Positions 1 through 64,000 of a DNA stretch of 64,000 bases are shown piece after piece (positions within the stretch are counted from its first letter, which is position 1; every line of letters begins with the position of its first letter). This stretch comes from Chlorobiaceae bacterium (GTDB lineage Bacteria > Bacteroidota > Chlorobiia > Chlorobiales > Chlorobiaceae): positions 1 to 64,000 of the forward strand of contig JAAXWO010000013.1 of the NCBI GenBank assembly GCA_013334965.1, read 5' to 3'. The notes below the pieces were generated by a model. It was not told the origin of the DNA. It was given only the letters and a program-made list of their open reading frames with translations, and ran no database searches. The translations under genes and the position numbers were made by a program.

Positions 1-56
1 GATAATGGATAATGGATAATGGATAATGGATAATGGATAATGGATAATGGATAATG
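1..56 (+). repeat. Tandem heptamer array GATAATG x8
   Basis: Eight perfect head-to-tail copies of the heptamer GATAATG run from the left edge and probably continue outside the window. They stop 22 bp before a four-helix-bundle gene. On the far side of that gene the same heptamer recurs in the opposite orientation, so the gene sits between inverted arrays. The purity of this copy suggests recent expansion. Confidence 0.95.
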
Positions 57-78
57 GAAGAGGGGAGGGGAGGGGGAG

Positions 79-441
79 ATGGAGGGGAATAGGGTCAAGG
101 AGTGCTCATTTATGTTTGCGCTTCGGATTGTAAAGCTCAGCCAGTTTTTGCAGGAGGAGAAAAAGGAGTATGTGCTCAGCAAGCAGCTTCTAAAATCCGG
201 TACGTCAATAGGTGCCCTTGTTCGTGAAGCTGAGCACGCTGAGAGCAAGGCCGATTTCATTCACAAGATGGCGATTGCTCTCAAAGAAGCTAATGAAACG
301 GTGTATTGGATTGACCTGCTCCACGAATCTCAAATACTTGAAAAGAAAGCTTTTGATTCAATCAATCCTGATATCATAGAACTTCTGAAATTGCTGACCA
401 GCATCGTCAAATCTTCAAAAATGAATCGCCTAGACACATAG
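79..441 (+). CDS. Four-helix-bundle (S23/IVP-like) protein
   Basis: A 120-residue all-helical protein. It matches the four helix bundle family first noticed in 23S rRNA intervening sequences and related to the Avd accessory protein of retroelements: an FALRIV-like helix near residues 12-19, SKQLLKSGTSIGA near 35-47, EAEHAESKADF, and ALKEANETVYWIDLL near 70-85. The start at 79 follows a purine-rich GGAGGGGGAG stretch, and the N-terminal NRVKECSF segment fits the family, so I prefer it to the internal Met at 112. The family has no established catalytic role; members bind RNA or DNA as pentamers. The gene is boxed in by inverted GATAATK heptamer arrays, which suggests gene plus arrays arrived as a unit (inference). 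Confidence 0.85.
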   Translation: MEGNRVKECSFMFALRIVKLSQFLQEEKKEYVLSKQLLKSGTSIGALVREAEHAESKADFIHKMAIALKEANETVYWIDLLHESQILEKKAFDSINPDIIELLKLLTSIVKSSKMNRLDT

Positions 442-455
442 CTGAAATTTTGTAT

Positions 456-559
456 TCCATTATCAATTATCAATTATCAATTATCCATTATCAATTATCA
501 ATTATCCATTATCCATTATCCATTATCAATTATCCATTATCCATTATCAATTATCAATT
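456..559 (-). repeat. Inverted heptamer array (ATTATCA/ATTATCC)
   Basis: About 15 heptamers alternating between ATTATCA and ATTATCC, the reverse complement of the GATAATK unit at the left edge. The array starts just after the four-helix-bundle stop codon and ends three bases before the hypC start codon, so it replaces the leader where a ribosome binding site would be expected. Transcripts across the two arrays could form a long A/U-rich stem around the gene. Confidence 0.95.
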
Positions 560-562
560 GTT

Positions 563-832
563 ATGTGTCTTGCCATACCGGGGAAAGTCATTGAAATCCG
601 TGATGAGAACGGCCTGAAAATGGGTACGGTCGACATCAGCGGCACCCTTACCAAAGCCTGCCTTGAATATGTGCCTGAAATCGCGATCGGCCAATACACC
701 ATCGTTCACGCCGGTTTCGCCCTGAAGATCATCGACGAGGAGGAGGCTGCAGAAAGCCTGAAGCTTTGGGACGAACTGATCAAGAGCGGTGCCTTCGACA
801 CGGGCCACGACCTGCCCCCATCCTCCCGATAA
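563..832 (+). CDS. hypC: Hydrogenase maturation chaperone HypC
   Basis: Small chaperone of 89 residues that, with HypD, carries the Fe(CN)2CO unit during [NiFe]-hydrogenase assembly in the cytoplasm. The start MCLAIPG, with the essential Cys2 and the conserved His49 (IVHAGFA), is diagnostic and fixes this ATG, because Cys2 must follow the initiator Met. No Shine-Dalgarno sequence precedes it: the 5' side is heptamer repeat almost up to the ATG. It is followed by hypD after a 10 bp gap and then hypE, so the three are one unit. The acidic tail after residue 60 is ordinary for the family. No hydrogenase structural genes lie in the window. Confidence 0.96.
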
Positions 833-842
833 GGAACGGACC

Positions 843-1937
843 ATGAAGTTTATCGACGAATATCGTGATCCTGAGCGAGCCCGGGCATTGCTCGATCGTA
901 TCCGCCGGAAGGCCGTGCACGAGTGGACCATCATGGAGATCTGCGGAGGCCAGACCCACTCGATCATCCGCAACGGGATTGACCAGTTGCTGCCGCCGAC
1001 TGTACGGCTCGTGCACGGGCCAGGATGCCCGGTCTGCGTCACACCGCTTGAAACCATCGAACGGGCGCTTGCCATAGCTTCGAAACCGGGGGTGATCCTG
1101 GCGAGCTTCGGCGACATGCTCCGGGTTCCCGGCAGCTCGAAGGACCTGTTCATGGCAAGGAGCGAGGGGGCTGACGTGCGCATCGTATTTTCGCCGCTCG
1201 AAGCGCTCCAGATCGCCCGTGACAACCCGCAGAAAGAGGTGGTTTTCCTTGCCGTCGGCTTCGAGACCACCGCTCCGGCCAACGCCATGGCCGTCTGGCA
1301 GGCGGCGCGCGAAGGGATCGGCAACTTCAGCGAGCTGGTCAGCCAGGTCATGGTTCCTCCTGCCATGAGCGCCATCCTGTCGTCGCCGGGCAATCAGGTG
1401 CAGGGGTTTCTTGCAGCCGGCCATGTCTGCGCCATCATGGGTTGGGAGGAGTACGAACCGGTGGCAGAGAGGTTCCATGTGCCCATCGTGCCTGCCGGGT
1501 TCGAGCCGGTCGATCTGCTCGCAGGAATCCTGCAGGTCGTGGAGATGCTCGAAGAGGGCAGGACGGGGGTGGTCAACGCCTATGGCCGTGTGGTCAGCCG
1601 CGAAGGCAACCCCCAGGCGAGAAAGATCATGAATGAGGTCTACGAAGTGGCTGACCGGCCGTGGCGAGGCATCGGAGTCATTCCCGCCAGCGGGCTCGTG
1701 CTTTGCGAGGCCTACGCACGCTTCGATGCCGAAAAGAGGTTCGACGTCGGGCACATTGCACCGCAGGAGTCGCCTCTCTGCCGAAGCGGCGAGGTTCTTC
1801 AGGGTCATCTCAAACCGAGCGATTGCGAAGCGTTCGGACGCGAATGCACTCCGCTGACACCGCTCGGGGCCACCATGGTTTCATCGGAAGGGGCCTGCGC
1901 CGCCTATTACAAGTATCACCGCAATACAACCTTTTAG
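843..1937 (+). CDS. hypD: Hydrogenase maturation protein HypD
   Basis: A 364-residue iron-sulfur scaffold protein that binds HypC and receives cyanide from HypE to build the Fe(CN)2CO centre of [NiFe]-hydrogenases. Signatures seen: CGGQTH with Cys34, GPGCPVC with Cys62 and Cys65, GFETTAP in the middle, and a Cys-containing C-terminal third for the [4Fe-4S] cluster. I place the start at 843 because AAGGA lies a few bases upstream and MKFIDEYRD is the family N-terminus; an open frame from 789 would overlap hypC. It lies directly between hypC and hypE, the usual order. Confidence 0.97.
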
Positions 1938-1940
1938 CTC

Positions 1941-2978
1941 ATGCAACTCAGCTGTCCCGCCCCCATCCTTCAGCATGAAACCGTCCAGATGGCCCACGGA
2001 GCCGGAGGGCGATTGTCGCAGGAGCTTACCGCAAGGATTTTCATGCCGCACCTGCAGAACGCCTTCCTCGACCAGCTCGACGACCAGGCGAGGTTCGATG
2101 CGGAACCTGGGCAGATAGCCTTTTCAACCGACACCTACGTCGTTTCGCCGATATTTTTCCCCGGCGGCAACATCGGCGAACTGGCCATCAACGGTACGGT
2201 CAACGACCTGGCCGTTGGCGGGGCGGTGCCGCGTTACCTGAGCGCAGGGTTCGTGCTCGAAGAGGGCTTGCCTCTTGCTGAGCTTGAAACAATCGTCAGA
2301 AGCATGGCTGAATCGGCTCGCAAGGCAGGAGTCATGATCGTGTGCGGCGACACCAAGGTGGTGCAGAAAGGGCAGTGCGACAAGATCTTCATCAACACCT
2401 CCGGGGTCGGCTTCATCCCCGACGGAATCAACGTTTCGTGCCGCAACCTGAAACCCGGTGACGCGGTCATTCTCTCCGGGACGATCGGGGATCACGGCAT
2501 GGCCGTCATGACCACCCGCGAGGGGCTCTCATTCCAGAGCCGCATCAAGAGCGATACCGCAGCGCTGAACGGCATGATCAGGGACGTGCTCGACGTCGTG
2601 CCGGGCGTGCACGCCATGCGCGATCCAACAAGGGGCGGCGTCGCCGCCACCCTCAACGAGCTGGCATCATCATCGTCGGTCGGCATCGAACTCGAAGAGA
2701 GCGCGATCCCCGTTCGGGAGGAGGTAAGGGGAGCCGCCGAACTGCTCGGCATCGACCCGCTCACCGTAGCCAACGAAGGGAAAATGCTGCTCATCGTGCC
2801 TGAAGCCGACGCTGAAGCCGTGCTTGCGGTCATGCGCGCAAACGAGCACGGCCGCGAAGCTGTTCGTATTGGCAAGGTAGTAGAGGAACACCCCGGCATG
2901 GTGGTCATGCGCACTCCCTTCGGCAGCCGCCGAATAGTCGAGATGCCGCTTGGGGAGCAGTTGCCGAGGATCTGCTGA
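1941..2978 (+). CDS. hypE: Carbamoyl dehydratase HypE
   Basis: A 345-residue PurM-like ATPase that dehydrates the carbamoyl group on its C-terminal cysteine to thiocyanate, the cyanide donor for HypD. The protein ends in PRIC, the hallmark C-terminal Cys, so the stop position is certain and the enzyme is complete. MAHGAGGR near residue 17 and GDTKVVQKG mark the ATP-binding region. It begins 3 bp after hypD and is therefore translationally linked. Sixteen bases past its stop begins an ATGGAC inverted-repeat element separating it from the convergent modE. Confidence 0.97.
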   Translation: MQLSCPAPILQHETVQMAHGAGGRLSQELTARIFMPHLQNAFLDQLDDQARFDAEPGQIAFSTDTYVVSPIFFPGGNIGELAINGTVNDLAVGGAVPRYLSAGFVLEEGLPLAELETIVRSMAESARKAGVMIVCGDTKVVQKGQCDKIFINTSGVGFIPDGINVSCRNLKPGDAVILSGTIGDHGMAVMTTREGLSFQSRIKSDTAALNGMIRDVLDVVPGVHAMRDPTRGGVAATLNELASSSSVGIELEESAIPVREEVRGAAELLGIDPLTVANEGKMLLIVPEADAEAVLAVMRANEHGREAVRIGKVVEEHPGMVVMRTPFGSRRIVEMPLGEQLPRIC

Positions 2979-2994
2979 AGAGGGGAGAAGGGGA

Positions 2995-3153
2995 GAATGT
3001 AAGAATGGACGGTATGGACGTAATGGACTTGATGGACTGAATGGACTTGATGGACTGAATGGACGAAGATTCAGGAGAATAGCTCTTTCTGCCCTGTCCA
3101 TAACGTCCATACCGTCCATGATTTCTTCGTCCATTCAGTCCATTCTTACATTC
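2995..3153. repeat. ATGGACNNN inverted-repeat element, copy 1
   Basis: An approximately 159 bp element between the convergent genes hypE and modE. It opens with GAATGTAAGAATGGAC, continues with seven ATGGACNNN nonamers (3005-3066), has a short core containing CGAAGATTCAGGA, and closes with the complementary units and GTCCATTCTTACATTC. The arms can pair almost end to end, giving a long stem in RNA read from either side, so it may act as a bidirectional 3' end. A second copy in the opposite orientation lies at 40983-41112 with the same ends and core. Confidence 0.9.
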
Positions 3154-3162
3154 CCTCCCCCC

Positions 3163-3972
3163 TCAGTTCACCCCGATAATCACGCTCGAAGCTTTGAACA
3201 GGGCGCAGGCGGATTCGCCCTCCCTGAGTTCGAGCTTTTCGCTGCTGGTGCGGGTGATGATGGCCGAGATGATGTTGCCGCCGCCGATCTCGATGTCGAT
3301 TTCGCTGCTGACGGGGCCGTCGATAACCCGCAGAATTTTTCCGCACATTATGTTGCGGGCGCTGAGGCCAGCGTCCTGCAGATCCTTACCCACGATGACT
3401 GAATTTGACTTTACAATGGCGTAGGCGCTCATCCCTTTTTTCAGGCCGAGGTTATCCACGGCGCCGTTGGTGATGATCGAAGCTATCTGCTGGCCACCGG
3501 TGAGGGTGAGCACTACCTCGGCGTTGACCGCCCCCTTTTTAACCTCTTCGATGGTTCCTGCAAAGACATTGCGGGCGCTGATCCTCATGGAGATCCTCCT
3601 GAGGAACTGGTAGAGGTTGCCGGTATCACCGATGCGCTCCTCGAGGTTTTCGAGGAACTTCCGATGCTCCTCCTGGACGACCCGGAACTGTTCGATCACC
3701 TGTTTCCCCTCACGGGTAAGCACGGTGCCCCCGCCGCCTTTTCCTCCGGTCACGCGATCGACCAGCGGTTTTTCTGAGAGGTTGTTCATCATGTTCACCA
3801 GGTGCCACGCGGTCTTGTAGCTGATGCCGACAGCCTTGGCTGCGCTGTTGATCGAGCCCAGTTCGTCGATCTTTTCGAGCAGGATGATCCGGTCGCCGCC
3901 GAGGAACCGGTTCTGCGATTTCTGGAACCAGATAGCTCCTTCAAGTCCGATGGGGTCTTTTGTCCTGTTCAC
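3163..3972 (-). CDS. modE: Molybdate-responsive regulator ModE
   Basis: About 269 residues. An N-terminal winged helix (LGSINSAAKAVGISYKTAWHLV, then GGKGGGGTVLTREG near residues 75-90) is followed by two Mop/TOBE molybdate-binding domains (SARNVFAGTIEEVKKG and SARNIMCGKILRVIDG). This is the ModE architecture: a dimer that senses molybdate and controls molybdate transport or molybdenum enzymes. The start is put at the GTG at 3972; the frame stays open to 4095 but the extra residues do not look like protein. No modABC transporter genes adjoin it. An apparent ModE box and a terminator-like hairpin lie upstream in its leader, suggesting self-control. It converges on hypE. Confidence 0.92.
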   Translation of the reverse strand: MNRTKDPIGLEGAIWFQKSQNRFLGGDRIILLEKIDELGSINSAAKAVGISYKTAWHLVNMMNNLSEKPLVDRVTGGKGGGGTVLTREGKQVIEQFRVVQEEHRKFLENLEERIGDTGNLYQFLRRISMRISARNVFAGTIEEVKKGAVNAEVVLTLTGGQQIASIITNGAVDNLGLKKGMSAYAIVKSNSVIVGKDLQDAGLSARNIMCGKILRVIDGPVSSEIDIEIGGGNIISAIITRTSSEKLELREGESACALFKASSVIIGVN

Positions 3973-4034
3973 GATGTGGCCCGGATAAGGTGAGGTTGCC
4001 GTCAACCTACAATATATGCCCCGGCACGATAAAA

Positions 4035-4059
4035 TCCCGACGGCGGAGAACCGTCGGGA
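4035..4059 (-). terminator. Terminator-like hairpin in the modE leader
   Basis: A perfect 9 bp stem, TCCCGACGG paired with CCGTCGGGA around a 7-base loop, followed on the - strand by ATTTTAT. It lies between the ModE box and the modE start, so it may attenuate modE or be a back-up terminator for the nif transcript. The U-run is short, so its strength is uncertain. Confidence 0.6.
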
Positions 4060-4118
4060 AGGTGTAAACAAAGAAAGAACAGGGTGCCAGAACAAAATAG
4101 GGAAGGAGAATGGGTAAT

Positions 4119-4142
4119 CGTTATGTCTAAAGAGATATAACG
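4119..4142. promoter_or_regulatory. Candidate ModE-binding box
   Basis: CGTTATGT, an 8 bp spacer and ATATAACG form an inverted repeat with one mismatch. This matches the recognised ModE operator form CGTTATAT-N8-ATATAACG. It lies 147 bp upstream of modE and just past the terminator of the ferredoxin gene, where autoregulation is the natural reading. The match in both arms and spacing makes chance unlikely. Confidence 0.75.
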
Positions 4143-4148
4143 AATGAT

Positions 4149-4190
4149 AAAAAAATGCTGCCCGACGGTTCCAGTAACGCCGGACAGCAT
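4149..4190 (-). terminator. Rho-independent terminator after the nif ferredoxin gene
   Basis: On the - strand an imperfect stem (ATGCTGTCCGGCG pairing with CGTCGGGCAGCAT, two wobble positions) is followed directly by seven T residues (4149-4155). It starts 15 bp past the ferredoxin stop codon and is a convincing end to the nif transcript. Confidence 0.85.
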
Positions 4191-4204
4191 ATCAGAAAGA
4201 CGGG

Positions 4205-4513
4205 TCAGTTGATCAGGTGATCTTCACAGGCCTCGCCCTCTTCAAGAGCATCCAGGATCTCGTCGACTTTCTCTTCGCTGTCGATCTCACCATACCAGAA
4301 GTTTTCAGGGTAGACGACCACGATCGGCCCCTTCTCGCAGAGGTTCAGGCAGGCCGTTGCCGACACGGCGACATCGCTCATGCCGCGGTCCGAAAGCTCG
4401 CTTTCGAGGTAGGGAATAAGTCCAAGCGACTCTTTCTTGTGGCAGATCCCCTGCGGAGCCCCCTGAGCCCTGAAGCTAGCGCAAACAAAAATGTGATGCT
4501 TCGGTTTGTCCAT
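4205..4513 (-). CDS. Thioredoxin-like [2Fe-2S] ferredoxin (nif-associated)
   Basis: A 102-residue protein of the Shethna/thioredoxin-fold 2Fe-2S ferredoxin class. Four cysteines fit the cluster pattern: CASFRAQGAPQGIC near the N-terminus and ACLNLC in the second half. These proteins carry electrons and are often encoded beside nif genes, where they are thought to serve nitrogenase or cofactor assembly. It lies downstream of nifB on the same strand, separated by a heptamer array, and is followed by a strong terminator, so it is probably the last gene of the nif unit. The acidic C-terminal tail (EEGEACEDH) is normal for the group. Confidence 0.9.
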   Translation of the reverse strand: MDKPKHHIFVCASFRAQGAPQGICHKKESLGLIPYLESELSDRGMSDVAVSATACLNLCEKGPIVVVYPENFWYGEIDSEEKVDEILDALEEGEACEDHLIN

Positions 4514-4585
4514 GACTACTATTGTTTCGGTTATTAGTTATCTGAAAATCACTTACAGATCCTTCTGATTCCTCGCTACAGTTTC

Positions 4586-4684
4586 ACTATCAATTATCCA
4601 CTATCAATTATCCACTATCAATTATCAATTATCCATTATCCATTATCCATTATCCACTATCAATTATCAATTATCAATTATCAA
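4586..4684 (-). repeat. Solo heptamer array between nifB and ferredoxin
   Basis: About 14 tandem heptamers on the - strand (GATAATT, GATAATG and GATAGTG variants), running right up to the nifB stop codon. It is the same family as the arrays flanking the four-helix-bundle gene at the left edge, but here no gene is enclosed. It sits in what should be the leader of the ferredoxin gene. Confidence 0.93.
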
Positions 4685-5959
4685 CTACCCACACCCATTC
4701 CCCGTCCCCGAGCACCCCGACTTGCAGGCATGGATCTGGCTGCTCTTGATCAGGTGCTTCAGGTTCTGGCCGGTGAACAGTCCATAAACAGCCTCTTCGA
4801 TCACCCCTTCGATCGACAGGACCTCGATGCCGTGCGCGGTCAGTACCGATACCGGTGAATCACCGGCGCTGTTGACCAGGAGGGCGCGGCAGTCGTAGAG
4901 GACTTCAGCGAGTGCCGCCCAGCGCTCCTTGCCTCCGCCGGGCGGTGGCGCCTGCCGGGAATCGACCAGCGTGCAGCTCTTGTTTTCCTTGTCCAGCGCG
5001 TACACCAGGAACCTGTCGGCTTCGCCGAGATGCTGGTTGATGAGCACGCCCTCTATGCTTCCTACCGCGATGAAGGGGCGGTGATCTTCAGGATTTTTCG
5101 GCAGCAGTGCCGCTTCGGCCATCTTTGCATTGATCTCATCGGTGTTGATCTCTCCGATGATGCCCACCGCGTCTGCGCGGCAGCGGGCGCAATGTTTCAT
5201 CTGGGGCAGCAGCTTGCCGGCCTCCTCCTGGATTTCCAGAACCATGACGGGGTCGGGCTCGGGAATGTTCTCGAACACGGTTTCGGTCGTGTTGTAGTAG
5301 GGCATGGCGTTCAGGATGTCGGCACCCATGGCGGCGACCTGCCGAGCGACTTCCACGACGTGCGTGTCGTTGACGCCAGGGATGATGATCGAGTTCACTT
5401 TCGCCGTCACGCCAAGCCTCTTGAGCTTCTGCAATGCGGCGAGCTGGTTTTCGAGCAGCAGCTGGGCTCCCTGAAGGTCGCGGTACATGCGTTTCTGGTA
5501 GCGGACCCATGCGTAGATCTCCGCACCGATCTCCGGATCGATGGCGTTGATCGTCAGCGTCACGTGGCTCACCTGAAGATCGGCCAGTTCGTCGATGTAG
5601 GGCAGCACGTCGAGTCCGTTGGTGGCAACGCAGAGCAGCATCTCGGGATACTTTTTCCTGACGAGGCGAAGCGTTTCCATGGTCTCATCCGGATTGGCGA
5701 ACGGGTCGCCCGGTCCGGCGATACCCACCACCGAAATGTTCGGCGAGAGCTTCAGCGCGTTGTCGAGGTAGTAGAGGGCCTGGCCGGGCGAAAGCACCTT
5801 GCTGGTCACGCCGGGACGGTTCTCGTTCATGCAGTCGAACTTGCGGTTGCAGTAGTTGCACTGGATGTTGCATTTCGGCGCGACCGGCAGGTGGATTCGT
5901 CCGAACTTGTGCCGGGACGAGTCGTTGAAACAGGGATGGTTCTGGATATTGATTGTCAT
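4685..5959 (-). CDS. nifB: FeMo-cofactor biosynthesis radical SAM protein NifB
   Basis: A 424-residue enzyme that fuses two [4Fe-4S] clusters and inserts the central carbide to make NifB-co, the precursor of the nitrogenase cofactor. The radical SAM motif is CNIQCNYC (Cys30, Cys34, Cys37), with extra cysteines at 10 and 43 and ARC..CRADAVG near 260. The last third (IAVGSIEGVLINQHLGEA onward) is a NifX/NafY-like domain that can hold NifB-co; the tail ends in a Cys- and Gly-rich stretch. It follows nifN after 12 bp on the same strand. Length and domain order are those of the NifB-NifX form. Confidence 0.97.
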   Translation of the reverse strand: MTINIQNHPCFNDSSRHKFGRIHLPVAPKCNIQCNYCNRKFDCMNENRPGVTSKVLSPGQALYYLDNALKLSPNISVVGIAGPGDPFANPDETMETLRLVRKKYPEMLLCVATNGLDVLPYIDELADLQVSHVTLTINAIDPEIGAEIYAWVRYQKRMYRDLQGAQLLLENQLAALQKLKRLGVTAKVNSIIIPGVNDTHVVEVARQVAAMGADILNAMPYYNTTETVFENIPEPDPVMVLEIQEEAGKLLPQMKHCARCRADAVGIIGEINTDEINAKMAEAALLPKNPEDHRPFIAVGSIEGVLINQHLGEADRFLVYALDKENKSCTLVDSRQAPPPGGGKERWAALAEVLYDCRALLVNSAGDSPVSVLTAHGIEVLSIEGVIEEAVYGLFTGQNLKHLIKSSQIHACKSGCSGTGNGCG

Positions 5960-5971
5960 AATGGTTCTCCC

Positions 5972-7333
5972 TTACATATAGGTGTAGCCGATTTCCGATG
6001 AGTTCTGACGCTGTTCGATGACGGTGTTGACGATCCTGTCGAAAAGCTCCTGGGTCCCGCGATAGCCGAGATGGTGCAGGCGCTGGCCGCCGAAGCGGTC
6101 ATGGATCGGGAAGCCTATCCTGATAAGCGGCAGTTCGCTTTTTTTCGACATGGTGAATCCCTTGCTGTTGCCGATCAGAAAGTCCGGTTTCAGCGTTTCT
6201 GTTTCGTTCTCGATGTCCACGAAGTCGACCCCTTCACGAGCCGTTATGCCCAGTTCGTCCATGTTCGGGATAATCTCGAGAAGGCGCTTTTTCATCTGCC
6301 CGCTCTTGCCTCCCGAAGCGCACAGTACCGGCACTACGCCGATTTCGTGCAGGAAGGAGGCCATGGAGATGACAAGGTCCTCTTCGCCGTAGATGATCAC
6401 CTTACGGCCGAAGACATATTTGTGGCCGTCGGCGTAGGCGTCGACCAGGCGCCTGCGCTCGTCCTGGTGCGTTTCCGGCATCGGTTTTCCGCTGAGGGTC
6501 TCAAGCGTGGCGAAAAAGCGGTCGCTTGCCTTGATGCCGATCGGCAGGGCCATATCGTGGCGAGGTACGCCGAATGTCGCTTCGAGGTATCCGGCAGCCG
6601 ACTTTGCGGCGTCAAGCGTCGAGCCGAACTCGATGCTTGCCATGGCGCTTCCGGTGGAGGCGATGGCGCTGGTCGGGGTGCCGCCGGGAGAGATCCTGTG
6701 GTACTCGCCCCAGGGGCCGCCGTCCATCGTCTGGGAGTAGTCGGGAAGCAGCACATACGGGATACCGAAATCGTTCATGATCTCTTTCATGTAGCGGATG
6801 TCGGAGGGCGAGATCATGCCGGGGAACAGGTTCACCACATTGGTTTTCGCTCCCGATTCGGCAAGCGTTTTTACCGTTGCCTGCACGGCGGCATGGAATC
6901 CGTCGATATGGCTGCCCTGGTAGCTTGGCGTCGAAGCGAAGATCATGATCGGCATGGGGGCGTCACCCACGATCGCTTTGTACTCTTTCAGGATCATCGG
7001 CACGTCGTCGCCGATGGTTTCGGAAAGGCAGGTCGTCGCGATGCCGATCACCGCCGGTTTGTACTGCTGCGACACGTTCTTCAGGCCGAGCTTCAGGTTA
7101 TGGCTGCCGCCGAACACTGCGGTATCCTCGTTGAAGTTCGACGAAGCGATGTCGATCGGTTCCTTGTAGTGGCTGATCAGGTAGCGCCGGATGTAGGTCG
7201 CGCATCCCTGCGATCCATGAAGGAACGACACGGAATTTTCTATGCCCCTGAAGGCCAGGCATGCGCCCAGGGGGTTGCAGAGCTTGCAGGCGTTCTGCGT
7301 AGCGGTCTTGGCTGTGGTGTGCATGGTTGTCAT
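5972..7333 (-). CDS. nifN: FeMo-cofactor scaffold protein NifN
   Basis: A 453-residue subunit of the NifEN scaffold on which NifB-co is matured with molybdenum and homocitrate. It resembles NifK: CKLCNPLGACLAFRGI and FLHGSQGCATYIRRY in the first 60 residues, then TTCLSETIGDD. The start at 7333 overlaps the nifE stop in an ATGA junction, and GGAGGT sits seven bases upstream, so this start is well supported over an upstream in-frame codon. The ATGA overlap implies coupled translation that keeps NifE and NifN at equal levels. Confidence 0.96.
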   Translation of the reverse strand: MTTMHTTAKTATQNACKLCNPLGACLAFRGIENSVSFLHGSQGCATYIRRYLISHYKEPIDIASSNFNEDTAVFGGSHNLKLGLKNVSQQYKPAVIGIATTCLSETIGDDVPMILKEYKAIVGDAPMPIMIFASTPSYQGSHIDGFHAAVQATVKTLAESGAKTNVVNLFPGMISPSDIRYMKEIMNDFGIPYVLLPDYSQTMDGGPWGEYHRISPGGTPTSAIASTGSAMASIEFGSTLDAAKSAAGYLEATFGVPRHDMALPIGIKASDRFFATLETLSGKPMPETHQDERRRLVDAYADGHKYVFGRKVIIYGEEDLVISMASFLHEIGVVPVLCASGGKSGQMKKRLLEIIPNMDELGITAREGVDFVDIENETETLKPDFLIGNSKGFTMSKKSELPLIRIGFPIHDRFGGQRLHHLGYRGTQELFDRIVNTVIEQRQNSSEIGYTYM

Positions 7334-8697
7334 ACGAGACCTCCTTTTCTTGGAGCGAACTGCCACACGGGGCTCATCACCGATTCATAAACCTCTTTTG
7401 CGAAATTGTACATGCCGACGAAACCAGCCAGCGGAATCTTGCGCTCATGGTTGTGGTCGCAGAAACCGACTCCGAGCTTGAAGGCTATCGGGCGCTCCTT
7501 GACGCCGCCGATGAGCAGGTCGGCCTCCTTTTCGAGGATGAACTTTGAGAGCTCGACCGGGTTCGAGTCATCGACGATCACCGTGCCCTCGTCGCACATC
7601 TCCTTGAGTCGGCTGTAGTCATCCTTGTTGCCTGTCTGCGAGCCGGCGAGCACCACCGACATGCCGATCGTGCGCAACGCCTTGATGAGCGAGAAGGTCT
7701 TGAAGGCTCCGCCCACGTAGATTGCAGCTTTCCTGCCGGTCAATGCGGCCTTGAACTTCTGCATCTCAGGGTAGTAGCGGCGGATCTCGTCGTGGACGAT
7801 CTCCTTGGCTTTCTCCATGATCTCCGGTCTGTCGGGGAAGAGCTGCGCGACGTCGTAAAGCGATTTGGACATATCCTCGAAGCCGAAATACGAAACCCGG
7901 ATGAACGGTATGCCGTACTTCTCCTCCATATCCTTGGCCAGCGAGGTCATCGATCCGGAGCACTGCACCACGTTCAGGCTCGCACCGTGCGAGCGCCTGA
8001 TGGCGTCGATCCTGCCGTCGCCGGTCATGGTGGCCACCACCTCGATGCCCATTCTTTCATAATATTCCCGGATGATCCAGGCTTCTCCGGCAAGGTTGAA
8101 CTCGCCGAGGATGTTGATGCTGTATTTGCTGATGCCCTCGGTAGAACCGGTGCCGATCAGCGTCATGAGGGCCGAGCAGGCGGCCTTGTAGCCGTCCTTC
8201 TTGGTTCCCTTGAAACCTTCGGAATGCACCGGCAAAACCGGGATTCCTTTTTCCTTTTCTACTTTTTTGCAGACCGCGTCGATATCGTCGCCGATCAGGC
8301 CGACGATGCAGGTCGAATAGATAAATGCTGCGTTCGGCTGATATTGGTCGATCAGCTCGATGAGCGAGTGGTAGAGCTTTTTCTCGCCGCCGTAGATCAC
8401 GTCCATCTCCTGAAGGTCAGTCGAAAAGCTGAGCCTGTGCAGCTCAGGGCCTGACGAGACAGCTCCGCGGATGTCCCAGGTGTATGCGGCGCATCCGATG
8501 GGACCATGGACGATATGAATGGCGTCGGCTACAGGATAGAGCACTACGCGGGACCCGCAGAAGACGCAGGCGCGCTGGCTGACCGATCCCGAAAGGCTCT
8601 TGGTATCGCACGCGATCTCTACTTCTGCGCCACCCTGCTTCTTTTCGTAGACCTGTTTCTCCCTTCCCTCGAGAAGGCTGATGTTTTCCGTATCCAT
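7330..8697 (-). CDS. nifE: FeMo-cofactor scaffold protein NifE
   Basis: A 455-residue NifD-like partner of NifN. It carries RACVFCGSRVVLYPV and HGPIGCAAYTWDIRG for the cluster ligands, and YSTCIVGLIGDDID near residue 130. It lies in the standard D-K-E-N order; the roughly 90 bp gap after nifK contains two stem-loops that may separate the amounts of structural (DK) and scaffold (EN) proteins. It is full length, with no missing motifs. Confidence 0.96.
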   Translation of the reverse strand: MDTENISLLEGREKQVYEKKQGGAEVEIACDTKSLSGSVSQRACVFCGSRVVLYPVADAIHIVHGPIGCAAYTWDIRGAVSSGPELHRLSFSTDLQEMDVIYGGEKKLYHSLIELIDQYQPNAAFIYSTCIVGLIGDDIDAVCKKVEKEKGIPVLPVHSEGFKGTKKDGYKAACSALMTLIGTGSTEGISKYSINILGEFNLAGEAWIIREYYERMGIEVVATMTGDGRIDAIRRSHGASLNVVQCSGSMTSLAKDMEEKYGIPFIRVSYFGFEDMSKSLYDVAQLFPDRPEIMEKAKEIVHDEIRRYYPEMQKFKAALTGRKAAIYVGGAFKTFSLIKALRTIGMSVVLAGSQTGNKDDYSRLKEMCDEGTVIVDDSNPVELSKFILEKEADLLIGGVKERPIAFKLGVGFCDHNHERKIPLAGFVGMYNFAKEVYESVMSPVWQFAPRKGGLV

Positions 8698-8718
8698 AGC
8701 TTCTACCCCTTTAACGTT

Positions 8719-8785
8719 CGCCCCTGGCTTTCACCAGGAGCGGACGGTTGTCAATACATTTACTTCTCGATGCCTTTCGGGCATC
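8719..8785 (-). other. Two stem-loops between nifK and nifE
   Basis: The first hairpin, GATGCC paired with GGCATC (8769-8785), starts immediately after the nifK stop. The second, a 9 bp stem with one mismatch (8719-8727 with 8734-8742), lies 22 bp before nifE. Neither is followed by a T-run, so they look like mRNA-processing or 3'-stability structures rather than terminators. Confidence 0.6.
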
Positions 8786-8786
8786 A

Positions 8787-10166
8787 TCACATAACCAGCT
8801 CGAACTTCTCCTCCAGCGCATCGCGGTCCTGACGGTCCAGCAGTGCGTTGAGGATCTTCTCTACCAGCCTCAGCCCGCCAGTGTACCCGACGCTCGGGAA
8901 GTAGCTGTGGCCGACGCGGTCCAGGATCGGGAATCCGTACCTGACGAACGGGATGTCCTCATCGCGGGCAATGTACTTGCCGTAGGTGTTGCCGATGAGC
9001 AGGTCGACCGGTTCGTTCTTGATCCACTGGTGGAGCAGGAACATGTCGGCGTTCAGGCCGTTCTTGAAATTCGCGTAAGGCGCCCTTTCGAGGATCTCTT
9101 TCATGCGCTTGTCGAATTTCATGCCGGGCGTACCGCTGACGATGTGTACCGGCTTCATGTTCAGGTCGAGCAGGAACTCGGTGAGCGGTACCAGGTGGTC
9201 GGGATCTCCGAAGAGTGCCACCTTCTTGCCGTAGAGGTACTGCTCCATGTCGGCCATCACGTCAACGAGGCGGCCGCGCTCTGCAGTGATCTCAGCCGGT
9301 ACGGAAACTCCGCCCGCCTTGCTGAGCGACATGATGAACCGGTCAGTCGCTGACAGGCCGATCGGCATGTCGAGCGTTTCGAACGGAACCTTGCACTTCT
9401 TGTCCAGGGCGATGGCGCCCGGTTCTGCGCTGATGCTGCCGAGGGCGAGTGTGCACTTGCTGTCGCCGGTGCTCTTCAGCTCGTCGATGGTGACGCCGCC
9501 TTTCGGGTAGAATTCGTGCTTGCCGGTCTGTGGCGCGTCGAGCACGTCGGAGGTATCCGGGAAGAGCACGATTTTCACGCCCAGATCTTTGGCCACGCGC
9601 TTGATTTCACGCATGTCGGACGGTTCCATCCAGCCTGCGACGATGTTGACCTGGTCTTTCTTTTCCCCGGTCGATACCGTGAACTGTTCAGCCATGCCGG
9701 CCACCATGTTGGCGTAACCGGTGATGTGCGATCCGATGAAGCTCGGGGTGCTGGCGTAGATCACGAATTTGCCTTCAGGGATCTTGCCGTCGTCGCTCGC
9801 CTTCTTGGTGATCTGCTGCAAATCGTCGCCGATCGTCTCGGAGAGGCAGGTCGAGTGCACCGCGATGATGTCGGGATCGTAGACCGAGAAAATGGTCTCG
9901 ATCGCCTGGAGCAGGTTGGCCTGGCCGCCGAACACCGAAGCGCCTTCGGTGAACGAGCTGGTTCCGGCCATGACCGGCTCCTTGTAGTGTCTGGTCAGGG
10001 TGCTGCGGTGGTAAGAGCAGCATCCCTGCGAACCATGGCTATGAGGCAGGCAGCCATGAATGCCGAGCGCTGCGTACATGGCGCCGATCGGCTGGCAGGT
10101 TTTTGCCGGATTGATCGTCAGCCCCTCGCGCTCTTTGACCTCTTTTGTGGTATGTCTCAATAACAT
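8787..10166 (-). CDS. nifK: Nitrogenase MoFe protein beta chain NifK
   Basis: A 459-residue beta subunit of dinitrogenase; with NifD it holds the P-cluster. Cluster region: AKTCQPIGAMYAALGIHGC and HGSQGCCSYHR in the first 60 residues, then HSTCLSETIGDD. It lacks the N-terminal extension of the Azotobacter protein, as is usual in strict anaerobes. The start at 10166 (ATG) is supported by GGAG seven bases upstream; a TTG immediately before it is in frame but less likely. It follows nifD after 21 bp. Confidence 0.97.
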   Translation of the reverse strand: MLLRHTTKEVKEREGLTINPAKTCQPIGAMYAALGIHGCLPHSHGSQGCCSYHRSTLTRHYKEPVMAGTSSFTEGASVFGGQANLLQAIETIFSVYDPDIIAVHSTCLSETIGDDLQQITKKASDDGKIPEGKFVIYASTPSFIGSHITGYANMVAGMAEQFTVSTGEKKDQVNIVAGWMEPSDMREIKRVAKDLGVKIVLFPDTSDVLDAPQTGKHEFYPKGGVTIDELKSTGDSKCTLALGSISAEPGAIALDKKCKVPFETLDMPIGLSATDRFIMSLSKAGGVSVPAEITAERGRLVDVMADMEQYLYGKKVALFGDPDHLVPLTEFLLDLNMKPVHIVSGTPGMKFDKRMKEILERAPYANFKNGLNADMFLLHQWIKNEPVDLLIGNTYGKYIARDEDIPFVRYGFPILDRVGHSYFPSVGYTGGLRLVEKILNALLDRQDRDALEEKFELVM

Positions 10167-10187
10167 CAATAGTCTCCGTTTTCCTGA

Positions 10188-11819
10188 TTATGATATGCCG
10201 TAGGTGGCTTCCAGGGACTCTGTTCCGGCTTTTTCCCATGGGGCCTTGATCAGCTTCCAGACCGGATTGTTGACCATCCTGTCAATATCCTTGTAGAAGT
10301 TCACCGCGCCTTCGAAGCCGGTGTAGGGGCCTCCGTAGTCGTAGCTGTGAAGCTGCTTGAGCGGCACGCCCATCTTCTGGACCACATATTTTTCCTTGAT
10401 GCCTGCGCAGAAGATGTCGGGCTTGTAGAGCTCGATGAGCTTTTCCGATTCATAGTGGCTGACATCATCGATGACCAGCGACTTGCTCTCCATCTGCTTC
10501 ATCATGCCTTCGTAGCCGTTGATTTCTACTCCTTTCGCCTTGAGCTCTTCAAGTTCAGCTTCGCTCTTCCTTGGGTTGAACAGATCAGGATCGGCGGTCA
10601 CTTTCAGCTCCTCGATGTTCTTGCTGTCGGCGTCGATCTTGATGTTCGGCAGCACATGGCGACCTTCATAGTCATCCCTGTGGGCGAACTCGTAACCGGC
10701 GGCGATCGTCGTCATACCCAGCTCGCTGAAGAGATCCTGGTAGTGGTGGGCCCTTGAGCCACCGACGAACAGCATGGCGGTCTTGCCTTCGGTTCTCGGA
10801 CGGATCTCGTCGATGATCGCCTTGACCTTCGGGGCCTCCTCGGCGATAACCGCTTCGATGCGGGCCGTGAGTTCCGCGTCACCGAAATATTCGGCGATCT
10901 TGCGCAGCGATTTGGCACTCGATTCGGCGCCGACGAAGTTGACCTTCATCCATGGAATACCATACCTGGTTTCCATCATGTCGCCCATGTAGTTGATCGA
11001 GCGGTGGCACAGGATGACGTTCAGGTCAGCCATGTGCGCGTTTTCGATGGCAGTGACTGTCGAGTTGCCACTGAAGGAAGCCACGAGCGTGATGCCGCAC
11101 TTCTCGAAGATGCGCTCGATTTCGAATGCGTCGCCGCCGATGTTGTACTCGCCGAGCAGGTTGAGCTTGAATTTGCCTTCCACAGGCGCGTTGTTGCGTC
11201 CGACCATGTGCTTGAACACACCGTTGTTGGCGATGTGGTGGCCTGCCGACTGGCTGACGCCGCGGTAGCCTTCGCAGCTGAAGCCGAACACGTTGCAGTC
11301 GCCGAGCTTCTCCTTCATCTCCCTGGCAGCGGCATGGACGTCATCGCCGATCAGGCCGACCGGGCAGGTCGAGAAGATGGCGATAGCCTTCGGGTGGAAG
11401 AGGTCATAAGCCTCCTGGATAGCGACCTTCAGCTTTTTCTCGCCACCGAACACGATGTTCTCCTCCTGCATATCGGTCGAGAAGCAGTAGGTGATGAAGT
11501 TTTCGTCGGTCGGGCTTTCGGGCCTGGTCTGGTTACGGCGCGTCAGCCAGCTGTAGAAGCTGCAGCCGATCGGGCCGTGTGTGATATTGACGATGTCACG
11601 GGTAGGTCCGAGAACCACACCCTTGCATCCTGCGTAGGAACAACCGCGCTGCGAGATAATGCCCGGCACCGTACGGACGTTCGCCTGAACCTCAGGGATC
11701 GTCTCCGGGTCATTGATCACGATCGATTTGCTGCGCTTCTTGGCAACCTTCGCCGGATATTTGTTGATCAGCTCCTCCTTTATGACGGAAGGATCTGGAA
11801 AATTATAGTTCGCAGCCAT
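10188..11819 (-). CDS. nifD: Nitrogenase MoFe protein alpha chain NifD
   Basis: A 543-residue alpha subunit holding the FeMo-cofactor and half of the P-cluster. Motifs: SQRGCSYAGCKG and HGPIGCSFYSW near residues 55-95, FSTCPVGLIGDD, ILCHRSINYMGDMM in the cofactor-Cys region, and LHSYDYGGPYTGFEG with the cofactor His. It is about 50 residues longer than proteobacterial NifD because of an insertion around residues 380-430 (HVLPNIKIDADSKN onward), a feature of the anaerobe (clostridial/archaeal) nitrogenase group. Two PII genes precede it. Confidence 0.97.
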   Translation of the reverse strand: MAANYNFPDPSVIKEELINKYPAKVAKKRSKSIVINDPETIPEVQANVRTVPGIISQRGCSYAGCKGVVLGPTRDIVNITHGPIGCSFYSWLTRRNQTRPESPTDENFITYCFSTDMQEENIVFGGEKKLKVAIQEAYDLFHPKAIAIFSTCPVGLIGDDVHAAAREMKEKLGDCNVFGFSCEGYRGVSQSAGHHIANNGVFKHMVGRNNAPVEGKFKLNLLGEYNIGGDAFEIERIFEKCGITLVASFSGNSTVTAIENAHMADLNVILCHRSINYMGDMMETRYGIPWMKVNFVGAESSAKSLRKIAEYFGDAELTARIEAVIAEEAPKVKAIIDEIRPRTEGKTAMLFVGGSRAHHYQDLFSELGMTTIAAGYEFAHRDDYEGRHVLPNIKIDADSKNIEELKVTADPDLFNPRKSEAELEELKAKGVEINGYEGMMKQMESKSLVIDDVSHYESEKLIELYKPDIFCAGIKEKYVVQKMGVPLKQLHSYDYGGPYTGFEGAVNFYKDIDRMVNNPVWKLIKAPWEKAGTESLEATYGIS

Positions 11820-11856
11820 GGTAACGTTCTCCGTTTACACCTTGATAATATTATCC

Positions 11857-12234
11857 TCAGTTCAGCGCTTCGTCGCCCTCTTCGCCCGTCCTGACCCTGA
11901 TGGTGTCGAGGATCGGCGTCACGAAGATCTTGCCGTCGCCTGGATTGCCCGTCTGGTTTGTCTTGATGATCGTGTCGATGGCCATCTGGCAGAGCTCATC
12001 GGGAACGACCACGGTAAGGATCCTCTTGGCTACGAGCCTGGGTGCATTGCCGAGCTGTGCGATAGCCTCGGGATGACCGGCTTCGGCGCCATGAAGGATG
12101 TCGAAGTGAACCTGGCCCTTGCCGCGCCCCATGACCCTTCCCGTTGCCGTGAAGGCCGGTATGCCAGCATCGATGAGCGCTTTCTTGGTTTCGTTCACCT
12201 TGTTGATCCGGATGACTGAAATAATCTCTTTCAT
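11857..12234 (-). CDS. nifI2: Nitrogenase-associated PII protein NifI2
   Basis: A 125-residue PII-family protein. In methanogens NifI1 and NifI2 form a complex that binds NifDK and switches nitrogenase off when ammonium is present, released by 2-oxoglutarate and ATP. The T-loop segment (GRVMGRGKGQVHFDILHGAEAGHPEA) is longer than in GlnB, as expected for NifI2; VVVPDELC and GDGKIFVTPI are the PII core. Its ATG shares a base with the nifI1 stop (TGATG), with GGAGG just upstream, so the pair is translationally coupled. Confidence 0.95.
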   Translation of the reverse strand: MKEIISVIRINKVNETKKALIDAGIPAFTATGRVMGRGKGQVHFDILHGAEAGHPEAIAQLGNAPRLVAKRILTVVVPDELCQMAIDTIIKTNQTGNPGDGKIFVTPILDTIRVRTGEEGDEALN

Positions 12235-12587
12235 CAGGCCTCCTTCGCTGCCAGCAGCGGTTCGCTTTCCTTGGTTCCCGAGCTGATGGTGTAGACCTCT
12301 TCGACTGCGGAGATGAAGATCTTGCCGTCACCGAACTTGCCATCGGGTCCTGACTTGGCGGTCTCGAGGATGGCCCTTACAACGAAATCCTTGTCGATAT
12401 CGGGTACCACGACGAAGAGCATCTCTTTCGGCAGTTCGTCATACACCACATCACCGACGCGCAGACCGCGCTGCTTGCCGCGTCCGACGACCGAGATCTT
12501 GGTGACTGCCGGGTAACCCGCGTCGAGCAGGCCCTGCATGACCTCATGTACTTTCTCCGGCCTGACGATTGTTCTGATCATTAACAT
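12234..12587 (-). CDS. nifI1: Nitrogenase-associated PII protein NifI1
   Basis: A 117-residue PII-family partner of NifI2 in post-translational control of nitrogenase. The short T-loop (SVVGRGKQRGLRVGDVVYDELPKEML) separates it from NifI2; VVVPDIDKD and FGDGKIFISAVE are the nucleotide-binding core. AGGAG precedes the ATG at 12587 by eight bases. It is placed between nifH and nifD, the position typical of anaerobe nif operons. A structured repeat lies between nifH and this gene. Confidence 0.95.
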   Translation of the reverse strand: MLMIRTIVRPEKVHEVMQGLLDAGYPAVTKISVVGRGKQRGLRVGDVVYDELPKEMLFVVVPDIDKDFVVRAILETAKSGPDGKFGDGKIFISAVEEVYTISSGTKESEPLLAAKEA

Positions 12588-12657
12588 GTTTGAGTTCTCC
12601 TATGGTTATAAAGCGTTTAATGCAAGTTTGCATGGGCGTTTTTAAATCATCGTGAGC

Positions 12658-12752
12658 GGTTCGAGTGCAAGGCGTACGGAGCGCAGAAACCGGAGTCCCG
12701 ACATGTTCGGGATGAGGATTTCGAGCACCGTACAACGCAGCAATCGAGACGC
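12658..12752. repeat. Structured palindromic repeat between nifH and nifI1
   Basis: An approximately 95 bp element with nested complementarity: a central perfect hairpin TCCCGA/TCGGGA (12696-12712), GTACGG pairing with CCGTAC around it, and outer TTCGA/TCGA-type ends. The AAACCGGAG and GAGGATTTCGAGC blocks flanking the hairpin resemble, from memory, a dispersed repeat seen in Geobacter-like genomes with a variable inner stem. It has no T-run. By position it could stabilise the nifH message and reduce read-through. Confidence 0.65.
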
Positions 12753-12774
12753 GTAACAGATTTACAAATGACCA

Positions 12775-13611
<837 letters not shown>

Positions 13612-13640
13612 TTAGGTTAATCGCTTCTTGTTATAAAAAT

Positions 13641-13670
13641 ATTCAGGAGCGTTTGTTGTATTTCCTGAAT
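13641..13670 (-). other. 5'-terminal stem-loop of the nifH mRNA
   Basis: ATTCAGGA and TCCTGAAT form an 8 bp stem around a 14-base loop. With the sigma-54 promoter just upstream, transcription should start near 13675, so the hairpin would sit within about five bases of the 5' end, the arrangement known to shield long-lived messages such as ompA from decay. The role is inferred; the stem is seen directly. Confidence 0.6.
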
Positions 13671-13685
13671 AATTAAAGATAATAG

Positions 13686-13701
13686 AGCAAATGCCGTGCC
13701 A
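13686..13701 (-). promoter_or_regulatory. Sigma-54 promoter of nifH
   Basis: The - strand reads TGGCACGGCATTTGCT, an exact match to the -24/-12 consensus TGGCAC-N5-TTGCW. It lies 87 bp upstream of nifH and points into it. Two sigma-54 activators, NifA at 16344-18020 and another at 46560-47684, are encoded in the window. Confidence 0.93.
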
Positions 13702-13856
13702 GAGTGCCGTTTATTGAAGACTATTTCTCAAATTTTTTGTTCGTGTATCTGTAAGTCTCAGAAATACAATGCCATGCAGTTATTTCCGGAGAAGTGTGTC
13801 GCATTCATTGATGGTTTCAATATTTCTGTCGTGCCGGGAAACAGGGAGATTCATGC

Positions 13857-13898
13857 CTACATTTCTGTAGAAAAGACGCTGCTTCTACATTTCTGTAG
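13857..13898. promoter_or_regulatory. Paired CTACA-N4-TGTAG sites, candidate upstream activator sequence
   Basis: Two identical copies of CTACATTTCTGTAG (13857-13870 and 13885-13898), each an inverted repeat, are centred 28 bp apart. They lie about 155 bp upstream of the nifH -24 element, the usual distance for a NifA-type enhancer. They do not fit the proteobacterial TGT-N10-ACA site. The rest of the gene-free stretch 13600-14123 shows no credible gene; the sites could also serve the divergent aldo/keto reductase gene. Confidence 0.55.
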
Positions 13899-14123
13899 GA
13901 AAGTGGTGAGCGGATCCCGTTGCATGCGGATTTCTTTGCTGTGTATTCGGGACTTTTTTGTGAGGGGGAGGGCTTTTATATCTTGTTCAGAAAGCCGGTT
14001 CTGAAATGAGGATCGTATGGGACTGTCAGAATGCTACGAATATGTAGGAAGTTAACTGAAGAAAGGGTGCAGGTGTAGAAACGGATAACGGCTTCTGTTA
14101 AAGCGTCAACAAAGGAGAGTGAT

Positions 14124-15083
14124 ATGCAGAAAAGGGTGCTTGGAAGAACGGGCCTGCAGATAACGCCGGTAGGTCTTGGGACGTGGGCCATCGGAGGCGG
14201 GGATTGGGCCTACGCCTGGGGGTCGCAGGATGACCGGGATGCGCTGGCAGCCATACGGCGGTCAGTCGAACTCGGTATCAACTGGATCGACACAGCTGCT
14301 GTGTACGGGCTCGGACATTCTGAAGAGCTGGTTGGCCGGGCCATCGCCGACATGGCTGAAAAACCATATATCTTTACAAAGTGCTCTCTGGTGTGGGACG
14401 GTCAGCGAAAGGTGGGCAGCAGCCTCAAGGCCTCCTCCGTCAGGCGCGAGTGCATGCAGAGCCTGAATCGACTGGGCGTTGAGTCCATAGACCTTTATCA
14501 GGTCCATTGGCCGAACCCCGATGAGGATATCGAAGAGGGGTGGAGTGAGATGGCCAAGCTGAAAGAGGAGGGGCTGGTCAGGCATATCGGTGTGTCGAAC
14601 TTCACGGTTGCCCAGATGCGCAGGGCGGAGCTGATCGCGCCGGTCGAAACCCTTCAACCGCCATACTCGATGCTGCGAAGGGCGATAGAGGCTGAAATTC
14701 TTCCCTGGTGCATGGAGCAGGGTGTGGGAGTGATCGTCTACTCGCCGATGCTTTCAGGCATGCTCACCGGCGCCATGACCAAAGAGCGTGCTGAAAGCCT
14801 GCCGGCGACAGACTGGCGCAGGAACAACAAGGAGTTCCAGGAACCGCGTCTTTCCAGAAATATTGAACTTGTCGAGCTGTTGCGCTCCATCGGTGCCCGG
14901 TACGGTCGTTCTCCGGGTGAGGTCGCCGTTGCGTGGACGTTGCGCAATCCAGCTGTTTCAGGCGCGATTGTCGGCGGGAGGAGCGCCGCCCAGGTCGAAG
15001 GCATCGTCGGAGCCGGCTCGTTCAGGCTCGGCGATGTGGAACTTGCCGAAATCGAGGCGTTCATCTCGGCCATGCCAGCCTGA
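14124..15083 (+). CDS. Aldo/keto reductase
   Basis: A 319-residue NADPH-dependent oxidoreductase of the AKR superfamily (TIM barrel). Catalytic residues are visible: Asp and Tyr in WIDTAAVYG, Lys in IFTKCS, and His in QVHWPNP. HIGVSNF and the C-terminal GAIVGGRSAAQVEG (cofactor phosphate site) complete the pattern. Close relatives are annotated as general stress or sugar-aldehyde reductases; the substrate cannot be read from sequence. AAGGAGAGTG precedes the ATG. It is divergent from nifH, sharing a 524 bp intergenic region, with no evident functional tie to nitrogen fixation. Confidence 0.9.
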   Translation: MQKRVLGRTGLQITPVGLGTWAIGGGDWAYAWGSQDDRDALAAIRRSVELGINWIDTAAVYGLGHSEELVGRAIADMAEKPYIFTKCSLVWDGQRKVGSSLKASSVRRECMQSLNRLGVESIDLYQVHWPNPDEDIEEGWSEMAKLKEEGLVRHIGVSNFTVAQMRRAELIAPVETLQPPYSMLRRAIEAEILPWCMEQGVGVIVYSPMLSGMLTGAMTKERAESLPATDWRRNNKEFQEPRLSRNIELVELLRSIGARYGRSPGEVAVAWTLRNPAVSGAIVGGRSAAQVEGIVGAGSFRLGDVELAEIEAFISAMPA

Positions 15084-15103
15084 AGAGGGAGCAGATCTGA
15101 ATG

Positions 15104-15242
15104 TCCGAAGGAGTGAAGTCCTTCGGAATATGGGAGGCTGAATCCCGGTTTTATCGCTCGATCATGTTCCTTATCCCTTTTCAAGTAGCCCCGGGCTTCA
15201 GCCCGGGGTTAAACGGGAACTAATGATCCGGACTTTAGTCCG
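15104..15242. repeat. REP-like cluster of three hairpins
   Basis: Three palindromes in a row: TCCGAAGGA/TCCTTCGGA (15104-15127), a perfect CCCCGGGC-TTCA-GCCCGGGG (15189-15208) and CGGACT-TT-AGTCCG (15229-15242). The spacing and the GGACTTTAGTCC motif resemble bacterial REP/BIME elements spread by RAYT (TnpA-REP) transposases, though no such gene is in the window. It fills much of the 327 bp gap 15084-15410; nothing else is evident there. Confidence 0.7.
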
Positions 15243-15410
15243 ATATCTTTGATAAGGCTCTGCAAAATGTGATGTCGTTGATTGATCTAAGGTAATGTTA
15301 ACTGGCAAAATCCTGATGGATTATCCGGGAAGAACCTGTTCCCGGCATGAAGTTCAGGGCAATTGATGAAAATGTAAGTGGTTACTTCATCCGTTAAACC
15401 CATTGAAATT

Positions 15411-15746
15411 ATGAAAACCTTTCTTCATCGTCGAGCTGCCATCGGCTGTGAACGGCATGACTCACCTCAGCAGATCGGGGCGGAAGTTCTTGAGGGGTGT
15501 CCTTCATGCAGGACATTCGGGGTAATCTCGACCAGGGCCATGTCGATCGGAGCTCTCGCGATCGGTGCTTTGAGTATCGGCGCAGTTGCCTTCGGGGTTA
15601 TTGCGATTGGGAGGATGGCCATAGGACGGCTTTTCGCTCGTCAGGCCAGGATCGACATACTCGATATAGGAACCCTTAAAATCGGGAAACTGGATGTTAC
15701 CGAGCCATTGAAGCTTCAGGATACCGAACGCCCTGAGGAGAGCTGA
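15411..15746 (+). CDS. Small protein with IG-pentapeptide repeats, function unknown
   Basis: A 111-residue protein I do not recognise. The central part is a run of six five-residue repeats of the form (I/F)Gxx(A/S) (IGALA, IGALS, IGAVA, FGVIA, IGRMA, IGRLF) at about residues 46-75, followed by IDILDIGTLKIGKLDV. Such periodicity could form a small beta-helix or two tight membrane-embedded turns. The N-terminal third has two cysteines (GCPSC-like, about residues 29-32). The start at 15411 gives MKTFLHRRAAIG; the ribosome site is weak and a longer frame exists from 15378. It is convergent with a small membrane protein gene. Confidence 0.6.
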   Translation: MKTFLHRRAAIGCERHDSPQQIGAEVLEGCPSCRTFGVISTRAMSIGALAIGALSIGAVAFGVIAIGRMAIGRLFARQARIDILDIGTLKIGKLDVTEPLKLQDTERPEES

Positions 15747-15758
15747 CGAAACTACCGG

Positions 15759-16187
15759 TTATTCATTTTCTGTTTTCGGGAGGTTATCCGGCTTGCCGGA
15801 AGGGCTGGTGGCGGCCAAAACGCTGCAGATGAGCAGGACGAAGGCAACCGGCGCCCAGATGATCCGCTCTCCGGCACTTGGAGTGACCAGGTTCAGCAGG
15901 AGTCCGATCGTTGCGAATGCCACGGCCAACCACACAAGTTTTCGGGAAGGGCGTGACAGGCCTGGAAATGCGAGACCCGTCCGTGACAGTACGACCAGTA
16001 TCCAGAGCAGGATTATTGAGGCCTGAACGAGAGCAGCAATGCGCATGGCCATTGGAAACCGGCCGGGAAAAACGCCGCCCATGGCATAGGCTCCCCATGG
16101 GGCGCCGAGCGCCATCGCTATCTGGAACGCCACAACCCCGGCTGAGACGACCGCATACAGAATTCCTGCAAAACGACTGATGCCCAT
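15759..16187 (-). CDS. Predicted four-helix integral membrane protein
   Basis: A 142-residue protein with four hydrophobic segments (about residues 6-28, 45-67, 84-104 and 112-130) and a polar tail (SGKPDNLPKTENE). There are no catalytic motifs and I do not recognise the family. The ATG at 16187 has GGAG nine bases upstream and is preferred over an in-frame TTG six bases before it. It lies 157 bp past nifA on the same strand, which need not mean a shared role. Confidence 0.7.
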   Translation of the reverse strand: MGISRFAGILYAVVSAGVVAFQIAMALGAPWGAYAMGGVFPGRFPMAMRIAALVQASIILLWILVVLSRTGLAFPGLSRPSRKLVWLAVAFATIGLLLNLVTPSAGERIIWAPVAFVLLICSVLAATSPSGKPDNLPKTENE

Positions 16188-16343
16188 GTTCAAGCTCTCC
16201 TGACGAAATAAGCAGTCTCTTTTCCGGGGCAGGCGAAAGGAAATTCAAAAACAATCTTTCTCCCCTTCATACATCTTGGCAATCGCTCGCTGATAATTCA
16301 AGCGGAGAGCCCGATTGTGCTGCTGACTTTCAGGCGGATCTTT

Positions 16344-18020
16344 TCACGTCCTGAATTTCCGGTAGTCTATATCGAATTTCTTCATCCTCAATCCCATGAT
16401 CCTGTCGGAAAGTCCAAGTTGCGAGGCTGCCTTCGACATGTTTCCCTTGGTCCGTTTCAGGGCTTCGATGATCATCTCGTTTTCGATCGCGTCGAGTTTC
16501 TGCTGCAGGTCGCCGGTGTAGGGCGTGCCGCTTGACTCCGCAGTCTGCAGTGATGGCGGCAGGTGGTAGCCGTGGATGACGTTGTCCTCGCTCAGGATTA
16601 CGGCACGTTCGATGCAGTTCTGCAGCTCCCTCACGTTGCCCGGCCAATGATAGCGCATCAGCATGTCGATCGAGGTGGTCGAGATTCTCCTGATTCCCTT
16701 GTGGTTGAGGGAGTTGAATTTCTCGACGAAATAGTCTGCCAGCAGCAGGATGTCGGTTTTCCTTTCCCTGAGCGGCGGCACCGTTATCGGAAAGATGTTG
16801 AGGCGGTAGAAGAGGTCTTCGCGGAAGCTTCCTTCTCGGATCTGCTCTTCGAGGTTCCTGTTTGTCGCCGCGACGATGCGGACGTCTGTCTTGATGGTTT
16901 TCGTGCCTCCGAGGCGCTCGAACTCCTTTTCCTGGATGATTCTCAGGAGTTTGGCCTGGATGGGCAGGCTGAGTTCGCCGACTTCGTCGAGGAAGATGCT
17001 GCCTCCATTTGCGAGCTCGAACCGCCCCTGGCGCAGTGCCGACGCACCCGTGAAAGCGCCCTTCTCGTGACCGAAAAGTTCGCTTTCGACGATGCTTTCC
17101 GGCAGGGCTGCGCAGTTGAACTTGATGAACGGCTTGCCTGCCCTCAGGCTCTTGAAGTGGATGGCGTTGGCCACAAGCTCCTTGCCTACGCCGCTTTCGC
17201 CGAGGATAAGGGCCGTTGCGCTTGTTCTTGAGATTTTGTCGATCATCCTGAAGAGCGATATCATCGGCTTCGAATTTCCGATGATGTTCGCCGGTCGTTC
17301 GATCTCCATGAACTCCTCTTCGAACTCGTCATCAAGCCTTGCAATGGGGGCGACGGGCGTTTGAGGTTGGGGGTGCGGCTGCCTGTGTCTGGCCGGCTGG
17401 TACTCTTCTTCGGCGTCCAGCTGCTTCAGTCGCACAGCCTGCGAGATCATGGCTGCGATGATCGAGAGCAGGTCGACATAATACTGGAGGATATCCTTGC
17501 GTGTCTCTTCGGCCTTTGCTTTTTTGGCTGTTCCGTCAGCTGAGGGCGTCGGAATGCGCCTGTCGGCGCTCAGGGTGCCAATGATTTCGGTGCCGGCCTT
17601 GATGGGGACGCAGATGAAGCAAAGCTCCTCTTTTTTTTCCCTTGACCTCGATCGGGTCCTGTCCAGAAACATCGGTTCTTCGTTGATGCGTGGCACTACC
17701 GCCGGTTTTCCGGTTTCGACCACCTGTCCGATGATGCCTTCGCCTACCTTGTACCGGCCGCGCTGGCTCTGTTCTTCTGTAAGGCCGAACGATTCGTTGA
17801 TGACGATCTCGTCAGTTCCCCGGTTCAGTATGGTGACCATGCCACGGAGCATGTTCATGTGCTCCGACAAGATGAAAAGCACAAGCCTGAGGACCTTGCT
17901 GATGTCCTCTTCGTTGTTGACCGTCCTGCTTACTTCTGCAAGGAGGCTGATGCTGCTCTGTTCCTGTTCGTGTGCTATGAGCATGAATGCTAATGGATGG
18001 TTAAACGATTCTTCTGGCAT
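16344..18020 (-). CDS. nifA: Sigma-54 activator NifA
   Basis: A 558-residue transcription activator of nif genes. An N-terminal GAF domain (about 25-185) is followed by a variable linker with PARHRQPHPQPQTP and then the AAA+ domain: Walker A GESGVGKE, sigma-54 contact loop GAFTGA, Walker B GGSIFLDEVGEL, and WPGNVRELQN. The C-terminal Fis-type helix-turn-helix reads NMSKAASQLGLSDRIMGLR. The inter-domain cysteine cluster of oxygen-sensitive rhizobial NifA is absent. The ATG at 18020 lies inside the nifV 3' end (31 bp overlap); a Met 12 codons in is possible. Cotranscription with nifV is likely. The natural target is the sigma-54 promoter of nifH. Confidence 0.92.
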   Translation of the reverse strand: MPEESFNHPLAFMLIAHEQEQSSISLLAEVSRTVNNEEDISKVLRLVLFILSEHMNMLRGMVTILNRGTDEIVINESFGLTEEQSQRGRYKVGEGIIGQVVETGKPAVVPRINEEPMFLDRTRSRSREKKEELCFICVPIKAGTEIIGTLSADRRIPTPSADGTAKKAKAEETRKDILQYYVDLLSIIAAMISQAVRLKQLDAEEEYQPARHRQPHPQPQTPVAPIARLDDEFEEEFMEIERPANIIGNSKPMISLFRMIDKISRTSATALILGESGVGKELVANAIHFKSLRAGKPFIKFNCAALPESIVESELFGHEKGAFTGASALRQGRFELANGGSIFLDEVGELSLPIQAKLLRIIQEKEFERLGGTKTIKTDVRIVAATNRNLEEQIREGSFREDLFYRLNIFPITVPPLRERKTDILLLADYFVEKFNSLNHKGIRRISTTSIDMLMRYHWPGNVRELQNCIERAVILSEDNVIHGYHLPPSLQTAESSGTPYTGDLQQKLDAIENEMIIEALKRTKGNMSKAASQLGLSDRIMGLRMKKFDIDYRKFRT

Positions 18021-19138
18021 TGATCGTAGATGAAGTCGAGCTCGTCAGGCCGAAGCGCCCTTTTGCTTCTGTCGGCCTGGCTCTTGATCGCTTCAAGCAT
18101 TTCAAAGGCCTCCTCCCTTGAAACCGTGACCCCTTTTTTCTGGAAGTGCTCCCTGACGGCGGCTGTGCCCGAGTGCTTGCCAATGACCATTTCGAACTCC
18201 TTGCGGCCGACCCTCGACGGGAGGAACGGCTGGTAGGAGAGCGGGTTCTTCAGCAGTGCGGCACAGTGGATTCCCGATTCGTGCTGGAATGCCGTGCGTC
18301 CTACAACAGGTTTCTGTGCCTGGATAGCCCGGCCTGAGGCATTGGCGACGAAATCACACAGGGAAGCGAGCTTTGTCGTATCAAGATTTGTTTCGAAACG
18401 TCCCGAAAGCTCCAGTGCAACGGCCAGCTCTTCAAGGGCCGCATTACCTGCCCGCTCGCCGAGGCCGGTGACCGATGCGCTTACAGCATCAAAGCCTGCT
18501 TCCAGTGCGGTGAATGCGTTGGCGGTCGCCATGCCCAGATCGTTGTGCGCGTGAAATTCCAGGGGCAGGGAAGAGCATTGGCGCAGCAGGCCTGCCATTG
18601 ATATGACGGACCCTGGCGTGGCGATGCCGACGGTGTCGGCAATCCTGACCCTGTCTGCTCCAGCTTTTACGGCATCGATGACAAAGCGTCGCAGCAGGTC
18701 CGTATCGGCCCTGGTCGCGTCCTGACCGCCTACGCTGATGAAACTGAAAATCTCCCTTGCTTTTGAGACGAGGAGATGCAATTGCTCCTGAACCCATTCG
18801 TACTCTTTTCTCATGAGCTCCAGATAGAGTCCGGAGACCGGAAAGCTGATATGCAGCGCCTCGGTACCGCACAATGCAGCATGCTCGATGTCGGCCATGT
18901 TCGCTCGTGCCCACGAGGTGAGCCTTGCTGGTAGCCTCATGGCTGAAATTTCACGGATGACATCCCGCTCCGCCGGGCTGATGGCTGGGTAACCAACCTC
19001 GATCTCATCGACTCCGGTTTCGGCCAGGAGCTCTGCAATCCGCATTTTTTCCGAACGACAGAAGACCACGCCGGGGGCCTGCTCCCCGTCCCTCAGGGTC
19101 GTATCGATGATCCAGGGCCTGATGGTCGTTCCAGGCAT
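17990..19138 (-). CDS. nifV: Homocitrate synthase NifV
   Basis: A 382-residue enzyme that condenses acetyl-CoA and 2-oxoglutarate to homocitrate, the organic ligand of the FeMo-cofactor. It belongs to the DRE-TIM aldolase-like family: IDTTLRDGEQAPGVVF at the start, ISVGGQDATRAD, EFHAHNDLGMATAN with metal ligands, and HESGIHCAALL. Isopropylmalate synthase is the main alternative, but the short length (no leucine-binding domain) and the overlap with nifA favour NifV. The start at 19138 has GAGGA at good spacing; an ATG at 19159 lacks one. Confidence 0.9.
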   Translation of the reverse strand: MPGTTIRPWIIDTTLRDGEQAPGVVFCRSEKMRIAELLAETGVDEIEVGYPAISPAERDVIREISAMRLPARLTSWARANMADIEHAALCGTEALHISFPVSGLYLELMRKEYEWVQEQLHLLVSKAREIFSFISVGGQDATRADTDLLRRFVIDAVKAGADRVRIADTVGIATPGSVISMAGLLRQCSSLPLEFHAHNDLGMATANAFTALEAGFDAVSASVTGLGERAGNAALEELAVALELSGRFETNLDTTKLASLCDFVANASGRAIQAQKPVVGRTAFQHESGIHCAALLKNPLSYQPFLPSRVGRKEFEMVIGKHSGTAAVREHFQKKGVTVSREEAFEMLEAIKSQADRSKRALRPDELDFIYDQCQKNRLTIH

Positions 19139-19358
19139 GGTGTTCCTCGTTCCGGGCATTGGTCTTGATTAAGTTAGGCAATTCTTTGTAATGTCGCCAT
19201 AATTAAGGTAAATATAAAAATAATCCTTAATAAATTAGGGATAAAATGGATGTAATGTTGATAAATGAGACGAAAATGTAGCATGTTCGGGAGCGCAGGC
19301 TTTCGGGACAAGGCAGGTTGAATGGGGATCGTCGTCGGATGGGTTCGAATATGGTGTG

Positions 19359-19880
19359 TTATTCGGCCGGGATGGTGATGAAGGGCAATTCCCTGTAGAG
19401 GCCTCCGGCATCGAGCCCATAGCCTGCGACGAAGAGTTCGGGGATCGTGAATCCGACGTAGTCCGCTTCGGCGTCGATCTTTCTGGCTGACGGCTTGTCG
19501 AGCAGGGCGCATATTTTCATGGACGCAGGTCTCAGTCGCAGCAGCTCGTCAACGATGCGGGAGAGGGTCCGGCCGGTATCGATGATGTCTTCGACGAGCA
19601 GGACGTTTCGTCCCTCAAGGTCGAGGTCGTGATGGAGCGTTACTGTTCCGGAGGAACTCCGGCGCTTTCCGTAGCTGGAGGCGCGTATGAATTCGATTCG
19701 GCAGGGGATGGTGATCCGGCGAACAAGATCGGCGGCGAAAATGAACGCTCCGTTCAGCACGCAAATTACCGTCAGTTCGTCAGTTCCGGCAAAGTCCCCC
19801 GAAATGGCCCGTCCCATCTCTTTGATCCGTTGATCGATGCTTTCGGCAGGGATGTATTCCAAAAACGGTCTTTGCTCCAT
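19359..19880 (-). CDS. hpt: Hypoxanthine phosphoribosyltransferase
   Basis: A 173-residue purine salvage enzyme converting hypoxanthine or guanine plus PRPP to IMP or GMP. Motifs: VLNGAFIFAADLVRR, FIRASSYGKRRSSSG (flexible loop) and the PRPP loop LLVEDIIDTGRTL, then YVGFTIPELFVAGYGLD near the end. The length is typical. It is alone on its strand, with 220 bp of unremarkable sequence before nifV's start. A purine permease gene lies at 50467-51768, so salvage appears to be active in this organism. Confidence 0.95.
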   Translation of the reverse strand: MEQRPFLEYIPAESIDQRIKEMGRAISGDFAGTDELTVICVLNGAFIFAADLVRRITIPCRIEFIRASSYGKRRSSSGTVTLHHDLDLEGRNVLLVEDIIDTGRTLSRIVDELLRLRPASMKICALLDKPSARKIDAEADYVGFTIPELFVAGYGLDAGGLYRELPFITIPAE

Positions 19881-20037
19881 GTTGTCTATCCTGTCTTGAA
19901 TATTCGAATCGGATATAAATATATTCTGAAGAGATCGATTTGTTGTGTATGAATTTGCGATCGAGCCTTATCGATACAGGGGCTGGTGAGCTTCAGTGTG
20001 GTATGTTTTATCTCTTTCAATCAAATCAAGTTCCCCT

Positions 20038-20832
20038 ATGAATTACCCAGGCAGGATCATTCGTAAAGGAGAGCAGGACGCCCAGATCGTCAAAGCGGTT
20101 AAAGAACAGCTCAATACAATGCTCGGTATCGGAGGCGATGCCTCGTTGAGGCTCGACCCTGACAATCCCTCTTACGGCAGCAAGATGGTTCAGACCGTCA
20201 AACTGTTCCAGGCCCGCCATGCCGATGCAGAGGGCAGGCCTCTCAAACAGGACGGCCAGATTGGTTCACTTACCTGGCAGGCCCTGTTTGGTTCAGAATC
20301 GGTCGTCGTGCGTGACACTGTTTCTGATGAATATCTCGCATCTGTGCTTTTACAGGCTTCGGAAGCGGAGCGAAAGAGGGTACGCGAGATTCCCGTCAAT
20401 TCCAACCGGGGACCTGATGTGGAAGAGTACCTGCATCGCGTCGGTGTCCCACCGGGCAACTCATGGTGCTGTGCCTTCGTTTACTGGTGCTTTGATGAAG
20501 CGGCAAAGTCAAGGGATCGCCTCAATCCCATGGTGAGGACCGCCGGTTGCCTGGATCACTGGAATCGCGCTGCTGCTGTTGGCGCTGCCCGTATCGCGAG
20601 CCGGGATGCAGTGAACACTCCCTCACTCGTCCAGCCGGGTATGGTGTTCATCATGGATCATGGTGCAGGGCGGGGCCATACCGGTCTTGTGGAGAGGGTC
20701 GAAGGGGGTTTGATCACTACCATAGAAGGGAATACCGATGTCAGCAAAACACGTGAAGGCGGTGGAGTCTACCGGCTTACCCGGAAGATGCTGGAGGTGA
20801 ACAAGGGGTTCATCGACTATTCGGGCGTTTAG
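20038..20832 (+). CDS. Peptidoglycan-binding / CHAP-domain protein
   Basis: A 264-residue protein. The N-terminal part (about 15-90) is a PGRP-like peptidoglycan-binding domain (DNPSYGSKMVQTVKLFQ, QDGQIGSLTWQALFG). The C-terminal part is a CHAP/NlpC-type cysteine hydrolase with Cys in GNSWCCAFVYW (about residue 143) and His in GRGHTGLVE (about 214), which cuts peptide bonds of the cell wall. No signal peptide is visible, so export is unexplained unless a holin or lysis acts. The frame is open from 19996, but MNYPGRI at 20038 is the likelier start. Confidence 0.8.
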   Translation: MNYPGRIIRKGEQDAQIVKAVKEQLNTMLGIGGDASLRLDPDNPSYGSKMVQTVKLFQARHADAEGRPLKQDGQIGSLTWQALFGSESVVVRDTVSDEYLASVLLQASEAERKRVREIPVNSNRGPDVEEYLHRVGVPPGNSWCCAFVYWCFDEAAKSRDRLNPMVRTAGCLDHWNRAAAVGAARIASRDAVNTPSLVQPGMVFIMDHGAGRGHTGLVERVEGGLITTIEGNTDVSKTREGGGVYRLTRKMLEVNKGFIDYSGV

Positions 20833-20980
20833 GTCCCTGGTCATGTTTGTGGATTTTTCCGGAACGTAACGATAAGGATGCCGGGTTAGAGTTATAAGTC
20901 CTCTATCTTTGGTTCACGAGAGGAACGCATTGTATGAATCCATGCAGTGTGACCTTGTAATTTTCCGGGGAGGATGACCA

Positions 20981-22168
20981 ATGAAGCCAATCATTACCAT
21001 ACTTGCCGTCAACACAGGCTCTTCGAGCATAAAGTTTTCGCTCTATGAAAGCGGTTCGACCGAAGAGCTTGTTTTTTCCGGTATGCTTACCAGGATCGGT
21101 CTGAAGGACGGTAGGTTTTCAGTCAAGGATCCTGAAGGAAATTTTATCGATTGTGAACGGGCGGATGTCCCGGATCATCAGGCGGCCTGTCGGCGTGTGT
21201 TTTCATGGGTTCAGGTCCATGGTCATAGCGTTCCGGATGCCATCGGTCACCGCATGGTGCATGGAGGGCCCAGGCATACGTCCCCGGAAAAGGTTACACC
21301 TGAACTGCTCACATCGATTTCTGAACTTGTTCCTTATGCCCCCGAACACCTTCCCCAGGCGTTGAACGCTGCCCGGCATGCTACGGCCATGTTTCCGGGC
21401 GTGCTGCAGGTAGCCTGCTTCGATACGGCTTTCCACAGTTCCATGCCCTCCGTTGCCCGCCTTTATCCCATTCCTGAACCCTATCGAAGTGAGGGCGTGC
21501 AGAAGTATGGGTTTCACGGCCTCTCCTATGAATACATTCTCGGCGAACTTGCCGCGCATAAGGAAAAAGTTGCCCGTAAGGGCAGGATAATCATTGCCCA
21601 TCTCGGCCATGGGGCGAGTATGGTCGCAGTGAGGGACGGCAAGAGCGTTGAAACGACCATGGGGTTTTCTCCGGCAGGCGGATTGGTGATGGGAACCCGT
21701 ACAGGTGATCTTGATCCGGGCGTCATCCTTTTTCTTCTGCAGCAGGACAGGCTGAGTCCTGCGGCAATCAAGGATATGGTGAACAGAAGGTCTGGGATGC
21801 TCGGGGTATCCGGACTCAGCGACGATATGCGTGACCTTCTCGAAGCCGAAAAACAGAACGAGATGGCCCATGCAGCCATTGAGCTTTTCTGCTATCAGGC
21901 GCGAAAGCAGATCGGGGCTTTGTCTGCTGTGCTTGGCGGGCTCGATATGCTTGTCTTTACGGGAGGTATCGGGGAGCATGCTGCAGAAATACGAAGGCGC
22001 ATCTGTTCGGGGCTTGAGTTTCTCGGCATAAGGATCGATCGCAAGAACAACTCTGGAAACCTTGAGGTTATTTCCCCGGATTCTGCCCCCGTGAGTGTCA
22101 GGGTAATGCAAACCAACGAAGAGCTGACGATTGTGCGTCAGACAAGGAGGGTCGTCGAAGGGTATTGA
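20981..22168 (+). CDS. ackA: Acetate kinase
   Basis: A 395-residue enzyme interconverting acetyl-phosphate plus ADP with acetate plus ATP. The ASKHA-fold start VNTGSSSIKFSLYES, HRMVHGG, CFDTAFHSSMP, KYGFHGLSYEYI, IIAHLGHGASM and the C-terminal VFTGGIGEHAAEIR are all family signatures. GGGGAGG precedes the ATG. It lies 82 bp upstream of phosphoketolase, whose product is its substrate, so the two form a short route making ATP from sugar phosphates, probably during dark glycogen use (inference). Confidence 0.97.
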   Translation: MKPIITILAVNTGSSSIKFSLYESGSTEELVFSGMLTRIGLKDGRFSVKDPEGNFIDCERADVPDHQAACRRVFSWVQVHGHSVPDAIGHRMVHGGPRHTSPEKVTPELLTSISELVPYAPEHLPQALNAARHATAMFPGVLQVACFDTAFHSSMPSVARLYPIPEPYRSEGVQKYGFHGLSYEYILGELAAHKEKVARKGRIIIAHLGHGASMVAVRDGKSVETTMGFSPAGGLVMGTRTGDLDPGVILFLLQQDRLSPAAIKDMVNRRSGMLGVSGLSDDMRDLLEAEKQNEMAHAAIELFCYQARKQIGALSAVLGGLDMLVFTGGIGEHAAEIRRRICSGLEFLGIRIDRKNNSGNLEVISPDSAPVSVRVMQTNEELTIVRQTRRVVEGY

Positions 22169-22250
22169 CGTTACGGTTCCCGCCATTGAATTGCTTGCGG
22201 GCATCGTGGACATGAACTGATTGAAACAAACTGATCACCGGAATGAACTG

Positions 22251-24620
22251 ATGAACAATACACCGCTGTCACCCACAGAACTCGAACTGATCAACGCATA
22301 CTGGAGGGCTGCCAACTATTTGTCCGTAGGCCAGATTTACCTGATGGACAACCCCATGCTGAAGCAGCCGCTCGCCAAAGAGCAGGTAAAACCTCGCCTC
22401 CTCGGACACTGGGGCACAACACCCGGCCTGAACTTCATTTATGTGCACCTGAATCGCATTATCAAGGCGCGCGATCTTGACATCGTTTACATTGCCGGAC
22501 CTGGTCACGGCGGCCCGGCGCTCGTAGCCAATGTCTGGCTGGAGGGTACCTACAGCGAATACTATCCCGAAATTTCGTTCGACGAATCCGGAATGAAAAA
22601 GCTCTTTCGGCAATTTTCATTTCCGGGAGGTATCCCGAGCCACGTCGCGCCGGAGACTCCGGGTTCGATTCATGAAGGGGGAGAGCTGGGTTATTCAATG
22701 TCGCACGCTTTCGGTGCGGTGTTCGACAATCCTGACCTGATCACGGCCTGCGTCATCGGTGACGGCGAGGCTGAGACAGGAGCCCTTGCCACGGCATGGC
22801 ACAGCAACAAGTTCCTGAACCCGAAGCGTGATGGAGCGGTGCTGCCGATCCTGCACCTCAACGGTTACAAGATCGCCAATCCGACAGTGCTGGCGCGTAT
22901 ACCGCACGAAGAGCTTGAAAGCCTTATGATCGGATACGGATACAAACCCTTTTTCGTGGAGGGCGATGATCCGGAAGCGATGCATCAGGCGATGGCTGCT
23001 ACCTTTGATCTTTGTTTCGACGAAATAGCTGCGATCCAGCATCGGGCGAGGAAGGAGGGTATTGCCGACCGCCCCCTGTGGCCCATGATCGTTCTGCGAT
23101 CCCCAAAAGGGTGGACCGGCCCGAAGATGGTGGACGGAAAGCAGGCGGAAGGAAGTTGGCGTTCCCACCAGGTGCCGTTCAGCGAAGTAAGGGAAAACCC
23201 GGAGCATCTGAAACTGCTTGAGTCATGGATGCGAAGCTATCGGGCCGAAGAGCTTTTCACCCCGGACGGCACCCTTCTGCCTGAACTGCAGGCCCTTGCT
23301 CCGAAAGGCAGGAAGCGAATGGGTGACAATCCCCACGCCAACGGCGGCATTCTCCTGAAAGATCTTCGCATGCCCGATTTCCGGAGCTACGCGCTCGATG
23401 TGCCTTCGCCCGGTTCCGTGATGGCCGAGACTCCCAAGCCGATGGCAAGGTTTCTTCGCGATGTGATGAAGCTCAACGAAAAGTCCTCCAATTTTCGTGT
23501 TTTCGGGCCGGATGAGACAGCGTCGAACCGTCTTGGCGATCTTTTTGAGGAGACCGCACGTACCTGGATGGCGGAGCGGATAGCCGGCGACGACTTTCTC
23601 TCACCCGATGGCAGGGTGATGGAGATCCTGTCGGAACATACTTGCCAGGGGTGGCTGGAAGGATACCTTCTGACCGGCCGACACGGCTTTTTCTCATGCT
23701 ACGAGGCATTCATCCATATCATCGACTCGATGTTCAACCAGCACGCCAAGTGGTTGAAGATCACCGACAGTGAAATACCCTGGCGCCGTCCGATAGCCTC
23801 ACTGAACTACTTCCTTACCTCCCATGTATGGAGGCAGGACCATAACGGCTTTTCCCATCAGGATCCCGGCTTCATCGACCATGTAGTGAACAAGAAAGCC
23901 GACGTGATCCGCGTCTACCTGCCGCCGGATGCCAATACCCTTCTTTCGGTCACGGATCATTGCCTGCGCTCCCGAAACTATATCAATGTGATCGTTGCCG
24001 GCAAGCAGCCAGCCTGGCAATGGCTTGACATGGAGTCTGCTGTCCGGCACTGCACCAGCGGCATCGGTATCTGGGAGTGGGCATCAAGCGATGCGAAAGA
24101 TGGAGAGCCTGATGTGGTGATGGCATGCGCAGGGGATGTGCCGACCCTTGAAACGCTTGCTGCGGTGGACATTCTTCGCCAACAGGTGCCTGATCTCAAG
24201 GTGAGGGTTATCAACGTTGTGGACCTCATGACCCTGCAGCCGAAGGAAGAGCATCCGCATGGCCTCGACGACCGTGATTTCGACGATATGTTCACGACCG
24301 ACAGGCCGATCATTTTCGCCTATCACGGCTATCCATGGCTGATCCATCGTCTCACCTACCGTCGCAAGAACCACGGCAACCTTCACGTCCGTGGATACAA
24401 GGAAGAGGGGACGACCACCACTCCATTCGACATGGTCGTCATGAACGACCTGGACCGCTTCCATCTCGTGGCCGACGTCGTCAATCGAGTCCCCCGGCTG
24501 AGGCACAAGGCGGCCTATGTGAAACAATATGTCCGCGATCGTCTGATCGAGCACAAGGAGTACATCAGGCAATACGGCGAGGATATGCCTGAAATCCGCG
24601 ATTGGCGTTGGCTGTCCTGA
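22251..24620 (+). CDS. xfp: Xylulose-5-P / fructose-6-P phosphoketolase
   Basis: A 789-residue thiamine-diphosphate enzyme that cleaves xylulose 5-phosphate or fructose 6-phosphate with phosphate to acetyl-phosphate and glyceraldehyde 3-phosphate or erythrose 4-phosphate. Signatures: [42 protein letters not shown]-type segment, and the TPP motif GDGEAETG; the C-terminal [13 protein letters not shown] is typical. The start at 22251 gives MNNTPLSP and the usual family length; a TTG 30 bp upstream is in frame. It is paired with ackA. Confidence 0.97.
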
Positions 24621-24693
24621 TAATATTGCGGATTTGGAGGATGGATGGCGGGGGTACCCCGGCGTCCAGGGGCGATGTCTGGCAGGTTAATGC

Positions 24694-24724
24694 AAAAAGG
24701 GCCTCCAATTCAGGAAGCCCTTTG
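24694..24724. terminator. Bidirectional terminator between xfp and a lipoprotein gene
   Basis: AAAGGGC and GCCCTTT plus an inner TCC/GGA form a stem with one unpaired base on each side. A-rich and T-rich flanks let it end transcripts from both the phosphoketolase gene and the convergent lipoprotein gene. Confidence 0.7.
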
Positions 24725-24762
24725 TAAAAAGATCTATTTTTCAATCTATCGGCTTGCATCCG

Positions 24763-25365
24763 TCATGGGTTGCCTTGTTTCAGAAGTGGTGGAAACTGGA
24801 TGAGAAGTTTGGCTACGACATCGTCGAGTTCCTTGTGCAACTCTTCAGATGAATCGTAATGTTTGAGGATCCCACGAGCTACGCCGCGCCAGGCCAGGTC
24901 GCCGCTTCTTGTGTCTATGATGTCAATGATCAATGTCCCTTCTTCATAAAAGGTAAGGTTCGGATAGGCTCCGTATGGATCGTAACCGACGGTGTAGCCT
25001 CCCCAGTGTCTTCCCCTGTAGTAGCCCGGTCGATAGATTAATCCTGCTTGCGGAGGGCCGACGGCCACTCTCTCCCGTATCCCGGCATGGATGGATACTG
25101 AAAAGTCTCCCGGACGTCCCTCTTGCATGGCGAAACCTTTTGCTGCAAGTTCACGATCGACGGCTTTTTTGATGTGTTTGTAAACCAGCGGGTTCTTGAC
25201 GAGCACATCATCACCTGTTTTCACCGCACTGACGGGAGCCCAGTTATAGTTTCTGTAATTGCCGAAACGAATGCTGCTGTCGTAATCGCTGACTATCGAA
25301 TAAGATGAGCACCCTGCCAGCATCAGAAGGGTGACTATCGAAAATAACCATGATTGAATTCGCAT
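24763..25365 (-). CDS. DUF4136-like lipoprotein
   Basis: A 200-residue protein with a lipoprotein signal peptide: a hydrophobic stretch and lipobox LAGC with Cys19. The body (YNWAPV, VKNPLVYKHIKKAVDRELAAKGF, GTLIIDIIDTRSGDLAWRGVARG) fits the DUF4136 family of envelope proteins found in many Gram-negatives. Tyr/Gly-rich YRPGYYRGRHWGGYTVGYD lies in the middle. It is probably anchored in the outer membrane facing the periplasm; the function of the family is not established. It stands alone, convergent with xfp. Confidence 0.82.
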   Translation of the reverse strand: MRIQSWLFSIVTLLMLAGCSSYSIVSDYDSSIRFGNYRNYNWAPVSAVKTGDDVLVKNPLVYKHIKKAVDRELAAKGFAMQEGRPGDFSVSIHAGIRERVAVGPPQAGLIYRPGYYRGRHWGGYTVGYDPYGAYPNLTFYEEGTLIIDIIDTRSGDLAWRGVARGILKHYDSSEELHKELDDVVAKLLIQFPPLLKQGNP

Positions 25366-25584
25366 GGTTTCGTCTCCCGGAGTTTTATGATTTTTGATTG
25401 CGGAATGTCCGATTGCCTGCCGTCTTCTTCAATGTATTGAGTTAATGACGAAAAAATCCTTCAAATGGTTTCAGGCAGCGGAAAAAATATGCAAGCAAAT
25501 TGCCGGGTATGGCGTCAAACAAAAGGGTGTGGAAATGTTTATGCGCATGCCAGGTATGGTTACAGACTAAAAATGGTTTGAATT

Positions 25585-25875
25585 ATGGAAGAGGTCAGGA
25601 AGCTCTATTTTGTAGGCGATCAGGTCAATGGGAGATATCATGAGCCTTTCGGGAGTTATGAGGAGGCCCTTGAGCGCTATTATGACGATCTGGCTGAAAC
25701 CCTGATCATAGAAACGGAACATGACAGGGTCAGGTTGAATGAGGGTATGCACGTAAGGACACAGGCTGAAATTTTGGATGAACTCGCCAGGTTTTATTTT
25801 ATCATGGTTGTTCTTTTCGATACTGACGGGGAGGAGCTGTCGAGCAGAATCCTGCTTGGGGAAGGTGCGAGCTGA
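25585..25875 (+). CDS. Small conserved-looking protein, function unknown
   Basis: A 96-residue acidic soluble protein (YHEPFGSYEEALERYYDDLAETLIIETEHDRVRL, DELARFYFIMVVLFDTDGEEL). I do not recognise it. Codon use matches neighbouring genes, and no signal peptide or cysteines are seen. It precedes a short tatA by 62 bp on the same strand, possibly in one transcript. The 219 bp upstream holds no other gene. Confidence 0.6.
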   Translation: MEEVRKLYFVGDQVNGRYHEPFGSYEEALERYYDDLAETLIIETEHDRVRLNEGMHVRTQAEILDELARFYFIMVVLFDTDGEELSSRILLGEGAS

Positions 25876-25937
25876 ACTGCATTTGTTTTCCGTTTATTCT
25901 AGGCCATGTTTTAATCATCTGTCCGGAGTGATCTCTT

Positions 25938-26084
25938 ATGGGTATAGGTGGCGTTGAACTGTTGCTTGTTCTGCTGGGCGTGCTCGTGCTGTTCGGCGGG
26001 AAGAAGATCCCGGAATTGGCGCGGGGCCTCGGAAAAAGCATAAGGGCGTTTAAAAAGGCGAAGAACGACCCGGAAGGGGAATAG
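25938..26084 (+). CDS. tatA: Short TatA/E twin-arginine translocase subunit
   Basis: A 48-residue protein: a short periplasmic N-terminus (MGIGGVE), one transmembrane helix (about 7-19), the hinge [16 protein letters not shown], and an amphipathic helix with lysines ([14 protein letters not shown]). This is the TatA/TatE pattern that forms the pore for folded proteins. GGAGTG lies nine bases before the ATG. It is shorter than most TatA proteins (60-90 residues), lacking the disordered tail. No tatB or tatC lies nearby; in Chlorobi tat genes are often scattered. Confidence 0.85.
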
Positions 26085-26208
26085 GCCCCTCATGGGTTTC
26101 CTTACCATCGTTTGCCCAGGCTGATACTCATAAATTGAAGCATGCGGACCGTTCTTCGAAAGGTATTGTTACGGCGCTTCGGCATGCGGAATACTACGAT
26201 AGTCGTCA

Positions 26209-27336
26209 ATGACAAAAAATCGAAAGAGAATACAGCCGGGAAAGGCAAGTGTTCAAGGTACTGTCCGAAAAACCGGAAAGTTCCTGGATAGCCGTGCCAA
26301 AACCATCGGTCAGCCGCCAGGCTCACTTATCCATATCGGTGCGCAGCAGATCGAACGGCCGCTTGTTACGATGATCGCTTACGATGAATCTGAATTTGTC
26401 ACGAGGCAGTTCGAAGATCTGAAGCAATGTGTCCCTTTTGTCGAGCAATACCAGGTGGTATGGGTCGATATATGCGGCTTGCATGACATCTCGCTCATCG
26501 GGCAGGCTGGAGAGGTTTTCGGGATCGATAACCTGACCCTTGAAGATGTATTGCACACAGGCCAGCGTCCGAAGGTTGAGGATTTCGAGCGCTACCTTTA
26601 CCTGGTGTTGCAGATGCTTGAATATGACAACGGCATTTCCGGGATATCGAGAGAGCAACTGAGCATTGTGATCGGAAAGAACTACGTCGTCACTTTCCAG
26701 GAAAAGCAGGGGGATATGTTTGATCCCGTCAGGCAGAGGATCGGCAATGCAGGCTCAAAGGTCAGGAAGCAGGGGGCGGACTACCTCGCATGCACCCTTG
26801 TCGATGCCGTTGTCGACCATTACCTGTCTATCCTCGAAGAGGTCGAAAATACCATTGACCAGCTTGAGGCGGCCCTCCTTGAGAATTACAGCCGAAAGAC
26901 CTTCGAGTCGATATATGCGCTCAAGCGCGAGCTGATTATCCTGCGTAAGTCAGTTTGGCCTCTGCGGGAGGCCATCGGCTATGTATCGCGAAACGACATC
27001 CAGGTCATTGGCGACAGCGTTGAACCCTATTATCGTGATATTTACGATCATATCATCCTGGTCATCGATACTGTCGAGGTGTTTCGCGACATCGTTACCG
27101 GTATGCAGGAAACCTATCTTGCCTCGGTTAACAACAGGATGAACGAAGTGATGAAATTCCTTACCATGATCGCTACGATTTTTATGCCGCTTTCTTTCAT
27201 CGCCGGGCTCTATGGGATGAATTTTCATTATATGCCTGAACTTGAGTTGCGATGGGGCTATTTTGCCGTTCTCGGCGTGATGTTACTTATTTTCGTCGGC
27301 ATGGTTCTGTTCTACCGGTCGAGGAAATGGTATTGA
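26209..27336 (+). CDS. corA: CorA-family magnesium/cobalt channel
   Basis: A 375-residue divalent cation channel of the inner membrane, a homopentamer passing Mg2+ (also Co2+ and Ni2+). A long cytoplasmic N-terminal domain is followed by two C-terminal transmembrane helices with the diagnostic GMN loop (GLYGMNFHYMPEL, about residues 326-338). LSFIAGLYGMN and the final lysine/arginine end YRSRKWY fit the family. The N-terminal 35 residues are basic and vary. It stands alone between tatA and a CIA30-like gene. Confidence 0.95.
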   Translation: MTKNRKRIQPGKASVQGTVRKTGKFLDSRAKTIGQPPGSLIHIGAQQIERPLVTMIAYDESEFVTRQFEDLKQCVPFVEQYQVVWVDICGLHDISLIGQAGEVFGIDNLTLEDVLHTGQRPKVEDFERYLYLVLQMLEYDNGISGISREQLSIVIGKNYVVTFQEKQGDMFDPVRQRIGNAGSKVRKQGADYLACTLVDAVVDHYLSILEEVENTIDQLEAALLENYSRKTFESIYALKRELIILRKSVWPLREAIGYVSRNDIQVIGDSVEPYYRDIYDHIILVIDTVEVFRDIVTGMQETYLASVNNRMNEVMKFLTMIATIFMPLSFIAGLYGMNFHYMPELELRWGYFAVLGVMLLIFVGMVLFYRSRKWY

Positions 27337-27446
27337 CCCCTTTTTATGCCGTTCGACCTTGCGACGGACCGAAGTGACATCCTTTCCGGCTGACTTCGCA
27401 GGCGCGGTCGATCAGTGGCCAAACAAACGATCTACAATTATTCATC

Positions 27447-27950
27447 ATGGGTATTGAACGCATCGTCTGCGATTTTTCAGGCAGTTGCCTCGTGTGGCGG
27501 AATGTCGATGACGTGGTTATGGGCGGCATGTCCCGGAGTGCCATGCAACTGCTCGAAGATGGGGGAGCAATCTTTACCGGGGTGCTTTCGCTCGAACGTA
27601 ACGGCGGATTTGCCTCGGTTCGTTCGATCCCTTATGCTCACGATTACCAGGATTGCGACCGGTTCCTGATCAGGGTGATGGGGGACGGCAGGAAATACAG
27701 TTTCAGGGTAAGGAACGACGAGCGTTTCGATGGAGTGGTCTACGCTTCGGATTTCGAAACAGTCGCCGGTGAATGGGTTGTAGTCGAGGTTCCGTTTGCC
27801 GGATTCAAGCCTTTGTTCAGGGGCAAGGTCGTGTCGGGGGCTCCCCCCATGGACCACGGAAACGTGGTCCAGATAGGATTTCTTGTAGCCTCGAAACAGG
27901 AGGGCCCGTTTTCTCTCCGGATCGACTGGATAAAGGCGGTGGCGGAATGA
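27447..27950 (+). CDS. CIA30-domain protein
   Basis: A 167-residue protein resembling the CIA30 (complex I intermediate-associated protein 30) beta-sandwich: WRNVDDVVMGGMSRS at residues 17-31, FTGVLSLERNGGFASVRS, GRKYSFRVRND, and VQIGFLVASKQEGPFSLRIDWI at the end. Bacterial members are soluble and of unknown function, possibly binding carbohydrate. There is no signal peptide. It is convergent with hisF (15 bp apart), so it is not in its operon. Confidence 0.85.
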   Translation: MGIERIVCDFSGSCLVWRNVDDVVMGGMSRSAMQLLEDGGAIFTGVLSLERNGGFASVRSIPYAHDYQDCDRFLIRVMGDGRKYSFRVRNDERFDGVVYASDFETVAGEWVVVEVPFAGFKPLFRGKVVSGAPPMDHGNVVQIGFLVASKQEGPFSLRIDWIKAVAE

Positions 27951-27965
27951 CGCGCTGTGCCTGGA

Positions 27966-28721
27966 TCAAAGTCTCACAGTGATGCCTCGTTCCCTCAGGT
28001 ACTCCTTGGCCTCGCGAATGGTGTGCTGACGGAAGTGGAAGATGGATGCCGCGAGTGCTGCGTCGGCATGGCCATCGGTAAATCCTTTGTAGAGGTGTTC
28101 GAGGTTGCCCGCACCTCCTGAAGCAATGACCGGGATATGAACCGAGGTCGATATCCTGCTCAGGATCTCGTTGTCGTACCCCTCTTTCGTGCCGTCACGG
28201 TCCATGCTGGTCAGCAGGATCTCCCCGGCTCCGAGCTCCTGAACCCTCAGGGCCCATTCGAGCGCATCGATGCCTGTCGGCGTTTTGCCTGAATGCGTAT
28301 GGACGATGTATTGGCCGTTGACTTTCTTGACGTCGATAGCCACGACGACGGCCTGGGATCCGAATTTTTCTGCGATGCGTGATATCAGCTCGGGCTTAGC
28401 GACGGCAGCGGTGTTGACGGAAACCTTGTCGGCGCCATGCAGGAAAGCGTCCCTCGCCCGTTCGACCGAACTGATGCCTCCTCCGACCGTGAGTGGAATG
28501 AATACCTCCCCCGAAACTTTCAGCACCTCTTCAAGTGTTGTCCTTCGAGACTCGATTGATGCCGATATATCGAGAAAGACCAGCTCGTCAGCCATCTCGT
28601 TGTTATAGAACCTTGCCTGTTCGAGAATCGAGCCTGCGTCTCTCAGTCCTTCGAAATTAATTCCCTTGACGACACGTCCGTCACGGACGTCGAGGCAAGG
28701 GATGATTCTTTTTGCTAACAT
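27966..28721 (-). CDS. hisF: Imidazole glycerol phosphate synthase subunit HisF
   Basis: A 251-residue (beta/alpha)8 cyclase. With HisH it converts PRFAR and ammonia to imidazole glycerol phosphate and AICAR in histidine synthesis. [20 protein letters not shown] at the start, with the catalytic Asp in CLDVRDG, VGGGIS, and [13 protein letters not shown] with the second catalytic Asp are diagnostic. The start is set at 28721 by this N-terminus; the open frame reaches 28808. No other his genes adjoin it. Confidence 0.97.
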
Positions 28722-28868
28722 TTTGTCACACTGTTTTATAGCCGGAACCCTTTGGAGGACAGAGCGGTTCCGATCTTTTGAAATCTCGAAACTTTGAATC
28801 TGCATCAATATATTAAAGTATTATATTAAGCCACATTCAAAGCAGCCACGAGAAAAGGAGAATACATA

Positions 28869-29195
28869 ATGAAATTTCCTGTTTGCGATTACGCTGAATC
28901 GGAAGAGGGCTTCTATTCCCAATGTGCCAGTTGTCCCATAGAATCGAGCAACCCCGGGTGCGCCCTGAATGAACTTGAGGACGGGACTTACCAGTTTATA
29001 GGCCAGACGCCTAACGGTGGCGTGAAGGCGGTTTTTTATTTCAAGAACGGCGAAGGCGTGCAGGTGGTCAAACAGGATGCCGTGCATGTCGAAATACATG
29101 AGCTCGACGAGCTCGATCACCTGGTCTCAATTCTTTACGGCATGGTCGATCCGGAAGGCATGATCTACCTGAAAAAGTCCGGCCGCGGTAACTGA
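28869..29195 (+). CDS. Cys-motif small protein next to ferredoxin-NADP reductase, function unknown
   Basis: A 108-residue acidic protein I do not recognise. The N-terminal 31 residues hold four cysteines (Cys6, Cys19, Cys22, Cys31) in a C-X12-C-X2-C-X8-C pattern that could bind an Fe-S cluster or zinc. The remainder (GTYQFIGQTPNGGVKAVFYF, VHVEIHELDELDHLVSILYGMV) looks like a compact alpha/beta domain. AAGGAG sits eight bases before the ATG. It is 42 bp upstream of ferredoxin-NADP reductase on the same strand, which hints at a redox role (inference). Confidence 0.75.
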   Translation: MKFPVCDYAESEEGFYSQCASCPIESSNPGCALNELEDGTYQFIGQTPNGGVKAVFYFKNGEGVQVVKQDAVHVEIHELDELDHLVSILYGMVDPEGMIYLKKSGRGN

Positions 29196-30287
<1,092 letters not shown>

Positions 30288-30293
30288 CTATTC

Positions 30294-31202
30294 ATGCCCT
30301 CTACGGTTACTCGACGACCATCCGCCCTTGATGCGTGGATGCTGGCAATTCGCCCGAAAACCCTGCCTGCCGGCGCAGTGCCGATTGTGCTTGCTTCTGC
30401 CATCGCATACGCAGACGGGGTTTTCAAGCCGCTTCCTGCGCTGGTTGCCCTTATCTGCGCGCTGGGCATCCAGATCGCCACCAATTTCATCAACGAGATC
30501 TACGATTTCCGGAAAGGCGCCGACACTGCCGAGCGTCTCGGTCCGACCAGGACGGTCGCTGCCGGCATCATCAGCGAAAAGACCATGATCAGGGTCTCGG
30601 CTGCACTTGCCGCTTCAGTTTTCCTGCTCGGTCTATCCCTGGTCGCCATAGGGGGCTGGCCGATCTTTCTCATCGGTGTGCTTTCCCTGATTTTCGCATG
30701 GGCCTATACCGGTGGACCATATCCCATTGCATATTCCGGCCTCGGCGATGTGTTCGTCTTCATCTTTTTCGGCCTGGTCGCCGTCGGGGGCACCTACTTC
30801 GTGCAGTCGCTCACGTTGCCGTTGCATGTGCTTGTCGCTGCCTCAGCACCCGGAGCCATGTCGGTCAACATCCTTCTGGTCAACAACATCCGTGATATCG
30901 AGACAGACAGGAAAGTCGGCAAGATGACGCTCCCTGCCCGCATCGGTCCATCCGCTGCCCGTGCGATTTACGTTATCCTGACCGTTCTTGCCTATGCCGT
31001 TCCGCTCTACATGATCGGTATGGGCTACTCATTATGGTGCCTGCTTTCACTGTTGAGCATTCCGCTTGCCGTCGGTATGGTAAGCCGGCTTTACCGGTCA
31101 GAGGGCAGGGAGCTCAATCAGGTGCTTGCAGGGACCGGTAAGGTGCTTACCGTCCATGGCGCCCTGTTTTCTGCTGGACTGATTCTCAAATACATCATTT
31201 AG
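30294..31202 (+). CDS. menA: 1,4-dihydroxy-2-naphthoate polyprenyltransferase MenA
   Basis: A 302-residue integral membrane prenyltransferase of the UbiA family that attaches the isoprenoid tail in menaquinone (and chlorobiumquinone) synthesis. About eight hydrophobic helices are visible. The Asp-rich motifs are NFINEIYDFRKGAD (about 64-77) and NNIRDIETDRKVGK (about 195-208). Start AIRPKTLPAGAVPI is typical of MenA. It starts 6 bp after the ferredoxin-NADP reductase gene, so the two share a transcript that continues to aguB. Confidence 0.93.
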   Translation: MPSTVTRRPSALDAWMLAIRPKTLPAGAVPIVLASAIAYADGVFKPLPALVALICALGIQIATNFINEIYDFRKGADTAERLGPTRTVAAGIISEKTMIRVSAALAASVFLLGLSLVAIGGWPIFLIGVLSLIFAWAYTGGPYPIAYSGLGDVFVFIFFGLVAVGGTYFVQSLTLPLHVLVAASAPGAMSVNILLVNNIRDIETDRKVGKMTLPARIGPSAARAIYVILTVLAYAVPLYMIGMGYSLWCLLSLLSIPLAVGMVSRLYRSEGRELNQVLAGTGKVLTVHGALFSAGLILKYII

Positions 31203-31207
31203 CGTTT

Positions 31208-32083
31208 ATGAATCCGGAACAACTCCGTATAGCGCTTGTGCAGATGACATGCCGGGAGAATCCGGCCGAAAACCTTTCTGCAGCGATCTCCCGAATCAGG
31301 GATGCGGCAGCGGGAGGCGCGAACATCATCTGCCTTCAGGAGCTTTTCAACACCCTCTATTTCTGCCAGACCGAAGATTACGCTCCGTTTGCTTATGCCG
31401 AACAGATTCCCGGACCGACGACTGCTTCGCTTCAGGAGCTTGCTGCCGAGCTCGGGGTCGTGATTGTCGCCTCGCTCTTCGAAATCAGGGCCAAAGGGCT
31501 CTACCACAACACGGCAGCAGTGATCGATGCCGACGGCAGCTACCTCGGCAAGTACCGCAAGATGCATATCCCGGATGATCCCGGTTTTTACGAAAAGTTC
31601 TATTTCACTCCGGGCGACCTGGGGTACAAGGTATTTAAAACCCGTTTTGCGACCATCGGCGTCCTGATCTGCTGGGACCAGTGGTATCCGGAAGCGGCAA
31701 GGCTTACGGCCCTGCAGGGCGCCGATATCCTCTTCTATCCCACGGCCATCGGCTGGGCGGCCTCCGAAGGTTCGGAAACTGTTCGTTCGAGCCAGCGGCA
31801 GGCGTGGAAAACCATCCAGCTCAGCCATGCAGTCTCGAACGGGGTCTATGTCGCAGCAGCCAACCGGGCAGGCACCGAAGGGGAGCTCGAATTCTGGGGA
31901 AACAGTTTCGTGTCCGATCCTTTCGGCCAGGTGGTAGCTGAAGCCGCCCATACGGGAGAGGAGATCCTCTATGCCGACTGTGATCTTTCGCGAATCGGGT
32001 TTTACCGGTCGCACTGGCCATTCATGCGAGACCGGAGGATCGACTCTTACGAAGATATCACCAGGCGCTGGATCGACCGTTAA
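31208..32083 (+). CDS. aguB: N-carbamoylputrescine amidase
   Basis: A 291-residue nitrilase-superfamily enzyme that hydrolyses N-carbamoylputrescine to putrescine, CO2 and ammonia. The Glu-Lys-Cys triad is visible: CLQELFN, KYRKMHIPDDPGFYEK and ICWDQWYPEAAR. The last two segments are specific to this subfamily. Agmatine deiminase (aguA) lies two genes downstream, giving a complete route from agmatine to putrescine. It starts 5 bp after menA. Confidence 0.95.
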   Translation: MNPEQLRIALVQMTCRENPAENLSAAISRIRDAAAGGANIICLQELFNTLYFCQTEDYAPFAYAEQIPGPTTASLQELAAELGVVIVASLFEIRAKGLYHNTAAVIDADGSYLGKYRKMHIPDDPGFYEKFYFTPGDLGYKVFKTRFATIGVLICWDQWYPEAARLTALQGADILFYPTAIGWAASEGSETVRSSQRQAWKTIQLSHAVSNGVYVAAANRAGTEGELEFWGNSFVSDPFGQVVAEAAHTGEEILYADCDLSRIGFYRSHWPFMRDRRIDSYEDITRRWIDR

Positions 32084-32103
32084 GGATATAAACGAAGGTA
32101 CCC

Positions 32104-33360
32104 ATGAACCTGTTCGGCACGCTGATTCTTGTTACTCTCCTGGTGACCTTCATCGTCAGGCTCGTCGCCGATATCCTCAACCTCGGTGCCGCATCGCCTC
32201 TCATTCCTGAGTCATTCAAGGATGTATACGAACAGGATGCATACACCCGTTCCCAGGAGTACCTGAAAGCCAATACCCTTTTTTCCCAGGTCGATTCATC
32301 ATTCGATCTCATCTTTCTGCTCGTGTTCTGGTTCGCTGGCGGCTTCAACAGTCTCGACCTGTTCGTCAGGGGGTGGGGGTTCAACCCTGTGCTCACTGGC
32401 GTGCTGTTTACCGGTGCGCTCCTGTTGCTTCAGGGGATTGTCGGGCTGCCGTTCAGCATCTACAAAACGTTTGTGCTTGAAGAGCGGTTCGGCTTCAACA
32501 AGACCACTCCATGGACGTTTGCGACGGACCTTGTCAAGACGCTCCTGCTCGGGCTTGCGATCGGCGCTCCGGTCATGGCCCTTCTTTTATGGTTTTTCGA
32601 GTACGCCGGCCCTCAGGCCTGGCTCATGGCCTGGGCGGGCATGGTGGGCTTCACCCTGCTCCTGCAGTACGTCGCCCCCACCTGGATCATGCCGATGTTC
32701 AACAAGTTCGTACCGCTCGAAGACGGCGAGCTCAGACAGTCAATCATTAAATATGCTGCCGACGTACGCTTCCCGCTTACCGGCATATTCGTCATGGACG
32801 GCTCGAAACGTTCAGCCAAGGCAAATGCCTTCTTCACCGGTTTCGGGAAGAACAAACGTATCGCCCTGTTCGATACCCTCATCCGAAACCACTCTACCGA
32901 AGAGCTGGTCGCCGTGCTCGCTCACGAGATCGGCCATTTCAAGAAAAAGCACATCCTCATGTCGATGGGCCTGAGCATGCTCAACCTCGGCGTGGTTTTG
33001 TATCTTCTTTCGCTGTTCATGAACAACAGGATGCTGTTCGATGCCTTTTACATGCAGGAGAGATCGGTCTATGCCAGCCTGATCTTTTTCATGCTGCTCT
33101 ACAGCCCGGTAGAGTTCATCCTCTCCGTACTCATGCAGATGCTGTCGAGGCGCAACGAGTATGAGGCTGACCTGTTTGCCGTCACCACTTACGCCAAGGG
33201 ACGGACGCTCGCATCTGCCCTCAGGAAGCTTTCGAGGCAGAACCTGTCGAACCTGACTCCTCACCCGTTTTATGTGTTCATGAACTACTCCCATCCTCCG
33301 GTGCTTCAGCGCGTGAGGCGGATCGAGGATACGGCACGTCAACAGACCGTCACCATTTAG
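32104..33360 (+). CDS. Ste24-like M48 zinc metalloprotease
   Basis: A 418-residue membrane protease of family M48A (CAAX-protease 1/Ste24-like). The zinc motif is LAHEIGHFKKKH (HEXXH, about residues 278-289), with the third ligand in RRNEYEADLFA. Seven or so hydrophobic segments surround it, and GFGKNKRIALFDTLI is a typical strand. In bacteria the family does membrane-protein quality control; prenyl-protein substrates are not expected. It sits between aguB and aguA with short gaps, so it is in the same operon although no polyamine role is known. Confidence 0.93.
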   Translation: MNLFGTLILVTLLVTFIVRLVADILNLGAASPLIPESFKDVYEQDAYTRSQEYLKANTLFSQVDSSFDLIFLLVFWFAGGFNSLDLFVRGWGFNPVLTGVLFTGALLLLQGIVGLPFSIYKTFVLEERFGFNKTTPWTFATDLVKTLLLGLAIGAPVMALLLWFFEYAGPQAWLMAWAGMVGFTLLLQYVAPTWIMPMFNKFVPLEDGELRQSIIKYAADVRFPLTGIFVMDGSKRSAKANAFFTGFGKNKRIALFDTLIRNHSTEELVAVLAHEIGHFKKKHILMSMGLSMLNLGVVLYLLSLFMNNRMLFDAFYMQERSVYASLIFFMLLYSPVEFILSVLMQMLSRRNEYEADLFAVTTYAKGRTLASALRKLSRQNLSNLTPHPFYVFMNYSHPPVLQRVRRIEDTARQQTVTI

Positions 33361-33384
33361 TCATAGTACAAGAAAGGATTACCG

Positions 33385-34428
33385 ATGACCGAACCACACT
33401 ATGTCATGCCGCCCGAATGGGCCCCTCATAGCTCAACATGGCTTTCATGGCCGCACAAGCTCGAATCGTGGCCTGGGAAGTTCGAACCCGTACCGGCCGT
33501 TTTCGCCGAACTGGCCCACCAGCTCAGCCGTTCTGAGACGGTCAACATCAACGTGCTTGATGAAACCATGGAACGTGAGGCCCGCAGGCTCCTGAGGGAG
33601 AGGGATCCCGAAGGCCTGCACTCAGGCCGCATCGTGTTCCATCGCATACCCACCAACGACGCATGGTGCCGCGACCATGGCCCGAACTATGTTTTCCGTC
33701 AGCAGGACGGCGTTCGCGACAAGGTGATCATCGATTGGGATTACAACGCATGGGGTGGGAAATACGAGCCTTACGACGACGACGATGCCGTACCGGCAAG
33801 AGTGGCTGCAATACAGGGGCTGCCGATGATTTCGACCGGCATGGTGCTTGAAGGCGGTGCGATCGACGTCAACGGCAAGGGGCTGCTCCTGACCACCGAA
33901 GCATGTCTCCTCAACCCCAACCGCAATCCCTCGATGAGCCGGGAGGAGATCGAGTCCCAGCTTTCGAAGTATCTCGGGATTCAGAAGGTGCTGTGGCTTG
34001 GCGATGGAATTGTCGGCGACGATACCGACGGTCATGTCGACGACATGGCTCGTTTCGTGAACGAAGACACGGTGGTCATTACGGTCGAGGATGACCCTGA
34101 GGACGAAAATTACGAGCTGCTGCAGGAGAACTACCGGCTTCTCCAGGGCTTTACCGGGCTGGACGGCAAGCCGCTCAACGTGGTCAAGCTGCCCATGCCC
34201 GAACCTGTTTTCTACGACGGAGAGAGGCTGCCTGCAAGCTACGCCAACTTCTATATCGCCAACAAGGCGGTCCTGGTTCCGGTGTACCAATGCCCGCGAG
34301 ACGCGGAAGCGATAGCCATCCTGCAGGGGTGCTTTCCCGACCGGGAAGTGATTGGTATCGACTGCAGCGACCTCATATGGGGTCTTGGCGCGATCCACTG
34401 CGTCACCCATGAAGAACCCTCTCTCTGA
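33385..34428 (+). CDS. aguA: Agmatine deiminase
   Basis: A 347-residue guanidine-modifying enzyme that converts agmatine to N-carbamoylputrescine and ammonia. Family motifs: MPPEWAPHSSTWLSWP at the start, DAWCRDHGPNYV, EGGAIDVNGKG, DGHVDDMARF with catalytic His/Asp, and the catalytic Cys in GLGAIHCVTHEEP near the C-terminus. It works with aguB encoded upstream. A strong terminator follows, so it ends the operon that may start at 28869. Confidence 0.96.
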   Translation: MTEPHYVMPPEWAPHSSTWLSWPHKLESWPGKFEPVPAVFAELAHQLSRSETVNINVLDETMEREARRLLRERDPEGLHSGRIVFHRIPTNDAWCRDHGPNYVFRQQDGVRDKVIIDWDYNAWGGKYEPYDDDDAVPARVAAIQGLPMISTGMVLEGGAIDVNGKGLLLTTEACLLNPNRNPSMSREEIESQLSKYLGIQKVLWLGDGIVGDDTDGHVDDMARFVNEDTVVITVEDDPEDENYELLQENYRLLQGFTGLDGKPLNVVKLPMPEPVFYDGERLPASYANFYIANKAVLVPVYQCPRDAEAIAILQGCFPDREVIGIDCSDLIWGLGAIHCVTHEEPSL

Positions 34429-34464
34429 TCGGCCAGGGCAGAATCGAACGATCGACCTGAACAT

Positions 34465-34500
34465 AAAACAAAAAGCGGCCAGAAAGCCGCTTTTTGTTTT
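34465..34500. terminator. Bidirectional terminator between aguA and mdh
   Basis: A perfect 15 bp stem (AAAACAAAAAGCGGC with its complement) around a CAGAAA loop. The A- and T-runs on each side allow it to end both the aguA and mdh transcripts. Confidence 0.93.
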
Positions 34501-34515
34501 ATGTATCGCCGCAGA

Positions 34516-35514
<999 letters not shown>

Positions 35515-35540
35515 TCATGTACTCAAAATCTGAAGGAACG

Positions 35541-35581
35541 AAAAAAAAGCAAGCCGTCCTTTCGTGGGGAGCGGCTTGCTT
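35541..35581 (-). terminator. Terminator after rpmA
   Basis: AAGCAAGCCG and CGGCTTGCTT form a perfect 10 bp stem around a 15-base loop, followed on the - strand by eight T residues. It ends the rplU-rpmA transcript and isolates it from mdh downstream. Confidence 0.9.
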
Positions 35582-35613
35582 CAATATAAACTTAATGCAT
35601 ATCAGGCCAAATT

Positions 35614-35868
35614 TCAGGAAGGAATGATATCGACCTGCTTTTTGTTGTTGCGGCCGTTCCTGAACCTGACGGTGCCTTCAACAAGTGCGAAGATCGTATG
35701 GTCCCTGCCCAATCCGGCGTTTTCGCCCGGCTTGATGGCCGTGCCCCTCTGACGAAGGATGATGGTTCCTGCATTAACCGTAGAACCTCCGGCAGCCTTG
35801 ACGCCGAGGTATTTCGGATTACTGTCGCGGCCGTTTTTGGTAGATCCGCCGCCTTTTTTATGAGCCAT
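35614..35868 (-). CDS. rpmA: 50S ribosomal protein L27
   Basis: An 84-residue ribosomal protein lying near the peptidyl transferase centre. The N-terminus [19 protein letters not shown] is the canonical bacterial form without the Firmicute cleaved extension, followed by [13 protein letters not shown] and [13 protein letters not shown]. It is encoded 37 bp after rplU, the conserved order. Confidence 0.98.
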
Positions 35869-35905
35869 AAGAAAAAAGAATTTGTTTTATGAATCCCAGT
35901 ATTTT

Positions 35906-36196
35906 TTATACAGACAGCACTTCGACCTGAGTCATGTGCTGACGGTGCCCGTTTCTTCTCTGGAAACGTTTGCGGCGTTTTTTCCTGAACACGACGATCG
36001 TCTCGTCCCTGAGGTGCTCAAGCACTTTCACCTTCACGGTTCCGGATGGCTGCAAGGTCGACTGTGCTGCGTCGACATGCATGAGCGGCTTTACCTCGAT
36101 AACATCGCCTGCCGCGGCATCCTGCCTCGGTACGAATATCTTGTCACCCTGCTTTACCAGAAACTGTTTGTCGGAAATCTCGATCAGCGCCTGCAT
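35906..36196 (-). CDS. rplU: 50S ribosomal protein L21
   Basis: A 96-residue 23S-rRNA-binding protein. MQALIEISDKQFLVKQGDKIFV opens it, and the basic stretch VFRKKRRKRFQRRNGHRQ near residues 70-87 contacts rRNA. The start at 36196 matches family N-termini; a longer frame from 36205 adds three residues. It is the first gene of the rplU-rpmA pair. Confidence 0.97.
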   Translation of the reverse strand: MQALIEISDKQFLVKQGDKIFVPRQDAAAGDVIEVKPLMHVDAAQSTLQPSGTVKVKVLEHLRDETIVVFRKKRRKRFQRRNGHRQHMTQVEVLSV

Positions 36197-36294
36197 CATA
36201 GTCAATATTTTAGTGATAAAGAGCTTGAATATAACTCATATTCTCAGAATTTCAAACGGTTACTATTTACTTTAAAAAAGAACCTGCCGCCCTG

Positions 36295-36738
36295 TTACAG
36301 GAAAAAAAAGGTTACGGCAAGCACGATGGCGAACATGGTGAAGGATATGGTGAACAACTTGTACCAGGAGCGGAACCTTGCGGCCTGGCAGGGATAGGTG
36401 ATAGGCTGGATGGCCTTCACGATATAGCCCATGGTCAGGGCAATCTGCAGGATCATCAAGGTTATTTTGACTACGACCCACGGCGTCCATCCGTGGTAGA
36501 AGTGTGCGAGGAGGAGTCCGGAGACGATCACCGAAATGACGGCTGTGTCGGCGACCTTCGTTTCGAGCTTGATGAAGCGCATCAGCAGGGTCCTGTACTC
36601 CTGGGCTTTCGCCTGCTCGCCGGTCAGTCCTGGTTCGAGCGTCTTCAGCAGGAAAAAAGATGCGAAGATCGTGCCGAACCAGGCCGCAAAGCCGGTTATG
36701 TGCACGAGTCGCAGGATGGCGTGAAAATCAATGGCCAT
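36295..36738 (-). CDS. Four-helix membrane protein (CopD-like fold possible)
   Basis: A 147-residue integral membrane protein with four hydrophobic helices (about 9-31, 59-79, 83-105 and 123-146). Histidines at positions 6, 13 and in LAHFYHGW lie near helix ends, as in small haem- or metal-binding membrane proteins of the CopD/DUF2269 type, but I cannot assign the family with certainty. It lies 89 bp upstream of rplU on the same strand; no relation is implied. Confidence 0.72.
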   Translation of the reverse strand: MAIDFHAILRLVHITGFAAWFGTIFASFFLLKTLEPGLTGEQAKAQEYRTLLMRFIKLETKVADTAVISVIVSGLLLAHFYHGWTPWVVVKITLMILQIALTMGYIVKAIQPITYPCQAARFRSWYKLFTISFTMFAIVLAVTFFFL

Positions 36739-36923
36739 GAGTTCGTTTGTTGAGACCTTCGGATGCAGGCGGGTAGCAGCAGAAAGATATCCACTTGACC
36801 GCGGGTTGTCAAGCGCTCAGCCGCAGCTGAACTCACAAAGCTTGTTTTTTTTCCCAAGCTGATATAGCTTGACTGTTCGACTGGAACCCGATATCGCCGT
36901 AACCGTAACCTGACCCGTAAGAT

Positions 36924-39548
36924 ATGGCCACAGACGCCGAAGTTCGCAAGCAGGAGGCGACGCCCATGATGCGCCAGTATCTCGAGGTCAAGGAGCGCTA
37001 TCCCGATTATCTCCTGTTGTTTCGGGTCGGAGATTTCTACGAGACCTTTTTCGACGATGCCATTTCTGTCTCATCGGCCCTGAACATCGTTCTTACCAGG
37101 CGTTCAAGCGAAGTGCCGATGGCCGGATTCCCTCACCACGCCAGCGAGGGGTATATCGCCAAACTCGTCAGGAAAGGCTTCAAGGTGGCGGTCTGCGACC
37201 AGGTCGAGGACCCCGCCGCGGCCAAGGGGATCGTGCGCCGGGAAATCACCGACATCGTCACTCCGGGAATAACCTACAGCGACAAGATCCTCGACGACCG
37301 CCACAACAACTATCTCTGCGCCATAGCAATGCTCAGGCGCGGACGGGAGCAGGTCGCAGGGGTCGCTTACGTCGATGTGACCACCGGCGAATTCAGGATG
37401 ACCGAACTGCGCCAGGCGGAGCTCAAGGACTTCCTGCAGGCCCTTCATCCGGCGGAAATCCTCATCTCCTCCAGGGAAAGGGAACTCAGGGAGTCCCTGA
37501 AAAAATGCCTCTATGCCGAAGCGCTGTTCACTGAACTCGAGGAGTGGATGTTTACCGAAGAGCAGGCCACCAGGGTGTTGTCGGGCCATTTCAGGACACA
37601 TTCCCTTAAAGGGTTCGGCATTGACGGCGCGGAGGCGGGCAGGGTAGCTGCGGGGGTCGTCCTCCAGTACCTCGAAGAGGCCAGGCAGGGTAGCCTGAAG
37701 TATCTCGCGCGCATCAGCATGGTCGAGAGCGGCGACAGCATGACGCTCGACATCCAGACCCGCCGTAACCTCGAAATCATCTCGTCGATGCAGGACGGCA
37801 CCCTCAACGGCAGCCTGCTCGCGGTGATCGACAGGACGAACAACCCGATGGGGGCAAGGTTGCTGCGTCGCTGGCTGCTGCATCCCCTCATCAGGCTTGA
37901 ACCGATCACCCAACGGCACGACGCTGTCGAAGAGCTGCTCGAAAGCCCGCAGACGAGGGAGGAGGTTCGCCGGTTGCTCGGAGAAGTCATCGATCTCGAG
38001 CGGGCCCTGTCGCGCATTGCGACATTCAGGGCCATGCCGAGGGAGGTGCGGCTGCTGGGGTCATCGCTTGCGATCGTTCCGCACCTCAGGACGATTCTTG
38101 CAGATACCCGGTCGCCGAGGCTCCGCAAGCTTGCCGAGCGTCTCGAAGCGCTTCCTGAGCTTGCCGGATCGATCGAGCAGGCTCTCGATCCGGAGTCGAC
38201 AGGGGCCGTTCGCGACGGAGGTTACATCAGGGCAGGTTACCATCAGGAGCTTGACGAGCTGAGGGCGATCTCTTCCGGGGCGCGTGACCGACTGCTTGAG
38301 ATTCAGCAGGAGGAGCGCGGCAAGACGTCGATATCGACCCTGAAGGTCCAGTACAACAAGGTTTTCGGCTACTATATCGAGGTCAGCAGGGCCAACAGCG
38401 ACAAGGTTCCGGACTACTATGAAAAAAAGCAGACCCTGGTCAACGCCGAGCGTTACACCATTCCGGCCCTGAAGGAGTACGAAGAGAAGATCCTGACAGC
38501 TGAAGAGAAGAGCCTTCTGCTCGAACACCGTCTGTTCCAGGAGCTTTGCGCCATGGTGGCCGATAATGCCGCTTCGATTCAGGGCATCTCCTCTGCCATT
38601 GCGGAGCTGGACTGCCTCGCTTCGTTTGCGTGGTGTGCCGACGAGTACCGCTACTGCCGGCCGGTGATGAACGAAAGTACGGAACTGGCCATAACCGGCG
38701 GCCGTCACCCCGTGCTCGAACGCATTCTCGGGGCCGACGAACCCTTTGTGGCCAACGACTGCCGTATCGGCTTGCGCCAGCAGCTGCTCATCATCACGGG
38801 GCCGAACATGGCGGGTAAAAGCTCATTCCTCAGGCAGACAGGCCTCATCGTGCTGCTCGCACAGGTGGGCTGCTTCGTGCCTGCCGATGAGGCGGAAATC
38901 GGGCTTGTGGACAGGATTTTCACCAGGGTCGGGGCATCTGACAACATAACTTCGGGGGAGAGCACCTTCCTCGTGGAGATGAACGAAGCGGCCAGCATCC
39001 TGAACAACGCAACTTCCCGTAGCCTCCTGCTCCTCGACGAGATCGGTCGAGGCACCAGCACATTCGACGGGATGTCGATCGCCTGGTCGATGAGCGAGTA
39101 TATCCACGACAGATTGCAGTCCAGGACGCTCTTCGCCACCCACTACCATGAACTCGCCGAACTGGAAGCCCGCCTGGAAAGGGTCGTTAATTTCAACGCC
39201 ACCGTCGTCGAAACTGCCGATACGGTCATTTTCCTTCGCAAGATCGTGCGTGGGGCATCGGACAACAGTTACGGCATCGAGGTCGCCAAGATGGCAGGCA
39301 TGCCTTCGGAGGTGATCGTACGAGCCCGTGAGCTTCTTGCGGGAATGGAAAAACGCGAGATCGAAATACCCTCGCAACGTTCAGCATCTTCGCTTCTCCA
39401 GGCCCGGCAGATATCGCTGTTCGAGGAGGAGGAGAGCGTATTGCGCGATATGGTTTCAGGGATCGACATCAACAGCCTCACTCCGCTCGATGCGCTCATG
39501 GAGCTGAAGCGCCTGCAGGACATTGCGCTTGGAAGGGCATCACGCTAA
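36924..39548 (+). CDS. mutS: DNA mismatch repair protein MutS
   Basis: An 874-residue mismatch-recognition ATPase. The N-terminal domain carries the mismatch-wedge motif [15 protein letters not shown] (Phe-X-Glu) near residue 35. The clamp and lever regions follow, then the ABC ATPase: Walker [32 protein letters not shown], Walker [17 protein letters not shown] and the His switch ATHYHEL. The C-terminal tail ([18 protein letters not shown]) is the tetramer/MutL region. It is full length. The next gene starts four bases after its stop. Confidence 0.98.
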
Positions 39549-39552
39549 GCCC

Positions 39553-40995
39553 ATGCCAGAAGCTGTACAACCAAAATCGGTACTCCTCGTCTTCGTCCAG
39601 GCCTCCAGCGGTGTGGACGGCGCCGCATCGCTCGACGGCACAGGCAAGGGTGCGATTGCCCTCATGAAGGATCGCGTCATGAGCGGGCTCATCAAAAGGG
39701 CGCAGTTCGCCATTCCTCCGCTCTCCCTGATGATCCTGAGTTCGGTCAAGTTGCCTGGTATCACCCAGGAGATCTGCGATCTCAGGTTCGACCGCCTTCC
39801 GCTCGACAGGCATTGGGACCTGGTCGGTATCAGCGTTCAGACGGGAGCCGTCCGCCCCGCTTTCGAAATCGCATCCCTGTTCCGTTCGAGAGGAACTCCG
39901 GTAGTGCTCGGCGGCCCCTATGTGTCGATCTTTCCCGAGCGGTGCCGGGATCAGGCGGATGTGCTGGTCATCGGCGAGGCCGACGATCTCTGGAAAGAGG
40001 TGCTCGAAGACCTGAGGAAAGGAGTCCCGAAGCCGGAGTACCGGGGGAGCGGGTTCCCTGACCTTTCAGTCAGCAGGCCGGTCGACAAATCGGCCCTTGA
40101 TATCGGCAGGTACTTTACGACCAACGTCGTCCAGACGACCAGAGGATGTCCGTACAGTTGCGATTTCTGCAACGTCCACATCATGAACGGCCACAAGCTG
40201 AGGCACCGACCGGTTGACGAGGTGGTCAGGGAGGTTGAGGGTTTCCTTGAACAGGATCGCCGCATTTTCTTTTTCCTCGACGATACGGTGAACGCAGACG
40301 AAGCCTATGCCGCCGAGCTTTTTTCCCGGCTTGTGCCCCTGAAGATCAAGTGGGTCGGCCAGGCGACGACATTGCTGGGAGAAAACGCGCGGTTGCTCGA
40401 AATCTTTGCAAAGTCGGGATGCGGAGCTCTTCTGGTGGGGATCGAAAGCCTTGCCGACGAGAGCAACCGGGCTCACCACAAGTTCCACAATCCCTCTGTA
40501 AGGCAGTCACAATGCATCAAGGCGATCCGGGCGGCGGGTATCTGCGTTTACGGCAGCTTCATATTCGGCCTTGACGGCGATACGCTTGCCATGCCGGAGA
40601 TCATTGAAGCCTTTATCGAAGATACCGGTATCGACGTGCCGGGCATCAACCTTCTTCGCCCGATTCCCGGCACCGACGTTTTCAATCGGCTTGCCGCTGA
40701 AGGTCGCCTGCTGCACCCCAGCGACGATCATGACGCTTTCAGGTTTTCATGGGGGCAGGAGATGCTCTATCTCCCCAGACAGATCCCACTCGACGAATTC
40801 ATTCCGAGTTACACTGCGCTTACCTCAAGGGTGTTCACCCTCCGTCACGCCATCGAACGTGCCATGCGTGCCCCCACACTCCCTTCTGCAGTGCTGATGT
40901 TCAACATGCTTTATGTCCACATGTACGGTTTGTCAAGAAAGGATCTGCGGAAGCAGCTGGTGGAGCTGGGGAGGGGAGAGCAGAATGTAATGTAA
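39553..40995 (+). CDS. B12-binding radical SAM protein (BchE/BchQ/BchR-like)
   Basis: About 480 residues. The N-terminal half is a cobalamin-binding Rossmann domain without the DxHxxG motif (VGISVQTGAVRPAFEIASLF, VVLGGPYVSIFPE); the radical SAM domain follows with CPYSCDFC (Cys199, Cys203, Cys206). This architecture is that of BchE (ring E cyclase) and the C-8(2)/C-12(1) methyltransferases BchQ and BchR of bacteriochlorophyll c/d/e synthesis. Several such paralogs exist in green sulfur bacteria and this one cannot be assigned a step. It starts 4 bp after mutS. The last codons and stop lie inside an ATGGAC repeat element, so the tail (QNVM) is repeat-derived. Confidence 0.85.
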   Translation: MPEAVQPKSVLLVFVQASSGVDGAASLDGTGKGAIALMKDRVMSGLIKRAQFAIPPLSLMILSSVKLPGITQEICDLRFDRLPLDRHWDLVGISVQTGAVRPAFEIASLFRSRGTPVVLGGPYVSIFPERCRDQADVLVIGEADDLWKEVLEDLRKGVPKPEYRGSGFPDLSVSRPVDKSALDIGRYFTTNVVQTTRGCPYSCDFCNVHIMNGHKLRHRPVDEVVREVEGFLEQDRRIFFFLDDTVNADEAYAAELFSRLVPLKIKWVGQATTLLGENARLLEIFAKSGCGALLVGIESLADESNRAHHKFHNPSVRQSQCIKAIRAAGICVYGSFIFGLDGDTLAMPEIIEAFIEDTGIDVPGINLLRPIPGTDVFNRLAAEGRLLHPSDDHDAFRFSWGQEMLYLPRQIPLDEFIPSYTALTSRVFTLRHAIERAMRAPTLPSAVLMFNMLYVHMYGLSRKDLRKQLVELGRGEQNVM

Positions 40996-41112
40996 GAATG
41001 GACGGGATGGACTTGATGGACTTGATGGACAGGGGAGAGGGAAAGAAATATTCTTCTTCCTGAATCTTCGTCCATTCAGTCCATTACGTCCATCAAGTCC
41101 ATTCTTACATTC
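40983..41112. repeat. ATGGACNNN inverted-repeat element, copy 2
   Basis: An approximately 130 bp element between the convergent radical SAM and ABC transporter genes, in reverse orientation to copy 1. It shares the termini (GAATGTAAGAATGGAC and its complement) and a core with CCTGAATCTTCG, but has fewer nonamers. The radical SAM stop codon is inside its left end. The arms pair to form a long hairpin. Confidence 0.9.
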
Positions 41113-41141
41113 TCTTCCATTCCCTTCCTGTTCTTTTCTTC

Positions 41142-42896
41142 TCAGCTCAGGGCGCTGATCTCCTCTTCCAGCAACTGCCTTGTGTAGAGGTCGGCATAGT
41201 ACTGGCCGTTCAGGAGCAGCTCCTCGTGGGTGCCGCTTTCGGCGATGGTTCCCTCGTGCAGTACGATGATGCGGTCACAGTTCCTGACTGTTGAGATTCT
41301 GTGGCTGATCAGCACGATGGTGGTTTCGGGGAGTTTTTCGAGCAAACCGTCGAAAATACTGGCTTCCGTTGCCGTGTCTACGGCTGACAGGGCATCGTCG
41401 AGAACGAGGATCGAGGGATTCCAGCTGAGCGCCCTGGCGATACAGGCGCGCTGTTTCTGTCCTCCTGAAAGGTTGATCCCTTTTTCACCGAGCATCGTGT
41501 CGAAACCGTCTGGAAAATCGACTACGTCATCGTGCAGCATGGCGATTCTACTCGCTTCAATGACATCGATCCCATCCTGGCTGCTGCCGAAGTCGATGTT
41601 GTGACGGATGGTGTCCGAAAACAGGAAGTTCGACTGGGGAACAAAGCCGATGGTCCGCCTGACGACGGCAAGCGGCAGGCTTCTGACATCCCTGCCGTCG
41701 ATCATGACCCGGCCTCTGGCCGGATCGTAAAGCCGGGGAATCAGGTTGACCACTGACGATTTGCCGGCGCCGGTAGCTCCCACGATGGCGACCTTCGTGC
41801 CTGGTTCAACGGTGAACGAGATATCTTTCAGGACCGCCTTGTCGGGTTGTGACGGATAGTAGAACCAGACATGTTCAAAGGTCAGGGTTCCCTTCATCGC
41901 CTCGCTGGGGGCCTCATTCTTGCCGGTGTTCATCTCCGTGATATCCGGTTTCGTATCGAAGATTTCGCGCAAACGGGTCTGCGCCGCCGCCGCCTTCTGG
42001 ACGATGTTGGTCACCCATCCGATAGAGATCATCGGCCAGCTGAGCATGGAGACGTAGATGACGAACTGGGCGATGCCGCCTACGCTCATGGTGCCGTTCA
42101 TGACGTTCAGTCCGCCGACCCAGATCACCGGGATCAGCGAGAGAGCCGTCAGGGCGGTGAGAAGCGCCATGAACCAGGCCTGTATCTTTCCAAGCTGCAG
42201 GTTCCTGTCGTAATAATTTTTGTTCAGCTTTTCGAAACGAGAGGTTTCGTGCTCTTCACGGTTGTAGTTCCTCACCACACGGATGCCGGAAATGTTTTCC
42301 TGGACAAGGTTGGTGATGGCCGCATAGTTTTCCTGGATCTGCCTCGAACGTTTCTGTATCGACACCCCGGTCCTGTAAACCGAATAGCTGAGCAGCGGGG
42401 CGGGAAGGAGCGCGAAGAGGGTCAGCATGGGTGAGATCGAGACCATTGCCCCGATGGCAAAGAGCAACCTGAAGAGCGTATTGATAGAATACATGATGCC
42501 CGGTCCCAGAAAATCACGTACGGCGTTCAGGTCGTTGGTGCCTCTCGAAATCAGCTCTCCTGAGCCTGTGGTGTCGTAAAAGGAGGTCGAAAGCGTCTGG
42601 AGATGGGCGTAATAGTCGTTTTTCAGGTCGAACTCAATATGACGGGAAGTGACGATGATCAGCTGGCGAACAAGATAGAGCATGATTCCGCTGACAGCCG
42701 CCAGCAGGATGTAAAGTCCGACCTTGACGAGCACATCCTTCATTTCGAAAGGCTTGCCCATAAGGTCTATGGCATCTCCGAGGAAGCGGGGTGCAGCTAC
42801 GGCAAAGAAATTGGTCGCTATGACGCATACGACTCCAGCGGCAAGGGATTTCCGGTAACGTACGAGGTATGGCCGTAGGGCAAGCAGATTTTTCAT
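41142..42896 (-). CDS. ABC exporter, permease-ATPase fusion (MsbA/LmrA type)
   Basis: A 584-residue half-transporter. An N-terminal six-helix permease (about 1-310) is fused to a C-terminal ATPase: Walker A GATGAGKSS, Q-loop GFVPQSNFLF, signature LSGGQKQR, Walker B ILVLDDALSAVD and the switch His in LISHRIST. It works as a dimer; lipid or drug export is possible and the substrate cannot be read. It is divergent from a merR-type regulator 67 bp away, which may control it. Confidence 0.94.
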   Translation of the reverse strand: MKNLLALRPYLVRYRKSLAAGVVCVIATNFFAVAAPRFLGDAIDLMGKPFEMKDVLVKVGLYILLAAVSGIMLYLVRQLIIVTSRHIEFDLKNDYYAHLQTLSTSFYDTTGSGELISRGTNDLNAVRDFLGPGIMYSINTLFRLLFAIGAMVSISPMLTLFALLPAPLLSYSVYRTGVSIQKRSRQIQENYAAITNLVQENISGIRVVRNYNREEHETSRFEKLNKNYYDRNLQLGKIQAWFMALLTALTALSLIPVIWVGGLNVMNGTMSVGGIAQFVIYVSMLSWPMISIGWVTNIVQKAAAAQTRLREIFDTKPDITEMNTGKNEAPSEAMKGTLTFEHVWFYYPSQPDKAVLKDISFTVEPGTKVAIVGATGAGKSSVVNLIPRLYDPARGRVMIDGRDVRSLPLAVVRRTIGFVPQSNFLFSDTIRHNIDFGSSQDGIDVIEASRIAMLHDDVVDFPDGFDTMLGEKGINLSGGQKQRACIARALSWNPSILVLDDALSAVDTATEASIFDGLLEKLPETTIVLISHRISTVRNCDRIIVLHEGTIAESGTHEELLLNGQYYADLYTRQLLEEEISALS

Positions 42897-42963
42897 CCGT
42901 CCTTTTTTGAAGTGACGTTCTTAATGTATAATAAGTAGAGAGAAAACAAAACGAACATCACCG

Positions 42964-43368
42964 ATGGCCTTCGAGTCAAGCAAAAGTTATTATACGATAG
43001 GGGAAGTCAGCAGGATATCCAGCATACCCGCCTATCTTCTCCGTTACTGGGAGGAATTTTTCAGCGAACTGGCTCCCGCAAGGGATACCCGGGGGAACCG
43101 GCGTTATACGAACCGCGACATCGCCATGGTGCTCAACATCAAGGAACTTGTCTACGAAAAGGGCTACAAGCTCAACAAGGCGAGCCAGATGGTCAAGAAC
43201 GGAGGCGTTGCGGGCGATGAGGCCGACCACAAGACCAGCGAAATCCTGAAACTGCAGAAACAGCTCGGCAGGGAGCAGAAACAGTACGAAATCACCGATG
43301 AACGCAGGAGGATGCTGTTGCGGGAGATCAAGGATGAGATTGAGGATATTCTCCAGTTGATCGGGTAA
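42964..43368 (+). CDS. MerR-family transcription regulator
   Basis: A 134-residue protein with an N-terminal MerR winged helix (YTIGEVSRISSIPAYLLRYWEE, RDTRGNRRYTNRDIAMVLNI, about 8-65) and a C-terminal coiled-coil (LQKQLGREQKQYEITDERRR) for dimerisation. There is no metal-binding cysteine, so it is unlike the mercury sensors and closer to the short effector-less MerR proteins. Its promoter region is shared with the divergent ABC exporter; fmoA follows in the opposite direction. Confidence 0.92.
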   Translation: MAFESSKSYYTIGEVSRISSIPAYLLRYWEEFFSELAPARDTRGNRRYTNRDIAMVLNIKELVYEKGYKLNKASQMVKNGGVAGDEADHKTSEILKLQKQLGREQKQYEITDERRRMLLREIKDEIEDILQLIG

Positions 43369-43471
43369 GAGAAGAGAGAATTGAAGAAAGGGACCAAAGG
43401 GACACAAATGTTGAAGAGGAAATGCCGCGAGAAACACTCGTCAACATTTTACTCCTTTTCCCTTCCACCAC

Positions 43472-43508
43472 AAAAAAAAAGACCGGCACTTGGCCGGTCT
43501 TTTTTTTG
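43472..43508. terminator. Bidirectional terminator between merR-type gene and fmoA
   Basis: GACCGGC and GCCGGTC pair around a 5-base loop, extended by A8/T8 flanks. It serves both convergent genes; the high expression expected of fmoA fits a strong terminator. Confidence 0.93.
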
Positions 43509-43521
43509 CATTCGAATGCAG

Positions 43522-44622
43522 TTACTGAGCGTACAGGATCTCAAACTGTCCAACGCCGCCCTTGCAGACGTGCTCGACCCAGCGGGAGTAAGCACCACCG
43601 CTCCAGCGGTACTCTTCCAGATTCTGCGAACGGAACTGGGGAGCTGCATAACGAACCTTGTAGCCTTTGGGAAGTACGACTTTGAGCTGTGCGTCAACGC
43701 GGAAATCGTTGAACTTGCCGACCATGCCGTGGTGAACCAGCGGAATGAGCGGGTGGTTGAGGATTCTGCGGAGTCCGCCGCCTGCGTCTACCGAAACGCC
43801 AGGGAATTCACCGTCAACCTTGACTTCGATACCCTGTGAGTCGGAACGGAATCCGGCTTCGACCGATGCTGGCCTGGTGAGCTTGTCAGCAGGGAAGAGC
43901 TCTGCCCAGCGGGAGATGGAATCGACCATACCCGAACCGCCGTGAGAGAAACGCCACCTTGAAACGCCGACCGGTCCTTTCTCGCCGCTCTGGGTGCCGA
44001 TGCTGTTGACCTCGATCCTGGAGATTCTCTGGCCACCTTCGTTCAGTGCGGTGAATGCAGGGCCGATGAACCAGAAGTCACGGATCCAGTCGTTGAACGC
44101 ACCGGTGCTCTGGGCGGCTTTCACGGTGCCTTCCCAGGTGTCGATGAGGTCGTTGTTGTCGAGTGGGACTTTCATGAGGATGTCATGGAACTGACGGCCC
44201 TGCATGTAGATCGGATTGGGAACATTGCGGCGAACTGCGTCGGAACGATAGTAGAACATGTTGACGACGGAGCCTTCGAAGGAGAACGAATGGCTGAAAT
44301 CGCCTACTGAAACTGTACCTTCACCGACGGAAATCCTTCTTTCCTTGGTCTCGTTGGCGATGTCGGCTTCGATGGTCAGTTTGTTCTTGGTGCTGTCGAC
44401 GATCGACTCGATCACGGCCGAAATTCTGACGAAACCTTTTGCCGGGTCGAGAGGTTTTACATTGAGCTTGACATTGCAGTCGGCAGGAAGCAATGGGCTG
44501 GCAGGTGGGACATTTACCTTAGCCCGGGCTTTTACCTTTCCCCAGGAGCTGGATCCGCCTTCGAGAACGATTTCGTAATCGGAATGGGCGGTTGTCGTGT
44601 CAGTTGAGCCGAAAAGAGCCAT
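43522..44622 (-). CDS. fmoA: Bacteriochlorophyll a protein (Fenna-Matthews-Olson protein)
   Basis: A 366-residue protein that forms a trimer binding about eight bacteriochlorophyll a per subunit and carries excitation from the chlorosome baseplate to the reaction centre on the cytoplasmic membrane side. The start MALFGSTDTTTAHSDYEIVL and the end VEHVCKGGVGQFEILYAQ are the known FMO ends; RNVPNPIYMQGRQFHDILMK and HPLIPLVHHGMVGKF supply the pigment-binding histidines. AAAAGGAG stands upstream of the ATG, consistent with high expression. It is found only in phototrophic Chlorobi and a few Acidobacteria, so it identifies the organism group. Confidence 0.99.
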   Translation of the reverse strand: MALFGSTDTTTAHSDYEIVLEGGSSSWGKVKARAKVNVPPASPLLPADCNVKLNVKPLDPAKGFVRISAVIESIVDSTKNKLTIEADIANETKERRISVGEGTVSVGDFSHSFSFEGSVVNMFYYRSDAVRRNVPNPIYMQGRQFHDILMKVPLDNNDLIDTWEGTVKAAQSTGAFNDWIRDFWFIGPAFTALNEGGQRISRIEVNSIGTQSGEKGPVGVSRWRFSHGGSGMVDSISRWAELFPADKLTRPASVEAGFRSDSQGIEVKVDGEFPGVSVDAGGGLRRILNHPLIPLVHHGMVGKFNDFRVDAQLKVVLPKGYKVRYAAPQFRSQNLEEYRWSGGAYSRWVEHVCKGGVGQFEILYAQ

Positions 44623-44687
44623 AATTATTCTCCTTTTTTCTGGTGGCGTTTAAAATGGTATTTTCAGGAAAAACACACGGTTGCTTC

Positions 44688-44701
44688 CTGTTAAATAACA
44701 G
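44688..44701. promoter_or_regulatory. Palindrome upstream of fmoA
   Basis: CTGTTAAATAACAG is a perfect inverted repeat with 6 bp arms and 2 bp spacer, 66 bp upstream of the fmoA start in a 240 bp AT-rich intergenic region shared with lnt. It could be an operator or promoter element; no known regulator is matched. Confidence 0.35.
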
Positions 44702-44862
44702 CTTGAAAGAAAATTAAAGAATAAATATTAATAAATAAAGGAAAATATGTCTGTTGCCGGCTTCTATCGCTATTCGTTGTTTTTTGACTGCATGGCCGGC
44801 CTTGAATATCATGGACTACGGGCCAGTAACCTTTTCCGGTCATTGCGACGATCCTTTGCATC

Positions 44863-46479
44863 ATGAATAGAACGCTCCAGGCAGCTTCGCCCAACTTCGC
44901 ATCAAGTTTTTTTTTGCCGCTGCTGAGCGGCATTCTTCTTGGAATCTCTTTCCCGACATGGCCCTCAGTCCATCTTGAACCACTTGCCTGGGTTGCCCTG
45001 GTCCCTCTTCTTCTTTCCCTCGAACAGGAGGAGCGATTCGGTCATTTTTTCAGGAAGGTCTGGATTTCGATGTTTCTCTTCTGCCTCATCAGCCTCTGGT
45101 GGGTGAGCCTGGCGACTTTTGTCGGCGGAGTGCTGACCGTATTCGTCCAGGCGTTATTTTCGACGGTGCCGCTGGTCGTGTTCTACCATCTGAAGAAACG
45201 GGCGGGATATCGATTTGCCCTTCTTTCCCTGCCGTTCGTCTGGACCGGCTGGGAGTGGGCATACATGCAGCAGGATCTTTCGCTCGGCTGGCTCACGCTC
45301 GGCAATTCGCAGGCAAATCTCCTCTGGATGGTGCAGTATGCCGACCTGGTCGGCGTATGGGGAGTCAGTTTCTGGGTGCTTGTGTTCAACGTGCTTGTGC
45401 TGTTTCTTTTCAGGAACGACAAGTCTCCGGTCGTCAGGTTGGGAATCCTGGCGCTCATGGCGTTGATGACGGTGGCGCCGCTTGTCTATGCACGGCATGT
45501 GTTCGATGACGCAGCAGATCGCTCCGCATCATCAGCTGTCAGGGTTACTGTCGTTCAACCCGATATCGATCCCCATGAGAAATGGGGAGGGCTTGGCCCG
45601 GATCGGACGATCTCCCGTCTCTACACCCTCACCGGGCAGTCGATCTCCGATGATCGGGCCGAACTGGTCATCTGGCCGGAAACCGCCATACCCTTCTATA
45701 TCCGCAGTCCGGGGAACGAACCGTATATGGATTCCCTCAGACGTATGGTCTCACGGTGGAATACGCCGCTACTGACCGGGTTCCCGGATTCGGAACCCGT
45801 GCCGTCGGGGCTTTCCGGAGGCGATGCTGCGGCAGGAGAGGCAGATGCCTCCCGCGGACGCCCTTACGCGGCATACAACGCATCCATGCTCATCCAGCCT
45901 GAGGGCGGTCCGTTGCAGGTTTACCGCAAAATGCGTCTGGTGCCTTTCGGGGAGAGGGTGCCTTATACCGAGTATTTCCCTTTGCTTGAACGTCTCAACT
46001 TTTCGCTTTCAGGGATTACCAGCTGGCAGCAGGGGCGCGAGGCGACCGTCATGACCTTCAGGAACTCGAAGGGGGAGGCTGTCAGGCTGGGAAATATCAT
46101 CTGTTATGAATCGATCTTTCCCGGCCTGGTCTCGGAGTTCGTCAGGGGAGGAGCGCAGTTTCTCACGCTGGTGACCAACGACGGATGGTACGGAACGTCA
46201 TATGGCCCCTGGCAGCACGCAGCCATAGGAAGGTTGCGGTGCATTGAGAACCGCAGGGCGATGGCTCGATGTGCGAACACCGGAGTGACCCTTTTTTACG
46301 ACCGCTTCGGACGAAGCTACGCGGAAATCCCCTGGTGGCAGCGATCGGTCCTGACTGCAGACGTTGCACTCGAAAGCGGTCTGAGTTTTTACACCAGATT
46401 TCCCGACCTTCTGCCGAAAACCTGCATTGGCATTGCAGGAATGCTCGCACTGGTCGCTATGGTAAGGAAGCGGGGATAG
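44863..46479 (+). CDS. lnt: Apolipoprotein N-acyltransferase
   Basis: A 538-residue inner membrane enzyme that adds the third acyl chain to lipoproteins. The N-terminal half has seven or so hydrophobic helices, and the C-terminal nitrilase-like domain faces the periplasm with the triad visible: VIWPETAIPF (Glu), YRKMRLVPFGERVPY (Lys) and IICYESIFPGL (Cys). TLVTNDGWYGTSYGPWQHA and a final transmembrane helix complete the family pattern. A small acidic insertion (DAAAGEADASRGR) lies before the Lys motif. Confidence 0.95.
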   Translation: MNRTLQAASPNFASSFFLPLLSGILLGISFPTWPSVHLEPLAWVALVPLLLSLEQEERFGHFFRKVWISMFLFCLISLWWVSLATFVGGVLTVFVQALFSTVPLVVFYHLKKRAGYRFALLSLPFVWTGWEWAYMQQDLSLGWLTLGNSQANLLWMVQYADLVGVWGVSFWVLVFNVLVLFLFRNDKSPVVRLGILALMALMTVAPLVYARHVFDDAADRSASSAVRVTVVQPDIDPHEKWGGLGPDRTISRLYTLTGQSISDDRAELVIWPETAIPFYIRSPGNEPYMDSLRRMVSRWNTPLLTGFPDSEPVPSGLSGGDAAAGEADASRGRPYAAYNASMLIQPEGGPLQVYRKMRLVPFGERVPYTEYFPLLERLNFSLSGITSWQQGREATVMTFRNSKGEAVRLGNIICYESIFPGLVSEFVRGGAQFLTLVTNDGWYGTSYGPWQHAAIGRLRCIENRRAMARCANTGVTLFYDRFGRSYAEIPWWQRSVLTADVALESGLSFYTRFPDLLPKTCIGIAGMLALVAMVRKRG

Positions 46480-46559
46480 ATGGATCCGTCAATAGCAACT
46501 GCTGGTGCGGAGCTGCGTGAACGCCCTTTTATTATGGTGACGATCCGGCTTGAATCGCC

Positions 46560-47684
46560 TTACAGACCGTATTCCTTTATTTTCCGGTAGAGCGTCCGCT
46601 CATTGATGCCGAGCATCTGGGCGGTTTTACGCTTGTTGCCGTCGTACTTTCTGAGCGCGGCGGCAATGCTCCTTTTTTCCGTCTCTTCGAGCGGAACGGT
46701 GGGCTCTTCGGCTGGTGGCGCCTCGGCAATGCGGGTTTCTGCAGACGAGGGGGGGAGAAGCAGCGGCGAAGTAGGCGCCTGGCGCGCAGAAATCACCTGC
46801 TGCAGCAGCTGGCGGATTTCGCCGATCTCCTGCCTGAGCTGTATCAGGCTGCTGTATATGAGGTTCAGTTCGTTTTTTTCCGTTTTTGACGGGTCGTGAA
46901 CAAGGCTCTTGTGGCGGCTTCTCTGCAGCAGATGTTTTTCGAGGATGTCGGGGGTGATCTTTTTTCCCCGTTCGAGGATGAGCAGGGACTCGATGAGGTT
47001 CCTCAGCTCACGGACGTTTCCCGGCCAGGGATAGCGCAACATGAATTCAGCGGATTCGGGGCTGAAACCTTCAAATGCGATGCCGTGTTTGCGTTCGAAC
47101 TCGTGTACGAAATGCTCTGCCATGATCAGGATGTCGCTTCCGCGCTCCCTGAGAGGGGGAATCTGCAGCTCGACGCTTCGGAGCCGGTAGTAGAGGTCCT
47201 CCCGGAAATTCATGTCGGCGACGGCCTGGTGGAGGTTTCTGTTCGTGGCCGCTATGATCCTTGCGTCTGTGGATATCGTTTCCGATGCCCCGACTCGCTG
47301 GAACTGTCCCGTTTCGATGACGCGCAGGAATTTGACCTGGGTCTCAAGTGGCATCTCCCCGATTTCGTCGAGGAAAATGGAGCCTTTGTCGGCGCTTTCG
47401 AAATAGCCTTTTCTCGCTTGCACGGCTCCGGTGAATGACCCCTTCTCGTGACCGAACAGTTCGGACTCGATAATGCCTGACGGGATTGCGCCGCAGTTGA
47501 CCGGAATGAAGCTTTTCCCTGCGCGGCGGCTGTGCTCATGGATGAATCGTGCAAGCACCTCCTTGCCTGAACCCGTCTCGCCGGTTATAAGCACCGTAAC
47601 ATCCGTTACGGCAACCTTTTGCGCGATTTCCCTGAGCTGCTGGATCGCAGCTGACCGGCCGATGATGTCGATGCTTCTGTTCAT
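46560..47684 (-). CDS. Sigma-54 activator without sensor domain
   Basis: A 374-residue enhancer-binding protein that starts directly with the AAA+ domain: Walker A GETGSGKE, GSFTGA (the GAFTGA loop with Ala to Ser), GSIFLDEIGEMP, and WPGNVRELRN. A Pro-rich linker leads to a Fis-type helix-turn-helix at the end (RKTAQMLGINERTLYRKIKEYG). There is no receiver, GAF or PAS domain, so activity must be set by amount or by a partner, as with PspF. The regulon is unknown. It is followed on the same strand, upstream in the window, by lnt in the opposite direction. Confidence 0.93.
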   Translation of the reverse strand: MNRSIDIIGRSAAIQQLREIAQKVAVTDVTVLITGETGSGKEVLARFIHEHSRRAGKSFIPVNCGAIPSGIIESELFGHEKGSFTGAVQARKGYFESADKGSIFLDEIGEMPLETQVKFLRVIETGQFQRVGASETISTDARIIAATNRNLHQAVADMNFREDLYYRLRSVELQIPPLRERGSDILIMAEHFVHEFERKHGIAFEGFSPESAEFMLRYPWPGNVRELRNLIESLLILERGKKITPDILEKHLLQRSRHKSLVHDPSKTEKNELNLIYSSLIQLRQEIGEIRQLLQQVISARQAPTSPLLLPPSSAETRIAEAPPAEEPTVPLEETEKRSIAAALRKYDGNKRKTAQMLGINERTLYRKIKEYGL

Positions 47685-47718
47685 GTCGTGATGGTCTCGT
47701 AGGGAGCGGCCTATCTCA

Positions 47719-48615
47719 TCATGGTTGTAAGGTCACCACGAACGACTCAATCGGCAGGGTCCGGGAGAAAGCAACGGCCTCAGCACGTGTGGCGAAGATG
47801 TTCTTCAACCTGACCTTGTAGATCCCGTTGATTTTCTGGACGCTCGCAGGTGCGTTTTCCGCTGAAAGCTGGGACGCGAGCTGATTCGCGTTGCTGACGC
47901 TGTCGAAGCTCCCGAACTGGAGGGTGAAGCCTGATGTCGGAACCGGTTTTGCCGGTTCCTGCGGTTGAGGCCTGGCGGCAGCCGCGACCGGCTTTTCAAC
48001 GGGCGGGGCCTTTGGCGCGGTTGCCTGCGTTGTCAGGCGAGGGGCGGCGTCGGGTCTGATTGCAGGGGTCGGAGTCGCCGGCGGCAATGGTTTTGTGGCC
48101 GGGGCGGCCACGACTTTTGTCGCAGGCGCAGGCTTTGTCGCCGGAACGGCGCTCGGCTTCCTTGCGGCGGAATCGGGTCTGGACGCAACCGCAATCGCTG
48201 CCGGAGCCTGAACTGTCGGTGGCGTCAGCGGAGCCGGCCTGGCGGCGGAAGCATACCTGGACGGTATTGCCGGGGGAGCTGCATTGGAGGTCACCGCTTT
48301 TTCATAAGCACCGAGCCTGCTGCGGCTTATCGGGTCGATCGCAGGATCGGGATATTCGGTAAGCTGTTTTCTGTAAAGCTTTGCCGCTTTCGGCCCATCT
48401 TCCGACAGCAGTGCCTCCACAACGATTTTTTCGGATGGTTTTGTTATCTGGTGGCGGATTTTTTCCAGCAAATAAACCTTATCTTCCCTCAGATACTGCA
48501 GGATCTCGGATGCGCGCGATGGTTCAACGGCAAGGGCGGAGAACCTCTGGCCGGAAAATGACAGGCTTGTGATGACCAGACTGATAAAAAGCAGAGTGCG
48601 GCGCGCCTGTTGCAT
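47719..48615 (-). CDS. SPOR-domain envelope protein
   Basis: About 298 residues. An N-terminal signal peptide or anchor (RRTLLFISLVITSLSFSG) precedes a short helical region (RASEILQYLREDKVYLLEKIRHQI), then a long Ala/Pro-rich stretch (about 110-220) and a C-terminal SPOR domain (FTLQFGSFDSVSNANQLASQL, KVRLKNIFATRAEAVAF) that binds denuded peptidoglycan glycan at division sites. The ATG at 48615 is chosen over an in-frame TTG at 48630. It lies 34 bp upstream of the sigma-54 activator gene, so the two may be cotranscribed. Confidence 0.85.
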   Translation of the reverse strand: MQQARRTLLFISLVITSLSFSGQRFSALAVEPSRASEILQYLREDKVYLLEKIRHQITKPSEKIVVEALLSEDGPKAAKLYRKQLTEYPDPAIDPISRSRLGAYEKAVTSNAAPPAIPSRYASAARPAPLTPPTVQAPAAIAVASRPDSAARKPSAVPATKPAPATKVVAAPATKPLPPATPTPAIRPDAAPRLTTQATAPKAPPVEKPVAAAARPQPQEPAKPVPTSGFTLQFGSFDSVSNANQLASQLSAENAPASVQKINGIYKVRLKNIFATRAEAVAFSRTLPIESFVVTLQP

Positions 48616-48722
48616 GGTTCTGTGTGGCAATAGTTGGATATGTGCAGCCCTGTAACGGAGTTCTGTAGATCGGCCTTATAGTGAATATGGGAATTATTTT
48701 ACGATAAAATCAATTGCTTTCT

Positions 48723-49583
48723 ATGCGTCACCTTTCGGTCAAAGCATGCGCTAAAATCAATCTCGGCCTTCTCATCACGGGTCGTCGCCCCGACGGTTAT
48801 CATACGCTTGAAACGGTGTTCGCTCCGATAGAGTGGCACGATACGATCGACTTCACGGTTTCGGACGGTATCGACATGGAGTGTACGAACATGGAGCTTC
48901 CGGTCGACGATTCCAACCTGTGCATCCGGGCGGCCAGGGCCCTGAAGGAGTTTGCCGGTGCTGACGCAGGGGTTTCCATCCGGCTCGTCAAGCAGGTGCC
49001 TTTCGGCGCAGGTCTCGGCGGAGGGAGCAGCGATGCCGCCGCGACGCTCAATGCGCTCAACCTTCTCTGGGGGCTTGACGTTCCGAAGGCTGATCTTCAC
49101 CGACTTGCCGTCAGGCTCGGCGCCGACGTACCCTATTTCCTGGAGATGAAAGGTCTTGCCTATGCGGCAGGCATAGGGGAGGAGCTCGAAGACCTTGACC
49201 TGGCGCTGCCTTACCATGTGGTGACCGTTTTTCCTGAGGTTCAGGTTCCCACAGCATGGGCCTACAGGAACTTCTATTCCCGCTTCGAACGGCCGGTGCC
49301 GGACCTGAAATCTCTCACAGCACGCCTCTGCAGAGAGCGCGACGCAAGCCTCCTCGATGTCTTCGACAACGATTTTTCTCCTGTGGTTTTCGATCATTAC
49401 CCTGTCGTGCGAACGGTCCGTGAAGGACTGCTTGATGCGGGTGCGGTGTTCGCCTCGCTTTCGGGAAGCGGTTCGGCAGTCTATGCGCTGTTCGACGACG
49501 GAGCCGACGCCATAAGGGCCGCCGACGGGATGCGCGGTCAGTACAGGGTAAATGTGACGCCGTCGGGGTTCAGGACGGCGTGA
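48723..49583 (+). CDS. ispE: 4-diphosphocytidyl-2-C-methylerythritol kinase IspE
   Basis: A 286-residue GHMP kinase that phosphorylates CDP-methylerythritol in the MEP isoprenoid pathway, which feeds carotenoids, quinone tails and the farnesyl or phytyl tails of chlorophylls. KACAKINLGLLITGRRPDGYHTLE at the start, the ATP loop PFGAGLGGGSSDAAATL and FASLSGSGSAVYALF are typical. The ATG at 48723 is used; a TTG lies 9 bp upstream. It is convergent with the nitrilase-family gene. Confidence 0.96.
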   Translation: MRHLSVKACAKINLGLLITGRRPDGYHTLETVFAPIEWHDTIDFTVSDGIDMECTNMELPVDDSNLCIRAARALKEFAGADAGVSIRLVKQVPFGAGLGGGSSDAAATLNALNLLWGLDVPKADLHRLAVRLGADVPYFLEMKGLAYAAGIGEELEDLDLALPYHVVTVFPEVQVPTAWAYRNFYSRFERPVPDLKSLTARLCRERDASLLDVFDNDFSPVVFDHYPVVRTVREGLLDAGAVFASLSGSGSAVYALFDDGADAIRAADGMRGQYRVNVTPSGFRTA

Positions 49584-49593
49584 ACCTGGCGGG

Positions 49594-50454
49594 TCAACCC
49601 CTTCGCCACCTTCCCAGCACTTCGTCCAGTTCGGTGGAGAACAGCTTGAGGTCTTCGTCGAGAAAATGGGAGGAGTGGAGCCGCACCCTTTTTACGGTGG
49701 TAAAGTCGATGACCGCATCGAGGCTGTGTTCGCTGAACATCGGCGCGGCGTCGACCATCGATCCGTCAGGGCCGGTGACCGATGAATTGCCCCAGTAGGT
49801 GAAGCTGTCCTCGTTGCCCACGCGGTTGATGCATGCGACATAGCAACTGAAAAGAAACGCATAGGTGCTGGAAATCGTCTGCCACTGCGAAACGATGGCC
49901 GGCGTGCCCTGGCCGGGTGACAGCCTGAGCGGGCTCGACATCAGCACCAGCAGGAGCTTGGCTCCCTGATGCGCCAGCAGGTAGGGAACCGACACATGCC
50001 AGAAATCCTCGCATATCGCCACCCCGATCTTGCCCAGTCGCCTGGAGGTTACCGTTTCGATCTGTCGTCCGGCAGAGAAGTAGCGAAGCTCCTCGAACAT
50101 TCCGTAAGTCGGCAGATAGATTTTGCGGTGTACGCTTCTGCCGATGCCGTCCTCGAACATGAACGCAGAGTTGTATACACCGTAATCGTCGCTCAGCTCG
50201 ATCCCTCCGCATACGATGCAGATGTGCCGGCTCAGCTCCCTGAGCGGGTCGAGCCTCCGGTCGTCGATGTGCATGGCCATGTCCTGTGCTGCGTCCTGCA
50301 CGTTGTAGCCGGTCAGCGAGAGCTCCGGAAACGCAATGGCGTCCGCCCCTTCCCTGATCGCCTGTTCGATGGCTGAGATGTGCCTCGCCAGGTTCTCATC
50401 GAAGTTTGCCAGCGTACAGTCGGCCTGTACTATTCTGAGGGTTGACTTCTGCAT
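49594..50454 (-). CDS. Nitrilase-superfamily amidase (NadE-glutaminase-like)
   Basis: A 286-residue carbon-nitrogen hydrolase. The triad is visible: FPELSLTGYNVQD (Glu), HRKIYLPTYGMFEE (Lys) and VAICEDFWH (Cys). The CEDFW form and the YLPTYGMF(E/D)E segment resemble the glutaminase domain of glutamine-dependent NAD+ synthetase more than aliphatic nitrilases, but the synthetase half is missing. The substrate is unknown. It follows a purine permease by 12 bp, so the two are cotranscribed. Confidence 0.85.
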   Translation of the reverse strand: MQKSTLRIVQADCTLANFDENLARHISAIEQAIREGADAIAFPELSLTGYNVQDAAQDMAMHIDDRRLDPLRELSRHICIVCGGIELSDDYGVYNSAFMFEDGIGRSVHRKIYLPTYGMFEELRYFSAGRQIETVTSRRLGKIGVAICEDFWHVSVPYLLAHQGAKLLLVLMSSPLRLSPGQGTPAIVSQWQTISSTYAFLFSCYVACINRVGNEDSFTYWGNSSVTGPDGSMVDAAPMFSEHSLDAVIDFTTVKRVRLHSSHFLDEDLKLFSTELDEVLGRWRRG

Positions 50455-50466
50455 CTGTCCCTGTTC

Positions 50467-51768
50467 TTAATGGTATGGATAGAAGAGATAAAATGTAACC
50501 GAGAGCACTGCCAGGGCGATCATTCCGGAACTGATCTCACTGCTCCTGCCGGAAAGCGTCTTGATCAGCACCCAACTGATGAACCCCATGGTGATGCCAA
50601 CGCCGATATTGAAGGTGAACAGCATCATGACGATCGTCAGGAACGACGGCAGGAGCTCCGTGTAATCGGTAAAATCCAGCTTGCCGGTCGATTCGATCAT
50701 GAACATTCCCACCAGCACGAGCACCGGCCCGTAAGCCTGCGGCGGCACGATGGTCAGGATGGGGGAGAAGAAAAGGGCGAGGGTGAAGAAGGCGGCGACG
50801 ACGAGCGCCGTGAACCCGGTTTTTCCGCCCTGCTCCATACCTGCTGCCGATTCGATGAACACTCCCGCGGTGGTCGTGCCGAACAGCGCCGCGGCGCAGG
50901 TAGAAAGGGCATCGACCAGCATGGGCTTCTCGATTTCAGGTAGGTTGCCCTCGTTGTCGAGCAGTCCCGCACGTGCCGAAAGCCCTATGAGGGTGCCCAT
51001 CGTATCGACGAAATCCATGATCAGCACGCTGGTGATGACGCCGATGAACCCCCAGGTCATGGCCCCTGCGATGTCGACCTGCATGAAGAGCGGCCCAATC
51101 GACGGGGGGAAGCTGAACACTGCTGAAGGGAGTTTGACCAGGCCGAGCGTCAGCATGAGGATTGTAGTGGCAACCATGCCGATGAAGAGCGCTCCGGTGA
51201 CCCTGCGGACGAGCAACACGCCGGTCAGCATGAGGCCGCCCATGGCGCACAGCGCCGGAATGGCGGATAGATTCGCCAGTTTGACCGGGGCATCCGGTAT
51301 GCCGAGTGCGATGAGTCCCATGTCGTTCAGGCCGAGGAATGCCAGGAAAAGTCCGATGCCAGCCGAGAAGCTGTACTTGAGGTTAAGCGGGATGGCCTCT
51401 GCGAGCCATTTGCGAAGGCCGGTAACGGTAATAAGGGTAAACAGGACTCCGCTCACCAGGATTGCGCCGAGGGCCGTCTGCCATGAGTAGCCGAGCGTCT
51501 TGACGACCGTATAGGCGATGAAGGCGTTTTCACCCATGTAGGGCGCCACGGCGAACGGGCGTTTCGCATAGAGCCCCATCAGCAGCGTGCCGAAGATCGA
51601 TGTCGCGATCGTGGCTGTCATTGACGCTCCCCTGGGCATTCCAGCGGCTTCGAGGATCGCGGGATTGACGACGATGATGTAGGAAAGGGTGAAAAACGTG
51701 GTGAGCCCCGCGATGAATTCCTGGCGGTACCCGGTCTTGAGCCTCTCGAATTCGAAGTAGGTTCGCAT
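50467..51768 (-). CDS. NCS2/AzgA-type purine permease
   Basis: A 433-residue transporter with about 12 membrane spans. VNPAILEAAGMPRGA, AVAPYMGENAFIAYTVV and DFVDTMGTLIGLSARAGLL are motifs of the AzgA/PbuG branch, which imports adenine, guanine or hypoxanthine with protons. Together with hpt at 19359-19880 it would support purine salvage. It is the first gene of a pair with the nitrilase-family amidase. Confidence 0.9.
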   Translation of the reverse strand: MRTYFEFERLKTGYRQEFIAGLTTFFTLSYIIVVNPAILEAAGMPRGASMTATIATSIFGTLLMGLYAKRPFAVAPYMGENAFIAYTVVKTLGYSWQTALGAILVSGVLFTLITVTGLRKWLAEAIPLNLKYSFSAGIGLFLAFLGLNDMGLIALGIPDAPVKLANLSAIPALCAMGGLMLTGVLLVRRVTGALFIGMVATTILMLTLGLVKLPSAVFSFPPSIGPLFMQVDIAGAMTWGFIGVITSVLIMDFVDTMGTLIGLSARAGLLDNEGNLPEIEKPMLVDALSTCAAALFGTTTAGVFIESAAGMEQGGKTGFTALVVAAFFTLALFFSPILTIVPPQAYGPVLVLVGMFMIESTGKLDFTDYTELLPSFLTIVMMLFTFNIGVGITMGFISWVLIKTLSGRSSEISSGMIALAVLSVTFYLFYPYH

Positions 51769-51939
51769 AGGCGTCGTTCAATAAGCAAGTTACTGTTATG
51801 GTCAAAAATACGAATTCTGCACCAGAATCTGTATTTATGCCGTCCCCTTCCTTTACGGAACCATGTCGCCCCCTGCGTAATAAAAAAATGCAGATAATTT
51901 GTTGTTGGTGTTTGGCGGTTCAGATGGAATGATTATATT

Positions 51940-51954
51940 GGACTAAATAAGTCC
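51940..51954. promoter_or_regulatory. Inverted repeat upstream of peroxiredoxin
   Basis: GGACT-AAATA-AGTCC lies 45 bp before the peroxiredoxin start within AT-rich sequence. Its form resembles operators of Rrf2/IscR-like redox regulators, but no regulator is identified. The position allows control of initiation. Confidence 0.4.
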
Positions 51955-51998
51955 TAATTATTGATTCATAAAAAGAAACAAACAACCGGAGATAATCA

Positions 51999-52586
51999 AT
52001 GAGCGTACTCGTCGGCCGTAAAGCCCCCGAATTCAATGTGCCTGCTGTCGTTAACGGAACGACTTTCGTCGATTCCTGTTCGCTGTCCTTTTATCGCGGG
52101 AAGTATGTCGTACTGTTTTTCTATCCGCTTGATTTCACCTTCGTCTGCCCGACCGAGCTGCACGCTTTCCAGGAGAAGCTCGATGAGTTCAAGAAGCGGA
52201 ACGTTGAGGTGATCGCCTGTTCGGTCGATTCAAAGTTCTCCCACCTCGCATGGCTTCAGACCCCTCGCAACAGGGGCGGAATCGAAGGGGTGACCTATAC
52301 CATCCTCTCCGATATCAACAAGGAGGTCTCCAAATCCTATGATGTGCTCGTTGAAGATGCGGGTATCGCTTTACGCGGCCTTTTCCTCATCGATCGTGAC
52401 GGCGTCGTGAAGTACCAGGTCGTCAACGACCTCGGTCTCGGCAGGAACGTCGACGAGGTGATCAGAATGGTTGACGCGCTGCAGTTCACCGAGGAGTTCG
52501 GCGAGGTTTGCCCGGCAAACTGGAACAAGGGCGACAAGGCGATGAAGCCGAATGAAGCCGGCCTCAAGGAGTATTTCGCTGATTGA
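51999..52586 (+). CDS. 2-Cys peroxiredoxin (AhpC/Prx1 type)
   Basis: A 195-residue thiol peroxidase that reduces hydrogen peroxide and alkyl peroxides. The peroxidatic Cys is in DFTFVCPTELHAF (about residue 50) and the resolving Cys in GEVCPANWNKG (about 169); GGxG-like NRGGIEG and the C-terminal helix after residue 180 fit the typical 2-Cys class. GGAG is eight bases before the ATG. In a strict anaerobe this is a main oxygen-stress defence. A terminator follows within about 100 bp. Confidence 0.96.
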   Translation: MSVLVGRKAPEFNVPAVVNGTTFVDSCSLSFYRGKYVVLFFYPLDFTFVCPTELHAFQEKLDEFKKRNVEVIACSVDSKFSHLAWLQTPRNRGGIEGVTYTILSDINKEVSKSYDVLVEDAGIALRGLFLIDRDGVVKYQVVNDLGLGRNVDEVIRMVDALQFTEEFGEVCPANWNKGDKAMKPNEAGLKEYFAD

Positions 52587-52687
52587 GACGTGACGCGTGA
52601 TGCGTGACGCGTGACGGAAAGCGGGGATGGTATTTACTGGTTTTATGAGGTTTTGGCCCGGGTGATCCGAAAAGTTGAAACATTAAG

Positions 52688-52727
52688 AGCTTCCCTGCAA
52701 GGTTGTATCGCGGGGAAGCTTTTTTTT
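52688..52727 (+). terminator. Terminator after peroxiredoxin
   Basis: AGCTTCCC and GGGAAGCT pair around a 17-base loop and are followed by seven T residues on the + strand. It stops peroxiredoxin transcripts before the long heptamer run. Confidence 0.88.
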
Positions 52728-52866
52728 GTGGGGATGTAATCCGTGACCCGTGACCCGTGACCCGTGACCCGTGACCCGTGACCCGTGACTCGTGACTCGT
52801 GACTCGTGACGCGTGACGCGTGACGCGTAACCCGTGACCCGTGACGTGTCACGCCGTCACGAAAAT

Positions 52867-52904
52867 CATGGAAGTAATGGACGGGATGGACGTAATGGAC
52901 CATG
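52867..52904. repeat. Fragment of the ATGGACNNN element
   Basis: Three ATGGACNNN-type units within CATGGA...CCATG ends, lying inside the GTGACSC repeat region. It has the nonamer but not the GAATGTAAG termini of the two full copies, so it looks like a decayed or minimal copy. Confidence 0.7.
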
Positions 52905-52964
52905 AAGGAGCGAATACCCGACGCACCTTACTTTACGCGTCACGCGTCACGCGTCACGGATTTT

Positions 52965-54410
52965 TCAATACGCTTTGGCGAAGACGACCTTCTGGGTTGC
53001 CGGTTTGCCTGAACGGATGCAGGTGCCTGGTTCGTCCATGCTGTAGCGTGCGCGATAATCGGCATCGACTGGCAAAACCCTGATGGTGGCTTTCGTCTCT
53101 TCCTTGATCATCGCTTCCGTTTCGGCCGTGCCGTCCCAGTGTGCGATCACGAATCCCTTCTCAACATATTCCCTGAACTCCTCCCAGGTCGTTGCTTCGA
53201 CAGTGTTTTCCTGCCTCAAGCGCAAGGCGCGTTCGTAAAGGTTGATCTGGATGTTGTTCAGGATCTCCTCAATAGTCTTCGGCAGTGTTTCGTCAAGCGA
53301 GAGCTCGGTTTTTTCGAGGGTGTCGCGACGCGCAGCGATGCACTTGCCGTTCTCGATGTCCCTTGGCCCGAGTTCGATCCTGATAGGGATGCCCTGCAGT
53401 TCGTACTCTGCGAACTTCCAGCCGGGAGAGTTCTGCTCGCTGTCGTCGACGAAGGTCGGGATGCCGTGCCTGTTCAGGGCTTTGGAGATAAAGTTTGCGT
53501 GCGCGATGACGTTCGCCTTGTCCCCCCTCAGGATCGGGATGATGACCACCTGTCGGGTTGCCAGTTTCGGGGGAAGCACCAGCCCCTTGTCGTCAGAGTG
53601 CGCCATGATCAGCGCGCCGATCAGGCGGGTCGAAACTCCCCAGCTGGTCGCCCAGACATACTCGAGCACTCCCTCTTTGGACTGGAACTGGCAGTCGAAA
53701 GCCTTGGCGAAGTTCTGGCCGAGGTTGTGCGATGTGCCTGCCTGAAGCGCTTTGCCGTCCTGCATCATCGCTTCGATGCAGTAGGTGGCTTCGGCGCCGG
53801 CGAATTTCTCGCTGTCGGTTTTTTTGCCGACGATCACCGGCATGGCCATGTACTCTTCGGCGAATGTCCTGTAGACATTGATCATCCTGATGACCTCCTC
53901 CTGGCTCTCCTCCGGGGTGGCGTGAGCTGTGTGTCCCTCCTGCCAGAGGAACTCGGTCGTGCGAAGGAAAAGCCTGGTACGCATCTCCCAGCGGACGACG
54001 TTCGCCCACTGGTTGATCAGGATGGGAAGGTCGCGGTATGACTGGATCCATTTTTTGTATGACGACCAGATGATGGTCTCGGAAGTGGGCCTGACATAGA
54101 GCTTTTCGGCGAGTTCTTCGCCGCCGCCATGGGTGACCACTGCGCATTCAGGCGCAAATCCTTCGATATGCTCGGCTTCCTTTGCGATGAAGCTTTCAGG
54201 GATGAAGAGGGGAAAGTAGGCGTTGACGTGTCCGGTAGCCTTGAACATTCCGTCCAGGGCTGCCTGCATTTTTTCCCAGATGGCATAGCCGTTCGGCCGG
54301 ATGACCATACAGCCCCTGACATCAGAATAATCGGCCAGTTTTGCCGACCTGACAAGGTCGATATACCATTGTGAATAGTCCTCTTGTCTCGAAGTGATTT
54401 TGTCAGCCAC
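52965..54410 (-). CDS. proS: Prolyl-tRNA synthetase, archaeal/eukaryal-like short form
   Basis: A 481-residue class II aminoacyl-tRNA synthetase. It has the short form without the bacterial editing insertion: [27 protein letters not shown] at the start, [23 protein letters not shown] (motif 2), [19 protein letters not shown] (proline site), and the C-terminal zinc-like extension ending in [16 protein letters not shown]. This form is shared with archaea, eukaryotes and some bacteria, including Chlorobi. The start is GTG at 54410. It reads toward the repeat region. Confidence 0.96.
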
Positions 54411-54464
54411 GGTTATGCTCTTGGATTAAAGATTGATGGGGGAAAGTCGGGAAAATATAGCGAC

Positions 54465-55205
54465 TCACTTTTCAAAATCCTTCATTTTTTCCATCAGTGA
54501 CCGAAGGTGCTTCTTCTGGCTGCTGTCGACCGAAGGCTGTTCAGCCTGGATTTTCCTGTAGCGGACCGGTACGATGAACTTGAAACTGGGGATCGACTGT
54601 GCAGAAACCCTGGTGAGTTCCATGATATAGAGCCCGTTATCGTTCTTCTGGACTATCCTTACCGGAAATCCTTCGATGCCGTTTTTTTCAAGCGTTCTGG
54701 CGAGAGATGTGTTCGACAGCCTCGGGTTCTGGGACTGCAGCAGCCTGAATGTGGAAAAGTCAGCCAGTTCCCTCGACATCCAGAGGTCCAGTTTTTCGGT
54801 GGTGCTGAAGAGCTGGACATGTTCGCACCGGTAGCCCTTGAGGAGTTCTGTCCCGACACGGTGGAAGCGATAGTTGCTGTCGAAATCGAGCAGCGTGGCG
54901 TTTTCTGCCGCCGTCCTCAGGTTCACGATGCTCCAGGTCCTGTTCCGGTGGTTGACGATTGTGGCTTCGTCCGGTTTCGAACTGCTGGTGATGACCGTCG
55001 TATTGAGCGGTTCGGGAATCTTGTCGAGTTTCATGGCCATGTCCATGCGCTGGTTTTTCTGGCCGAACAGGTAGCTGATGTCGGCGGTTCCGTTCGGCAT
55101 GGAAAGCTTCATCTCCATCTGTCCCGTGAATGCCGCGGGAGCATTGGATGGAATGGCCAGAACCATGAACAGCAGGGCTATGGTAACGAGATAGAGTTTT
55201 TTCAT
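54465..55205 (-). CDS. Exported protein, DUF4412/LolA-fold-like
   Basis: A 246-residue protein with a clear signal peptide (KKLYLVTIALLFMVLAIPSNAPAA). The mature part (FTGQMEMKLSMPNGTADISYLFGQKNQRMDM, RTWSIVNL, GTELLKGYRCEHVQLFS, LDLWMSREL) follows the beta-rich pattern of DUF4412, a half-barrel related to lipoprotein carriers LolA/LolB. It probably acts in the periplasm on lipid or lipoprotein, but the function is unproven. It is 55 bp upstream of proS on the same strand, so possibly cotranscribed. Confidence 0.8.
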   Translation of the reverse strand: MKKLYLVTIALLFMVLAIPSNAPAAFTGQMEMKLSMPNGTADISYLFGQKNQRMDMAMKLDKIPEPLNTTVITSSSKPDEATIVNHRNRTWSIVNLRTAAENATLLDFDSNYRFHRVGTELLKGYRCEHVQLFSTTEKLDLWMSRELADFSTFRLLQSQNPRLSNTSLARTLEKNGIEGFPVRIVQKNDNGLYIMELTRVSAQSIPSFKFIVPVRYRKIQAEQPSVDSSQKKHLRSLMEKMKDFEK

Positions 55206-55603
55206 GGGTTTCTTTCGTGGTTTATAGCGTATTGAGGTTCATCGTGAACCTTCATGTATTCAAGCTAAGGAAATATCGAAAAAGATGAGGCCCGACATGA
55301 CCTTTTTTCCTCATCATTCCTGCTCGGCTACGCTGTAGACGCAAGTCTGGCCTGAATGGGCAAGGGTGGAGATACACGGAAGAAAGGCCTGACATGTATT
55401 GGTCAGGCCCTGGTTTGTCTGCTGTTTGCAAGGTCTTTGAGGTGATGCCAAAACCCTGAAGGGGCATCGACAACGCACGCTGTTATCGCTGGTTTCAATG
55501 CCCGCAGGGAAAAATCCAACACTTCGCGTCGATCAGCGGGGCCAGACTCACCACTTCAGTTCGACAGGATCGCAGTCGGTATTCCGGCTTCGCAACAAGG
55601 TTG
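55206..55603 (-). other. Gene-free region with hairpins, possible small RNA
   Basis: This 398 bp stretch holds no credible protein gene. On the - strand two stem-loops are clear: GATGCC/GGCATC with an inner CCCT-TC-AGGG (about 55443-55467), then GGCCTGAC/GTCAGGCC (55385-55408) followed by TTTCTT. A transcript starting near 55600 would be about 220 nt and end at the second hairpin, as a small RNA might. I recognise no known RNA family (SRP RNA, tmRNA, RNase P RNA and cobalamin riboswitch motifs were looked for and not seen). Confidence 0.3.
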
Positions 55604-55825
55604 TCATGCGACTCCGTTGACCTTGATCAACGCATCAGGATACTCTTCCCGAAGTGCATCGTAAATATCCTCGGGGTCATCTTCACCAAACGATTCAACA
55701 TCTATCGGGAAGCCGACCTTCCTGGAATCATCGATTACTTCCCCGGTGGGGCTGATGATCTTGATGTGCCAGCCATCCTTTTCTTCATTTTTGTCGTACC
55801 ATGCGTTCACCTTGATCTTTTCCAT
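55604..55825 (-). CDS. Small acidic protein, function unknown
   Basis: A 73-residue acidic protein (MEKIKVNAWYDKNEEKDGWHIKII, SFGEDDPEDIYDALREEYPDALIKV). The ATG at 55825 has GGGGGAT a few bases upstream; a longer frame to 55921 covers a stem-loop and is not credible. I do not recognise the family, and no cysteines or signal peptide are seen. It is preceded by a structured leader (55826-55989). Confidence 0.65.
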   Translation of the reverse strand: MEKIKVNAWYDKNEEKDGWHIKIISPTGEVIDDSRKVGFPIDVESFGEDDPEDIYDALREEYPDALIKVNGVA

Positions 55826-56305
55826 TAAAATCCCCCATGAAAAAAGCGCCAACAACCGGGCAGGGCTATCGACGCAGATTCTGAAGCTGAAGCCTGCCCC
55901 CTTCGGATAACCAAAAGTCAAGTAAAAAAATATGATTTACAAATGCTGAATTAACCCTGAGAGTGTTATGGGTCGATTGTCGATAGCCCAGGTCAAGCAG
56001 GTTCCTCATGTGCAGGCGCAGGCATCGCGAACACCAAAAGAGGCCGAACGCGATTGTCGTCATTGGTCATGTGAATTGGGCGTCGTTCTGAAAAGAGTTG
56101 TTATTTTGAGTCGTATTATCAAGGGCTGTCAGCGTTGACGCTCCCATTATCCGGTGAACGGCGAAGTTATGGTACCGTATCGGGCTTTTGCGGTTCTTGT
56201 GAATGGTTTTTGATGTGAAGAAAATTATCGCGTTTTTCCGGGGGGAGTCGTGCATGAAGAGGTTTCCGGTGGACGCAGAACGGTTTCAGAACGAAAAATG
56301 TACCC
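55826..56305 (-). other. Gene-free region with a possible structured leader
   Basis: On the - strand, the leader of the small acidic gene can form two competing stems. GTCGATAGCCC (55979-55989) pairs perfectly with GGGCTATCGAC (55863-55873), and GGGCAGG (55858-55864) pairs with CCTGCCC (55893-55899); the two share bases 55863-55864. This is the layout of an attenuator or riboswitch, with TTTTTT before the start codon. The rest (about 55990-56305) shows no gene I can support. Confidence 0.35.
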
Positions 56306-57187
56306 ATGGCTGACAAAGAGTGGAATGTCGTCGATCTGCTGAAGACCACGATGGCTTTTTTTTCCGACCGGAAGATCGACGAGCCCCGCCTGTCGGCAGA
56401 ACTGCTGCTCGGCCACGTGCTCGGCCTGGAGCGACTGCAGTTGTACCTGAACCATGAACGGCCGGTTTCTCCTGCAGAGCTGCAGGCGTTTCGTGACTGC
56501 AGCCGGCAACGCCTGCAGGGGCGACCCGTGCAGTATATAGCGGGGGAAGCCTTTTTTTACGGAAACAGGTTCGCTGTCGACGAACGGGTGCTGATTCCGA
56601 GGCCCGAAACCGAGCTTGTACTCGAACACGCCATGGAACGACTCGCATCCTGCGCTCTGTCGGGTGCGGGGATGCCATCTATCCTGGATATCGGTACCGG
56701 CAGCGGATGCATTGCGGTGACTCTCTCCCTTCGGCTTCCGGGTACGCATCTTGTGGCGGCAGATATATCCGGGGATGCACTTGCGGTGGCTGAACGAAAC
56801 GCAGCGGATCTCGGGACAGGTGAGCGAATCCGTTTCGTTCAGTCCGATGCGCTCGACGCATCTTTTGTCGATGCTGTGGGCGGGCCTTTCGATATGGTCA
56901 TTTCAAATCCTCCGTACATCCCTGAATCAGAATGGGCGAGCCTGCAGGATGAGGTCAGGCTTTACGAACCCCGGCTGGCGCTGGTCGCTCCCGAAGGTTT
57001 CGAGTACTACCGCAGTATTGTATCCATGGCCCCGAAACTGGTGCGGAAGGGAGGCCTCCTCTGCTTCGAGCTGCATGCTGACGCAGCTGAGGGGGTCAGG
57101 GCCCTCCTCGGATCAGGGTTCAGCAATATCCAGGTCACCCAGGATTACGCAGGGCATGACCGTGCGCTTTCCTGTATCGTCGGTTGA
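56306..57187 (+). CDS. prmC: Release factor glutamine N5-methyltransferase PrmC
   Basis: A 293-residue SAM methyltransferase that modifies the GGQ glutamine of release factors RF1 and RF2. An N-terminal helical RF-binding domain (SAELLLGHVLGLERLQLYL) precedes the Rossmann domain with ILDIGTGSGCIAVTLSL (motif I) and the catalytic ISNPPYIPESEW. The family partner prfA is not adjacent. The start is the ATG before ADKEWNVVDLL. Confidence 0.95.
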   Translation: MADKEWNVVDLLKTTMAFFSDRKIDEPRLSAELLLGHVLGLERLQLYLNHERPVSPAELQAFRDCSRQRLQGRPVQYIAGEAFFYGNRFAVDERVLIPRPETELVLEHAMERLASCALSGAGMPSILDIGTGSGCIAVTLSLRLPGTHLVAADISGDALAVAERNAADLGTGERIRFVQSDALDASFVDAVGGPFDMVISNPPYIPESEWASLQDEVRLYEPRLALVAPEGFEYYRSIVSMAPKLVRKGGLLCFELHADAAEGVRALLGSGFSNIQVTQDYAGHDRALSCIVG

Positions 57188-57424
57188 GAGCTGCGGATGC
57201 GGAGTTCTGTGGTTGATTGCTTTTATGTATATTAACTGCCGCAAGCATGATCCGCAGCCGTATCCTCGCCGTCATGGTTCGATGGCTGCGCCCGGCGAGG
57301 CAACTATCGGGTGTTTTCCGTTGTTGAAACATGAACAGCGGCACGGAACGTGCGCGATATTCAGCGATATTTTTACTGGCTGTTCCGCCGTCTCTTTTCA
57401 GTTCAAGTACATGTATTTTACCTG

Positions 57425-58495
57425 ATGATCTATCGTGATTTGACTCTCCGTGAGCGGCAGGTTCTCGGCATCATCATACAGTCTTATGTCGTCTCTGCGA
57501 TGCCTGTAGGCTCCCGTACCATAGCGCGCAACTACAACCTGGGCCTTTCGGACGCCACCATTCGCAACGTCATGGCCGATCTTGAGGCAGACGGCTTCAT
57601 CAGCCAGCCCCATACCTCGGCTGGACGGGTGCCTACCGACAAGGGATACCGGTATTATGTCGACCTGATCATGAACGTCAGCCGGATCGATGAAGACGAA
57701 AAAAAGTTGATCGACGACAATATCGGACAGCTTGGATGCGAGTTGAAGGGAACTTCCGCTGACGTGCTCGGCAGTGCCGCCAGGGTTCTGGGCAGCATAT
57801 CAAGGCAACTTGGCGTGGTGTTGCCTCCACGGCTCTCCAATGCAGTATTCGAACGCCTCGATATCGTTCTGTTGAACTCGACAAGGATCATGGTCGTCAT
57901 TGCCATCCAGTCGCTGTTCGTCAAAACCATCGTCATGGAGCTGTCGGCAGAAATATCCCGGCAGAAGATAGATGCCGTGGTCGATATCCTGAACGAACGC
58001 CTTTCCGGATTGACGCTCGATGAAATTCGCACTACGATCGCCCGACGTCTTTCCGACTGCAACGGCGAGCAGGGTCTCATGAACAGCATTGTCGGCGCAG
58101 CGGACACCCTTTTCGACGAGTCATCCATCCTGGAGCGCTTATACATTTCAGGCACCGAGAATATCGTCGACCAGCCTGAGTTCAAGCAGCCACAGAAAGT
58201 CCGTGACATCATCACGATGATCGAGGACAAGTTCGGAATGGCCAAGCTCGTCGACGATGTCGCCAATTTTCCGATCCTTTCAGGGCGTGACCGTGAAGTC
58301 GTCATCAGCATTGGAACGGAAAACAGGGCGGGAACGGCAGCCGACCTGACGATCGTCTCGTCGCCCTACTATGCAGGAAAAATGGTCGGGAAAATCGGTA
58401 TTCTCGGCCCGAAACGTATGGATTACGATCATGCTGTACGCGTGGTGAACTACATGGCAGGCTGCCTTTCGGCGGCCCTGTCGGACAATAATTAA
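57425..58495 (+). CDS. hrcA: Heat-shock repressor HrcA
   Basis: A 356-residue repressor of groE and dnaK-type operons that binds CIRCE sites and is aided by GroEL. The N-terminal winged helix ([64 protein letters not shown]) is diagnostic, as is the GAF-like middle and [17 protein letters not shown] end. The start at 57425 ([11 protein letters not shown]) matches family N-termini; a frame opens at 57350. I see no CIRCE palindrome in the 237 bp upstream. It leads hrcA-grpE-dnaJ. Confidence 0.96.
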
Positions 58496-58517
58496 ATTTC
58501 AACGATTGCCTTTGACC

Positions 58518-59105
58518 ATGACAAAAAAAGAATCGCACCATCAGGAAGAGATACAGGAAACGATGAAGAGTGAAGCCGGGGCCAGGCCTGAAGCGCAGGG
58601 CGCAGGGAACGAAACTTCGCCGGCGGCCTCTGTTGCCGATCTTGAGGCGGAATTGGCATCCCGAAACGAACAGATAGAGAAACTCCGGGGTGAACTGCTT
58701 CGTCGTGCGGCCGAGTTTGAGAATTTCAGGAAGCAGAAGGAGAGGGAGGCTGCGCTTTCGGCCTCACGGACGCTTGAAAATAATGTGAGGGAATTATTGC
58801 CCATGCTTGACGATCTCAAGCGCCTCATGCACCACATCCCGGCCGAACTTCAGGCCATGGCTGAAGCCAGGCCTTTCACCGAAGGCGTGGAGCTGATCCG
58901 GAAGAACTTCTGCACGTGGCTCGAAAGCAAAGGAGTGAAGGAGATCGAGTCCAAAGGCAAGATGCTGGACGTCAATTTCCATGAGGCCATTACCCAGATC
59001 GACGCACCGGGAACGGAACCCGATACCATCGTCGAGGATTACCAGACAGGATACACGATCGGCGACAGGGTGATCAGGCATTCGAAGGTCATCGTCGCAA
59101 GGTAA
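58518..59105 (+). CDS. grpE: Nucleotide exchange factor GrpE
   Basis: A 195-residue co-chaperone that releases ADP from DnaK. A long N-terminal coiled coil ([39 protein letters not shown]) precedes the four-helix and beta domains ([61 protein letters not shown]). The start is placed at the ATG at 58518 rather than the TTG at 58506. It is between hrcA (22 bp) and dnaJ (39 bp). Confidence 0.96.
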
Positions 59106-59144
59106 GCAGTAATGAAATAACGAATATCGATTCAGAGAAACACG

Positions 59145-60353
59145 ATGAAGAAAGATTACTACGAAGTTCTTGGTGTCGGACGTTCAGCCGACAAGGACGA
59201 AATAAAGAAGGCATACAGGAAGCTTGCCCTGAAATACCATCCGGATAAAAACCCGGACAACAAGGAGGCCGAGGAGCAGTTCAAGGAGGTCAACGAAGCT
59301 TACGAGGTTTTGAGCAACGACGACAAACGTCGCCGTTACGACCAGTTCGGCCATGCGGGAGTCGGCTCTTCGGCGGCCTCTTCAGGCGGTGGCCAGTATG
59401 GCGCCGGTTATGGTGATATCAACGATATATTCAGCGCCTTCAACGACATGTTCGGCGGCGGAGGCGGAGGCCGGACGAGGGGGGGCGGCTCACCGTTCGA
59501 GGATATGTTCGGCGGCGGATTCTCGGGTGGCGGTCGCAGGGGTCGTGCTTCGACCGGTATTCATGGAACCGATCTTAAAATCCGCCTCAAGCTGACCCTT
59601 GAAGAGATCGCGAAAGGCGTCGAGAAAACCCTCAAGATCAAGAAACAGATCGCCTGCCAGGAGTGCGGCGGAAGCGGTTCGAAAACCGGAAAGTCCGAGA
59701 CCTGCCAGACCTGTCATGGAACCGGGGAAGTGCGTCAGGCATCCAAGACCATGTTCGGCCAGTTTGTCAACATCGCTGCCTGTCCGACCTGCGGTGGTGA
59801 AGGCCAGGTGGTCAAGGATCGCTGTACTTCATGTTACGGCGAAGGCATCAAGCAGGGTGAAGTGACCGTCAAGATCAATGTTCCTGCCGGTGTGCAGGAC
59901 GGCAATTACCTGACGCTCAGGGGCCAGGGAAATGCAGGGCCGAGGGGTGGCGCCAGCGGCGACCTGATCGTTGTTCTCGAGGAGATTCCGCATGACCTGT
60001 TCAAGCGCGACGGCGACGATATCATCTATGATCTGTCGATCGGTTTTCCCGATCTCGTCATGGGCACCAAGATCGACGTCCCGACACTTGAAGGTCACGT
60101 CAAGCTGACCATTCCACCGGTTACCCAGCCGAACACGATGCTCCGCATCACCGGTAAGGGGATCGGCCACCTGAAGGGCAGCGGATTCGGTGACCAGTAT
60201 GTAAGGGTGAACGTCTTCGTGCCGAAGGAGGTCTCGGCCAGGGAGAAGGAGATGCTCAAGGAGTTGAAGAAATCGCCGGGGATCTGTCCGACTTCAAGTG
60301 ATTCCGAGAGCGAGAAAAGTTTTTTTGAGAAAGCGAAAGACATCTTCAGCTGA
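59145..60353 (+). CDS. dnaJ: Chaperone DnaJ
   Basis: A 402-residue type I J-protein that delivers clients to DnaK and stimulates its ATPase. The J domain (1-70) has the HPD motif in KYHPDKNP; a long Gly-rich linker follows (about 75-140, [13 protein letters not shown]), then four CxxCxGxG zinc repeats ([32 protein letters not shown]) and the C-terminal client-binding domains. It is full length and ends in a terminator. Confidence 0.98.
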
Positions 60354-60392
60354 GGATAACTCCTGAAATCCGTTTTCACGGAGCATCCAGGG

Positions 60393-60431
60393 AAAATGAA
60401 AAGGCCGGCAGTGATGCCGGTCTTTCATTTT
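60393..60431. terminator. Bidirectional terminator between dnaJ and a flavodoxin-like gene
   Basis: AAAATGAAA, an inner CCGGC/GCCGG stem and TTTCATTTT form a long hairpin with A- and T-rich flanks. It serves both convergent genes. Confidence 0.88.
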
Positions 60432-60447
60432 ATGTCTGAGTCAGTGT

Positions 60448-61098
60448 TCAGAACCCCATTGGGCTGGATCTTGCTTCGTCGAGCACTTCCGGAGTTATGA
60501 CCTTGATGCCGTTCTGCTTGGCATACGACTCCAAAGCAGCCCTGATCTTGCTGCTGAAGAACGGAGGCATCTGGTTGAGCATTTCAGTGGCTTCACTGCT
60601 CCATTCAAGGTCGCTTGCGCGAGGCTTGAACGTTTTCTGGTAAGCCTCATCGATCTCTTCCACAAAATCTGCGACAGAATCGGGATCGCCCATCTGATGG
60701 GGTGCAAAAACCTTTTCTGCAAGGATCCTGTTCCTGATCATGTGAATTTTCAGCTGCGGCAGGTAAAATGTCAAGGCCAGTGGTTCAGGGCTGCCGCAAG
60801 CCACGAAGAGCGCGACATTTTTGTTTTTCAGGCATTTCCTGAGGTTGCTCTGGACCAGTGCGCCTACGAGCTGGGAGGAGACGACAAGATAGTAGACCGG
60901 AGCCCCCATGATGACGACATCGAATTCACTGATGAAACTGTAGTCGGCGGTAGCCTTGCATTTCGCTTTTTCCACATACGCGCCCGATTCTGCCAGCTGC
61001 TGGCCAATCATGTCGATCAGCTTGTCTGTGGAGCCGCCGCTTGTCCTGCTGTCGTAGAGTATGATGGCTTTCATCGGCCTGTCGTTGTCGCGGGTCAT
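60448..61098 (-). CDS. Flavodoxin-like protein with C-terminal PCP_red-like domain
   Basis: A 216-residue protein. Residues 9-150 form a flavodoxin/NADPH-reductase-like fold (AIILYDSRTSGGSTDKLID at the phosphate-loop position, VVIMGAPVYYLVVSSQL, ALFVACGSPEP). The last 50 residues (LEWSSEATEMLNQMPPFF, IRAALESYAKQNG, ITPEVLDEA) match the small PCP_red helical domain found at the C-terminus of the dark protochlorophyllide reductase subunit BchB and some other photosynthesis-related proteins. The combination suggests a redox protein near (bacterio)chlorophyll metabolism (inference). It is 31 bp after a paralog lacking the tail. Confidence 0.8.
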   Translation of the reverse strand: MTRDNDRPMKAIILYDSRTSGGSTDKLIDMIGQQLAESGAYVEKAKCKATADYSFISEFDVVIMGAPVYYLVVSSQLVGALVQSNLRKCLKNKNVALFVACGSPEPLALTFYLPQLKIHMIRNRILAEKVFAPHQMGDPDSVADFVEEIDEAYQKTFKPRASDLEWSSEATEMLNQMPPFFSSKIRAALESYAKQNGIKVITPEVLDEARSSPMGF

Positions 61099-61129
61099 AA
61101 GAAAAACATTATGGGTTTGAGGCGTTGGA

Positions 61130-61603
61130 TCAGCAGGATTTGCCGAAAGCCGCAGTGATATCGTTTACAAAATCTGCTACAGCTGACGGATCGGATGCCT
61201 GGTCCGGTGAGAATACTTTTTCGGTGAGGATAACCGGGTTATCCAGATGCATTTTGATCTGCGGGAGGTACAGGAACTGAGCCATTGGCTCCGGGCTGCC
61301 GCACGTTACGAACATTGCTATTTTTTTGCCTTTCAGCGCCCGTTTCAGGTTGCTCCTGGACAGGGCCCCGCTGAGCTCGGATGCGACGAGCAGGTAGTAG
61401 ATGGGTGCTCCCAGGACGACAAGGTCGAACTCTTTGACGAAACTGTAGTCGGCGTTGGCCTTGCACCTGGCTTTCTCGACGTAAGCACCGGTTTCAGCCA
61501 GTTTCCTGCCTATAGAGTCAATCAGCCGGTCGGTCGATCCGCCTACGCTCTGGCTGTCATAAAGAATGATAGCCTTCGTATCCTTGTTGATGTTGCTGCT
61601 CAT
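61130..61603 (-). CDS. Flavodoxin-like paralog without the PCP_red tail
   Basis: A 157-residue protein closely similar along its length to the flavodoxin-like part of its downstream neighbour: AIILYDSQSVGGSTDRLID, GAYVEKARCKANADYSFVKEFD, LVVLGAPIYYLLVASEL, MFVTCGSPEP, KVFSPDQASDPSAVADFVNDI. It ends where the PCP_red domain begins in the partner. The start at 61603 gives MSSNINKDTKAIIL; an upstream frame is not credible. Tandem duplication followed by gain or loss of the tail is the simplest history. Confidence 0.8.
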   Translation of the reverse strand: MSSNINKDTKAIILYDSQSVGGSTDRLIDSIGRKLAETGAYVEKARCKANADYSFVKEFDLVVLGAPIYYLLVASELSGALSRSNLKRALKGKKIAMFVTCGSPEPMAQFLYLPQIKMHLDNPVILTEKVFSPDQASDPSAVADFVNDITAAFGKSC

Positions 61604-61714
61604 AATCTGGTCTGTAAAGTTGCGCAGGAAGGGGAATGTCATTGAATAATAAGACATAAGACGTTCATGGCAAAATCTCAATATCGGGGGGATGAAGCCT
61701 TTGAGGATATAAAC

Positions 61715-61747
61715 AAAAGAGGGTGCCTTTTCGGGGCACCCTCTTTT
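61715..61747. terminator. Terminator after gap
   Basis: AAAAGAGGGTGCC and GGCACCCTCTTTT make a perfect 13 bp stem around a short loop, with a run of T on the - strand. It ends gap transcripts before the flavodoxin-like pair. Confidence 0.92.
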
Positions 61748-61771
61748 CGTATCTGTATCTGAATGATCAGA

Positions 61772-62821
<1,050 letters not shown>

Positions 62822-62878
62822 CTACGGTTCAAATACCGCTGAATTTATGACACAAGATAGAATATCGCGGAAGAAATT

Positions 62879-64000
62879 TTATGAATATTTTCGAAAAGTT
62901 TCTATAAGCAGCTCCTTCAGATTGCTGAAGCTTCCGTTGCTCAGGAGTACGACGACGTCTCCGGGCAAAATCGAGGCTTTTATGAAATCGACAATGTCTC
63001 CCGGATACTCTTTTCCCTCCGAGCCCCCTGTAAAAACGGTTTTTCCCCTGGAGTCCAGCTGTCTCGACAGCAGGTCCGTATCGAGCCGCTCTTCAGGAGC
63101 ATAGCGTTCCGGACGGTTCACCTTGCCGAACGCAACGACAGCAGCATCGTCGAAACACTCTGAGAGCTCCCTCTGGAAGATATTCCTGCTGGTGGTGTTC
63201 GACCGGGGCTCGAAGCAAGCGATGATGCGCCGTCCGGGATAGAGCTGGGCAATGGCGCCGAGGGTCAGCCTGATGGCTGTCGGATGATGGGCGAAATCCT
63301 CTATGAGCGTTATGCCGCCGCCGAAGTCGCCGACAATCTCCATTCTGCGTTTGGGGCGCCTGAACGACACCAGTCCGCGAACGACAGCGTCGAAACTTAC
63401 GCCGGCATGCATCGCCGCTGCCGTCGCCGCCAGCACGTTCATGATGTTGTAGTTCCCGAAAAGCGGAACGGAAACCAGGCCTTCGGGCACACCGTTTCTG
63501 AGGATCACGAAGGAGCTCCCGGAGGGTCCGGATGTTATTTCTGACGCACTCCAGTCCGCCTTTGGGCCAAGGCTGAAGCGTTCGACGCGGCAGTGCGCTT
63601 TCGAAGCGACTTCAAGCGAGTCGGGATCGTCGCCGTTGACCAGCAGCAGCCCGTTGCCCGGTATGAGGTTGACCAGCAGGCGGAAGCTTCGCTTGATCTC
63701 ATCAAGGGAACTGAAAATGTCGGCATGATCGAACTCGACGTTGTTGACGATGGCGATGTCCGGTCGGTAGAGCAGGAACTTGCTCCGTTTGTCGAAAAAG
63801 GCAGAGTCGTATTCGTCGCCTTCGGTGACGAAGAATCCCGGTTCATTGAGTCCGGATGGCCTGCACCCTTCGCCGAAATTTTCAGGTATGCCGCCGATAA
63901 GGAAGCCAGGTTCGAGGCCGCCGGCTTCGAGCAGCCATGCCGTTATCGATGTGGTCGTGGTTTTGCCGTGGGTTCCTGCGACGACGATCGAGGTGTGGCG
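62879..64000 (-). CDS. mpl: UDP-MurNAc:tripeptide ligase Mpl (partial, runs off right edge)
   Basis: The 3' 373 codons of a Mur-ligase gene; the 5' end lies beyond the window. The reading frame is continuous to the edge (a start-codon-based call beginning at 63508 is only because no earlier start codon is in frame). The ATP loop GTHGKTTTT, EGDEYDSAFFDKRSKF and NNVEFDHADIF are specific to Mpl, which recycles murein tripeptide onto UDP-MurNAc, rather than MurC. FEDFAHHPTAI-like and FEPRSNTTSRNIFQ complete the C-terminal domain. It lies 102 bp upstream of gap. Confidence 0.93.
   Translation of the reverse strand, partial: RHTSIVVAGTHGKTTTTSITAWLLEAGGLEPGFLIGGIPENFGEGCRPSGLNEPGFFVTEGDEYDSAFFDKRSKFLLYRPDIAIVNNVEFDHADIFSSLDEIKRSFRLLVNLIPGNGLLLVNGDDPDSLEVASKAHCRVERFSLGPKADWSASEITSGPSGSSFVILRNGVPEGLVSVPLFGNYNIMNVLAATAAAMHAGVSFDAVVRGLVSFRRPKRRMEIVGDFGGGITLIEDFAHHPTAIRLTLGAIAQLYPGRRIIACFEPRSNTTSRNIFQRELSECFDDAAVVAFGKVNRPERYAPEERLDTDLLSRQLDSRGKTVFTGGSEGKEYPGDIVDFIKASILPGDVVVLLSNGSFSNLKELLIETFRKYS

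What the first reader, a model, noticed from the sequence alone, without database searches (positions are those of the whole stretch)
1..559. Four-helix-bundle gene enclosed by inverted heptamer arrays
Seen: eight GATAATG units before the gene and about 15 ATTATCM units, the inverse, after it. The two arrays are complementary and bracket the whole gene. Known: S23-like four-helix-bundle proteins occur in rRNA intervening sequences and as Avd in retroelements, with no settled function when free-standing. Inference: the gene and its arrays form one unit that was inserted or spread, with the heptamer as its mark.
Basis: partly seen in the sequence, partly recalled or inferred. Interest (0 to 1): 0.55.

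Follow-up and report, generated by a model that had tools for sequence, protein, structure and literature searches.

The report
Single-gene insertion bracketed by heptamer arrays
A small bacterial gene of unknown function and the seven-letter repeats on either side of it turn out to be one insertable DNA unit, found with the same layout in many bacterial groups, which gives a widespread mystery gene family a likely identity as a minimal mobile element.

Summary
In detail: a PF05635/TIGR02436 four-helix-bundle gene (79-441) lies between GATAATG x8 (1-58) and its inverse (459-559), between hypF and hypC. The inference that gene and arrays are one inserted unit is supported and general. Heptad arrays lie within 300 nt of 33/46 loci in the window's family, against 6/300 control genes and 1/30 ParE genes. 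Of 80 loci from several phyla, 65 have arms more complementary than 99% of control windows. Autocorrelation peaks at 7, 14, 21. The heptamer differs between loci but follows an oriented ARTKNNN rule. Nostoc plasmids give empty sites: the whole unit sits in a 3-nt gap between two genes, while four plasmids 92-94% identical there lack gene and arrays. At the window's site 12 of 30 hypC loci are filled, and the arms co-vary. The protein is under purifying selection (dN/dS about 0.09). How it moves is not shown. Arm mismatches show no G.U bias overall, favouring DNA-level homogenisation over RNA-stem selection. Same-genome copies examined are diverged: no sign of recent bursts. Some loci have same-direction or no arrays. 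Closest known: rRNA intervening sequences, one published with heptamers.

The parts
1..58 (+). upstream arm: tandem heptads GATAATG x8.3 (register AATGGAT fits ARTKNNN); cut by the contig edge
   Evidence: an array of the same kind stands at the start of contig C8 next to hypF
79..441 (+). 23S rRNA intervening-sequence-type protein (IVP, four-helix bundle, 120 aa)
   Evidence: only solved-structure match 2rld, E=1.1e-35; orthologues at this site median dN/dS 0.088
459..559 (-). downstream arm: inverse heptads ATTATCM x14.4; pairs with the upstream arm in the predicted fold
563..832 (+). hypC, host gene on the right edge of the unit (hypF lies on the left, on contig C8)
4585..4687 (.). related GATAATK-type array without an IVP gene
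52589..52958 (.). gene-less group of GTGACNC-type heptad arrays (52589-52616, 52741-52845, and inverse 52935-52958); resembles the heptads around the genome's second IVP gene on contig C7

Best explanation
It is a minimal insertion element: one protein gene (IVP, four-helix bundle) between two oppositely oriented arrays of 7-nt units that act as its terminal inverted repeats. SHOWN: gene and arms are present or absent as a block at gene junctions (3-nt gap; stop/start overlap); units occur in either orientation to their neighbours; a related block sits in other plasmid contexts; the heptad follows a gene-oriented ARTKNNN rule; at one site the two arms change together; the protein is under purifying selection. 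INFERRED: the protein, probably a ring-shaped oligomer like its solved relatives, binds the heptad ends, with its near-invariant Q36/E50/E73 involved, and promotes insertion, perhaps with host replication or repair. INFERRED: arms grow by 7-nt slippage and are kept complementary at DNA level by copying one arm from the other. INFERRED: gene-less heptad arrays in the same genomes are decayed or trans-mobilised ends.
For: Association: 33/46 loci (15/20 distinct sites) vs 6/300 genes and 1/30 ParE; 43/80 arrays vs 5/139 windows and 65/80 inverted arms across phyla; other lags 0-2 of 80. Plasmid loci: 13/16 arrays, 12/16 inverted arms over 13, no matched control. Period 7 only: peaks at 7, 14, 21 in four samples; a common heptad profile over 103 arms, no gain at periods 5, 6, 8, 9. 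ARTK fits 39/42 consensus heptads against 16.8 (max 27) shuffled. Polarity 63 vs 2, 38 ties. Empty/filled sites: Nostoc plasmids, nrdB/nrdA; IVP genes between cas6|cas4, cmr2|cmr3, hsdS|hsdR, cas2|cas1. Related unit in other contexts, homology limited to 401-419 nt. Arms co-vary at hypF-hypC: rho 0.93 and 0.80 for two features, permutation P 0.0004 for all three together, contrasts P 0.013-0.021. dN/dS 0.088; Q36 0.99, E50 0.99, E73 1.00 of 154 proteins. Eleven of 12 lag-7 arrays in 464 kb of own sequence fall, by my grouping, in two heptad families, those of its two IVP genes. Ring-shaped pentamer of a relative: PMC4990558, passage.
Against: No movement was observed. Same-genome IVP copies (20 of 60 matches, 5 genomes) are only 35-57% identical, so no recent burst was seen. 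No target duplication is firmly established. The unit has no recombinase. The third co-variation feature (GAY) was not significant (rho 0.27, P 0.40). 13 of 46 family loci have no strict array; 9 of 46 have same-direction similarity over the control 99th percentile, in some with no inverted arm (L051, L055, L056). In two operon splits the arms are weak or not heptads: L226 (inverted 14.5, no lag-7) and L236 (12.0). Strict arrays are rare around 29 best-scoring copies of the phylum (2/29 lag-7 vs 1/58; 11/29 inverted arms vs 0/58). Of ten genomes with GGCAGTK arrays, five have no IVP match at 1e-8 (e.g. G070, 81 pattern matches) and two have other IVP subfamilies.
Confidence: 0.7

Rival explanations
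1. RNA-stem element, as in rRNA intervening sequences: the arms pair in the transcript, RNase III cuts the stem and the insert is removed from host RNA; complementarity is kept by selection on the RNA stem.
For: Window 1-562 folds with the two arms paired, z=-6.9. In the Coxiella 23S IVS the termini pair, RNase III excises it, and heptamers precede the S23p ORF (PMC4990558, passages).
Against: Mismatches between arms: 89 G.U vs 91 A.C over 103 loci, no overall bias towards pairs an RNA stem would tolerate (subsets: family 35 vs 21, P 0.08; cross-phylum 36 vs 36; plasmid 7 vs 21, P 0.01 the other way; phylum copies 11 vs 13). Some units lie antisense to their host operon.
Confidence: 0.3
2. Landing-pad model: tandem heptad hairpins come first as simple repeats and the IVP gene later inserts into or between them.
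For: Arrays without the gene are common; other inverted arrays (nonamers) occupy the hypF-hypC gap in some relatives without IVP, and one (G020) has heptads there without IVP.
Against: Empty Nostoc sites have a 3-nt gap or a stop/start overlap and no array. Arms have fixed polarity relative to the gene, 63 vs 2. A related unit with its arms occurs in different contexts.
Confidence: 0.12
3. Ordinary accessory gene whose arrays are expression or translation elements; association through descent, not mobility.
For: dN/dS 0.088 and partial tree congruence; same-genome copies examined are old; a translational role was suggested for TAACTGA heptamers (PMC4679880, abstract and passages).
Against: IVP genes between cas, nrd and hsd operon genes and inside a pglX gene; block presence/absence; an inverse array downstream is not explained.
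Confidence: 0.12
4. Accessory protein of reverse transcriptases, like Avd of diversity-generating retroelements, with arrays as retro-products.
For: Published sequence/structure similarity of PF05635 and Avd (PMC10053308, passages).
Against: 13 of 41 IVP-bearing genomes of the family have no PF00078 match at 1e-10, including single-contig G002, G015, G019; no association (Fisher P 0.21). The unit holds no RT.
Confidence: 0.05

Closest known systems
23S rRNA intervening sequences (IVS) encoding S23p/IVP (Leptospira, Coxiella)
   Same: Same protein family, paired inverted termini, size near 430 nt; in Coxiella up to three tandem heptamers before the ORF (PMC4990558, passages)
   Different: Here between protein genes, not in rRNA; heptad arrays on both sides; excision from RNA not shown; protein under purifying selection, whereas the Coxiella ORF is reported as undergoing reductive evolution
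Cyanobacterial and other heptamer tandem repeats (STRR, recalled; TAACTGA, PMC4679880; GGGAATC, PMC4692102)
   Same: 7-nt tandem arrays, mostly intergenic, patchy across phyla
   Different: A find in the two papers' main texts gives 0 for 'helix bundle' and 'S23'; here the arrays are tied to a gene and to inverted arms
REP-RAYT, MITE and IS systems (recalled)
   Same: Gene or internal part between inverted ends; related ends scattered in the genome
   Different: No transposase in the unit; ends defined by period and a half-fixed motif rather than one sequence
DGR accessory protein Avd
   Same: Related fold (PMC10053308, passages)
   Different: No RT in the unit; template and variable repeats were not searched for

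Membership tests
PF05635 / TIGR02436 IVP protein | profile score over curated cut-off | tested here: met
   90.4 bits vs 33.8; 97.3 vs 24
rRNA intervening sequence | location inside an rRNA gene | tested here: not met
   between hypF and hypC; no rRNA in the window at gathering scores; none in 20 of the 80 cross-phylum IVP loci scanned
rRNA intervening sequence | inverted termini pairing around the ORF | tested here: met
rRNA intervening sequence | excision by RNase III | not testable with these tools
   needs RNA end-mapping
insertion sequence / MITE | transposase in the unit | tested here: not met
   the only family hit between the arms is IVP in the window; only the IVP gene is annotated in two Nostoc site-1 units
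insertion sequence / MITE | terminal inverted repeats | tested here: met
   arms are inverse heptad arrays
insertion sequence / MITE | target-site duplication | tested here: inconclusive
   TTCTA/TTCTG and TAATG/TTATG at two Nostoc sites; microhomology not excluded
DGR / Avd | reverse transcriptase partner | tested here: not met
   13 of 41 IVP genomes lack a PF00078 match at 1e-10
heptamer tandem repeats (STRR-like) | tandem 7-nt units | tested here: met

The most novel reading that the evidence does not exclude
Free-standing IVP genes are a new class of mobile element: a single non-recombinase four-helix-bundle protein that recognises ends defined by period and a half-fixed motif (ARTKNNN), homogenises or extends them, inserts the unit at gene junctions, and in trans seeds the scattered heptamer arrays seen in cyanobacteria, Bacteroidota, Chlorobi and others; rRNA intervening sequences are its special case inside rRNA.
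Probability: 0.35. Interest if true: 0.95.

Novelty: categorically new. Interest (0 to 1): 0.85.

Why it matters
PF05635/TIGR02436 genes are very common (208 of 296 genomes of the window's phylum searched, up to 15 matches each) and have no settled function. Showing that they are the cargo of a defined insertion unit gives the family a testable role. It offers a source for unexplained heptamer repeats (horizontal transmission suspected, 'but no mechanism is evident', PMC4679880 abstract). It links them to the rRNA intervening sequences, of which the Coxiella one is called a selfish element in PMC4990558. It also suggests that IVP genes reported in cas loci (18 genes, PMC3936711, passages) may be passengers rather than CRISPR components.

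Tried and rejected
Rejected or weakened: chance repeats (other lags near 0); small accessory genes in general attracting arrays (ParE 1/30 and 0/30); RT dependence; RNA-stem selection. A strict one-array-family-per-IVP dependence failed: GATAATK arrays in 9 of 14 genomes that by my assignment carry this IVP subfamily and in 7 of 72 others; GGCAGTK arrays in all 3 predicted genomes but also in 7 others. Within genus g1 alone, counted by hand, the GATAATK link is weak (7 of 11 with, 4 of 10 without). Recent duplicates among same-genome copies: none among 20 of 60 matches. The identical IVP regions on two Calothrix plasmids (L228/L229) are no proof of transposition, because about 3.5 kb around them is shared. 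Rfam search of 20 IVP loci for rRNA found only one tRNA.

Rows dropped and limits: 4 of 55 family matches were not fetched and 5 of 51 loci had under 60 nt on one side. 21 of 66 dN/dS pairs were saturated. Of 55 hypC matches only the 30 made into loci were read. L115 (contig of 75348 bases) appears to be the G026 locus counted also in the family set, and L228/L229 are near-copies, so the 103 arms are not all independent. From the first two plasmid hit lists 17 of 59 hits were fetched, picked by me, and 16 analysed. Control regions and own-genome blocks were set by hand on a grid, not drawn at random. Control windows were not gene-based. In L230 and L231 the annotated CDS runs into the inverse array, so scores them low (10.0, 9.5).

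Full report
What is there. The window starts at a contig edge (G000:C4:1). Positions 1-58 are GATAATG x8.3, 79-441 an IVP gene (PF05635, TIGR02436), 459-559 the inverse array, 563-832 hypC. The start of contig C8 carries the same kind of array followed by hypF on the opposite strand, and relatives show hypF-IVP-hypC in one piece, so the unit lies between hypF and hypC. The hypF stop codon lies in heptad-like sequence (my reading).

The second IVP gene of this genome (C7, cut short by TGA) also lies between arrays, of another heptad: GACGCGA-type upstream x35, and a 42-nt unit made of ACGCGTC-like heptads downstream. This prompted the survey.

Association. Of 55 IVP matches in 41 of 86 genomes of the family, 51 were read and 46 have 60 nt or more on both sides. 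33 of 46 have a lag-7 array within 300 nt against 6 of 300 control genes from 20 regions of 10 genomes; lags 5, 6 and 8-11 give 0 or 1 of 46. Arms are more complementary than the control 99th percentile in 28 of 46; same-direction similarity exceeds its own control 99th percentile in 9 of 46, so the layout is not always inverted. Grouped by flanks these are 20 sites, 15 with arrays and 9 with inverted arms over threshold. ParE toxin genes from the same family: 1 of 30 arrays, 0 of 30 inverted arms. In 80 loci whose record titles name Bacteroidota, Clostridia, Gammaproteobacteria, Verrucomicrobia, Leptospiraceae and others: 43 of 80 arrays vs 5 of 139 control windows, 65 of 80 inverted arms over the control 99th percentile. 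Sixteen plasmid loci, mostly cyanobacterial: 13 arrays, 12 inverted arms over 13, no matched control. In 29 best-scoring copies from the wider phylum: 2 of 29 strict arrays vs 1 of 58, 11 of 29 inverted arms vs 0 of 58, yet their autocorrelation still peaks at 7, 14, 21. Twenty further reads of phylum copies (four of them repeats of those 29) gave 9 of 20 inverted arms.

The heptad rule. Over 103 arms a single 7-position profile fits (A, R, T, K, R, W, N) and periods 5, 6, 8 and 9 give no gain. 39 of 42 consensus heptads contain ARTK (shuffled mean 16.8, maximum 27 in 500 rounds). The upstream arm holds more ARTG than its complement in 63 loci, the reverse in 2, tie in 38. Heptad distance follows protein distance weakly (Mantel 0.166, P 0.0045), as expected if they travel together.

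Insertion. Nostoc plasmids: four plasmids with 91.6-94.0% identity over the matched parts lack the unit (L345-L348; two more at 87.7% and 75.3% were not read). These four and plasmid pNsp_c read gene A stop - 3 nt - gene B start; filled plasmids (L230, L342, L343) carry the heptad-IVP-inverse heptad block there. One gene later pNsp_c carries a different IVP unit where C052 pA has an overlapping TAATG stop/start and two others have short gaps. Homology of the first unit to Aulosira, Trichormus and Scytonema plasmids is confined to 401-419 nt; Trichormus and Scytonema share one context, so these are two other contexts by my reading. Nostoc edaphicum nrdB|IVP|nrdA has an IVP-free relative in Calothrix NIES-4105 at 85.3%. 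IVP genes also lie between cas6 and cas4 (two species), cmr2 and cmr3, hsdS and hsdR, cas2 and cas1; arm scores there are 28.0 and 30.5, 14.5 (not heptad), 12.0 and 29.5.

The window's site. Of 30 hypC loci read (of 55 hits in 61 genomes), 12 have IVP with heptad arms between hypF and hypC; 18 do not, and at least five of these hold inverted nonamer arrays there by my reading. Left and right arms co-vary over the 12: rho 0.93 (A/G position), 0.80 (G/T position), 0.27 not significant (C/T position); permutation P 0.0004 for the three together; independent contrasts for the first two r 0.71-0.95, P 0.013-0.021. IVP dN/dS median 0.088, range 0.035-0.157 over 45 of 66 pairs. The IVP and hyp trees agree in part, with discordances for G015 and G026.

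Mechanism. Arm mismatches are 89 G.U vs 91 A.C: complementarity looks maintained at DNA level rather than by an RNA stem, although the predicted RNA stem is strong (z -6.9). Near-invariant Q36, E50, E73 suggest a functional site. Reverse transcriptase is not needed for presence. Own genome: 12 lag-7 arrays in 464 kb (two of them the window unit's own), none at lags 5, 6, 8, 10, but 7 at lag 9; 11 of 12 fall, by my grouping of their consensus units, in the heptad families of the two resident IVP genes. Against a tight link: five of ten genomes with GGCAGTK arrays have no IVP match at 1e-8, and the same-genome IVP copies examined are old.

Literature. Searches showed no paper that I recognised as linking heptamer arrays to free-standing four-helix-bundle genes; several listings were capped, only open PMC papers are held, I saw listings, abstracts and passages only, and a cyanobacterial repeat paper I recalled was not held. 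The nearest are the Coxiella IVS with GACAGAT heptamers (PMC4990558, passages), TAACTGA repeats (PMC4679880, abstract and passages), GGGAATC repeats, there generally not found with mobile elements (PMC4692102, passages), IVP in cas loci (PMC3936711, passages) and PF05635 with DGRs (PMC10053308, passages). PMC11270868 gave no match for the terms searched.

Verdict. Unit and insertion: about 0.95. ARTKNNN polar ends as a general rule: about 0.9. IVP acting on these ends: about 0.4. Exact mobilisation step: open.

Noticed in passing
L197, L204, L209, L210, L213 (hypF-hypC gap); window 3003-3065, 40998-41030, 41069-41103: Inverted arrays of nonamers (GTCCAYNNN and inverse) without any gene occupy the same hypF-hypC gap in relatives lacking IVP; lag 9 is the second most common period in the own-genome sample (7 arrays in 464 kb).
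   Followed up: partly
L046 417-3317: An IVP gene lies inside a BREX-1 pglX gene whose reading frame stays open right through it (967 aa ORF, NF033452 in two stretches); other heptad-like stretches sit in frame in the same gene. Only case found in the family set by the test, which needed 200 nt on both sides.
   Followed up: partly
L342 about 1560-1610: In Nostoc N6 the IVP gene itself appears interrupted by a gene-less inverted heptad hairpin, hinting that gene-less hairpins can also insert.
   Followed up: no
window 52589-52958: Gene-less inverted pair of GTGACNC heptad arrays.
   Followed up: partly
G000 contigs C2 end, C4 start, C8 start, C12 end: Four contig ends lie in GATAATG arrays: the arrays seem to break the assembly.
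   Followed up: partly
G000:C12:437889-438098 and G000:C15:73663-73869: Weak PF05635 matches, under the cut-off, inside longer open frames (267 and 270 aa).
   Followed up: no
L340: In a record labelled Riemerella plasmid an IVP gene is annotated between an iron-sulfur assembly accessory gene and sufB, another conserved operon.
   Followed up: no
window 44665-44724: Lnt RNA (RF01711), 69.2 bits.
   Followed up: no

Follow-up and report, generated by a model that had tools for sequence, protein, structure and literature searches.

The window analysed here is a stretch of 64,000 nucleotides from a Chlorobiaceae genome, which we refer to as G000. It contains two full copies and a fragment of an inverted-repeat element made of ATGGAC units, together with a short four-helix-bundle gene and several arrays of 7-bp units. 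The features are listed by position in the window:

1-58, plus strand: array of 8 GATAATG units, upstream of the gene at 79-441
79-441, plus strand: short four-helix-bundle (IVP/S23) gene (PF05635, 90 bits; PDB 2RLD, E 1e-35; TIGR02436)
456-561, minus strand: inverted array of 14 ATTATC[AC] units, downstream of the gene at 79-441
2995-3153, no strand assigned: full element, copy 1, with mirrored ends GAATGTAAGA and TCTTACATTC
3005-3064: left arm of copy 1, 7 ATGGAC units with a 9-bp period, followed by the loop
3096-3119 and 3129-3143: right arm of copy 1, 5 GTCCAT units
4585-4687, minus strand: gene-less array of the 7-bp unit GATARTN
40983-41112, no strand assigned: full element, copy 2, with the inner core opposite in orientation to that of copy 1
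40998-41030 and 41070-41102: left and right arms of copy 2, 4 units each
52589-52616, plus strand: array of the 7-bp unit CGTGACN
52741-52845, plus strand: array of 15 copies of the 7-bp unit CGTGACN
52867-52904, plus strand: one-armed fragment, an imperfect unit (ATGGAA) followed by three perfect ATGGAC units
52935-52958, minus strand: inverted CGTGACN array, which closes a palindrome around the ATGGAC fragment

The two full copies and the fragment were present as described in a first-pass annotation made from the sequence alone, and ATGGACNNNATGGAC matched the window 18 times with at most one mismatch, as compared to 0.36 matches expected from shuffled sequences (shuffle maximum 2). The full copies follow the design (ATGGACNNN)n - loop - (NNNGTCCAT)n, that is, (ATGGAC NNN)n - loop - (NNN GTCCAT)n, and frequently have GAATGTAAGA on the outside. 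The sequence GAATGTAAGAATGGAC was located at positions 2995-3010 on the plus strand and at 3138-3153 and 41097-41112 on the minus strand. The outer left end of copy 2 was GAATGTAATGTAAGAATGGAC, with a single mismatch at position 40988, and CGAAGATTCAGGA was common to both full copies in opposite orientations. Gene calls confirmed that all three copies lie between convergent genes, with copy 1 flanked by ORFs at 1941-2978 (plus) and 3163-4095 (minus) and copy 2 by ORFs at 39523-40995 (plus) and 41142-42896 (minus). The fragment was nested inside the inverted CGTGACN arrays.

In the arrays of G000, the hexamer was perfect at 117 positions and contained one mismatch at 4, which makes it about 97% invariant when only positions between perfect units are considered, and the values were similar in three relatives. 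The NNN triplets were variable, with 22 kinds among 135, and triplets starting with C were rare both here (4 of 135) and in other phyla (29 of 635). The facing triplets of the two arms were not complementary in the genus, where a mean of 1.0 to 1.9 of 3 positions paired without significant excess over shuffles, and a modest pairing excess was seen in other phyla (1.52 versus 1.23). Because the hexamer is nearly invariant and the triplets are variable and not complementary, the kept feature is a 6-bp word at 9-bp spacing in pairs of inverted arrays. A perfect base-paired stem as the kept feature was rejected on the basis of the facing triplets in the genus. The elements also differ from CRISPR arrays, which have repeats of more than 20 bp and unique spacers of about 30 bp, as compared to the 6-bp repeat and 3-bp spacer seen here.

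A genome-wide search recovered the dispersed, palindromic, non-coding family that had been proposed. We identified 138 exact matches to ATGGACNNNATGGAC in G000 (2.48 Mb, 20 contigs), as compared to 1 match for a reversed control pattern, and these represented about 25 loci, the smallest being remnants of two units and the largest a run of 34 near-identical units from C12:401,635 on. The elements form arrays that are 100 to 400 bp long. A composite segment, ATGGAC-GAAGAAATC-ATGGAC, was found at four separate loci of G000 and in three relatives, a recurrence that suggests copying between loci. Gene-less DNA transposons (MITEs) are recognised by terminal inverted repeats together with a target-site duplication. 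Inverted ends (GAATGTAAGA) were seen in the ATGGAC elements. The orthologous slots contained other palindromes or were too diverged for a target duplication to be read, and neither a clean empty site with clear boundaries nor a target duplication was found among the sites compared.

The copies were not spread evenly over intergenic contexts, and the suggested preference for convergent gene ends was upheld. Gene orientations were obtained with a simple codon-usage gene caller written for the purpose. In a set of 67 copies from four genomes, which includes orthologous sites of related genomes that are not fully independent, 49 were located between convergent genes, 18 between tandem genes and none between divergent genes, placing them at gene 3' ends. 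The 44 intergenic gaps in the window included 26 tandem, 9 convergent and 9 divergent gaps. The enrichment in convergent gaps (49 of 67 versus 9 of 44) was significant (Fisher p of about 7e-8), as was the depletion in divergent gaps (0 of 67; p 1e-4), and the test is conservative since the background gaps include sites with elements. Arrays of the related unit GTGGAC in the genome G020 were convergent at 13 sites, tandem at 14 and divergent at none. One exception to the 3'-end rule was a palindrome in L045 (579-732), which was located 378 bp upstream of a 16S rRNA gene. It was also noted that this and two other contig starts (L053, 144-236; L054, 143-208) had a common leading sequence and an ATGGAC palindrome.

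To describe the distribution among relatives, three-unit arrays of ATGGAC and GTGGAC were counted in 101 genomes, many of which are drafts. Multiple ATGGAC matches were found in G007 (86), G000 (84), G008 (62) and G018 (48), and single matches in G011 and one member of a sister genus. Matches to GTGGAC were most numerous in G020 (56), G001 (53), G014 (52) and G009 (36), fewer in seven others and limited to 0 or 1 in the four ATGGAC genomes. The two arrays were thus mutually exclusive in the genus, in agreement with the gene-linked unit described below.

The slot that contains copy 1 in G000 was occupied by ATGGAC arrays in G008, by GTGGAC arrays beside the orthologous gene end in G020, G014, G001 and G011, by AAGGAC/AGGGAC in G009 and G010, and by a 7-bp AGTTGAT-type palindrome in G018. 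In G004, G007 and G019, it contained the near-perfect palindrome GGGGTCAGGYCTTGCA (L372, L370 and L369). The motif GGGGTCAGR from this palindrome flanked a Y1 transposase gene on both sides in L112, and the GGGGTCAGGYCTTGCA palindromes may therefore be a true REP/RAYT family. At five further sites with elements in G000, GTGGAC arrays were found at the same sites in G020. Unit number and triplets differed between species at the same site. Slots are retained or occupied anew as the repeat family or its hexamer changes. The loci compared were chosen for having arrays, and the size of the overlap is therefore not an unbiased rate.

A scan of about 85,000 species genomes for the two-armed pattern yielded at least 114 stretches. 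The matches listed included Sumerlaeota/BRC1, Chlamydiae, Lentisphaerae, Planctomycetes, Hydrogenedentes, Cloacimonadota, Desulfobacterota, Kapabacteria, Gemmatimonadota, Thiosymbion and others. At several of the loci in other phyla, the array was read in frame inside one protein, always between two constant blocks. This protein corresponds to NCBIfam TIGR04258 ("four helix bundle suffix domain-containing protein") and also showed a partial match to TIGR02436 and, in Pfam, a sub-threshold match to 23S_rRNA_IVP. The TIGR04258 scores were 64.7 to 65.6 bits for three array-bearing genes and 65.3 and 66.5 bits for our organism's own genes, with a curated cut-off of 40. In G000, the TIGR04258 gene was located on the minus strand of C12 at about 437,480-438,280, with one array between its two blocks and another just upstream, and the gene was nested among ATGGAC arrays in G008 and G018 too. 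The suffix protein was found in no phage record and in one plasmid, from Prevotella nigrescens, where a weak 9-bp array was located downstream.

The presence of the gene was associated with that of the arrays. Among the matches listed, 37 of 46 genomes from other phyla that were selected only for the palindrome had a TIGR04258 match and 9 had none, as compared to 0 of 14 control genomes. In an even sample of the phylum of the window, TIGR04258 was found in 49 of 394 genomes, and outside the window's own family in 12 of about 330. An ATGGAC tandem was located in or within 500 bp of the TIGR04258 gene in 22 of the 36 genomes examined from other phyla. Within the genus, the gene was present in 14 of 15 genomes with at least 5 ATGGAC or GTGGAC matches, as compared to 2 of 6 without (p 0.01). 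In G007, which has 86 ATGGAC array matches, a TIGR04258 gene was not found, and seven genus members contained some GTGGAC arrays without a clear GTGGAC-linked gene, which needs loss of the gene or assembly gaps. For the two units that were tested, ATGGAC and GTGGAC, the hexamer linked to the gene is the one dispersed through the same genome.

The period of the inverted arrays linked to genes was 9 in 49 genes and 10 in 8, and no further period was seen at a score of at least 3. Their units followed the protein clades, with xTGGAC, ACGGAC (with period 10), AAGGAC/AGGGAC, TAGGNC and TGGGAC, GATC-like, TCSGAC and ATTGAC units in different clades. A phylogeny was inferred from the two structured blocks only, to which the translation of the array itself cannot contribute. 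On this tree, which is short and has many weak forks, and with 48 of 113 genes left out since automatic detection gave them no unit label, the labels required 14 changes, as compared to a mean of 26.8 and a minimum of 23 after shuffling. When the xTGGAC units were merged, 8 changes were required (the least possible being 7), as compared to a mean of 18.2 and a minimum of 14. Eight genomes contained 2 to 4 TIGR04258 genes each, and the units of these genes differed within a genome, which means that the agreement between clade and unit is not accounted for by host ancestry. Going by these sequences, the protein clade predicts the hexamer and the period of the array, even among genes of one genome.

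In an AlphaFold2 model of the relative L175 (pLDDT 73.9, with a loop at residues 137-157 below 50), the first block formed helices 1 to 3 and the suffix formed a long helix. Residues 12-188 aligned to the structure 2GSC with a Z score of 14.0 over 111 residues, to 2RLD with 12.6 and to Avd (4DWL), the accessory protein of diversity-generating retroelements (DGRs), with 10.6; such scores can arise by chance between helical bundles, but the two best-ranked structures are both IVPs and there is a sequence match to TIGR02436. The model and the alignments indicate that the suffix supplies helix 4 and that the array is placed in the loop between helices 3 and 4. The TIGR04258 protein is thereby predicted to be a four-helix bundle of the IVP/S23/Avd type with a long insertion between helices 3 and 4. 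The Z scores, obtained with VIA-align, were clearer than the results of Foldseek, which ranked IVP structures first, albeit weakly and with nothing under E 0.001. A search of PDB sequences with a profile of the suffix protein gave chance-level matches only. It was also noted that the TIGR04258 proteins of the GGYSEQLA clade (L304, L309, L310 and L323), which have GATC-like units, had a motif resembling a zinc ribbon at the C-terminus, CPKCG...CxGYPxC.

IVP genes without the suffix were instead bracketed by 7-bp arrays. The gene at 79-441 in the window is one of these and belongs to the wider system, being linked to a 7-bp unit and not to ATGGAC. The CGTGACN unit was also found beside another short IVP gene of the same genome (C7:119281), the frame of which holds a TGA. 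In the genus, flanks with at least 4 recurrences had a period of 7 in all 7 cases. On plasmids from cyanobacteria and a few other phyla, 13 of 16 short IVP genes had flanks with a period of 7, and no other period was seen. The plasmid heptamers included ATTCGTA, ATTCGCA and AATCCCC. In three plasmids, from Nostoc, Anabaena and Pseudanabaena (L479, L483 and L488), the four-helix genes were located between CRISPR adaptation genes, with cas2 and cas1 as neighbours in two and csx2 and cas1 in the third.

The first-pass annotation had suggested that the element acts as a bidirectional terminator, and the predicted RNA folding agreed with this in part. Single strands of the ATGGAC elements folded well (-55 to -73 kcal/mol, z -5 to -11), with values of -56 kcal/mol (z -5.4) for copy 1 and -72.7 kcal/mol (z -11) for copy 2. 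There was no T-run after either arm of the two copies, a terminator scan of copy 1 returned no site, and an Rfam search of the window gave no known RNA family at the element. The only Rfam match in the window was an Lnt RNA (RF01711) at 44665-44724 on the plus strand (69 bits), which is unrelated to the element. With a strong hairpin but no T-run, the terminator role is not supported. If the element were a Rho-independent terminator, with spread or selection placing it between convergent genes, this would agree with the location of 49 of 67 copies, with a hairpin that is stable on both strands, and with the finding that in most cases every species had some palindrome in the copy-1 slot or beside the gene end. 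Yet such a function is not needed to explain the placement. Unrelated palindromes in one slot would be expected equally if the slot required a terminator or if it tolerated or attracted palindromes. Given also the 18 tandem sites, the copy upstream of a 16S rRNA gene, and that it leaves the protein link and the hexamer code without explanation, we consider this reading very unlikely.

In our proposal, to which we assign a probability of roughly 0.6, the ATGGAC element belongs to a two-part repeat system as the form that lacks the gene, and a gene-bearing form encodes the TIGR04258 protein and carries the same inverted arrays. The two would make up a pair similar to that of REP and RAYT. The view of the window copies as non-autonomous fits with the existence of a gene-bearing version. 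The evidence consists of the co-occurrence and physical linkage of gene and arrays, the location of the copies at gene 3' ends, and a hexamer that is kept while the triplets drift. Recognition of the hexamer by the protein, and spread or upkeep of the copies through it, are what we infer from these patterns. In the gene-bearing form, inverted (ATGGACNNN)n arrays would flank the TIGR04258 gene and also be placed within it, in the part that encodes the loop joining helices 3 and 4. Its product, probably an oligomer like its relatives, which we take to be pentameric (2GSC), would recognise hexamers repeated every 9 bp, in DNA or RNA that is either duplex or folded back on itself, and promote the copying or upkeep of arrays elsewhere, as RAYT does for REPs. 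We know of no catalytic site in the IVP fold, and the chemistry would thus come from the host, for example from replication fold-back or a reverse transcriptase. Gene 3' ends would be places that tolerate or attract new copies.

In the main rival explanation, nothing is mobile and the four-helix protein binds the arrays as fixed sites, which expand locally by slippage and are maintained by selection for a host role in 3'-end processing, termination, RNA stability or chromosome organisation. This would account for the conserved hexamer amid drifting triplets, the several sites common to different species, the strict 3'-end placement and the strong folding. It is at odds with the patchy presence in the genus, the composite segment common to unlinked loci, the differing palindrome families in one slot, and the gene copies that have inverted arrays on either side, as a mobile unit would, including plasmid copies located between cas2 and cas1, and we consider it improbable, albeit the strongest of the alternatives. 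Slippage by itself, generating repeats with neither function nor partner, could have produced the run of 34 near-identical units, but would not account for a hexamer kept amid varying triplets, for the inverted pairs, for the recurrence across many phyla or for the agreement with protein clade, and we give it hardly any weight. No more credible is movement of REP/BIME-like elements by a RAYT (Y1 transposase), despite the dispersed palindromes at gene ends and the Y1 genes in G000, G007 and G008. The unit design and ends are not REP-like, no ATGGAC tandem was found within 1.5 kb of the Y1 genes fetched, and Y1 genes of the same quality are present in G009 and G012, where ATGGAC arrays are absent; a Y1 transposase as the partner was ruled out by these flanks and this distribution.

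The proposed two-part system resembles REP/BIME/REPIN sequences and RAYT (TnpA_REP), in which palindromes are dispersed at gene ends, one gene is flanked by inverted copies and protein and repeat co-vary (PMC2817692). The gene is likewise bracketed here by inverted copies of a repeat that is also dispersed in gene-less form, as observed for the C12 gene of G000, for G008 and G018, and for the GTGGAC genes of G001, G020, G014 and G009, all with genome-wide arrays. It differs in that the partner is a four-helix protein of the IVP/Avd fold rather than a Y1 HUH transposase (PF01797), that the unit is a 6-bp word with a period of 9 bp (or 7 or 10 bp) and free spacers rather than a 20-40 nt palindrome with a GTAG or similar tag, which was not seen here, and that arrays are found inside the gene too. 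Another relative is the intervening sequence (IVS) of 23S rRNA, a selfish element of unknown function that encodes S23p/IVP between stem-forming terminal inverted repeats (PMC4990558). The protein superfamily is the same, and the gene at 79-441 (PF05635) is located between inverted 7-bp arrays, but the likeness does not extend to the gene-less ATGGAC copies. The window copies lie between protein genes rather than in a 23S rRNA helix, and short-unit arrays and dispersed gene-less copies replace the one long stem.

Heptamer repeats have long been known from cyanobacteria. The 7-bp units of the short IVP genes look like these repeats, and a link between them is a proposal. As intergenic short tandem arrays with a 7-bp period and a patchy presence across distant lineages, the STRR/TAACTGA repeats are similar in period and setting, the two aspects compared, whereas the ATGGAC class has a 9-bp period. 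In the study of the TAACTGA repeats, no mechanism for their transfer was evident (PMC4679880), and no gene tied to such repeats was found in the open-access papers searched. Homology between Avd and PF05635 has been noted (PMC10053308), and the TIGR04258 model has the same fold as Avd.

In the open-access literature, we found no paper that links IVP/S23/TIGR04258 proteins to repeats, although earlier work could exist. We regard the system as new on the basis of this search and because the partner protein is not among the known transposases, although in outline it works like REP/RAYT. A broader generalisation, to which we give even odds, is that IVP/S23 four-helix proteins are trans-acting partners of short-unit inverted arrays across bacteria, with 7-bp units for the short proteins and 9- or 10-bp units for those with the suffix. 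Guided by a sequence code that resides in the protein, such arrays would be mobile or self-maintaining with no recognisable transposase involved, and the cyanobacterial heptamers would be explained as well. The findings suggest a testable role for a common protein family of unknown function (IVP/S23, TIGR02436, TIGR04258) and a genetic partner for widespread short tandem arrays. Since the fold is that of Avd, they may also bear on how this fold handles nucleic acid, and the match between hexamer and protein clade would represent a recognition code of natural origin, legible in genome sequences.
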